A stretch of DNA of 36,961 bases from Pseudomonadota bacterium (GTDB taxonomy: Bacteria; SAR324; NAC60-12): positions 1 through 36,961 of the forward strand of contig SHAT01000018.1 of assembly GCA_004213175.1 (NCBI GenBank), given 5' to 3'. Both the position numbers and the translations under genes were made by a program. The notes under the pieces are model-generated. The model was given only the letters and a program-made list of their open reading frames with translations, was not told the origin of the DNA and searched no databases. Below, piece after piece: positions 1 through 36,961 of the stretch; positions within the stretch are counted from its first letter, which is position 1, and each line of letters opens with the position of its first letter.

Positions 1-131
1 GCTTCTGAAAGGTCTTTTGTATAAAGGTTTCTACTGAACTGAGTCTTGCCGACTATATCTCTTACTTTATCAGGTACTCTAACTCTAACCCAATAGACAT
101 TGTGTCTTCTATAAAGGTAGCTTTTTTCCAT
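1..131 (-). CDS. Tyrosine recombinase/integrase, N-terminal fragment (cut by window edge)
   Basis: The frame opens with ATG at 129-131 on the minus strand and runs off the left edge, giving 43 visible codons. The visible residues (start MEKSYLYRRHNVYWVRVRVP, then a segment with DKVRD, SRNLYTKD and SEA) resemble the N-terminal SAM-like/DUF6538-type region of phage and island integrases, which typically reads 'YL.RR...Y.VR.RVP..LR...G....R.SL.T.D..EA'. The catalytic domain lies outside the window. The start is 102 bp from the 3' end of the tmRNA gene, and both are transcribed leftward. Integrases of ssrA-targeting islands usually sit in this position. The start is chosen because an in-frame TGA lies at 144-146; Shine-Dalgarno support is weak. 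The family call rests on the short N-terminal pattern only. Confidence 0.6.
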   Translation of the reverse strand, partial: MEKSYLYRRHNVYWVRVRVPDKVRDIVGKTQFSRNLYTKDLSE

Positions 132-232
132 CAATATGTTCCATCAAAAAATTAGTAATGGTACAGTTATAATGGTACAGGTGGGGTTTGTCAAGGCTTG
201 GTACTGCTGCTATCAAGGGATAGATAGCATGT

Positions 233-262
233 TGGTGGAGGTGGCGGGAATCGAACCCGCGT
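233..262 (-). other. Candidate integrase attachment site in ssrA 3' end
   Basis: The T arm and CCA end of ssrA lie 102 bp from an integrase start. By analogy with ssrA-integrating islands, this segment would be one att core, with the second copy at the far end of an element to the left. That second copy is not in the window, so the assignment is contextual. No duplicate of this sequence was seen elsewhere in the window. Confidence 0.35.
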
Positions 263-607
263 CTTACTAAGTTTCCATTTGGGCGTCTACAAGTTTAGTT
301 GGAAATTTTCTTTTTCTTCAGTTATGTCGGCGACCAACCTCCTCAAACTGAAACACCTCCTTAAATCTTACTGCTGTTTTGGAGGAGTACAACAGCCAGC
401 CTGACTTAGATGACATCTTGCGTTACGTTTCAGGCCAACCTAACGAAAGACGCCTACTTCAATTAAGCCGCTAGTGCGACTTGAGCAGGTTCGTAGTCAG
501 CGTTGTTTGCAGCTAACATTTTGATGATCGTTTTTACGTGACCCCGATCATCACCCACGACTTGCTTCCCAATATTTCCACTCGTAATCGAATTCCATGA
601 CACCCCC
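233..607 (-). ncRNA. ssrA: Transfer-messenger RNA (one-piece)
   Basis: tmRNA rescues stalled ribosomes and tags the nascent peptide for proteolysis, working with SmpB. The 3' end carries a tRNA-like T arm (GCGGG-TTCGATT-CCCGC), an acceptor strand CACCTCC and an encoded ACCA ending at 233. The 5' acceptor strand GGGGGTG at 601-607 pairs with CACCTCC (one G-U), which fixes the 5' end at 607 and a length of 375 nt. The tag frame starts at resume codon GCA (508-510) and ends in TAA (463-465), encoding ANNADYEPAQVALAA. The mRNA-like part lies between the two tRNA-like halves in normal order, so this is not the permuted two-piece form of Alphaproteobacteria. The 3' half is a common integrase target, and an integrase fragment follows it here. 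Confidence 0.95.
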
Positions 608-647
608 ATAAATAGTGTATGAATTCAATGAGAAAAATAGAGATTAC

Positions 648-676
648 ATCTTACTCTTATTCCTTGGTCAGTGCAA
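648..676 (-). promoter_or_regulatory. Probable sigma70 promoter of ssrA
   Basis: On the minus strand TTGCAC (671-676) is followed after exactly 17 bp by TAAGAT (648-653). Predicted transcription starts near 641, leaving about 34 nt to be trimmed before the mature 5' end at 607. The -35 box is one arm of a 7-bp inverted repeat (AGTGCAA 670-676 / TTGCACT 687-693). The remaining sequence between tmRNA and sucC (608-768) shows no gene and no clear terminator. Confidence 0.5.
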
Positions 677-768
677 TTGTTTTCCTTTGCACTCACATTT
701 GTTTACAAAAATGATTAAAACACTAGTTACAAAATTACTGGAAAATATTTAGACAAAATTATTGCTGC

Positions 769-1944
769 TTAACTTGCGGAAGCAACAGCTTTTTCAGCAG
801 CATCACCTATTCCGTCTGCCATCAATAGACTATCTGTCAACCCGGATTGGCTTATCAGTTGATATGCTTCTTCCGAATTTGTTCCTTCCAGACGAATTAC
901 AACTGGCATTTTGAGATTGACGTTTTTGAAAGCAGCAATTACTCCAGCTGCAACCATGTCACAACGAACAATACCTCCAAAAATATTGATTAAGATACAC
1001 TTCACATTTGGATCTTTTGTGATTAGCCGGAATGCTTTTTCTACATTTTCCTGATTTGCAGCGCCACCAACATCAAGGAAATTAGCTGGTTCTCCACCGT
1101 AGGATTTAATAATGTCCATTGTTCCCATCGCCAGACCTGCGCCGTTCACCATACAGCCAATATTGCCGTCCAATTTAATGTAGTTGAGATCTGCTTCACT
1201 TGCTTCTACCTCAAGTGGATCATCTTCATCTTTGTCTCTCAAATCAATATTTTCTTTATGACGATACATGGCGTTATCATCAAATGACAACTTTGCGTCC
1301 AGTGCAATTACACGTCCGTCTCGAGTCAAAACCAGCGGATTGATTTCAAGCAGAGAGCAGTCTTCCCGCATAAATGTTTCATAAAGCGACATAAAAACCG
1401 CGACCGTGGGGCGTATCAGTTTTGGATTTATTTCGTCAATCTTTAAACCGAAAGCTAATTCACTGGCTTGATACGGCCTCAGGCCGATTCCCGGATCGAT
1501 GAAAATCTTGAGTATCTTTTCCGGAGTTTTCTCTGCGACTTCTTCAATGTCCATTCCGCCCTCTGTGGAAGCCAATAATACGACACACTGTCGCCCGCGG
1601 TCTACCAGCACAGAGCAATATAGTTCTTTCCTAATGTCCATACCTTCTTCTACAAGCAGTTGTTTTACCTTCTGACCCTGCGGTCCAGTTTGGTGAGTTA
1701 CCAACTGCATTCCAAGAATCGCCTCAGCACTTTCCCTGATGGCAGCCTTGCCTTTTGAAACTTTGACTCCACCGCCTTTTCCGCGTCCTCCGGCATGAAT
1801 TTGAGCTTTAATAACACAAATTTCTGAAGCTAAATCATCAGCTACCTGAGTTGCCTCATCAACTGAGAAAGCTACACTTCCACGGGGAACCGGCACTCCA
1901 TATTTTGCTAAAATTTGCTTGGCCTGATATTCATGTATTTTCAT
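769..1944 (-). CDS. sucC: Succinate--CoA ligase [ADP-forming] subunit beta
   Basis: Beta subunit of the TCA-cycle enzyme that interconverts succinyl-CoA and succinate with nucleotide phosphorylation. The protein is 391 aa (E. coli SucC is 388). It starts with the family N-terminus [16 protein letters not shown], followed by the ATP-grasp segment [16 protein letters not shown] and, near the C-terminus, the ligase-CoA segment with [11 protein letters not shown]. The gene follows mdh by 12 bp, with an AAGGA Shine-Dalgarno just before the ATG, so the two are co-transcribed. The alpha-subunit gene sucD, usually directly downstream, is absent: the next gene is ssrA. The homologous malate--CoA ligase MtkA is an alternative, but the sequence reads as an ordinary SucC and no serine-cycle gene is nearby. 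Confidence 0.92.
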
Positions 1945-1956
1945 TGTTTCCTTAAT

Positions 1957-2940
1957 TTAACTCAACATTTCCTTAACAGCGTCACGTTCCATTTCCAGTT
2001 CTGAACTTGTAGCCTGGATTTTTTCCTTTGAAAATTCATTCAGTTCCAGTCCCTGAACAATTTCGTAATCACCTTTACCTTTGCTGCGCAGCGGGAAACT
2101 GAAAATCAGACCTTCCGGAATTCCGTAACTGCCTTCACTTGGAATTGCTGTGCTGAACCAGTCACCTTCTGGAGTTGGAGTATTGATTCGTGTGACTGTA
2201 TCCAGCGCGGCATTTGCGGCGGATGCTGCTGAAGAAGCACCGCGGGCCTTAATAATTGCGGATCCACGTTGTTGAACAGTTTTGATGAACTCACCCTGTA
2301 GCCATTCTTCGTCATTAATTACTTCCGGTGCCGCTTTGCCGTTAATTTTAGCATTGTAAAAGTCCGGATATTGTGTAGCGCTGTGATTTCCCCATATTGT
2401 CATATTGCTAACGTTTCGAACAGCCGTTCCGGCTTTTGTAGCTAACTGACTTTTTGCTCGATTTTCATCGAGAGCGGTCATTGCGAACCAACGTTCACGG
2501 GAAATACGAGGGGCATTGTGCATGGCAATCAGACAGTTGGTATTACAGGGGTTCCCGACTACTACAATTCGAGCGTTGTCACTTGCATTATCGTTGATGG
2601 CTTTGCCTTGTCCTACAAAAATCCCACCGTTTACACAGAGCAGATCGTTACGTTCCATTCCTTCTTTTCTTGGTACAGAACCTACCAGAAGTCCCCAGTC
2701 AATATCTCTAAAAGCAACATTTGGATCTGAGGTTGTGACGATTTTATTAAGTAAAGGAAAAGCGCAATCATCAAGTTCCATTTTGACTCCTTCCAGGGCC
2801 GGCAAGGCATGTTCCAGTTCAAGCAATTGTAGTTCAACTGCTGTGTCAGGTCCAAAGACACTCCCGGATGCCAGCCTGAATAGCATTGCATATCCTATTT
2901 GTCCGGCGGCACCAGTAACAGCAACTTTTATGGTTTTCAT
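1957..2940 (-). CDS. mdh: Malate dehydrogenase (NAD-dependent)
   Basis: Oxidises malate to oxaloacetate in the TCA cycle. The 327-aa protein has the nucleotide-binding motif GAAGQIG (10-16), substrate arginines in the active-site loop [13 protein letters not shown] (R91, R97), NPCNTN (130-135), and the catalytic pair in LDENRA (D159) and WGNHS (H186). Length and motif pattern fit the MDH type 2 group (cytosolic-like, about 327 aa) rather than the 310-aa LDH-like type. AGGAG lies just upstream of the ATG. It sits between icd (120 bp upstream) and sucC (12 bp downstream), forming a TCA-cycle cluster transcribed leftward. Confidence 0.95.
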
Positions 2941-3060
2941 ATGATCTCCTATTTTATCAAATTATTGTTAATGAGTTCGTGAAATGGTTTCTTAGACTTC
3001 AATTGTTCTTATTGATTTTTCATAGTTAATCATAATAATGTGGCCTCAGTAGGATGCTCC

Positions 3061-5316
3061 CTAACTAATTGTTGAATCACAAAATGCTGAAATTAAGGTA
3101 TTTAGGGTTATGCTGGGTCTCATGGCTGCAGCTACTTTTTTTTCATCAGGATGATAGTATCCCCCCAAATCAAGCCTTTTACCCTGGGCAGCATTCAATT
3201 CAAAAATAATTTTGGATTCATTTTCACTAAGTGTCTCTGCCAAGCCTGAGAAACGCTGTTGAATGGAAGTGTCTTCAGTTTGAGCCGCAAGAGCCTGTGC
3301 CCAATAAAGGGCAAGGTAAAAGTGGCTACCGCGATTATCTAGTTCATGCACATTACGCGACGGCGATTTATTTTGGTTTAAAAATTCTTCGTTGGCGTGA
3401 TTAAGTGTTTTTGCTAAAATAGAGGCTTTAGGATTGTCTGTTTTTTGGGCAAAGTGATTTAGTGACTCTGCCAGTGCAAGGAATTCTCCCAAGGAATCCC
3501 AACGTAAATGTGCTTCTTCTATAAACTGTTGAACATGTTTTGGAGCAGAACCGCCAGCTCCGGTTTCAAACAAACCACCACCTTTCATCAGTGGTACAAT
3601 GGACAGCATTTTCGCACTTGTGCCCAGTTCAATAATAGGATAAAGATCGGTATTGAAATCACGAAGAACATTGCCTGTTACAGAAATTGTGTTTGCTCCA
3701 GCACGTGCACGTTCAATTGAAAGTTTTGCTGCATCATATACAGATAGAATGGGAAGTTCCAGGCCATCAGTATCATGTTCTTTTAGATAGGCTTTGACCT
3801 TTTTAATCAACTCACGGCCGTGCGCCCGTTTTTGATCAAGCCAGAAAATAGCCGGCCATCCAGTAGCTTTAGCTCGAGTGACAGCTAGTTTAACCCAGTC
3901 CCTGATCGGAGCGTCTTTAACTCTAGATAAGCGCCAGATATCGCCTTCCTCTACATTGTGTTCGTGAATTGTCTGATCGTCCTCATCTACTAAACGAATT
4001 TTTCCATTTTTGGAAGCCTCAAAGGTTGTAGGATGGGAACCATATTCTTCAGCTTTTTTGGCCATCAATCCTACATTCTGTACAGTACCCATAGTTGCTG
4101 GGTCCAAAGCCCCGTGGGCTATACAATTTTTGATAGTAGCAGAGTAAAGTGGTGCGTAACTGGAGTCTGGAATTATGAAATTTGTGTCGTGTAGTTCACC
4201 GTCTGCGCCCCACATTCTTCCTGAATTTCTGATTGCAGCAGGCATTGATGCATCGATTATTATAGAGTTTGGAACGTGAAGATTCGTAATCCCATGGTCA
4301 GAATCGACCATTGCCAAATCCGGTCGATTAGCATAAAGTGTTTTAATATCTGCTTCAATTTCAGCTCTTTTATCAGGAGAAATATGTGTGTCAGTCTTTA
4401 GTTTTGAAAAAAGATCGCCTATGCCGTTGTTTAAATTTATTCCTAAAGCTTTGATTGTTTTTTCATGTTTTTCCAAAACGGGTGCATAGAAAACCTGAAC
4501 ACAGTGCCCAAATATTTTTGGGTCCGAGACTTTCATCATCGTTGCTTTCAGGTGCAGGGAAAAAAGAACTCCCTGTGCTTTTGATTCAACAATTTGCTGA
4601 TCGATAAAATCATCTAGAGCTTTTCTACTCATAAATGTGGTATCAACCACCTCTGCAGTTTCGAGTGGAAGTTGGTCCTTTAAAATAGTTAGTTCACCAT
4701 CTTCGGCGATGAATTCAATTCTTGCTGTTGTTGCCTTATCAATTGTTGTTGATTTTTCATTAGCAAAAAAATCTCCTCTGCTCATTGTCGAAACATGGGA
4801 TTTGGAATCAGGGCTCCATGTGCCCATTGAGTGCGGATGCCTCTTAGCATAATTTTTTACTACTGTAGCAGCACGGCGGTCAGAATTCCCTTCACGGAGC
4901 ACAGGATTGACAGCGCTTCCTAAAACTTTAGAATAACGGTTCTTAATTTCTTTTTCCTCCTCATTTTGGGGACTATCAGGATATTTCGGAACATCAAATC
5001 CATGAGAGTTGAGTTCCTTAATGGCGGCTTTCAGTTGAGGGACAGAGGCACTGATATTGGGAAGTTTAATTATATTCACCTCGGGATCTTGAGTCATTTC
5101 TCCAAGGGCCATAAGTTCATCCTTAATCTGCTGAGATTTATCGAGTTTTTCCGGAAAACAAGAGAGGATACGCCCAGCCAGAGAAATATCTCTGCATTCT
5201 ATAGAAATTCCAGTGTCCTGAGTATATGCTTGTATGATTGGAAGAATTGAATAACTGGACAGCATGGGAGCTTCATCAGTTTTGGTCCAGATTATTTTTG
5301 CCTTACGAGATTGCAT
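3061..5316 (-). CDS. icd: Isocitrate dehydrogenase, monomeric NADP-dependent type
   Basis: Oxidatively decarboxylates isocitrate to 2-oxoglutarate with NADP. The 751-aa length and the N-terminus ([17 protein letters not shown]) are diagnostic of the large monomeric IDH family (about 740 aa), unrelated in length to the dimeric 400-aa enzyme. Other family segments visible are [20 protein letters not shown]-like (near residue 145), the [20 protein letters not shown] region, and [14 protein letters not shown] followed by [16 protein letters not shown] near residue 580. The leader (5317-5420 and beyond) contains a nested inverted repeat, and only an A-rich stretch precedes the ATG, so translation may be weak or controlled. 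mdh follows after 120 bp without an obvious terminator. Confidence 0.95.
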
Positions 5317-5332
5317 TTTTTCTTTGAGTGAA

Positions 5333-5420
5333 TTTGGAAATTACGTAAAAAATCTAAGTCAAGTGGCAGAAAATTGCCGATGTTCAGATTCTGGCCTCCT
5401 GACATTAAGTAATTTCCAAA
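5333..5420 (-). repeat. Long nested inverted repeat in the icd 5' leader
   Basis: TTTGGAAATTAC (5333-5344) is perfectly complementary to GTAATTTCCAAA (5409-5420). Inside the 64-nt interval are further pairs, AATCT/AGATT and GGCA/TGCC, nested in the same order, so the transcript can fold as one extended rod ending 17 nt before the icd start codon. On the icd strand an unpaired AGGAGG lies inside. It matches no riboswitch class I recognise; a leader structure, attenuator or operator are all possible. Confidence 0.5.
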
Positions 5421-5876
5421 AACAAATCGGGAATCAAAAACATCACTTTTCATTCTACCGAATTTCTCAACTATTTCAATATAATTTTTAAGAAAAGTTT
5501 GAAAAATCATCTATAAAATTCACATCTTTAGAGAAACACATCTTATTTTTAGAGAAGATGGGAAGTAGGCAGAACAAAGTTATTTCTTGGGGGTATCCTT
5601 TTTTCATATTTACTTGTTCTAAAACAAAAATAGTGAGAAAATAAATATAAATTCCTTTGTTCTAAAAAATAGATCGCTTTTAAAAAATATCATAAAGCTT
5701 CAAATTTGCAAAGATAGAAAAGGTACTCATCGTCAATATATTGTCCGTGATCATGGCAGTAATAGAAGGTCCACTTCTGAAAATTTTTACATTAAATTGT
5801 ACTAAAATCGTTAACCCTTTCGTGGTTAAATTATGGGGTTGTCGATATTTCCTTAAGCAATTTTGTTAATACAGTA
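5421..5876. other. Intergenic region between divergent icd and phosphofructokinase genes
   Basis: AT-rich sequence with no convincing gene. It holds three TTGTTCT motifs (inverted copy AGAACAA 5571-5577; direct copies 5614-5620 and 5657-5663), each starting 43 bp after the last; the two direct copies extend to TTGTTCTAAAA. Around 5520-5560 there are near-repeats of ACATCTT...TAGAGAA. Just upstream of the phosphofructokinase gene lies the dyad TTAACC (5811-5816) / GGTTAA (5824-5829). Both divergent promoters should lie here, but no pair of boxes is convincing enough to call. Confidence 0.5.
5811..5829. promoter_or_regulatory. Dyad upstream of phosphofructokinase gene
   Basis: TTAACC - 7 nt - GGTTAA, about 65 bp before the likely start codon. 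It could be an operator or a small leader hairpin; nothing further identifies the binding factor. Confidence 0.3.
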
Positions 5877-5894
5877 ATGTTAAAAAAGGGAAAT

Positions 5895-7091
5895 ATGCCA
5901 AAAAAGATTAAAGGAACTATTGGGATTCTAACCGGCGGAGGAGATGTCCCGGGGCTTAACCCAGCAATTCGAGCTGCAACTATCCGTGCAAATCGTAACG
6001 GTTACAACGTTGTCGGTCTGCGTAACGGATGGGAGGGGATAATGAAAATTGACCGTACGAAACCCTTTGATGATCAAGAACACTGCCAGATACTTACTGA
6101 AAAAAATGTTCAGAAAATTGCACGTACGGGAGGAACATTTCTCCATACTTCTCGCACAAAACCTAGCAAAGTCCCTAAGGATAATGTTCCTGAAAATTTG
6201 CGTGATAAATATAATGCTGAAGAAAATGATTTAACTGATGAAGTAATTAAAAATTTGGAACACCTGGGCATTGAATATCTTGTACCTATCGGAGGCGACG
6301 ATACTCTCAGTTATGGTCTAGTTCTTCATAAATCAGGTGTTCGCTGCGTCGGTATTCCGAAAACTATGGACAACGATGTCCCGGGTACAGATTATTGTAT
6401 CGGTTTTAGCACCTGTGTTACGCGTACAATTGAATTCTCTCACCAACTCCGTACCTGCGCAGGTTCTCATGAACGAATTCTAGTGATTGAAGTGATGGGG
6501 CGTTACGCCGGTTATACTGCTTTGATGCCAGCAATGGCCGGTGCATCCGACCGTTGCGTGATTCCTGAATATGAATTTGATATAGAGAGATTAACCGAAT
6601 TACTTGTTAAAGATCGTCGCGACAATGAAAGTAATTATTCGGTGGTGTTAGTTTCGGAAGGAGCTATGTTTAAAGGTGCGGATATGATTTTTTCAAACCA
6701 GCAAAAGGATGCATATGGTCATAAAAAACTTGGTGGTATTGGTGATATGGTTAGTGCGGAAATTGTTGAAAGAGCCCCTAAATATAACAAACGTGAAACT
6801 ATTCACACAATAAATCAAAGGATGAGTTACATGACACGTTCCGGTCAACCGGATGCGATTGATTCAATTGTCCCCATGGCATACGGTAATTTGGCGATTG
6901 ATCTGATCATGGAAGGAAAAAGTGGAAGAATGGTTTGTTTGAAAAACGGACGATATGATCACGTTCCTTTTGAAGTGGTTACCGAATATGAGAAAAAAAT
7001 TAATGTGGAGCGATTTTACGATACAGAGCGTTACCGTCCTCATTATCACAACTGCATGGGTATGCCGCATTTTATAATGACTTCAGATTGA
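5895..7091 (+). CDS. pfp: 6-phosphofructokinase, pyrophosphate-dependent type
   Basis: Phosphorylates fructose 6-phosphate to the 1,6-bisphosphate. The N-terminal GILTGGGDVPGLN and the segments around GRYAGY and YEVVLVSEG-like YSVVLVSEGA identify the PFK-A superfamily. Two residues indicate the phosphoryl donor. The motif GGDDT (about 133-137) has Asp where ATP enzymes have Gly, and PKTMDND (155-161) has Lys where ATP enzymes have Gly; both are the known signature of PPi-dependent enzymes, which run reversibly. An upstream ATG at 5877 would add six residues, but only the ATG at 5895 has a GGG ribosome-binding remnant close by. The gene is followed after 28 bp by an outer-membrane protein gene. 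Confidence 0.85.
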   Translation: MPKKIKGTIGILTGGGDVPGLNPAIRAATIRANRNGYNVVGLRNGWEGIMKIDRTKPFDDQEHCQILTEKNVQKIARTGGTFLHTSRTKPSKVPKDNVPENLRDKYNAEENDLTDEVIKNLEHLGIEYLVPIGGDDTLSYGLVLHKSGVRCVGIPKTMDNDVPGTDYCIGFSTCVTRTIEFSHQLRTCAGSHERILVIEVMGRYAGYTALMPAMAGASDRCVIPEYEFDIERLTELLVKDRRDNESNYSVVLVSEGAMFKGADMIFSNQQKDAYGHKKLGGIGDMVSAEIVERAPKYNKRETIHTINQRMSYMTRSGQPDAIDSIVPMAYGNLAIDLIMEGKSGRMVCLKNGRYDHVPFEVVTEYEKKINVERFYDTERYRPHYHNCMGMPHFIMTSD

Positions 7092-7119
7092 AAAATTTAG
7101 AAAAGGGGGAAAAAACTTC

Positions 7120-8364
7120 ATGTTTCGCCACGTAATTTTAGCCCTGCTGTTTTTATTTTTATGGTCTTCTACAACTTACGCTATTTTATTTGAAAGACGT
7201 AAAACTTTTGAGTCCGAGATTTCATGGTTTGTCTATCCTGTGGTAGGTAGCATCCCTGGAGTTCAGGATTTTTATGGATTGGGTGGTACAGTCTCTGGAA
7301 TTGGAGGCAGTGAATCTGACATAACCCTAGTCAGTCTTAAAGGGGATGCAGAATATTTTGATGATGACTTTCAGATTGACATCCTTTCTATTTTCGATAT
7401 TCCTCTTTTTACGAGCCATCTTACCTTCAGTTGGTTTTCAACAAAAATACGCAACGCAGGCTGGCCTGAGGGTGAAAGGGGGATAGTTTCTGATCCGGAG
7501 AGCATGTATTATTTATTGGCAACTAATGTGGATGCATCTGGAGGCGAACTTTCTTTTAATGTTTTAGAAAATCAACTGGAGTTATATTACGGTTATAGTG
7601 ATGCTTCAGTAAAACCTTATGGTTTAGTCGATCCGAATGGAACTTTTTACAATGCGCAGAATTCTGGAATTATAGAAAGCCCCAGAGGTTACCGGTATGG
7701 ACTTTACATCGACGACACTGATAACCGCCGTGACCCAAGGATCGGTTATCGTTTTCAGTATGAAAAGTGGGGACAGCCTTCTTCAAGAGCAGGCAATTCA
7801 GAGTATTTTCAAGAAGACTATAATATATCAGGATACCTTCCGATTTTAGACGAAGGTAAAGGTGTTTTAGTGCTGAACCAGTTTTTTGGTTCTTCAACGG
7901 TAATCAAAAAAGGTAAAGTTGATCGAAGTCAATTTGTCTGTGACAATTCACTAAAACCGGGTTGTCAGGATCTACTCGATGAACTTTATGCGAGACAGAA
8001 AGCCGAAGCAGAAAATGGTAAAGCAACCTCGCTTGGCGGGACCAACCGTTTACGTGGATATAGAACTAACCGTTTTTATGATAGTTATACAAATTTCCAG
8101 GGTGCAGAATTTCGCTGGTACGTGCATGAAGCTCAGGAGGCTTTTAATTTTTTTTTGGAAAAAGGAACTTTTGCTGGACTTCAGTTAGCTTTTTTCTACG
8201 AACGGGGAACAGTCTCCCCGGATAAATATAGTTTGTGGAAAAATATGCGATCATCATATGGTGCTGGTACAAGATTTATCTTTAATACCATCATTGTCCG
8301 TATTGACCGCGGTATAGGTAAGGAAGGAGGAGAGACCACTTTCTTTGTTGGTTACCCTTTTTGA
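7120..8364 (+). CDS. Omp85/BamA-family outer-membrane beta-barrel protein without POTRA domains
   Basis: A 414-aa protein with a signal peptide (hydrophobic core about 4-18, likely cleavage after TTYA, residue 21). The rest is rich in alternating, aromatic-flanked beta strands. The C-terminal half has GGTNRLRGYRTNRFYDSY with the RGY motif (312-314) typical of loop 6 of Omp85/surface-antigen barrels. The chain ends in a strand with terminal Phe (FFVGYPF), the outer-membrane sorting signal. After the signal peptide only about 390 residues remain, enough for a 16-strand barrel but not for POTRA repeats, so it resembles the short patatin-associated/PF01103-type barrels rather than BamA. A GGGGGA ribosome-binding site precedes the ATG. 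It lies 28 bp after the phosphofructokinase gene and is probably co-transcribed. Cargo or role is unknown. Confidence 0.75.
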   Translation: MFRHVILALLFLFLWSSTTYAILFERRKTFESEISWFVYPVVGSIPGVQDFYGLGGTVSGIGGSESDITLVSLKGDAEYFDDDFQIDILSIFDIPLFTSHLTFSWFSTKIRNAGWPEGERGIVSDPESMYYLLATNVDASGGELSFNVLENQLELYYGYSDASVKPYGLVDPNGTFYNAQNSGIIESPRGYRYGLYIDDTDNRRDPRIGYRFQYEKWGQPSSRAGNSEYFQEDYNISGYLPILDEGKGVLVLNQFFGSSTVIKKGKVDRSQFVCDNSLKPGCQDLLDELYARQKAEAENGKATSLGGTNRLRGYRTNRFYDSYTNFQGAEFRWYVHEAQEAFNFFLEKGTFAGLQLAFFYERGTVSPDKYSLWKNMRSSYGAGTRFIFNTIIVRIDRGIGKEGGETTFFVGYPF

Positions 8365-8577
8365 TTATAGGGTACTTCTCAAGACTTCCTTTTTAAGTAA
8401 TTATAAAATGAATAAACCTTGTGGAACACACCGGGTACTCAAACTAGAAATTTGAACCAGTTCAGGTATACCTCTTTGAAGCCGCTAATTGAAATTTTAT
8501 TTAGAACCACATTATTGTGGAAGTTAAAGTTAAGACTTCTACATTTTTTTAAGATTCAGCTAATAGATTTTTGAATA

Positions 8578-10236
8578 ATGACTGTTGCCGAAACTATTTT
8601 TGAGGCCATTAAGATCCGGAAAATCGATTACGTTTTTTGTGTCCCCGGTGAGAGTTTCTTAGCAACAATGGACTCATTTTATGGATCTCCTCAACCTCTC
8701 TTGGTTTCTGCAAGACATGAGGAAGGTGCGGGTATCATGGCAGAAGCATATGCTAAAGCGTCTTCAAAGACAGGTGTTTGTATGGTCACTCGTGGACCGG
8801 GCCTGACACATTTGTCAATTGCTCTTCATACGGCAAAACAGGACTCTACACCACTTGTTGCATTCGTAGGACAAGTACCAACAAATATACTACACCGTGA
8901 ATCTTTTCAGGAATTGAATGTAGTCGAGTTTACACGTCCTGTTACTAAGTGGGCAGTTGAACTTAGCCGTGCTGATCGAGTAGCTGAAATAGTAGACAAA
9001 GCTTTTCACATTGCTAATTCAGGACGTCCTGGACCTGTTGTGATTAGTCTTCCGGAGGATATTGATAGGGGGTCAACTGTTAAGCATTCTGTTTGGCGCA
9101 GCTCAACTGTAGGGATACCATCTCCATCAACTGAGGGAGTCGCAAAAGCTGTTTCCATGATTGAAGATGCAGAACGCCCTTGTATTATTGCTGGAGAAGG
9201 GATATTACGCGTTGACGCGACGGATATGCTTATCCGTTTTGCAGAATGTCTTTGGGTGCCTGTATTTACAGCATGGAGAAGATTTGATGCATTTCCTAAT
9301 AAACATCAGCTTTATATGGGAGGACTTAATTTGACCTCTATTTCAAATGATCTTTCTGAACCGCTGAAGAATGCAGATCTTATAATCGCAATTGGCACCA
9401 GGCTTGATGAGTTTACTACCTTAAGTTATTCATTACCGTCAAGTAAACAAAAGCTTCTCCATATTGATCAATCTCCAGAAGAAACAGGTGGAAGTTGGAT
9501 TGGAGCGGATTTATCCCTTGTTTCTGATGTTGGTGAGGCAATGAACAAACTTGAAGAGGTTTTGAAGAGTTCAAAGCGTGCGAAACCCTCAAAAGCTAGA
9601 CAAAAGCAAGTAGCTGAATGGGGTGAAAATTATTTGAGGCAGACTACACCGCGCAGCAACAAGGTTGCACCTATAGACGGGGCAATTGATCTTGAAGGGA
9701 TATATCATGACATCCTGAAAATTATAACTGATGAGACCAGTATTACTTGTGACGCAGGAGACTTTGGCAGTTGGTTGGTACGCTATTATAAGTGGAACCA
9801 ACCACACACTTTTTTTGGTCCAACAACTGGTGCGATGGGTTATGCTTTACCAGCTGCCATAGCTGCTAGGTTGGCGAGACCCCAAGCTCCCGCAGTTGCC
9901 TTTGTTGGAGATGGTGGTTTTGCCATGACAATGAGTGAGCTTGAAACCGCGGTTAGATTAAAGCTGACTGGTTTGGTAGTACTTGTTTTTAATAATAATA
10001 ATTTCGGGACAATTCGGAGGCATCAAAATCGAGAATTTCCAGGCCGCGATGTGGGGACAAGACTTGGTAAAATAGACTTCTCTGCAGTTGCGAAGGCAAT
10101 GGGTGCTGATGGTTTCAGGGTCAGCAAGAATGAGGGGTTTGCCAAAAACTTCAAAGCAGCACTAAACTCAGAACGTCCGACAGTTGTCGAAATTATTCTT
10201 GGCGAAAATAACCCTGATCCATGGGCAGAAAAATAA
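8578..10236 (+). CDS. Thiamine-diphosphate enzyme, acetolactate synthase family
   Basis: A 552-aa enzyme with the three ThDP-enzyme domains in order. The pyrimidine-binding domain has the catalytic Glu in ARHEEGAG (E48), followed by a central domain with GEGILR. The PP-binding domain carries GDGGF (444-448) and the Asn cluster at 472-475, which together bind Mg-ThDP. The family includes acetolactate synthase, benzoylformate decarboxylase, glyoxylate carboligase and sulfoacetaldehyde acetyltransferase. No regulatory small subunit (ilvN) or other ilv gene is nearby, so a biosynthetic role is not supported and the substrate stays open. The ATG has no visible Shine-Dalgarno, but an in-frame TGA two codons upstream fixes the start. 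A 5-bp hairpin (CCACA-TTAT-TGTGG) lies about 65 bp upstream. Confidence 0.85.
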   Translation: MTVAETIFEAIKIRKIDYVFCVPGESFLATMDSFYGSPQPLLVSARHEEGAGIMAEAYAKASSKTGVCMVTRGPGLTHLSIALHTAKQDSTPLVAFVGQVPTNILHRESFQELNVVEFTRPVTKWAVELSRADRVAEIVDKAFHIANSGRPGPVVISLPEDIDRGSTVKHSVWRSSTVGIPSPSTEGVAKAVSMIEDAERPCIIAGEGILRVDATDMLIRFAECLWVPVFTAWRRFDAFPNKHQLYMGGLNLTSISNDLSEPLKNADLIIAIGTRLDEFTTLSYSLPSSKQKLLHIDQSPEETGGSWIGADLSLVSDVGEAMNKLEEVLKSSKRAKPSKARQKQVAEWGENYLRQTTPRSNKVAPIDGAIDLEGIYHDILKIITDETSITCDAGDFGSWLVRYYKWNQPHTFFGPTTGAMGYALPAAIAARLARPQAPAVAFVGDGGFAMTMSELETAVRLKLTGLVVLVFNNNNFGTIRRHQNREFPGRDVGTRLGKIDFSAVAKAMGADGFRVSKNEGFAKNFKAALNSERPTVVEIILGENNPDPWAEK

Positions 10237-10401
10237 CTAATGCCAAATGTTTTAACTGGTTAAATTCTCAATTATTTTGAATCTGAAAACAAAAAAAGGA
10301 TTCACTTTTCCCAAATTTGTGGTTACACTTTAAACTGTGAAACGCAGTAGCTTACAAGTCGATGCAAAAATTGTCTAATCCAGCTTAAGAAAAGGAGAAA
10401 A

Positions 10402-11010
10402 ATGAAATCACATTCTCAAGAAATTAATTATCCTAGCATGTCTGCATATCTTTTTTTGGTTGAAGTAGACAGCAAAATTCAAAAAGCGTTGCGCTATGCT
10501 CTGCTGGCATTGGCTGGTTCTGTATTAATCACAATCTGTACTCAAATATCGTTACCGCTTTTTCCGGTTCCAATGACTTTGCAGACTTTTGCAGTTTTTT
10601 TGATCGGTTTGACATACGGCTGGCGTTTAGGAGGAATAACCGTTTCGCTTTATTTACTTGAGGGAGCAATTGGTTTACCAGTATTTTCTGGAGGAAAAGG
10701 TGGAATGATTGTTTTCATGGGACCGACTGCAGGCTATCTTGTTGGCTTTTTGCTGGCGGCAACCGCCTGCGGATGGTTTGCGGAACGCGGATTTGACCGT
10801 AGTTATTTTAGATTGTTTCTGTCCCTAATAGTGGGGAACATTCTGATATATACCCCTGGACTTTTTTGGTTGGGTACTTTGATCGGTTGGGATAAACCTG
10901 TGTTGGAATATGGGCTTTATCCTTTTATTGGTGGCGACTTGCTGAAAATCGCTATGGCCGTGCTCCTGCTTCCAACTGTATGGAAAATTGTTAATCGGCT
11001 CAAACAGTAA
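10402..11010 (+). CDS. bioY: Biotin transporter BioY (ECF S component)
   Basis: Integral membrane protein (202 aa, about six hydrophobic segments) of the BioY family, the substrate-binding component that imports biotin alone or with an EcfAT module. Visible family signatures are PLFPVPMTLQTFAVFLIGL (about 51-69), the conserved segment YLLEGAIGLPVFSGGKGG, then GPTAGYLVGF. The C-terminal segment YPFIGGDLLKIAMAVLLLP is also characteristic. Ribosome-binding site AAGGAG stands just before the ATG. No bioMN or ecfAT genes are next to it, so an energising module would have to be encoded elsewhere. The first 25 residues are polar and slightly longer than usual; M14 is a possible alternative start. 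Confidence 0.93.
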   Translation: MKSHSQEINYPSMSAYLFLVEVDSKIQKALRYALLALAGSVLITICTQISLPLFPVPMTLQTFAVFLIGLTYGWRLGGITVSLYLLEGAIGLPVFSGGKGGMIVFMGPTAGYLVGFLLAATACGWFAERGFDRSYFRLFLSLIVGNILIYTPGLFWLGTLIGWDKPVLEYGLYPFIGGDLLKIAMAVLLLPTVWKIVNRLKQ

Positions 11011-11072
11011 AATATATTTAGGTCCGTTTCAGCAACTCAATACTTTGAACAGCTATCATGAAAGTTATTAAT

Positions 11073-11285
11073 TTATTTCATGTTCTTAAGTGACTCAGCA
11101 GTCTGCAACAAATTATCACAAATCCCTATCGGGAACCTCGCCGAATGATTTTTAATAACAAATTTTCCATCTAACCGATGGTCTTCGTTAAGATCAACAT
11201 TAGCGAACTCCCCAAATAATTCACCGGCCTACATCCAAATATGGCAATTACATTTTACTTCTCTCACCCTATAGAAAGGACGCAT
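11073..11285 (-). pseudogene. Small reading frame interrupted by an in-frame amber codon
   Basis: From ATG (11283-11285) to TAA (11073-11075) the minus strand is open for 70 codons except for one TAG at 11229-11231. The part after the stop reads like real protein, with AGELFGEFANVDLNED and then FVIKNHSARFPIGICDN, ending ...LKNMK. The part before it (MRPFYRVREVKCNCHIWM) is in the same frame. I do not recognise the family. One base change (TAG to TAT or TAC, Tyr) would restore a 70-residue protein, so a recent nonsense mutation or remnant of a longer gene is the simplest reading. It is convergent with bioY, whose stop lies 62 bp away. It could also be chance. Confidence 0.4.
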
Positions 11286-11425
11286 TAGATAATGGGTTTT
11301 TTAGGTGAGCAAGGCATTTTCATAGATTATTTTTACTCAATGGTAATTTAGAAAAACGTGTTGTTTGATGAACTTTGATTTACTTCATTGTAAGTGGAGT
11401 TTTTGAAGTTCTTTATTACAATTAA

Positions 11426-11453
11426 TTCCCAAGCAGGAAAATAAGGCTATAAT
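11426..11453 (+). promoter_or_regulatory. Probable sigma70 promoter of the aminotransferase gene
   Basis: Perfect TATAAT at 11448-11453 with a weak -35 TTCCCA at 11426-11431 (16-bp spacer). The predicted start of transcription is within about 15 nt of the ATG at 11473, so the mRNA would have a very short leader. This is consistent with the absence of a Shine-Dalgarno. Confidence 0.45.
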
Positions 11454-11472
11454 TTTTGCATACCCTAGTCAC

Positions 11473-12681
11473 ATGCCTTATTCTCCACCTGAAACACAAC
11501 ATCTGGATAACATCCTACCGACCGAGCCGCTTTTACTGATGGGAGCCGGACCTGTGCCAATTTCACATGCAGTTTCTCGTGCAAATGGAGTTGTGATCAA
11601 TCATCTAGGAGATACCATGGATGAAGTTATCAAGAATGTTAAAACCATGGGACGATATGCCTTTCAGACAATTTCAGAAAAAATTATCGGGGTTTCCGGA
11701 CCGGCATCAGCTGCTATGGAAATGGCCGTCACAAATTTGCTTTGGCCAGGAAGAAGCGTATTAGCTTTGTCGATGGGAACCTTTAGCCGTCGCATGGCAG
11801 AAATGGCTGAAGGCGTTGGAGCGGAAGTGACAGTTCTTGAATCAGCTGTTAGTCAACCAGTCAGAATAGAAGAAGTTCAAGAGGCATTTTTGAAAAAACA
11901 CTATGACGTGATTACCCTTGCACAGGGAGAAACTTCGTGTGGTGTAGAAATGAAATGTCTTCCGGAAGTCGCCCGGATTGCTAAAGAGCATGGTACATTA
12001 GTGATAGTTGATGCGGTCTGTACTTTGACAACGATGCCTCTGCAGATGGATGAGTGGGGAATTGATGTTGTTGTCTCCGGTGGACAAAAAGGTTTGTCTT
12101 CTATTCCTGGAGTTTCCCTGATCGCATTTTCGCAAGATGCATGGAAGGCAATTGAATCCAGGAAAGTACGTCAACCACACTGGTGTCTAGATGCTTTACG
12201 GGCGCAAACCTTCTGGGGTTCACAACAGTACCATTACACTGCTCCTGTTCCAGGAATTCTTGCTTTGCACGAAGCATTGCGGCAAATTTGTGAAGAAACT
12301 CTGTCAGTCCGTTTTGAACGTCATCGTGTAAGTTCAATTGCTTTGCAGGCAGGAATAGAGACAATGGGATTGAAACTCTTTGTACCAATAATAGACCGTC
12401 TCAATTCTGTTGTCGCGATCAGAACTCCTGAAGATGCCGAAAGCGTAAAAATCAGGAAAATCATGTCCACGCGTTTTAATGTCGAGGTTTCCGGAGCATT
12501 TGGTTTGGATATTCTTCGTATCGGTCAAATGGGAGAACAGTGCCGTTCCCACAATCTGTTCAAAGTCCTCTATGCCCTAGGCATGAGTTGCCGTCAACAA
12601 GGCGTCGATCTCGATGTGAGTCTCGGGATGGCTGAATTAGAGCGAAATTTGGTGATTGATCCTGAAAATTTAGTCGACTGA
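11473..12681 (+). CDS. Class V (alanine/serine--glyoxylate-type) aminotransferase, PLP-dependent
   Basis: A 402-aa fold-type I PLP enzyme of the class V family that includes alanine-glyoxylate, serine-glyoxylate, ureidoglycine-glyoxylate and pyridoxamine-pyruvate aminotransferases. Seen in sequence are the N-terminal substrate segment LLLMGAGPVPIS (family usual 'PGPTPV'), cofactor aspartate in VIVDAVC (D180), Schiff-base lysine in SGGQKGLSSIPG (K206), and the segment QYHYTAPVPGILALHEALR, also present in family members. Near the C-terminus LRIGQMGE matches the family's 'RIGHMG'. Donor and acceptor cannot be assigned. queG follows after 21 bp, likely in the same transcript. A glyoxylate-linked role would suit the amine-degrading genes further right, but no direct link is seen. 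Confidence 0.85.
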   Translation: MPYSPPETQHLDNILPTEPLLLMGAGPVPISHAVSRANGVVINHLGDTMDEVIKNVKTMGRYAFQTISEKIIGVSGPASAAMEMAVTNLLWPGRSVLALSMGTFSRRMAEMAEGVGAEVTVLESAVSQPVRIEEVQEAFLKKHYDVITLAQGETSCGVEMKCLPEVARIAKEHGTLVIVDAVCTLTTMPLQMDEWGIDVVVSGGQKGLSSIPGVSLIAFSQDAWKAIESRKVRQPHWCLDALRAQTFWGSQQYHYTAPVPGILALHEALRQICEETLSVRFERHRVSSIALQAGIETMGLKLFVPIIDRLNSVVAIRTPEDAESVKIRKIMSTRFNVEVSGAFGLDILRIGQMGEQCRSHNLFKVLYALGMSCRQQGVDLDVSLGMAELERNLVIDPENLVD

Positions 12682-12702
12682 TAAAAAAGACTGTATAATT
12701 AA

Positions 12703-13839
12703 ATGAGCCCCTCTTCCCTGACTCGTCTTCTTCGTGAAAAAGCAAGTGAACTTGGTTTTGATTTGGTTGGCGCAATTCCTGTTTCTCGCAGCAAAACCAT
12801 TGACATTTACAATTCATGGCTCAAAAAGGGGTATGCTGGTTCAATGTCCTATCTAGAACGACACGCTGACCTAAAAGAAGACCCTCGCCGACTTCTTCCT
12901 GAAACAATGTCTTTGATCGCGCTTGGTTTCAACTATAAGACTGCCGACCCTTCTGAACAAGTACTAAACGCTGAAATTGGATGCATCAGTCGTTATGCGT
13001 GGGGTGATGATTATCACGAATTGATTCGAAGTAAATTGAATGTCTTGGAAGACTTTCTTTGTAGGGAATTAAATGCCGGAAAGCTCTCTCGCAGTTTCGT
13101 AGACTCAGGACCTATTTTGGAGCGAGAAGTCGCGCAGCGTGCGGGTCTCGGATGGATTGGCAAGCATTCAAACCTGATTAACTGGGAAAAAGGTTCATGG
13201 TTTTTTCTGGCGGAACTGCTGGTAGATGTGAAGTTAGAAACAGATTTGCCTTTCACTCGTGTTGATTGTGGAAGCTGCACAATTTGTATTGAAGCATGCC
13301 CAACCGAAGCTATTATCGCTGAACGTACTTTGGATGCTCGCCGATGTATATCCTATTTGACGATTGAGTTGAAAGGTTCGATTCCAGTGGAAATGCGTCC
13401 AAAAATGGGAAATCTTATTTTTGGCTGTGACATCTGCCAGCAAGTATGTCCGTGGAATATGGATTCTCCGAAGTCTAATGAAAAAGGACTTCAGCCACGT
13501 CCAGAAAACGTGGCACCGAAGCTGTTGGATTTAATGAAAATGGATGAAACCTCATTCAGTAAACGTTTTCGGAATAGCCCGATCAAACGTGCAAAGCGAC
13601 GCGGATTTTTACGTAACGTAGCAGTTGCTTTAGGGAACTGGGCGAATGTGGAGGCAATTCCTGCACTCTGTTTGGGGCTTGATGATGAAGAAACATTGGT
13701 ACGCATTCATTCTGCATGGGCTCTAGGTCAGATATCTGACTTGCAGGCACAGACAAAGCTGGAAAGCGCAAAACTAACTGAAAAAAACCCGGAAGTTTTA
13801 GAGGAAATTGAAGCAGCACTAGCGGTATTTTATTCTTAA
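12703..13839 (+). CDS. queG: Epoxyqueuosine reductase
   Basis: Catalyses the last step of queuosine synthesis in tRNA, reducing epoxyqueuosine with a cobalamin cofactor and two [4Fe-4S] clusters. The 378-aa protein has the QueG N-terminal domain with the active-site Asp in VDSGPILERE (D134), followed by AGLGWIGKHS. Cluster ligands are in CGSCTICIEACPTEAI and CDICQQVCPWN. A C-terminal HEAT-like region (about 300-370) contains LRNVAVALGNW, ALCLGLDDEE and RIHSAWALGQI. It lies 21 bp behind the aminotransferase; a TATAAT-like sequence in that gap is probably fortuitous. No other queuosine gene is in the window. Confidence 0.95.
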   Translation: MSPSSLTRLLREKASELGFDLVGAIPVSRSKTIDIYNSWLKKGYAGSMSYLERHADLKEDPRRLLPETMSLIALGFNYKTADPSEQVLNAEIGCISRYAWGDDYHELIRSKLNVLEDFLCRELNAGKLSRSFVDSGPILEREVAQRAGLGWIGKHSNLINWEKGSWFFLAELLVDVKLETDLPFTRVDCGSCTICIEACPTEAIIAERTLDARRCISYLTIELKGSIPVEMRPKMGNLIFGCDICQQVCPWNMDSPKSNEKGLQPRPENVAPKLLDLMKMDETSFSKRFRNSPIKRAKRRGFLRNVAVALGNWANVEAIPALCLGLDDEETLVRIHSAWALGQISDLQAQTKLESAKLTEKNPEVLEEIEAALAVFYS

Positions 13840-13975
13840 ATTAGGTTATCTAAGGAAAATAATTCTTACTTCTGGTAAACAATCTGCATTGTCTGCAAAT
13901 AAATATTCGGAATTCTTAGGTCGTCCAAATTCGTTTTAACTTGTGTTTAAACATTATCGTCATAAAGCAGAAAAT

Positions 13976-14689
13976 ATGGAAAGTTCAGCAAAAAAAGTAA
14001 TCATGATTTCTGGTGCAAACAGAGGTATCGGGAGAGCTATAGCGGAAAGACTTTTGGCGGATGGTTATATGTTGAGTTTGGGGGTACGTAATCTTGGGAA
14101 ACTTCCAAAAACACTCAAACCTCAAGTTGAAACACAAATGCTCTGTCATATTTATGATGCCCGTGATAGAGAATCAGCAAAGAGATGGGTTAATTTAACT
14201 GCTGAAAAATTTGGTGGTATAGATGTTCTGGTCAATAATGCTGGAATCCTCCATACCAACGGTTTGGAAGACGATGCGGAAGATTTGCTGGATGATATGT
14301 GGGAAGTTAATGCCAAGGCACCACTGCGCTTAACACGTCTCGCATTCCCATATCTGAAGCAATCAGGTTCCGGACGTGTTATTGATATCATCTCCATGTC
14401 AGGGAAAAGGGTAAAGGGAGACTGGGTTGGATATTCAATGAGCAAATACGCTGCAATGGCAGCATCACAAACGGCACGACTTAAAGGTTGGGATGACGGC
14501 ATCAGGGTTACAAGTATTTGTACTGGGTTCGTGCAAAGTGACATGACTGCCGGAAATGCGCCCTCGTTTTCACAGAAAAATATGTCACGACCGGAAGATG
14601 TGGCACAAATCGTCAGTACTTTACTCCTCCTTTCAAATGAGTCTGCAATTCCAGAGGTTACAATGAATTGTGTTTTTGAAACACTTTAA
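13976..14689 (+). CDS. Short-chain dehydrogenase/reductase
   Basis: NAD(P)-dependent oxidoreductase of the classical SDR family, 237 aa. Motifs are the cofactor-binding GANRGIG (13-19), NNAG (87-90), Asn (N112), catalytic Ser (S140), and YSMSK with Tyr153 and Lys157. The substrate cannot be predicted. A longer version starting at GTG 13943 is possible, but the ATG at 13976 places the Rossmann motif at the usual distance and is preferred. It stands alone between queG (about 135 bp upstream) and adk. Confidence 0.85.
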   Translation: MESSAKKVIMISGANRGIGRAIAERLLADGYMLSLGVRNLGKLPKTLKPQVETQMLCHIYDARDRESAKRWVNLTAEKFGGIDVLVNNAGILHTNGLEDDAEDLLDDMWEVNAKAPLRLTRLAFPYLKQSGSGRVIDIISMSGKRVKGDWVGYSMSKYAAMAASQTARLKGWDDGIRVTSICTGFVQSDMTAGNAPSFSQKNMSRPEDVAQIVSTLLLLSNESAIPEVTMNCVFETL

Positions 14690-14857
14690 TCATCTTTATG
14701 GAATTGTATTTGTATTTTTGTCACAATTCTTTAAAATTATATGAGGGAAACAACTGTTCTGTTTTAATGTATGATTTATACTGATTTAAAATCTCACGTG
14801 AACTTTTTAGCACTAGATTTTGTTTTTTGAAATTTTGAAAATTATTAAAAAAACTTA

Positions 14858-15502
14858 ATGAATATTATTTTGTTGGGGCCACCAGGTTCGGGGAAAGGTA
14901 CTCAGGCTAAAAATATAACAAGTGAGTACGGTTATGTTCAGCTCTCCACCGGGGATATGCTCCGAAAAGAATACTGTTCCGACTCAAAAATTGGACTGGA
15001 ATTAAAAGCTTTGATGGACGGCGGCAATCTGGTCTCTGATGAAATTGTGATTGGTATTGTTGAGGAGCGTATATTTCAAAATGGAATTACAACAGGTTTT
15101 ATGCTTGACGGATTTCCACGAAACAAGGCTCAGGCCAAAAAACTTGATGCTATGTTAGCTGGAAAAAATGAACATATTAACATGGTGATCCGTTTGCTGG
15201 TGGACGATGAAGTTGTGGTGCGAAGAATTGCAGGCCGTCGTTTCCATTTGAAGAGTGGAAGAAGCTATCATGTTGAATTTAATCCTCCTGAAATATCCGG
15301 AAAAGATGATCTGACTGGAGACTACCTGGTTCAGCGTGCTGATGATAATGAAGAAGTGGTACAGTCCAGACTAGATATCTACCGAGAGCAAACAGAGCCT
15401 TTAGTAAAGTATTATGAAGAAAAAAATGTTCTTGTTTCTATTGATGGTATAGGAACTCCAGATGAAATTTTTGCCAGAATCAAGACTGCTCTGGAACAAT
15501 AA
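14858..15502 (+). CDS. adk: Adenylate kinase
   Basis: Balances ATP + AMP and 2 ADP in the cytoplasm. The 214-aa protein (E. coli: 214) has the P-loop GPPGSGKGTQ (7-16), AMP-site LSTGDMLR (29-36), FMLDGFPRNKAQA (about 80-93), the LID segment GRRFHLKSGRSYH and the adjoining DDLTGDYLVQRADDNEE. The LID has no Cys4 zinc site, so it is the non-zinc form typical of Gram-negative bacteria. No secY, rpsM or other ribosomal gene adjoins it, unlike the common spc-operon location. The start codon follows an A-rich stretch with no Shine-Dalgarno. Confidence 0.97.
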   Translation: MNIILLGPPGSGKGTQAKNITSEYGYVQLSTGDMLRKEYCSDSKIGLELKALMDGGNLVSDEIVIGIVEERIFQNGITTGFMLDGFPRNKAQAKKLDAMLAGKNEHINMVIRLLVDDEVVVRRIAGRRFHLKSGRSYHVEFNPPEISGKDDLTGDYLVQRADDNEEVVQSRLDIYREQTEPLVKYYEEKNVLVSIDGIGTPDEIFARIKTALEQ

Positions 15503-15846
15503 TCCTTCCAATTTGTCCGAATATATCCTGATATAAAGTCGCCGTTTCATCCATATGCTTCTGCGAAATTGTGATGTTAATCTATAAAGGATGTTTGCAA
15601 ATATGTTTGTCTATGAAAAGTCAGTGTAATGATTTACTCAAAACTTCACTTACAGATTTTACTGTACTGTGAAAAATTGTAGTTCTGGCAACAAAAATTT
15701 TTGAGTTGCATTAAGATCCTATAGATAGGAGTATAATCTCGTTTGTAGTGCATCATTCAGTCACATTAATTAACTCAGATAAAATAATTAGGTCGTGAGT
15801 CAGCAAGTTAAATCTTTGGGATGTCAGAGGAAAAATATTAAAATAA
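15503..15846. other. Intergenic region adk - mnmG
   Basis: No gene seen. Close to the right end are a 12-bp palindrome CAAAAATTTTTG (15692-15703), a dyad TCCTAT-AG-ATAGGA (15717-15730) and, directly after it, a perfect TATAAT (15732-15737). These are likely parts of the mnmG promoter. A purine-rich AGAGGAAAA lies about 17 nt before the mnmG ATG, too far for ordinary initiation. Confidence 0.5.
15717..15737 (+). promoter_or_regulatory. Putative mnmG promoter -10 box with abutting dyad
   Basis: TATAAT at 15732-15737 lacks a good -35 at normal distance (TTGCAT at 15706 would need a 20-bp spacer). The dyad TCCTAT-AG-ATAGGA occupies the spacer and would be positioned for a repressor or activator. 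This is prediction from pattern only. Confidence 0.35.
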
Positions 15847-17739
15847 ATGAAAACTAACTCAAAAAAAAATGATGTCCTTGTGATTGGCGGAGGACATGCC
15901 GGTTGTGAAGCAGCGTTAGCAGCAGCAAGAATGGGTGCAGAAACTCTGCTAGTTACTCTGTCACGAGATACAATTGCGCAAATGTCATGTAATCCAGCAA
16001 TTGGCGGAATCGGTAAGGGACATCTAGTAAAGGAAATTGATGCATTGGGAGGAGAAATGGGAAAGGTAGCTGATGCGACAGGTATCCAGTTCCGTGTACT
16101 CAATGCATCCCGCGGTGCAGCTACTCGTGGGTCCCGCTGTCAGTCAGATTTTATGGCTTATAAAACAGTTATGAGACAGATTCTGGAGAGTCAGTCAGGA
16201 CTAGAAATTGTTGAAGGTCTGGTAGAGGAATTATTATTTCAGGGCAGTCAGGTGGTAGGCCTGCGTACGGAAAATGATGAACATTTTGCAGAAACGGTTA
16301 TTATAACCACAGGAACTTTTTTAAATGGTCAGATTCACCGAGGAAAAGAACGAGTGGATGCCGGAAGATTAGAGGAGCCTTCTGCAAAAAAATTATCACT
16401 ATCACTGGCGAATCAGTCGCTCAAACTGGGAAGAATGAAAACCGGTACCCCCGCTCGACTCGATAAACGGAGTATTGACTGGAGTCAACTTGGGTCTCAA
16501 CCGGGAGATGTAAAGCCTAAGAAGTTTTCATTCTGGGATTCAGAGATTTTACTGCCCCAGGTCCCTTGTCATATTGCCTACACAAACGAGAATACGCATC
16601 AGATAATCAAAAATAATCTTGGTAAATCAGCACTATATGGAGGAGAAATAACAGGAATTGGTCCTCGTTACTGTCCTTCAATTGAAGATAAAATTGTTAA
16701 GTTTGCAGACAAAAATAGACATCAGGTTTTCATGGAGCCGATGGGGTTTGCTGAAGATAGTATTATGATTTATCCCAATGGACTTTCAACCAGCTTGCCG
16801 GCTGATGTTCAAGTTGAATTCATGCGTAGCATAACGGGACTCGAAAAAGTTGAAATTATTGAACCAGGTTATGCAATCGAGTACGATATGCTAGACCCGA
16901 CTCAACTTAAAGGGACACTCGAATTAAAAGCGGTAAAAAATTTGTATCTTGCGGGACAAATAAACGGTACGACAGGGTATGAAGAGGCTGCTGCGCAGGG
17001 TTTGATGGCAGGTATAAACGCGGTTTTGAAAGTGCGGAAACAACAACCATTTCTTTTGCAGAGAAATGAAGCATACATTGGTGTGATGATAGATGATTTG
17101 ATCACACGGGGAGTAATAGAACCATACAGGATGTTTACCTCACGGGCAGAGTATAGATTGCATTTGCGTGAAGACAATGCTGACGCACGATTAAGTCAAA
17201 AAGGATGGGAACTGGGGGTTTTGTCTGAAAAATGCTATCAGCAGTTTCAGCAAAAACAACGTCAAATAAATAAGCTGTCAGGACTGGTAAAAACAGAACC
17301 AGTTACACCTACAGTTGCAGTTCAGGAAGAATTGAAGCAGCTTGGAGAATCACCTCTCAAAACGGCGTACAAGCTGGCAGATTTGTTGAAACGCCCAAAA
17401 CTAAATATTGAACGCATCCGAGACAGCGTTTCCATCGGCAGTGAAATAGAATGGAACGAATATGCTGATGTGGTTCAGGAACAGGTAGAAATAGAAATCA
17501 AGTATGCAGGTTATTTGTCAAGACAGGATCAGGAATTAAAACACATTAACCAACTTGACAGGATCTCTCTTCCGGAAGAACTTCAATTATCGAAAATTCC
17601 AGGTCTCTCGCGGGAAGTAATAGAAATATTAGCCAAATCAAAACCTGACACACTTGGCCAAGCCAGCCGTATTACCGGAATGACACCTGCGGCAATTACT
17701 ATTTTACGGGTCCATTTACGTACCATAAAAGCAGCTTAA
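15847..17739 (+). CDS. mnmG: tRNA uridine-5-carboxymethylaminomethyl modification enzyme MnmG (GidA)
   Basis: With MnmE it installs the cmnm5/nm5 group at wobble uridine 34 of several tRNAs, using FAD and methylene-tetrahydrofolate. It is full length at 630 aa. Signature segments are the FAD-binding GGGHAGCEAALAAARMG (14-30), SCNPAIGGIGKGHLVKEIDALGG, TGTFLNGQIHRG, and GRLEEPSAKKLS. GRMKTGTPARLD and RPTYAIEYD-like GYAIEYD follow, and the C-terminal helical domain contains SRIGGMTPAAI-like ASRITGMTPAAITILRVHL. mnmE, rsmG and parAB, common neighbours near the replication origin, are absent. An EamA transporter gene follows after 22 bp. Confidence 0.97.
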   Translation: MKTNSKKNDVLVIGGGHAGCEAALAAARMGAETLLVTLSRDTIAQMSCNPAIGGIGKGHLVKEIDALGGEMGKVADATGIQFRVLNASRGAATRGSRCQSDFMAYKTVMRQILESQSGLEIVEGLVEELLFQGSQVVGLRTENDEHFAETVIITTGTFLNGQIHRGKERVDAGRLEEPSAKKLSLSLANQSLKLGRMKTGTPARLDKRSIDWSQLGSQPGDVKPKKFSFWDSEILLPQVPCHIAYTNENTHQIIKNNLGKSALYGGEITGIGPRYCPSIEDKIVKFADKNRHQVFMEPMGFAEDSIMIYPNGLSTSLPADVQVEFMRSITGLEKVEIIEPGYAIEYDMLDPTQLKGTLELKAVKNLYLAGQINGTTGYEEAAAQGLMAGINAVLKVRKQQPFLLQRNEAYIGVMIDDLITRGVIEPYRMFTSRAEYRLHLREDNADARLSQKGWELGVLSEKCYQQFQQKQRQINKLSGLVKTEPVTPTVAVQEELKQLGESPLKTAYKLADLLKRPKLNIERIRDSVSIGSEIEWNEYADVVQEQVEIEIKYAGYLSRQDQELKHINQLDRISLPEELQLSKIPGLSREVIEILAKSKPDTLGQASRITGMTPAAITILRVHLRTIKAA

Positions 17740-17761
17740 TTATCTGATCGATGTCAAACTA

Positions 17762-18640
17762 ATGAGTGCCTCAGCGTCGCACCGTATCGGAATTATAAGT
17801 ATCTTGGTCGCCCTGCCATTTGTCAGTTTGACCGGTCTATTTGGTAAATTCTTAACTATTTCACCACTGTTGATTGTGCAGGGGAGGAGCATTTTTGCAT
17901 TTGGGACACTGCTGATTGCCTTGCTCGTTATGCGCGAAAAATTATTTTTTCAGGATTATCGTGAATGGATCTGGTTGATGGTCAGTGGAAGTATCCTTGG
18001 GATACATTGGATTGCGTTTTTTGAGGCAATTCAAGTTTCAACAGTAGCTATTGGATTACTCTCTTTTGCGAGTTACCCTTTATTCACCACTCTGTTAGAA
18101 CCGCTTTTTTTCAAAGAAGTATTAAGACGTCAAAATGTTGTTGCGGCATTAATAGTGATTTGTGGATTAGCAATTATGGCCACTTCATCAGAGGAACCAA
18201 ATGCGATTATTTCCGGTTCAGTAATACAGGGTTTGTTGTGGGGACTTTTAGCAGGGTTTGGTTTTTCTGTCCTGACACTGCTTAATCGTGGTTATGTACG
18301 CAATCATTCACCATTATTGCTTACCTGCTGGCAAAACGGCTTTGCTGCTTTGGTTCTCCTTCCTTGGTCATTGTCTGAATCATGGATGATCAGTGGAAAA
18401 GAATGGAGTTTGTTGTTCATTCTTGGTGTGATTTGTACAGTTGGCGGACACACCTTGTTGATCAACGGCTTGCGCCACGTTAAGGCGCAAATTGCAAGTT
18501 TATTGATCGCCGGTTTGGAGCCGGTTGGTGCCATCGTGTTTGCGTTATTTTTGCTAGGAGAAATTCCATCATTGCAAACTTTGCTTGGAGGATTATTGAT
18601 TGTCGGCACAACGTTTTTAATTACCAACAGAGCAAACTAA
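17762..18640 (+). CDS. EamA/DMT-family transporter
   Basis: Inner-membrane protein of 292 aa with about ten hydrophobic segments arranged as two EamA repeats (about 10-140 and 155-290), as in drug/metabolite transporters such as RhaT/YdcZ-like permeases. The repeat pattern is seen in SFASYPLFTTLLEPLFFKEVL (end of repeat 1) and LLIAGLEPVGAIVFALFLLGEIPS (end of repeat 2). Function is probably export of a metabolite; the substrate is unknown. It lies 22 bp after mnmG and 41 bp before a methyltransferase gene in the same direction. Confidence 0.85.
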   Translation: MSASASHRIGIISILVALPFVSLTGLFGKFLTISPLLIVQGRSIFAFGTLLIALLVMREKLFFQDYREWIWLMVSGSILGIHWIAFFEAIQVSTVAIGLLSFASYPLFTTLLEPLFFKEVLRRQNVVAALIVICGLAIMATSSEEPNAIISGSVIQGLLWGLLAGFGFSVLTLLNRGYVRNHSPLLLTCWQNGFAALVLLPWSLSESWMISGKEWSLLFILGVICTVGGHTLLINGLRHVKAQIASLLIAGLEPVGAIVFALFLLGEIPSLQTLLGGLLIVGTTFLITNRAN

Positions 18641-18681
18641 AAAAACAATTTAAAGATTATATAAAAAGATTTCAGAAAAAA

Positions 18682-20142
18682 ATGAAAAGAGAAGCTGAAA
18701 AAAAGAAAGCTAGAGATGTATCTAATTCAAAGTCAGCGAAAATCACTCTTTCTGCTGATGATTTGGTTAAAAAGCCGATTGGTGTAAGAAAAAAATCAAC
18801 AAAATCACCTGGAATGGATGCAGTGGATTCAAAATACAAAGGCGGTCTAGGTTCAAGGTTTTTGGTGAGAAAAAAGGCGGGAGAAAAAATACTTGCTCAA
18901 TTTCCCTGGAAAAGAGAAAGCAAGGCAGAAGATGAATATACTTTAGGTCCTTCTCCTAAAACTAAAAAGTTTTTAAAACAGAGGAGGTCAGCATCACAAA
19001 AGAACATGAGTAGTGATTCTTTTGGTGTACATGGTAAAATCATGCTTGAGGCACTGCAGATTCCAGAAAATAGGCGAAGTATATATAGCGTTACTCATGG
19101 ATTCCACCCTTACCCCGGACGTTTCCATCCGGATTTGCCGAAAACATTACTTAAACAATATCCTGCAGGCATTAAAGTGTTTGATCCTTTTATGGGTGGT
19201 GGTACTGTTTTACTTGAAGGCTTATTGCGGCAGCACCAAGTCATGGGTAATGACCTCAGTCCGATTGCCAATATGGTTGGTAAGGAGCGTTGCCACTGGA
19301 TTTCTGAAAAAAATGCGGGTCGAGTATGGCTGGCATTTGAGGATGTGTCGGAGCGCGTAAAGGTTAGAAGTTATGAAAAAAGGAGCGTGCAGCGTCGTAA
19401 TATAAACTGGCTGAATAAATTTCATCCCCCGTATCTGTTTGTTGAACTGTTGCACTGGATTGACGGTATTGAAAATTTACGCTGTGCAAATGAACGTGAT
19501 ACATTACGTGCAGTATTTTCAAGTTTGATTGTAAAATTTTCGAATAAAATATCAGAAACTTCAGAATTTACCAAACCTCCTACTTTTCCAAAAGGAGCAG
19601 TTGGTAAATGGATGGAACGCAAAACTCAAGAATTACTCAAGAATCAACTTGAATTGGCCAAAAAGATTTCCAAAACCTCTCCTGTAAAGATCTGGAACGA
19701 TAACATTTTAACACTTAAAGGTCCTGAAGAAAAAACGATCGACTGCACAATCACGAGTCCCCCTTTTCCTGGAACTTATGATTATTTTGAACTGCATGAA
19801 CTCCGGATGAAATGGTTAGATTTTCCCACAGAACAAATGACTTCTGGAGAAATTACAAACCGCAATTATACTCCTAAACAGTGGAAACAGGTTTTCCGTG
19901 AATTTATGCTCAAGTTGCGACGTTGGACTACTGAAGAAGGAGTTTGTTATTTACATTTAGGTGACTGGTTGGAAAGTGGTGAACGTGTCAGCGGTTTGGA
20001 ATTTACAAAAAAATACTCTGACAGTATCGGCTGGAAAGTAGCAGGAGGTGCTTCAGTTCAGCGTGAAATATTTGATGCTAATTTACGTCAGTCTTTTGGA
20101 GAATCCGGAAAGTGGGAGCACCTTATTTTGCTACGCCAGTGA
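18682..20142 (+). CDS. DNA methyltransferase (N4-cytosine/N6-adenine class), solitary
   Basis: A 486-aa protein. Residues 1 to about 110 are strongly basic (many Lys and Arg) and look disordered or DNA-binding. A group-typical segment THGFHPYPGRFHPDLPK follows, then the S-adenosylmethionine motif DPFMGGGT (168-175), NDLSPIAN (motif II region), and the catalytic motif TSPPF (358-362). TSPP(Y/F) is the usual form in N4-cytosine enzymes, though some N6-adenine enzymes share it. Motif I precedes motif IV by about 190 residues, which could hold the target-recognition region. No restriction endonuclease, specificity subunit or phage gene is next to it, so it is an orphan modification enzyme. An RNA substrate cannot be excluded. 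It converges on the FecR-domain gene with 8 bp between. Confidence 0.75.
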   Translation: MKREAEKKKARDVSNSKSAKITLSADDLVKKPIGVRKKSTKSPGMDAVDSKYKGGLGSRFLVRKKAGEKILAQFPWKRESKAEDEYTLGPSPKTKKFLKQRRSASQKNMSSDSFGVHGKIMLEALQIPENRRSIYSVTHGFHPYPGRFHPDLPKTLLKQYPAGIKVFDPFMGGGTVLLEGLLRQHQVMGNDLSPIANMVGKERCHWISEKNAGRVWLAFEDVSERVKVRSYEKRSVQRRNINWLNKFHPPYLFVELLHWIDGIENLRCANERDTLRAVFSSLIVKFSNKISETSEFTKPPTFPKGAVGKWMERKTQELLKNQLELAKKISKTSPVKIWNDNILTLKGPEEKTIDCTITSPPFPGTYDYFELHELRMKWLDFPTEQMTSGEITNRNYTPKQWKQVFREFMLKLRRWTTEEGVCYLHLGDWLESGERVSGLEFTKKYSDSIGWKVAGGASVQREIFDANLRQSFGESGKWEHLILLRQ

Positions 20143-20150
20143 GGCAAATA

Positions 20151-21140
20151 TCAGTTTTGTTTTTTGCTTACCCCTTCGTTCGGATCAATGAGAAGTGTAC
20201 GATTCTGGCCTAAATTTAGAATTTTCAAAACCAAATGACCCTCTGCGACATCATCAAAACCTTTTCCATCCATGAAGGCACGTATGGTAATAAGCCCCTT
20301 AAATTCTGGATTTTTTAAACTCGGTGGATATATACCAATCAAGACGCGTGCAAATCCTCTCTCATTAAGCTTAAAAGGTTTAGGCAGTCGAATGCTTTTG
20401 TAATCACTTTCAAAAATTACCAATCCGTTGCGCTTTAGTGACTTCCTGCTGATGCGGTTCTGCAGTTGAACACTTAAGTTCAACTGTATAGACTCTTCGT
20501 TTCTAAAATCCAACTCATATTCAGCTGTTTTGAGATAGAGTAAATTTGGGATATTTTCCACATTTTGAGTTAAATCAGTATTTCGATCAAACCTTGTTAA
20601 CCACTGACCTGGTTTCAAGGTTATTCTAGAATTGAGGTTACTGACTTCTACTTGACCTTCAGTCAAGGAAACAGTAGCTTCATTATTATTCTCTGAGATG
20701 CGTACAGAACTACCCTTGATTCCTATATCGGCAGTAGGTGTACGGATTTTTGTACGTTGATGCCCTTTAACAAAAAATCCACGAAGAGAACCGCCTTTTA
20801 GTGCCAGTTGAAATTTGAAAGTGCGTTTATTCGTCGATTGTTCTTCAGATAAGTCTAAAACGATTGTTGAATTTTCAAACAAACGAACTCTTGAACCATC
20901 TCGGTATTCTATAGTTGTTTTGGATTTATCAGATGTAAGGATTTTATTTCCAGTGAACAGCAGCATTCCATGTCTGCCGTGACTACCTTGGGGGGAAATT
21001 TCGTTAAAAACCTTTACTGCACCTTCTACTTTGAGCAAGGTTGCAATGGCGGGGTTATCACTTTGCGCTGAGACTTTAAAAGTGGATAAGCTAAAGAAAA
21101 GAATTATAAACAGGTATTTGAAGGGAAAGAATATTTTCAT
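20151..21140 (-). CDS. FecR-domain periplasmic protein
   Basis: A secreted protein of unknown function carrying a FecR domain. With the ATG at 21138-21140 it has 329 aa and begins KIFFPFKYLFIILFFSLSTF, a signal peptide with probable cleavage near VSAQ. Upstream in-frame starts would bury this signal. The FecR-like region (about 40-180) has the typical beta-rich pattern, with LFTGNKILTSDKSKTTIEYRDGSRVRLFENS and later RTPTADIGIKGSSVRI and EGQVEVSN, ending around a 'PGQW' motif. The remaining half has no recognised domain. Unlike classical FecR there is no N-terminal sigma-factor-binding region, and no fecI or TonB receptor is adjacent. It follows asd on the same strand. Confidence 0.7.
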   Translation of the reverse strand: MKIFFPFKYLFIILFFSLSTFKVSAQSDNPAIATLLKVEGAVKVFNEISPQGSHGRHGMLLFTGNKILTSDKSKTTIEYRDGSRVRLFENSTIVLDLSEEQSTNKRTFKFQLALKGGSLRGFFVKGHQRTKIRTPTADIGIKGSSVRISENNNEATVSLTEGQVEVSNLNSRITLKPGQWLTRFDRNTDLTQNVENIPNLLYLKTAEYELDFRNEESIQLNLSVQLQNRISRKSLKRNGLVIFESDYKSIRLPKPFKLNERGFARVLIGIYPPSLKNPEFKGLITIRAFMDGKGFDDVAEGHLVLKILNLGQNRTLLIDPNEGVSKKQN

Positions 21141-21212
21141 ATAATTTCTTTCATCTCCCAGTCTAAAATCTACTGTAAAAAAGGACTGGTTCTCAATCAA
21201 CCAGTTTTAAAA

Positions 21213-22211
21213 CTAGCCGGCTGTTAGTACTTCCGCAATTTGAAGAGAATTGAGGGCTGCGCCTTTATAAAGCTGATCAGCAACCACCCAGAATGTAAGT
21301 CCTTTAGGATGAGATAAGTCTTCCCGAATCCGTCCTACATAAGTCTCAGTAGTTTCATCAGCATCCCAAGGCATTGGATATCCGCCGTCAACCGATTCAT
21401 CCTTTACAATTATACCAGGTGAATTTTCGAGAATTCCACGGGCCTCCTTAGCAGTTAACTTATCTTCAGTTTCAATCCACACTGCTTCTGAATGTGCCCG
21501 TAAAACAGGAACTCTCACACAGGTAGCAGAAATTCTCATTTTTGGAGCATCCATGATTTTTTGTGTTTCATTTACCATTTTCATTTCTTCCCTCGTATAG
21601 CCGTTTTCTTGAAAAACATCAACATGAGGGAAGAGGTTGAAAGCAATTTGAGCTGGAAAAACGGAAACATCCAAGGGATCTTTGTTGGTAAATGCACGAG
21701 TTTGGTCAAGTAATTCTTTCATTCCTTTTGCTCCTGCTCCCGAAGTGGACTGATAAGTGGAAACAATTACTCTATTTATTGTCGCTACTTTGTGCAGAGG
21801 ATTAAGAGCAACAACCATCTGGATGGTTGAACAGTTTGGATTTGCGATTATACCATTGTGCTTGAAGGCCATATGCGGATTGATTTCTGGAACTACCAGC
21901 GGAACTTCAGGATTCATTCTAAAAGCACTGCTGTTGTCAATCACAACAGTTCCTGCATCAACAGCGTGATGCACATATTCCTTGCTGCGACCTTTTCCTG
22001 CAGAAAAAAATGCTAAATCAACTCCTTTAAAAGACTTAGGTGTCAGTTCTTCTACTGTTATTTCCTCACCGCAGAACTTAAGTTTTTTCCCTACTGAACG
22101 TTCAGATGCAAGTAGTTTTAAGTTACTAATCGGAAAATTGCGTGATTCCATCAATTTCAGAAACTCCCCGCCAACAGCGCCGGTTGCTCCGGCTATCGCA
22201 ACATTTTTCAA
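21213..22211 (-). CDS. asd: Aspartate-semialdehyde dehydrogenase
   Basis: Reduces aspartyl phosphate to the semialdehyde, the branch point to lysine, diaminopimelate, methionine and threonine. The 332-aa protein has the nucleotide-binding motif GATGAVGGEFLKL (8-20), FSAGKGRSKEY, IDNSSAFRM (91-99), the catalytic cysteine in NPNCST (C127), and TYQSTSGAGAKGMKEL. The final part shows VGRIREDLSHPKGLTFWVVADQLYKGAALN. The start codon appears to be TTG (22209-22211), because the Rossmann motif needs this N-terminus and no ATG or GTG is near; the next ATG is at codon 21, inside the fold. It lies about 110 bp behind tdk. No other lysine/threonine gene is adjacent. Confidence 0.95.
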   Translation of the reverse strand: MKNVAIAGATGAVGGEFLKLMESRNFPISNLKLLASERSVGKKLKFCGEEITVEELTPKSFKGVDLAFFSAGKGRSKEYVHHAVDAGTVVIDNSSAFRMNPEVPLVVPEINPHMAFKHNGIIANPNCSTIQMVVALNPLHKVATINRVIVSTYQSTSGAGAKGMKELLDQTRAFTNKDPLDVSVFPAQIAFNLFPHVDVFQENGYTREEMKMVNETQKIMDAPKMRISATCVRVPVLRAHSEAVWIETEDKLTAKEARGILENSPGIIVKDESVDGGYPMPWDADETTETYVGRIREDLSHPKGLTFWVVADQLYKGAALNSLQIAEVLTAG

Positions 22212-22322
22212 TTTATTCTTTAGTTTAAATGGATTATAGTTTTTGTTGTTTATGACTTTAATTTGTTTTTTTACTTCAACCTGTCAATTTTAATAAATTA
22301 ATAGATGCTCAGTTTTTAAAGA

Positions 22323-22907
22323 TCACATTTTAGTGCTTTCTGCTGACTTAAAATGTTTTCGGCAAACAGAAACGTAGTTATCGTTCCCGCCGATTTGTAT
22401 TTGCTCACCTGAATTTAGTGGCACACCATTTTCATCAAGACGCAAAACCATAATTGCTTTTTTACCGCAGTGGCAGACAGTCTTTATTTCTATCAATTCA
22501 TCAGACCATGCTAATAAATGTAAACTCCCTTCAAACAACTCACCTTTAAAATCTGTACGCAAACCATAGGCCAACACAGGAATCTTTAGTTTATCTACTA
22601 TCTCACCTAATTCAAAAACCTGACTTTTTGTCAAAAATTGTGCTTCATCCAGAAGCAGACAATTTAAAGTTGATTTTTGATTCCTTGTTTCAGTTAACTC
22701 AAGCAAATCATCACATGCATTAAAGCTAACTGCATTTGTTTCCAGTCCAATCCTTGAACGGACAACATCAGTATTGTGACGATCATCTAATGACGGCTTA
22801 AGTATAAGTGTGTCCATTCCTCGCTCATAATAATTATAAGCTGACTGGAGGAGAGTCGTCGTTTTTCCTGCATTCATTGCAGAATAATAAAAATAAAGCT
22901 TTGCCAT
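22323..22907 (-). CDS. tdk: Thymidine kinase
   Basis: Salvages thymidine to dTMP with ATP. The 194-aa protein is a type II (TK1-like) kinase: P-loop SAMNAGKTT (about 8-16), the Walker B-like LLLDEAQFL, a lasso region near [17 protein letters not shown], and zinc ligands in TVCHCGKKA and a CRKHF segment near the C-terminus. It is divergent from clpB, from which it is separated by about 600 bp. A 7-bp inverted repeat (ACCATTC 22944-22950 / GAATGGT 22962-22968) lies 37 bp upstream of the start codon. Confidence 0.95.
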
Positions 22908-23458
22908 CTAAATCAGATTAAATGATGCTCTTTACGAAAAGTCACCATTCATTTCTAAAAGGAATGGTAAATAACTTATGGAAAATCTATGAAGTACAGC
23001 AAAAACCTTTTAATTATAGCAGTTCAGTTGAAAATAATAAAGGGAGGATTTACTCAAAATTTTGATAAAAATAACAAGGCACGCTTGTTGCTCATGATTA
23101 AATAGACCCCGGAGAGTGGCTCCGCCACTTGAATTTTTAAAAAAATTCATGAATTAGAATCCTGAGCCTAGCATGACCTGGGATTTGTTCCATATTCGCT
23201 CCGGGGCGTGACCTCAAAAGATACAGATTTCCCTGACAGATTTCAAGCACGAATTTAAAAATAATAGTAATATTTTAAAATAAATTTTTAGACTCCTGTG
23301 ATACTTTTTCTTCTCCGGATTCCACTCCTCTGATATTTATATTTTTATTGTTGTTTTGATTTTATTTTATTAATAATCACCCAGCAAAAAAATATATTTC
23401 TTATTGTTCTTCTTCAATAAAACAAAAATTACGCTGAATTTTTTTACTTGCAATATTG
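22908..23458. other. Intergenic region tdk - clpB
   Basis: About 600 bp without a convincing gene. It holds a 7-bp inverted repeat near tdk (22944-22968) and a folded element (23107-23206, listed separately). A very AT-rich stretch from 23240 to 23450 follows, and at its right end is the CIRCE operator of clpB. A plus-strand 38-codon frame (22989-23105) ends one base before the folded element; it has no ribosome-binding site or recognisable sequence and is probably chance. Confidence 0.6.
23107..23206. repeat. 100-nt element with potential four-way junction fold
   Basis: A terminal 8-bp pair CCCCGGAG (23107-23114) / CTCCGGGG (23199-23206) encloses three further stems. These are AGTGGC-TCC-GCCACT (23115-23129), TGAATTTTT-AA-AAAAATTCA (23130-23149), and GAATCC (23157-23162) / GGATTT (23181-23186). 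The first two hairpins directly abut each other and the outer stem. GC-rich stems in an otherwise AT-rich region suggest a structured RNA gene, a miniature inverted-repeat element or a palindromic repeat. It matches no RNA family I know, strand is undecided, and no second copy was seen in the window. Confidence 0.5.
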
Positions 23459-23485
23459 TTAGCACTCTAGTAAAGTGAGTGCTAA
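23459..23485 (+). promoter_or_regulatory. CIRCE operator (HrcA binding site) of clpB
   Basis: TTAGCACTC - 9 nt - GAGTGCTAA is a perfect match to the CIRCE consensus, centred about 45 bp before the clpB ATG. CIRCE is bound by the heat-shock repressor HrcA. The promoter overlaps it: a plausible -10 (TAGTAA, 23468-23473) lies in the spacer with a TTACTT -35 at 23444-23449, so bound HrcA would block polymerase. hrcA itself is not in the window. Confidence 0.93.
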
Positions 23486-23515
23486 AGTTTTAATTTTTAC
23501 AAATGTAAAAGATTT

Positions 23516-26140
23516 ATGGATACTCAAAAATTTACTGAAAAATCTCTTTCAGCCTTGGAAAATGCACATAGTGAGGCGGTACGCCGTAAAAACTCCGAGT
23601 TGTCAACAATTCATCTTATGTATGCTCTCGCCTTTCAGGAAAATGGACTTGTTCCAATAATATTTGAAAAAATGGAGCTTGATTCGTCAATATTCAGTAA
23701 ATCAGTAGAAGTAGCTTTACAATCTTTACCGACGCTGAGTGGTAGTTCAGTGGGTAGAGTAGGCACCAGCGGTGAAATGAATCAGGCAATGGTCAGAGCA
23801 GAAGATGAAGCTCAAAAATTGGAGGATGAATTCATCAGCGTTGAGCATCTTTTATTGGCCATAAGTGCTGAAGGAGCAAAGGGCCCTGCCGGGAAGATTT
23901 TGCATAAAATTGGTGTAACACGGGAACGTTTATTAGACACTTTAAAAGTTGTTCGTGGAGGTCAACGGGTAACAAGTAAAAATCCAGAAGAAACATATGA
24001 AGCACTAGAAAAATATGGAACCGATCTGAGTCAATATGCTCGTGACGGTAAACTGGATCCGGTGATCGGTCGTGATGAAGAAATTCGAAGAGTGATTCAG
24101 GTACTATCTCGTCGGACAAAAAACAATCCAGTTTTGATCGGAGAACCTGGAGTCGGAAAAACAGCGATTGCGGAAGGTTTAGCTCAACGAATTGCGCGCA
24201 ATGATGTGCCTGATAGTCTTAAAAATAAAAAGCTGGTTTCTCTTGATATGGGATCTCTGATTGCCGGCGCTAAATATCGCGGTGAATTTGAAGAGCGTTT
24301 AAAAGCAGTACTTAAAGAAGTAGTCGATGCAGATGGTAACATTTTAATGTTCATAGATGAATTACACACGGTAGTTGGAGCAGGAAAAACTGAGGGTTCA
24401 ATGGATGCTGGCAATTTACTAAAGCCTATGCTGGCACGTGGTGAACTACACTGTATTGGTGCTACGACTCTTGATGAATACCGCAATTATATTGAAAAAG
24501 ATCCTGCGCTTGAAAGGCGTTTTCAACAAGTTATGGTTGATCAGCCGAATGTAGAAGACACTATTTCAATTTTACGAGGATTGAAGGAACGTTATGAGAT
24601 ACATCACGGCGTTCGTATCAAAGATGGTGCGTTGATTGCCGCAGCCACTCTTTCACAACGATATATTTCCGACCGTTTCCTACCAGACAAAGCTATTGAT
24701 TTAATGGATGAAGCAGCTTCAGGTTTACGGGTGGAAATCAACTCTATGCCTGCACAAATGGACGAAACAACACGTAGAATATTGCAGCTAGAAATTGAAA
24801 AAGAAGCACTGAAAAAAGAAAAAGATTCTGCATCCAAAAACAGACTGAAGAAACTTTCTAAGGAATTAGCTGAACTTAAGCACAACTTTGAAATATTGTC
24901 ACTTCAGTGGGAGAAGGAAAAGTCAGCTTTACAGGGTTTAAGTGAATTAAAACAGAAAATTGAAGAGGTGCGTTTGCAGATTGAACGGGCACGTCAGGAC
25001 TATAATCTGGAAGAGGCTGCACGACTGGAATATGGAGTCCTTCCGGAATTGGAGAGAAAACAACAAAACACACTTCTAGTGGATGAAAACCAGAATAATC
25101 AACTGCTTAAGGAAGAGGTAGACGCAGAAGATATCGCATCAATAGTAGCTCATTGGACCGGAATTCCAGTACAAAAACTTATTGAAGGAGAAGGCGAAAA
25201 ACTACTTCATCTTCCAGAACATTTGCATGAGCGTGTGGTGGGACAGGTCGAAGCTATTAATCTAGTCTCGGATGCAGTTTTAAGGGCACGCTCCGGGATT
25301 AATGATCCAAACAGACCACTCGGAAGTTTCATATTTTTGGGGCCAACCGGTGTTGGAAAGACAGAACTTGCTCGGGCTTTGGCAGAATATCTATTTGATG
25401 ATGAACAGAATATGATTCGTATTGATATGAGTGAGTATATGGAAAAACATTCAGTTTCCAGACTGATTGGAGCTCCTCCGGGTTATGTAGGTTTTGATGA
25501 AGGTGGACAGCTTACTGAGGCAGTGCGGCGTCGCCCATATAGTGTTTTGCTTTTTGACGAAATCGAGAAGGCTCATTATGATGTTTTCAATGTTTTGTTA
25601 CAAATTCTTGATGATGGCAGGTTGACCGACTCACACGGACGTACTGTGGATTTTAAAAATACTCTTGTTATCATGACTTCAAATATAGGAAGCCAAAACT
25701 TGATTAATCAAAATAGTGTTAAAATTTCTGATTCTTCAATTCAGTCAGAACAAAAGAATATTGTAATGGAGGAACTGCGTCAACATTTTCGGCCTGAATT
25801 TTTAAACCGTGTTGATGACACGGTTGTTTTTCATCCTCTGTTGCAGAAGCATATGAGCGCTATTATAAAAATTCAGTTAGAACGGTTGAAACAACGTTTG
25901 CATGAAAAAAATATTACCCTAAGCTTGTCCCAAAAAGTCATTGATTTCCTAGCTGAAGCTGGTTACGACCAGGTTTATGGAGCACGGCCGCTAAAAAGAG
26001 CAATCCAGAAGAAACTAGAAACTGAATTAGCAAGGGCAATATTGTCTGGAGAAATACAGGACGGACAGGAAGTAACTGCTAACGTTTCCGATGGAAAAAT
26101 ATTTTTTGAAAAGATAACTTTTGTATCCAAAGATAAATAA
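23516..26140 (+). CDS. clpB: ATP-dependent disaggregase ClpB
   Basis: Hsp100 chaperone that, with DnaK, pulls proteins out of aggregates. It is full length at 874 aa. The N-terminal Clp repeat domain (about 1-145) is followed by AAA+ domain 1 with Walker A GEPGVGKT (209-216) and Walker [11 protein letters not shown] long charged coiled-coil middle domain (about 410-530, the ClpB hallmark absent from ClpA) is next. AAA+ domain 2 has Walker A GPTGVGKT (609-616), [10 protein letters not shown] and the sensor-2 region [17 protein letters not shown] operator upstream indicates HrcA control. hsp20 follows 206 bp later with its own regulatory leader, so the two heat-shock genes use different control layers. 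The Shine-Dalgarno is weak (AAAAG). Confidence 0.97.
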
Positions 26141-26247
26141 GTCTTTAAGCGTTTTTCAGGCGGTAGGAGTTAAAAAAATTATCTGAATTAATCAGTTTTC
26201 TAGATTCGGTTTTCTCTCTTTTTCTTAGAGTTTGGGAAACCGTGTCT

Positions 26248-26346
26248 GGGGTTGACCATTTAGGTAACCCCTGTAAACCACCTCCAAGTTCAGTGCTATG
26301 GATTGGGGGTTATTTTGTAAACACCTTGCTTATTTAAGGAGGTACT
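26248..26346 (+). promoter_or_regulatory. ROSE-type RNA thermometer in the hsp20 leader
   Basis: Three successive hairpins can form. H1 is GGGGTT/AACCCC (26248-26253 / 26266-26271) with an inner ACC/GGT. H2 is ACCTCCAA (26280-26287) / TTGGGGGT (26303-26310). H3 (26323-26343) buries the ribosome-binding site: ACCTTGCTT pairs with AAGGAGGT around a four-base loop, with G26328 bulged opposite the Shine-Dalgarno. The TTGCT opposite AGGA with a bulged G is the diagnostic U(U/C)GCU motif of ROSE elements, which melt on heat shock to release translation of small heat-shock genes. Multi-hairpin leaders with the thermosensing stem last are the known architecture. The G+U pairing was read by eye, not computed. 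Confidence 0.8.
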
Positions 26347-26820
26347 ATGTTACATTTAGCACGTTACTCATCCATCACTCCATCAGATTTTGAAAGAGCT
26401 CTCGGAATTACCGTTGGTTTCGATTCAATGTTTGATCGTTTTTTAGGAGAAGTTGAAAGGTCGGAATCCGCTTCCGGTTATCCACCTTATAATATCCGCA
26501 AAGACGAAGAAAATATTTATACCATCGAAATGGCTGTTGCTGGATTTTCAAAAGAAGATTTGGAAGCAGAACTCAAAGAAGGTATTCTGATGGTGCGCTC
26601 AAAACCGGATCAGGAAGAAGGCGAGTATTTGCATCGTGGAATTGCCAAGCGTGCGTTCTCTCGAAGTTTTACTCTCTCTGATGATATGATCATAAAGGGA
26701 GCAGATCTGATTAATGGTATGCTGACTATTAGTTTTGAAAGGATTATTCCTGAAGAAAAAAAATCTCGTATGATTGAGATTGGTGAGCCGACAGAACCAG
26801 ATCTTAAGGAAATAAACTAA
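26347..26820 (+). CDS. Small heat-shock protein (Hsp20/IbpA family)
   Basis: ATP-independent holdase chaperone that keeps unfolding proteins refoldable by ClpB/DnaK. The 157-aa protein has a short N-terminal arm with FDSMFDRF. An alpha-crystallin domain (about 35-140) follows, starting YPPYNIRKDEENIYTIEMAVAGFSKEDLEAEL and ending with the conserved NGMLTISF segment. The C-terminal extension contains an I-x-I-like motif (IEIGE). This is the class A/IbpA pattern. A strong AAGGAGGT ribosome-binding site is present but sequestered in the ROSE hairpin. It ends in its own intrinsic terminator. Confidence 0.95.
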   Translation: MLHLARYSSITPSDFERALGITVGFDSMFDRFLGEVERSESASGYPPYNIRKDEENIYTIEMAVAGFSKEDLEAELKEGILMVRSKPDQEEGEYLHRGIAKRAFSRSFTLSDDMIIKGADLINGMLTISFERIIPEEKKSRMIEIGEPTEPDLKEIN

Positions 26821-26848
26821 TCTTAAGCAGGTTTTGTTTGATTAATTA

Positions 26849-26891
26849 ATCCCGCCCGAGATTGCTTTGTCAATCTTTGGTGGGATTTTTT
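26849..26891 (+). terminator. Intrinsic terminator of hsp20
   Basis: ATCCCGCC (26849-26856) pairs with GGTGGGAT (26879-26886), and inside it AGATTG (26859-26864) pairs with CAATCT (26871-26876). The stem is followed at once by a run of T. It lies 28 bp after the hsp20 stop codon. Confidence 0.9.
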
Positions 26892-27069
26892 GTTTTGATT
26901 TCAAGAATTGTAAAAATTTGTGACTACTTTTGTAATTTTTCTCCTGCTAAAAAGTAATATATAAAATTGCAATTGTTATGGTTTTTGAAAAAAACCTTCT
27001 CAATTCTGAAAAATATTTACATAATTTAGTGAATATAATTTAATACTGGCCCAAAAAAACACTTATTTC
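26892..27069. other. AT-rich spacer after the heat-shock genes
   Basis: No gene. It contains a 7-bp hairpin GGTTTTT-GAA-AAAAACC (26980-26996), whose T and A runs might give weak bidirectional termination, and otherwise low-complexity A/T sequence up to the promoter of the transport operon. Confidence 0.5.
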
Positions 27070-27098
27070 TTGACACATTTAGTTAAAGAACATATATA
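27070..27098 (+). promoter_or_regulatory. Strong sigma70 promoter of the amine transport/catabolism operon
   Basis: Perfect -35 TTGACA (27070-27075), 17-bp spacer and TATATA (27093-27098): the best promoter match in the window. Transcription should start near 27105, leaving a leader of about 235 nt before the binding-protein gene. Confidence 0.75.
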
Positions 27099-27341
27099 TG
27101 TCAGTACAAGTGACTAGAAAACTTCTACTCACTTTCCCTTTGTAGTTTTGGTATATGAGGGTTAAAATGTGGAGGTTAATTCAGCGGTTTACTTTCATTG
27201 AGTCCAAGAAGACTGAATATCGATCTAAGGCGCTGGTCGTTAGTACTTATAAGATCCCGTGAGCAAATTGTTTGAGTGCGGTAAATGTTATTGGTTAGGA
27301 ATATTAAACCAAAAAAATTATTTCAATGATAAGGAGTTAAA
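27099..27341 (+). other. Long 5' leader of the transport operon
   Basis: The leader includes ATTCAG/CTGAAT (around 27179 and 27212) as a possible stem and a 6-bp hairpin TTGGTT (27291-27296) / AACCAA (27307-27312). A 35-codon frame (27155-27262, start MRVKMWRLIQRF) lacks a ribosome-binding site and is not related to anything I recognise. The real gene has AAGGAG at 27331-27336. I find no glycine, SAM or other known riboswitch signature, but the length suggests regulation after initiation. Confidence 0.4.
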
Positions 27342-28199
27342 ATGAGTAAATTTTTAGAGAAAACATGGAAAGGTGTTTTTCTGTTAGTTGTTGCATCTAT
27401 CTTTGCTTTAGGTAATATTGCCAGTGCTGGCAAATGTACGAATGATAGATGGAACAAAGTAATGAAGCGTGGGAAAATTGTAATTGGTGTAAAGGCTGAT
27501 TACAAACCATGGGGGTATCGTAATACTAGTGGAGGATTAGTAGGAATGGAAGTTGACATGGCAAAAGACGTTGCTTCAGCAATGGGTGTAAAGCTCGAAA
27601 TGGTTCCGGTTCAATCCTCAAACCGAATGCAGTTTCTTGAGCAGGGTAAAATAGATATGATGATTGCCACTATGTCTGACCGTGTAGATCGACGGAAAAT
27701 TGTCGGTATCACTCAGCCGAATTACTATACATCCGGAACCAATATCATGTCACCGAAAGCACTGGGCTTATCTTCATGGGAAGACCTTCGAGGAAAGCCT
27801 GTTTGCGGTAAGCAGGGGGCGTTTTACAATAAAATAGTCGCTGAACGTTATGGGGCTAAAATCACAGCCTTCACTGGAAATGCTGAAGCAAAACAGGCAC
27901 TGCGAGATAAAAAATGTGTTGCCTGGGTATATGATGATTCTTCCATTATGTCTGATCTATCTTCCGGTAATTGGGATGATTTCGAAATGCCTTTGGCTTC
28001 AGAAGACGACAACCCATGGGGACTTGCTGTTCCTCTTGAAGAGGTAAGTTGTGTTTTTGGAAATTTCATGTCAGGCATGACCTATAACTGGCATCAGTCT
28101 GGACGGTTGATTGAACTGGAACAAAAGCATGGTATACAGGCGACCAATTATCTGGTCATCCAAAAGTTTCGTAATAAAGACTGGTTGGAAGGCAAATGA
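27342..28199 (+). CDS. ABC transporter substrate-binding protein, amino-acid type (family 3)
   Basis: Periplasmic receptor delivering a small polar, amino-acid-like solute to the two permeases encoded downstream. The 285-aa protein has a signal peptide (hydrophobic stretch about 12-25, probable cleavage after ASA). It then has the SBP family 3 pattern: GKIVIGVKADYKPWGYRN, GMEVDMAKDVASAMGVKLEMVPV, and MIATMSDRVDRRK. Four Cys remain in the mature protein (GKC, PVCG, KKC, VSC), which could form two disulfides in the periplasm. A good AAGGAG ribosome-binding site and a strong promoter mark it as the highly expressed first gene of the operon. The ligand is not predictable, but the neighbouring enzymes point to an N-methylated amine or betaine. 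Confidence 0.9.
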   Translation: MSKFLEKTWKGVFLLVVASIFALGNIASAGKCTNDRWNKVMKRGKIVIGVKADYKPWGYRNTSGGLVGMEVDMAKDVASAMGVKLEMVPVQSSNRMQFLEQGKIDMMIATMSDRVDRRKIVGITQPNYYTSGTNIMSPKALGLSSWEDLRGKPVCGKQGAFYNKIVAERYGAKITAFTGNAEAKQALRDKKCVAWVYDDSSIMSDLSSGNWDDFEMPLASEDDNPWGLAVPLEEVSCVFGNFMSGMTYNWHQSGRLIELEQKHGIQATNYLVIQKFRNKDWLEGK

Positions 28200-28278
28200 T
28201 TTAAATACGCAGCCTTATTTTATTAAGGTCAGTAATTGAAATAGAGACGTTCAGTCTTTATTTTTTCTCTCACTTTTC

Positions 28279-28314
28279 AGCGGCCAATCTCAAATTAAAC
28301 GAGCTTAGGCCGCT
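28279..28314 (+). promoter_or_regulatory. GC-rich stem-loop between binding-protein and permease genes
   Basis: AGCGGCC (28279-28285) pairs perfectly with GGCCGCT (28308-28314) around a 22-nt loop, which can add CTC/GAG. No T run follows, so it is not a classical terminator. Such hairpins after binding-protein genes often protect the 3' end of the abundant first message or cause partial termination, giving an excess of receptor over permease. Confidence 0.55.
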
Positions 28315-28342
28315 ACCGCCATTCTCCAAATTACTTTTAAGA

Positions 28343-29098
28343 ATGCCAGAATTTATTAGTATTTATTTTTTGGAACTCTACAAGAACGATCCAAAATGGA
28401 ATTTCATTTTCTTTTATGATTCTGTACAGGCAGATCGTGTAATCGAAGGTTTTTGGACGACACTTGAGCTTTCAGTTATTTGTGTAGTATTTAGTGTTGT
28501 CATTGGAGTTGTCGGTGCTTGGATGCAAAATCAGAATAACCGCTTGTTACGTTGGCTCGTTCAAGGTTACATCCAGTTTTTCAGAAATACTCCTCCACTG
28601 ATTCAGTTGATGTTTTTCTACTTTGCGCTGGGGCAGTTCACTCCCACATATTCACCGGACGGCTGGTTGGAAATTCCGATTATTTCAAACGTGGGTTGGG
28701 CTATCATTTCTCTTTCTTTTTTTGCCGGCGCTTTTAATGTGGAAATATTTCGGGCCGGAATTGAAGCTGTACCTGAATCCACCAAAGAAGCTGCTGAATC
28801 ACTGGGATTCACTCATCTCCAAACTTACCGCTATATTGTATTACCGCTTGCTTTCCGTGTTAGTTTACCTGCATTAAATAATAATTTGGTAAACCTTGTA
28901 AAAACTACAACTCAGGCCATGGCGATTGCGGTCCCAGAACTACTATACCAGATGGTGAGTATTTATAATGACTATTCAACTGCCATGAATGCCTCAATGC
29001 TATTGTTGTTTGTAGTTTATATAACTTTGGTAGCCATATTAGTCTTCGGAATCCACCGCTGGGAACGTACGGTTCAAATACCTGGTTATGGAGCTTAA
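28343..29098 (+). CDS. Amino-acid-type ABC transporter permease 1 (HisM/GlnP family)
   Basis: Inner-membrane subunit of 251 aa with about five hydrophobic segments. After a short N-terminal region it has the family block FWTTLELSVICVVFSVVIG (about 38-56), YIQFFRNTPPLIQLMFFYFALG, and the cytoplasmic coupling (EAA) loop EAVPESTKEAAESLGFTHLQTYRYIVLPLAFRV, which docks with the ATPase. It pairs with the second permease encoded at 31696, the two genes being separated by an oxidoreductase gene. The start is chosen from the first ATG; the upstream TTAAGA is a weak ribosome-binding site. Confidence 0.9.
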   Translation: MPEFISIYFLELYKNDPKWNFIFFYDSVQADRVIEGFWTTLELSVICVVFSVVIGVVGAWMQNQNNRLLRWLVQGYIQFFRNTPPLIQLMFFYFALGQFTPTYSPDGWLEIPIISNVGWAIISLSFFAGAFNVEIFRAGIEAVPESTKEAAESLGFTHLQTYRYIVLPLAFRVSLPALNNNLVNLVKTTTQAMAIAVPELLYQMVSIYNDYSTAMNASMLLLFVVYITLVAILVFGIHRWERTVQIPGYGA

Positions 29099-29165
29099 AT
29101 ATTTCTATCAAGTGATTTGAAGAAATCAAAAAAATAATTTTCTTTAGGATCGTCAACCTGTTCGA

Positions 29166-31583
29166 ATGAGAAAGAACCTTCCGCAACATGCTCAAATTGT
29201 AATTATAGGCGGTGGCATCATGGGTTGCAGCACTGCGTATCACCTCATGAAAAATGGTTGCAGAGATGTTGTTTTACTTGAACGGGCGAAATTAACGAGT
29301 GGAACAACTTGGCATTCTGCGGCTCAGGTCCGGCAACTTCGTTCCAATGAAAGTATCACAAAGCTAGTACAAAATAGTGTAGAATTGTATTCCACACTGG
29401 AAGATGAAACAGGGCAGGCAACCGGCTGGAAACAGAGCGGGAGCCTTAGCATTGCAACTAATCCGGATCGTCTTACACACATCCGAAGGCAGGTATCTCT
29501 TTCAAAAGCCTTCAGAATAGATGCAGAGGAAATTTCATTAAAAGAAGCCGCCGAAAAGTGGCCTTTGATGCGCACCGATGATCTGATCGGTGCAGTCTAC
29601 TCACCCTCTGATGGACGGGTTGGCCCGAGTGACATTTGCGCAGCTCTTATCAAAGGTGCTAAGTCAAAAGGGCTTCAAGTTTTTGAAGATACACCAGTTA
29701 CTGGTATTCGTACCGAAAATGGACGTGTTGCATCTGTTCAGACAACTCAAAATGAAATAACCTGCGAAACAATTGTTAACTGTGCAGGGATCTGGGGACG
29801 CAACATTGCCGCAATGATTGGAGTATCCGCGCCGCTTCACGCCTGTGAACATTTCTACTTGCTTACAGAACAGATGGATTCTGTCAACTCTCCACTACCT
29901 ACACTCAGCGACCACGACGGTCATTTATATCTTCGCGATGAAGGAGGTGGATTACTTGTTGGCTGCTTTGAACCAAAAGGAAAAGCTTTAAATCTAGCGC
30001 AGATACCTGAAGATTTTGCCTTTGATCTACTCCCTGAAGATTGGAATCATATTGAGCCAATCCTCACAAATGCCATACACCGCATTCCGGAATTGGAGAA
30101 AACCGGTGTAAAAATGTTACTCAATGGCCCGGAAAGTTTTACTCCGGATGATCATTTTTTGTTGGGTGAATCTCCAGAGATTCGTGGTTTTTATCTTGGT
30201 TGTGGAATGTGCTCAGTGGGAATTGCGTGTGGTGGAGGTGCAGGACGTGCACTTGCTGAATGGATTATTGATGGAGAACCTTCGATGGATCTATGGCCAG
30301 TTGATATCCGACGTTTTGTTCCAATACAAAATACATTAAAGACACTGCGCGAAAGATCTCCTGAAACTCTTTCTTTACATTACGCTGTCAGTTTTCCGGG
30401 CAGACAGCGGCAAACATCACGTAATTTACGCTTAAGTCCTTTGCATCACAGACTTGAGTCTGCAGGGGCTGAGTTTGCTGAACGTACAGGCTGGGAACGC
30501 CCCCGCTGGTTTAATCCCGATGGGAGGAAGATTGTGCCTGTGTTAAGTTTTGAAAAACCAGGCTGGCATTCTATACATGCAGAAGAACATCGGTCTGCGA
30601 GAGAAGCCGTCGTTTTATTTGATCAGTCTACTTTTGGGAAATTACTTGTCCAGGGGAGAGATGCAGAATCCGTACTGCAAAGATTGTGTGCAAACGATAT
30701 TTCCAAAGCAGATCACCGTGTAATCTATTCCGGTATGCTTAATCAAAGGGGCGGTTATGAAAGTGATTTAACTCTAATGCGTATAGATAATGGGATTTAT
30801 TTTCTTGTAACAGGAACTGGACAACCCGTGCGTGATAGAGATTGGATTTGTAAAAACATCAGCCAAGAAGAGAATGTAACTGTTACCGATATGACCGGAG
30901 CTTTTGCTGTTATTAGCATTGCAGGTCCTAATTCAAGACAGTTGCTCAATCGAGTAAGTTCTGACGATTTTACTAATTCTGGCTTTCCATACTACACACA
31001 CCGTATAGTTGAAATTGGACCGGCCATTGTTCGTGCTGCACGTTTATCCTACGTTGGAGAGTTGGGCTGGGAGTTGTACATTCCGAGCGAATCTGCACTG
31101 CCAGTATTTGACGCACTGAGAGAAGCAGGAGACGATCTCGGGCTGAAGCTTGCGGGAATTGAGGCCCTAAGTTCTTTAAGAATTGAAAGAGGATATCGTG
31201 CATGGGGGCATGAAATTGGCCCGGGTGAAACTCCATTAGAGGCCGGACTTGAGTTTGCAGTAGATTTTGAAAAACCTTTTACTTTTCTAGGTAAGGAGGC
31301 ACTCCTTCAGCAAAAAAATAAAGGAATATCGCGTCGTCTGGTAATGCTCACAGTCAAAGATTCTAAAGCATTTCCGCAAGGTGGAGAACCTATTTGGTGG
31401 AATAAATCACTGGTAGGATATACGACTTCAGGAACTTTTGGACATACTCTTGATTGTGGAGTGATGATGGGTTACATAAGTTGTGTTGATACAAAACTGA
31501 AAACCATGCTGGAGACAGGTTTTTTTGAGGTTGAAATTGCTTGTCATAATTTCCCAGCAAATGTTAGTTTGAATGCACCTTAA
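29166..31583 (+). CDS. Dimethylglycine/sarcosine dehydrogenase-like FAD oxidoreductase fused to a GcvT domain
   Basis: An 805-aa two-part enzyme. The N-terminal DAO-type flavoprotein domain has GGGIMG (15-20) and TSGTTWHSA with His50 at the position that binds FAD covalently in dimethylglycine and sarcosine dehydrogenases. The C-terminal half (from about 430) is the folate-binding aminomethyltransferase (GcvT) domain, with FDQSTFGKLLVQG, SYVGELGWELYIP and GIEALSSLRIERGYRAWG. Known members oxidise an N-methyl group and pass the one-carbon unit to tetrahydrofolate. The gene sits between the two permease genes of an ABC importer, so the imported compound is probably its substrate or a precursor. 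Dimethylglycine, sarcosine or another N-methyl amino acid are candidates. Confidence 0.9.
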   Translation: MRKNLPQHAQIVIIGGGIMGCSTAYHLMKNGCRDVVLLERAKLTSGTTWHSAAQVRQLRSNESITKLVQNSVELYSTLEDETGQATGWKQSGSLSIATNPDRLTHIRRQVSLSKAFRIDAEEISLKEAAEKWPLMRTDDLIGAVYSPSDGRVGPSDICAALIKGAKSKGLQVFEDTPVTGIRTENGRVASVQTTQNEITCETIVNCAGIWGRNIAAMIGVSAPLHACEHFYLLTEQMDSVNSPLPTLSDHDGHLYLRDEGGGLLVGCFEPKGKALNLAQIPEDFAFDLLPEDWNHIEPILTNAIHRIPELEKTGVKMLLNGPESFTPDDHFLLGESPEIRGFYLGCGMCSVGIACGGGAGRALAEWIIDGEPSMDLWPVDIRRFVPIQNTLKTLRERSPETLSLHYAVSFPGRQRQTSRNLRLSPLHHRLESAGAEFAERTGWERPRWFNPDGRKIVPVLSFEKPGWHSIHAEEHRSAREAVVLFDQSTFGKLLVQGRDAESVLQRLCANDISKADHRVIYSGMLNQRGGYESDLTLMRIDNGIYFLVTGTGQPVRDRDWICKNISQEENVTVTDMTGAFAVISIAGPNSRQLLNRVSSDDFTNSGFPYYTHRIVEIGPAIVRAARLSYVGELGWELYIPSESALPVFDALREAGDDLGLKLAGIEALSSLRIERGYRAWGHEIGPGETPLEAGLEFAVDFEKPFTFLGKEALLQQKNKGISRRLVMLTVKDSKAFPQGGEPIWWNKSLVGYTTSGTFGHTLDCGVMMGYISCVDTKLKTMLETGFFEVEIACHNFPANVSLNAP

Positions 31584-31695
31584 GACCTAAAATGGCATGG
31601 ATTGCGGAAATAAAATCATTTTTAAAATATGCTAAATGGGTGTATTAATTTAGAAAAATTGCGGATATCATTTATATTTTAACGAAATATTTTTT

Positions 31696-32601
31696 ATGTT
31701 AAAACGCTTTCAAAAAATTCCAGGAGCCTCATCATTTACGAAGCAAACAGATTTACCGGTCTTGTTACCATATCAGGCTAATTCTTCCGGGCATCCCGTT
31801 GACCTGCGTTTTAGTCGTTGGCTGACTTCTTCTTCACCGTGGTTAATGATAGTGTTATTTTTGTTTGTTAGTCTTTATCCTATTGTGGTTATGGCTCAGT
31901 CAAAATTCACAATCGAGGATGCATTTTATACTCTTTGGCGCTGGCTGCCGTTTGTTGTTGGCAGTGGATTCGTCATGAATTTGCTTATTAGTTTCTTTAC
32001 GATGTTGATTGGAACCACAACAGGAATAATGCTTGGTTTGGGGCAGATATCGCTTTTGTCACCGGTTAGAAAAATTTCGTGGTTTACCACTCAGCTTTTC
32101 CGGAATTCACCCTGGTTGGTCTTATTGTTTATTGTAATGTTGACCTTTCCTTTTGAAATCGAAATAGGAGAACGAATTATTTCGATCCCAGATTGGATGA
32201 AGGCGGTTTTTGGTCTTTCATTGCCTATAATGGCCAATATTTCTGAGGTAGTAAGAGGCGCGGTGCAGTCAGTTCCCACTGGACAATGGGAAGCTTCTGA
32301 ATCTTTGGCATTTAGTCGTACGCAGACAATTTGGAAAATAATTTTACCTCAATGCTTTAAACGCATGATTCCACCATGGATGAACTGGTATGCTATTCTG
32401 ACCATGGCTACTCCATTGGTTTCATTGCTTGGTGTCGAGGAAATAGTCACACTTTCTCGGCAGGCTATGGAAGCTGAAGATAATCATCCGGAATTATTGA
32501 TTCCGTTTTTTGGGTTCGCTCTTTTCCTTTTCTTTATTTACTGTTATCCAATTGCACGTTGGACATTGAAACTTGAAGAAAGATATTCCGTAAAATTATA
32601 A
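31696..32601 (+). CDS. Amino-acid-type ABC transporter permease 2 (HisQ/GlnP family)
   Basis: Inner-membrane subunit of 301 aa. Residues 1 to about 45 are polar and probably cytoplasmic, longer than in permease 1; about six hydrophobic segments follow. Family features are FVMNLLISFFTMLIGTTTG, TQLFRNSPWLVLLFIVMLTF and the coupling loop GAVQSVPTGQWEASESLAFSRTQTIWKIILPQCFKRM. It is followed after 9 bp by the ATPase gene, so the two are translationally linked. With permease 1 it should form the heterodimeric channel of the importer. Confidence 0.88.
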   Translation: MLKRFQKIPGASSFTKQTDLPVLLPYQANSSGHPVDLRFSRWLTSSSPWLMIVLFLFVSLYPIVVMAQSKFTIEDAFYTLWRWLPFVVGSGFVMNLLISFFTMLIGTTTGIMLGLGQISLLSPVRKISWFTTQLFRNSPWLVLLFIVMLTFPFEIEIGERIISIPDWMKAVFGLSLPIMANISEVVRGAVQSVPTGQWEASESLAFSRTQTIWKIILPQCFKRMIPPWMNWYAILTMATPLVSLLGVEEIVTLSRQAMEAEDNHPELLIPFFGFALFLFFIYCYPIARWTLKLEERYSVKL

Positions 32602-32610
32602 GAGATTGAC

Positions 32611-33366
32611 ATGACAACAAACAACTGGACACCGGATCAACCTATAGTTTCTGTAAAAGATGTACACAAATCTTTCGGCAAGCTGGAGGTACTTAAAGGC
32701 ATTAACTTTGACGTGATGAAGGGTGAAGTGATTTGTATTATTGGACCTTCAGGTTCCGGAAAATCTACGCTGATTCGTTGCATTAATGCACTCAACGGGA
32801 TTAATTCGGGTTCTATTAAAGTTCACGGCTTGGAAGTTAATGATCCAAATCTGAACAAACTTGAATTACGTAAAAATGTAGGGATGGTTTTCCAACAGTA
32901 TAACCTTTTTCCACACAAGACTGCTCTAGAAAATATCATGATGGCGCCAATGCTGGTCTTGAAGGAGTCCAAAGAGGAAGTACGTGCCAAAGCAGAAGCT
33001 TTGGTCAGCAAGGTTCGTCTTGATGACAAAAAAAACAGTTTCCCGGGTGAACTTTCCGGAGGACAGCAACAGAGAGTCGCTATTGCTCGTTCACTGGCAA
33101 TGAATCCGGATGTAATGCTTTTTGACGAAGTGACTGCTGCTCTTGATCCAGAAACGGTCAAAGAAGTGTTAGTTACGATTCAGGATCTAGCCTCAGAAGG
33201 AATGACTTGTATTCTTGTAACTCACGAAATGGGATTTGCCCGTGAGTTGGCTGATCATATTTATTTTACTGATCGCGGGGTTATTGTTGAACACGGCCCA
33301 CCTGCTACATTCTTCGAAAAAGCAAAAGACCCTCGAACAAAAGAATTTTTAAGCCAAATATTGTAA
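32611..33366 (+). CDS. Amino-acid-type ABC transporter ATPase (GlnQ/HisP family)
   Basis: Cytoplasmic ATPase of the importer, 251 aa. Walker A GPSGSGKST (45-53), Q-loop in MVFQQYNLFPHKTALEN, signature LSGGQQQR, Walker B VMLFDEVTAALDPE (Val in place of the usual Pro after DE), and H-loop VTHEMGFAR. The C-terminus ends FLSQIL, as in GlnQ. It completes the binding protein/permease 1/permease 2 set encoded from 27342. Confidence 0.95.
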   Translation: MTTNNWTPDQPIVSVKDVHKSFGKLEVLKGINFDVMKGEVICIIGPSGSGKSTLIRCINALNGINSGSIKVHGLEVNDPNLNKLELRKNVGMVFQQYNLFPHKTALENIMMAPMLVLKESKEEVRAKAEALVSKVRLDDKKNSFPGELSGGQQQRVAIARSLAMNPDVMLFDEVTAALDPETVKEVLVTIQDLASEGMTCILVTHEMGFARELADHIYFTDRGVIVEHGPPATFFEKAKDPRTKEFLSQIL

Positions 33367-33506
33367 ATATTTTGTTACAATATCCCCAAATCACTTAATA
33401 TTATTTCTCAGATTGAACCTGAATCTGTAGGCTCAGTTTTGTCTGGCTGATGAGATTTGTTCAATCTTCTAATTTCTCAAATAATACTTCAGACACTATA
33501 TTCAAA

Positions 33507-34685
33507 ATGAAAAATAAGCGGACAACAGATTATATAATTATCGGTGGGGGGATCATTGGCTGCAGTACAGCATACAATTTGGCCAACCAAGGAGCTAAAA
33601 GTGTGATTGTTTTAGAAAAAGGTGAGATTTGCTCAGGTGCTACATCGAAGTCCTGTGCTATTACACGCAGTCATTACTCGATTGAATCGAATGTGCATCA
33701 TGCAGTAGAAAGTGTAAAAATATTCGAGAATTTTGATGAAATTATAGGTGGTGATCCTGGATTTACCCGTACGGGACAAATTGTTTTAGGTCCGGAAAAA
33801 CATCGGCCGTTGATGGAGAGTGTCTTCTCAACTCAGAATAAATTTGGAAGTGAGACTCAAACCCTGACTCCTTCAGAAGCAGGAAAGCTTCATCCATTAC
33901 TACAATTTCAAGATGTTGATGTGATTGGTTTTGAATTAAGGTCAGGTTACTGTGACCCTTACCTTACCACTGTTGCATACGCACAGCGCGCAAAAGATTT
34001 AGGAGTTAAAATTTATACTGCAACTCCTGTAAATGGTATTAGAATCAAAGGCTCAAAAAAAATTGTTGAAACGCCAGAAATTGATTTTGAAACATCTGAA
34101 ATAATCCTGGCTGCCGGCCCGTGGACTAATGCTTTGGGAAAAATGATAGAAGTTAAATTCCCTTATGAAATAAGTAAACACAAAGTACTGACTTTGAAAA
34201 TAGATCAGCCGTATCAAAAGGACTGGCCGATTGTCAAAGATTTGTTGACTCCAGAAAAAATTTACTTTCGTCCTGATTCAGGTGGTGTCGTTTTGGTTGG
34301 TACCGGAGATCATGGTGATCCTCTTAAAGATGTTGAAACAATGAATAATGACGTGGAAGCAGATCATATTGAACGAATTGGCAAACGCATGGCAAATCGG
34401 ATGCCGGCTTTTGCTGACGCAAAACTGGTGCGGAGTTGGACAGGGCCGTATGATATCCCACCTGATTGGAACCCGATTATAGGCCCTGTTCCTGGAATTA
34501 CAGGTGTTCATGTAGCCGTCGGTTTTAGCGGTCATGGCTTCAAACTGGCGCCTACTGTTGGAGAATCTTTAGCACAACAAGTACTCGGAAACAAACCGCG
34601 TGTTCCAATAGACATGTATGACATGACACGTTTTAGAGAAGGGAAAACTTTAAATGGGGCATATGGAATAGGAACATTTGCTTAA
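33507..34685 (+). CDS. FAD-dependent amine/amino-acid oxidoreductase (DAO family)
   Basis: Flavoprotein of about 392 aa in the D-amino-acid oxidase/sarcosine oxidase beta/glycine oxidase superfamily. FAD-binding motif GGGIIGCSTAYNLANQG (13-29) is followed by EKGEICSGATSKSCAI, and the C-terminal FAD segment contains WTGPYDIPPDWNPIIGPVPG and VGFSGHGFKLAP. It lacks the TWH covalent-flavin motif and GcvT domain of its neighbour at 29166. It probably oxidises a secondary amine or amino acid. An upstream start at 33450 would add 19 polar residues; the ATG at 33507 fits the fold better. It lies about 140 bp after the ATPase gene. Confidence 0.85.
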   Translation: MKNKRTTDYIIIGGGIIGCSTAYNLANQGAKSVIVLEKGEICSGATSKSCAITRSHYSIESNVHHAVESVKIFENFDEIIGGDPGFTRTGQIVLGPEKHRPLMESVFSTQNKFGSETQTLTPSEAGKLHPLLQFQDVDVIGFELRSGYCDPYLTTVAYAQRAKDLGVKIYTATPVNGIRIKGSKKIVETPEIDFETSEIILAAGPWTNALGKMIEVKFPYEISKHKVLTLKIDQPYQKDWPIVKDLLTPEKIYFRPDSGGVVLVGTGDHGDPLKDVETMNNDVEADHIERIGKRMANRMPAFADAKLVRSWTGPYDIPPDWNPIIGPVPGITGVHVAVGFSGHGFKLAPTVGESLAQQVLGNKPRVPIDMYDMTRFREGKTLNGAYGIGTFA

Positions 34686-34788
34686 AACAAATCGAAAAAA
34701 TGATCTGCTCGATTTTCTTTTTTCGGCATAGAACAATTGCTTAAATCAGCTTCTTGATGAACTTATAATTTATAAACACGATCAAATT

Positions 34789-36030
34789 ATGACAAAAAAT
34801 ACTGGTCCTTTAAAGGGTTTAAGGATTTTAGATATGAGCAGGATTTTGGCTGGACCTACCTGTACCCAAATATTAGGTGACCTAGGAGCGGATGTGATTA
34901 AGATTGAACGTCCTGGAGTTGGAGACGATACCCGAAAATGGGGACCTCCTTATGTTAAAGATTCTGACGAAAATGATACGAGCGAAAGTGCATATTATCT
35001 AAGTTCAAACCGCAACAAGAGGTCTTTAACTCTAGATATTACACAGATTGCAGGTCAGCAAATCATTCGAAAACTGGTGGGGAAATGTGATGTGCTGATA
35101 GAGAATTATAAAGTTGGTGGTCTTAAAAAATATGGATTGGATTACACAGCATTGAAAGCAGATTTTCCTGATTTAATTTATTGTTCCATTACTGCATTCG
35201 GTCAGACAGGTCCCAAGTCTCATCGATTAGGATACGATTTTGTGATCCAGGCGATGGGGGGAATTATGAGTGTCACTGGAGAACCAGACGGGTCGCCGAT
35301 GAAAGTCGGTGTGGGAATTGCGGATGTGATGTGTGGAATGTATGCGGCTGTCAGTATTCTTGCGGCTGTCCGACACCGTGATCAGTCAGAAAATTCCGAT
35401 ACTGGAAACGGTCAACACATCGATCTGTCATTACTTGATTCACAGGCTGCATGGTTAATAAATTCTGGATCTAATTATTTGACTTCGGGAGAAAATCAGC
35501 ACCGACTTGGTAACGCCCATCCGAACCTCGTTCCATATCAGGTATTCCAGACTAGTGACAGTTTTTTTGTTTTGGCGGTAGGGAATGAAATTCAGTTCCA
35601 GAAGTTTTGTAAATTTGCGGGGGCAACGGAATTGTCAGAAGATTCACGTTTTAAATCAAACGCTTCTCGAGTGAAAAATCGAAAAATATTAGCAGAAATG
35701 ATCAACAAATTGACTCAATGTAATTCGACTCAATACTGGTTGGAGGGACTGGAGAAACTGCAAGTTCCATGTGGTCCTGTCAATACAATTAAGGAAGTTT
35801 TTGATGATCCGCAGATTAAGCATAGAGAAATGGAAATATCATTACCACATCCGCTTTCCGGAAAAGGGGATGTAAGTTTAATCGGAAGTCCGGTGAAAAT
35901 GTCTGCAACTCCAGTAAGTTACCGAAATGCTCCACCTACATTAGGTCAACACACGAATGAAATATTAGCAGAAATACTCGGAATGGATGAAGAGGAATAC
36001 AGGGATCTCGCAAAAAAGGGTGTTGTTTGA
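34789..36030 (+). CDS. Class III CoA-transferase (CaiB/BaiF/Frc family)
   Basis: A 413-aa family III CoA-transferase, moving CoA between carboxylic acids through an aspartyl-CoA intermediate. N-terminal LKGLRILDMSRILAGPTCTQILGDLGADVIKIERP (8-42) is the family hallmark, with SSNRNKRSLTLD after it. The likely catalytic Asp is D179 in VGVGIADVMCGMYA. Characterised relatives act on carnitine/gamma-butyrobetaine (CaiB), formate/oxalate (Frc), succinate/hydroxymethylglutarate and bile acids. In this operon it suggests that a carboxylated carbon skeleton, left after or before demethylation, is activated to a CoA ester. The acyl substrate is unknown. No Shine-Dalgarno is seen before the ATG. Confidence 0.92.
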   Translation: MTKNTGPLKGLRILDMSRILAGPTCTQILGDLGADVIKIERPGVGDDTRKWGPPYVKDSDENDTSESAYYLSSNRNKRSLTLDITQIAGQQIIRKLVGKCDVLIENYKVGGLKKYGLDYTALKADFPDLIYCSITAFGQTGPKSHRLGYDFVIQAMGGIMSVTGEPDGSPMKVGVGIADVMCGMYAAVSILAAVRHRDQSENSDTGNGQHIDLSLLDSQAAWLINSGSNYLTSGENQHRLGNAHPNLVPYQVFQTSDSFFVLAVGNEIQFQKFCKFAGATELSEDSRFKSNASRVKNRKILAEMINKLTQCNSTQYWLEGLEKLQVPCGPVNTIKEVFDDPQIKHREMEISLPHPLSGKGDVSLIGSPVKMSATPVSYRNAPPTLGQHTNEILAEILGMDEEEYRDLAKKGVV

Positions 36031-36088
36031 GAATCTAAATTATGATCATTCCAGACTATTATTGCTAATAACAAACTAGAGTATATTA

Positions 36089-36919
36089 ATGAAATTGAAA
36101 CTGAACCCTCTCTGCAGTGCATTAGGGGCAGAGGTGCACGGAGTAGATCTTTCTGAAAATTATGAATCATCAACTATGAGTGCAATCAAGAAGGCATTTC
36201 ATGAAAACATTGTACTACTCTTTCGCAAACAAAGTCTAACTCCTGCTAAGCAAGTTGAATTTACAAGTTTCTTTGGAGCGGTTGAAACACATCCCCTTGG
36301 CAGCCGAGTAGGAGCAGAGTCACAGCCAGAAATACTAGTATTGGAGAATTGCGCGGATACTCCTGCGCCTCGTAACGATTTTTGGCATTCCGATATTTCA
36401 TTCGCTGAATGCCCTCCGCTTGGTTCAGTACTCCATGCCCTCGAGGTTCCGGGGGAAGGTTTGGGTGATACGTTGTTTTGTAATATGTACAAAGTCTTTG
36501 AGGATCTGTCTCCGGGACTGCAAAAGACACTGGAAGGGTTGCGGGCTTTGCATTCAGCAGAAGCTCTGGTTCTACGTAATAACGATAATGACAACAATGC
36601 GAAACCCATTGACTCAGTTCCAGATATGGTTAGTCATCCGGTGGTTCTAACACATCCGGAAACTGGTAGAAAGGCACTTTACGTAAATCCATATTTTACC
36701 GAAAGTTTTGAAGGGTGGACATCTGAGGAAAGCAGATTATTGATTGATTGGCTCACCCAACTGGCCACAAGGCAGAAAAATATATATCGTCATCACTGGC
36801 GTCAGGGAGATTTGTTGATGTGGGATAACCGCTGCGCCATGCACTATGCAGTCTACGACTATGGTTCCAAATCTCGTTTATTTCACCGTTCAACTGCTGC
36901 TGGCGACAGACCTGTTTGA
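36089..36919 (+). CDS. TauD/TfdA-family Fe(II)/2-oxoglutarate-dependent dioxygenase
   Basis: A 276-aa non-haem iron oxygenase that couples 2-oxoglutarate decarboxylation to hydroxylation of a substrate. The N-terminal pattern LGAEVHGVDLSE is typical of TauD. The iron ligands are H100 and D102 in WHSDISF and H252 in NRCAMHY; the 2-oxoglutarate-binding Arg is R267 in FHRSTAAGDRP. Relatives act on taurine, 2,4-D, alkyl sulfates, carnitine and gamma-butyrobetaine. It is the last gene seen in the operon, 58 bp behind the CoA-transferase. The sequence does not say which substrate is used. Only 42 bp remain to the window edge and hold nothing recognisable, so the operon may continue. Confidence 0.9.
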   Translation: MKLKLNPLCSALGAEVHGVDLSENYESSTMSAIKKAFHENIVLLFRKQSLTPAKQVEFTSFFGAVETHPLGSRVGAESQPEILVLENCADTPAPRNDFWHSDISFAECPPLGSVLHALEVPGEGLGDTLFCNMYKVFEDLSPGLQKTLEGLRALHSAEALVLRNNDNDNNAKPIDSVPDMVSHPVVLTHPETGRKALYVNPYFTESFEGWTSEESRLLIDWLTQLATRQKNIYRHHWRQGDLLMWDNRCAMHYAVYDYGSKSRLFHRSTAAGDRPV

Positions 36920-36961
36920 ATGTTTGCATAGGTTCTCTTTTGTTTTACGAATCCTTTTATT

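Follow-up and report, generated by a model that had tools for sequence, protein, structure and literature searches.

A conserved ROSE-like leader before hsp20 in a SAR324 bacterium and in phages: a predicted RNA thermometer

The region between clpB and hsp20 in a SAR324 bacterium raises the question of whether the hsp20 mRNA carries a temperature-sensitive switch, and of where such a switch came from. The gene is situated in a window of 36,961 nucleotides, the window being the whole stretch of DNA analysed and a contig from a metagenome-assembled SAR324 genome. ROSE elements control genes of IbpA-class small heat shock proteins (sHsps), and the hsp20 leader, 140–150 nt long, is very probably a ROSE-like RNA thermometer located downstream of CIRCE control. 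What is observed directly is the structure with its conservation and covariation, the class of the gene and the CIRCE sites; melting in the cell and the effect on translation are inferred, without expression data.

The hsp20 leader and its masking hairpin

The hsp20 product scores 116 bits against the NCBIfam IbpA model, under the equivalog cut-off of 212, and shares 44% identity with E. coli IbpA. The close relatives that occur in named genomes belong to the SAR324 cluster, a few being labelled just Deltaproteobacteria or Proteobacteria. The locus is ordered CIRCE, clpB, leader and hsp20 (Table 1), and clpB lies upstream of hsp20 in 8/10 orthologous loci examined. The CIRCE operator is the sole match in the window at ≤3 mismatches, with 0.01 expected. 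In three relatives (L039–L041), CIRCE is located directly before hsp20 and the H4 core is identical. Perfect CIRCE operators also precede hsp20 in several SAR324 genera, in both sHsp classes (L013, L014, L016, L018, L029, L039–L041). Within the leader, a consensus scan detects neither a terminator nor a sigma-70 promoter.

Table 1. Features of the hsp20 locus and a further RNA gene in the window
Feature	Position	Strand	Remarks
tmRNA gene	233–607	minus	165.9 bits
CIRCE operator (HrcA site)	23459..23485	+	perfect TTAGCACTC-N9-GAGTGCTAA, 30 nt before clpB
clpB, disaggregase	23516..26140	+	Pfam ClpB_D2-small, AAA_2, Clp_N; just upstream of hsp20
Leader hairpin H1	26207–26214/26234–26242	+	both-side changes in 4/8 pairs in genus, 7/8 with phages
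Leader hairpin H2	26248–26257/26263–26271	+	bulged G26254; shaped like ROSE hairpin I; covaries; 6 pairs changed on both sides with phages
Leader hairpin H3	26281–26291/26300–26309	+	10 pairs; 8/10 changed on both sides once phages added
ROSE-like hairpin H4	26323–26331/26336–26343	+	ACCUUGCUU paired with Shine-Dalgarno, bulged G26328
Shine-Dalgarno (SD) AAGGAGGU	26336..26343	+	masked in H4; 16S anti-SD complement
hsp20, IbpA-class sHsp, 157 aa	26347..26820	+	Pfam HSP20 60.5 bits; PHROG 432 Hsp20

In H4, sequence, folding and comparative structure agree on a helix in which ACCUU-G-CUU is paired with AAG-GAGGU, the loop being AUUU and the bulge G26328. The UUGCU motif occupies 26326–26330, opposite the SD, and is present in 11/11 orthologues. 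Together, the wobble pair U26327.G26339 and the bulged G make the pairing imperfect. An earlier note on this DNA had proposed that a UUGCU-bearing hairpin with a bulged G masks the SD, and sequence, folding and comparison bear this out base for base. The same note counted three leader hairpins; all three (H2, H3 and H4) exist in the span it reported, but it overlooked a fourth, H1 (26207–26242). The 5'UTR contains four hairpins in total, with compensatory changes in the upstream three. The apex of H2, CCAUUGUGG in several orthologues, and its bulged G are common to the E. coli ibpA leader. The fourU criterion of four consecutive U paired with the SD is not met, the anti-SD arm being ACCUUGCUU.

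An alternative hairpin between the ACCUCC arm of H3 and the SD was rejected, since this arm reads CUUC in L040 and ACCUUC in L037 with the pairing of H3 itself kept. Rfam matches in the leader to a miRNA, to NsiR1 and to a Na+ riboswitch are at chance level and under the cut-off. Four conserved hairpins are long for a minimal thermometer, and the leader might instead be a ligand riboswitch, or bind some other protein, with an incidental ROSE-like hairpin. This is very unlikely: no riboswitch family matches above chance, classical ROSE elements likewise possess three to four hairpins, and the gene that follows is always a chaperone gene, apart from a few phage contigs with a small gene just before it.

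Conservation, folding energy and relation to ROSE families

Wherever the sequence before hsp20 could be read in the SAR324 genus (11/11 genomes), the leader is present; among the 25 further SAR324 genera sampled, the leader model has no match. The idea of ROSE control as a general SAR324 trait was discarded: sHsps of other genera, where examined, belong to another class, and the motif is absent at their SD. In H4, all 8 pairs and both arms are invariant in the 11/11 orthologues and the 4-nt loop alone varies, so that H4 by itself exhibits almost no covariation. Within the genus, six pairs, in H1 and H2, are changed on both sides (0/500 shuffles), and H3 has no both-side change and one-side variation in 7/10 pairs.

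Adding phage leaders, which were found by the model and were absent from its building, gives a combined alignment of 25 leaders (11 SAR324 and 14 phage). Over the four helices, 118 cells carry both-side changes versus 33.2 ± 5.3 in shuffled alignments (0/500), and the covariation is 0.455 versus 0.209 ± 0.012 (0/500). The alignment was fitted to the structure, so the counts are biased its way; controls with slid positions drop to 0.05–0.13. The U.G pair of H4 becomes C-G in 10 phage leaders, turning UUGCU into UCGCU, and the bulged G with UUGCU or UCGCU is retained in all 25. The earlier note had named a lack of covariation in orthologous leaders as refuting its proposal; such covariation exists, in H1 and H2 within the genus and in H1–H3 with the phages. 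Judged by these aligned sequences, conservation is decisive evidence for a structure beyond chance.

Folding energy does not discriminate in this way. The single-sequence fold z-score is −0.73 (126 nt) or −2.12 (220 nt), and the predicted cost of opening the SD at 25 °C ranks 27th among the 88 starts with an SD in this genome. Neither value is decisive as proof of structure, and since energy alone is unremarkable, the argument relies on the comparative evidence. Between 25 and 42 °C, the predicted opening cost falls from 7.1 to 4.5 kcal/mol, compared with 5.5 to 4.0 for E. coli ibpA, 8.4 to 5.2 for ibpB and 6.5 to 4.4 for a rhizobial-type ROSE element. By predicted energies only, the SAR324 leader would lie inside the range of proven ROSE elements and fall with temperature likewise. 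The predicted melting displays no visible shift toward the cool temperatures expected of a marine bacterium.

The ordinary rank of the opening cost, together with the position of hsp20 206 nt after clpB, is compatible with a plain structured leader, in which H4 does no more than reduce or set the translation level of the second cistron, perhaps by coupling to clpB, without sensing anything. However, the identical core recurs where hsp20 has its own CIRCE (L039–L041) and in phages without clpB, and the bulged G and UUGCU/UCGCU are maintained over 25 leaders. A leader without sensing is accordingly held to be unlikely, if less so than a riboswitch.

In the thermometer model, transcription would be set by heat-shock control through HrcA and CIRCE, and H1–H3 would fold on the mRNA as stable modules. 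The SD would be held in H4, a short helix made less stable by the bulged G and the U.G pair. Warming, within a temperature range of the cell that is inferred, would open H4, allowing the 30S subunit to bind and the IbpA-class Hsp20 to be made.

The earlier note suggested a scan with the Rfam ROSE covariance models, and this did not support membership: none of ROSE (RF00435), ROSE_2 (RF01832) and ROSE_3 (RF02523) reaches its gathering cut-off on this leader. The best RF00435 score is 26.8 bits against a cut-off of 45, with two of the leaders aligned end to end, hairpin on hairpin; for ROSE_2 it is 19.4 against 65. In a calibration on E. coli ibpA, ROSE_2 gives 100.4, ROSE_3 gives 20.8 (cut-off 43) and RF00435 nothing. 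The Rfam ROSE models likewise miss an Aeromonas homologue, in which UCGCU precedes AGAGGG. Because the proven E. coli ibpA element is missed by the sister models and the Aeromonas element is missed too, the cut-offs fail to separate ROSE from non-ROSE, and the leader, scoring below gathering, is therefore called ROSE-like rather than a member of an Rfam family. In the alphaproteobacterial homologues examined, ROSE scores above the cut-off (45.7–85.5 bits), covering 8/9 plasmid IbpA-class loci, the ninth being that of Aeromonas. A search of 58 genomes with RF00435 returned no match, and the control genomes were equally without one. In the opposite direction, searching 20 kb with a model built from SAR324 leaders only recovers the E. 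coli ibpA thermometer at E 8.6e-5. The match rests chiefly on H2, and it is H3, not H4, that is aligned with the SD hairpin of E. coli. The ROSE-like class has been defined by U(U/C)GCU opposite the SD in a 3'-proximal hairpin, a bulged G and imperfect pairing there, two to four hairpins and an sHsp gene (PMC3669281); the SAR324 leader meets every part of this definition that can be checked from sequence.

Phage leaders and the origin of the cassette

A DNA pattern of H4 leads to two viral contigs in which hsp20 follows this leader; one of them encodes UvsX and a T4-type DNA polymerase. Viral contigs were also scanned with CCTTGCTT..AAGGAGG..ATG, and no per-contig count is drawn from the matches listed. 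A protein search yielded 80 viral contigs (L099–L178) with 73 usable hsp20 starts. The motif T[TC]GCT-N3..10-AGGA is located in the last 45 nt before 68/73 of these starts, versus 1/438 other SD-bearing starts on the same contigs, and is present in all 19 clusters of phage Hsp20 proteins at 70% identity. For the five remaining starts, the element lies before a small gene that closely precedes hsp20 within the same operon. A small ORF of 60–75 aa without family match follows a ROSE-like element, with hsp20 as second cistron, in L134, L135, L136, L139, L167 and L173. In L143, L145 and L149, the sequence of hairpin I is kept and the UYGCU core is absent, with no start codon resolved.

The motif was defined after these leaders had been viewed, and two further sets were chosen by protein alone. 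In these independent sets, it is found in 76/77 cyanophage-type genes (38 distinct leaders) and 15/22 pelagiphage-type genes, against 6/380 in the control. The seven pelagiphage-type misses have a variant core, AACUGUCU, in common. A pelagiphage-type lineage (L410–L417) keeps hairpin I, but its UYGCU core is replaced by AACUGUCUAAACAAGGAGGUU, possibly a variant thermometer. Among cultured phages (L299–L314), the motif lies at the annotated start in 14/16, and PA5oct has UUGCG. In S-SRM01 (L306, 257–307), the core falls within the stretch annotated as the N-terminus and is closely followed by an in-frame ATG, and the annotated start is apparently 51 nt early.

In the phage two-hairpin leader, hairpin I contains an unpaired G and is closed by a CC/GG step; CUCGCU...AGGAG follows. 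The model of this leader was built from nine clean rows; some rows of the first MAFFT alignments were out of register. It contains 98 both-side changes versus 31.5 ± 3.9, and in hairpin I 7/7 pairs covary around the unpaired G. Outside viruses, this model scores highest on the ibpB leader of E. coli (19 bits, E 0.12), reported as a second thermometer of that species. Furthermore, 22 viral contigs have the complete four-hairpin SAR324 leader in front of hsp20 (E values from 1e-8 down to 3e-22; one cut at the contig end). They include L101, which encodes a terminase, and L104, which has genes for clamp, clamp loader, RegA and DNA polymerase. The same putative device, complete or in two-hairpin form, lies before phage hsp20 genes.

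A tree of 61 proteins nests the Hsp20 of the SAR324 genus within the phage sequences, with supports of 99/95 and 100/95; cellular IbpA branches elsewhere, and the other SAR324 sHsps are far removed. This nesting suggests that the gene and the leader moved together, and both were probably passed between phages and the SAR324 genus as a single cassette. The direction from phage to host is likely, not proven, the cellular sampling being thin. It is a somewhat favoured proposal that phage Hsp20 is as a rule controlled by a ROSE-like thermometer, whether in T4-like cyanophages, pelagiphages, freshwater phages or giant rhizobial phages, and that the SAR324 genus obtained its gene and thermometer from such a phage.

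The leader might alternatively be chiefly a binding site for the chaperone, repressing its own translation and sensing free chaperone or the aggregation load, a role that could be combined with a thermometer. E. coli IbpA represses its own mRNA via the ROSE-bearing 5'UTR, for which Arg93 and an aromatic residue 34 are needed (PMC10474464). These residues align with Arg102 and Tyr45 of the SAR324 Hsp20; the Arg93 equivalent is kept in 9/9 SAR324 and 29/31 phage proteins, and position 34 is Phe, Tyr or Trp throughout. The three extra hairpins are conserved past the needs of SD masking. However, K98, also required in E. coli, is Ser in all SAR324 proteins, the conservation of Arg93 may have other causes, and both layers coexist in E. 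coli. Self-repression as the chief role is therefore possible rather than probable; from these residue comparisons, it may form a second layer besides the preferred ROSE-like thermometer.

Significance and comparison with known thermometers

The earlier note held that an element here would extend or confirm the range of ROSE elements, best known from Alpha- and Gammaproteobacteria; the additions are SAR324 and, above all, phages. The literature on phage RNA thermometers covers lambda cIII, SPbeta blyA and the sigma70 of a gut phage, the latter two being fourU elements; Robo-Therm reports one phage thermometer beyond the two already on record (PMC11182007). Papers on cyanophage sHsps leave the leader unmentioned (PMC3827213, PMC5028025), and no phage ROSE elements were found in the open-access papers searched, subscription papers being outside the scope. 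ROSE thermometers before phage chaperone genes do not seem to have been described before.

A relative of this Hsp20 is carried by 507 phage records. If the phage leaders work like the cellular ones, hundreds of sequenced phages would sense host heat or protein damage and make chaperone on demand, and if the cassette reading is true, phages would be carriers of a heat-sensing chaperone cassette. The existing isolates P-SSM2, S-PM2, Syn19 and HTVC008M make the phage claim directly testable, and the compensatory changes in phages constitute a large natural data set on the requirements of the ROSE fold. For SAR324, a largely uncultured marine lineage, the locus indicates a two-layer heat-shock circuit of CIRCE and a predicted thermometer, with a likely phage–host link.

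The known phage thermometers resemble the present leaders in residing on phage genomes and differ in being neither of ROSE type nor before sHsp genes (PMC11182007). The ROSE element of B. japonicum hspA and the Rhizobiales (RF00435) shares with the SAR324 leader a multi-hairpin 5'UTR, a hairpin I with a bulged G and an IbpA/HspA-class gene. Its consensus also shares with H4 the UUGCU, the bulged G, a 3-bp top, a 4-nt loop, and U.G followed by U-A. Compared with the Rhizobiales element, the SAR324 SD hairpin is shorter and leaves the AUG free, and an extra upstream hairpin and upstream CIRCE sites exist. E. coli ibpA (RF01832) likewise contains a hairpin with the apex CCAUUGUGG and a bulged G, an SD hairpin with an AUUU loop and a bulged G, and an IbpA-class gene, whereas SAR324 has two further hairpins. 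The short ROSE-like element of Pseudomonas ibpA, with two hairpins, the SD in the second opposite U(U/C)GCU and the AUG unpaired, follows the plan of the phage leaders (PMC3669281); the difference is that here the plan is phage-borne, and that the SAR324 leader possesses four hairpins.
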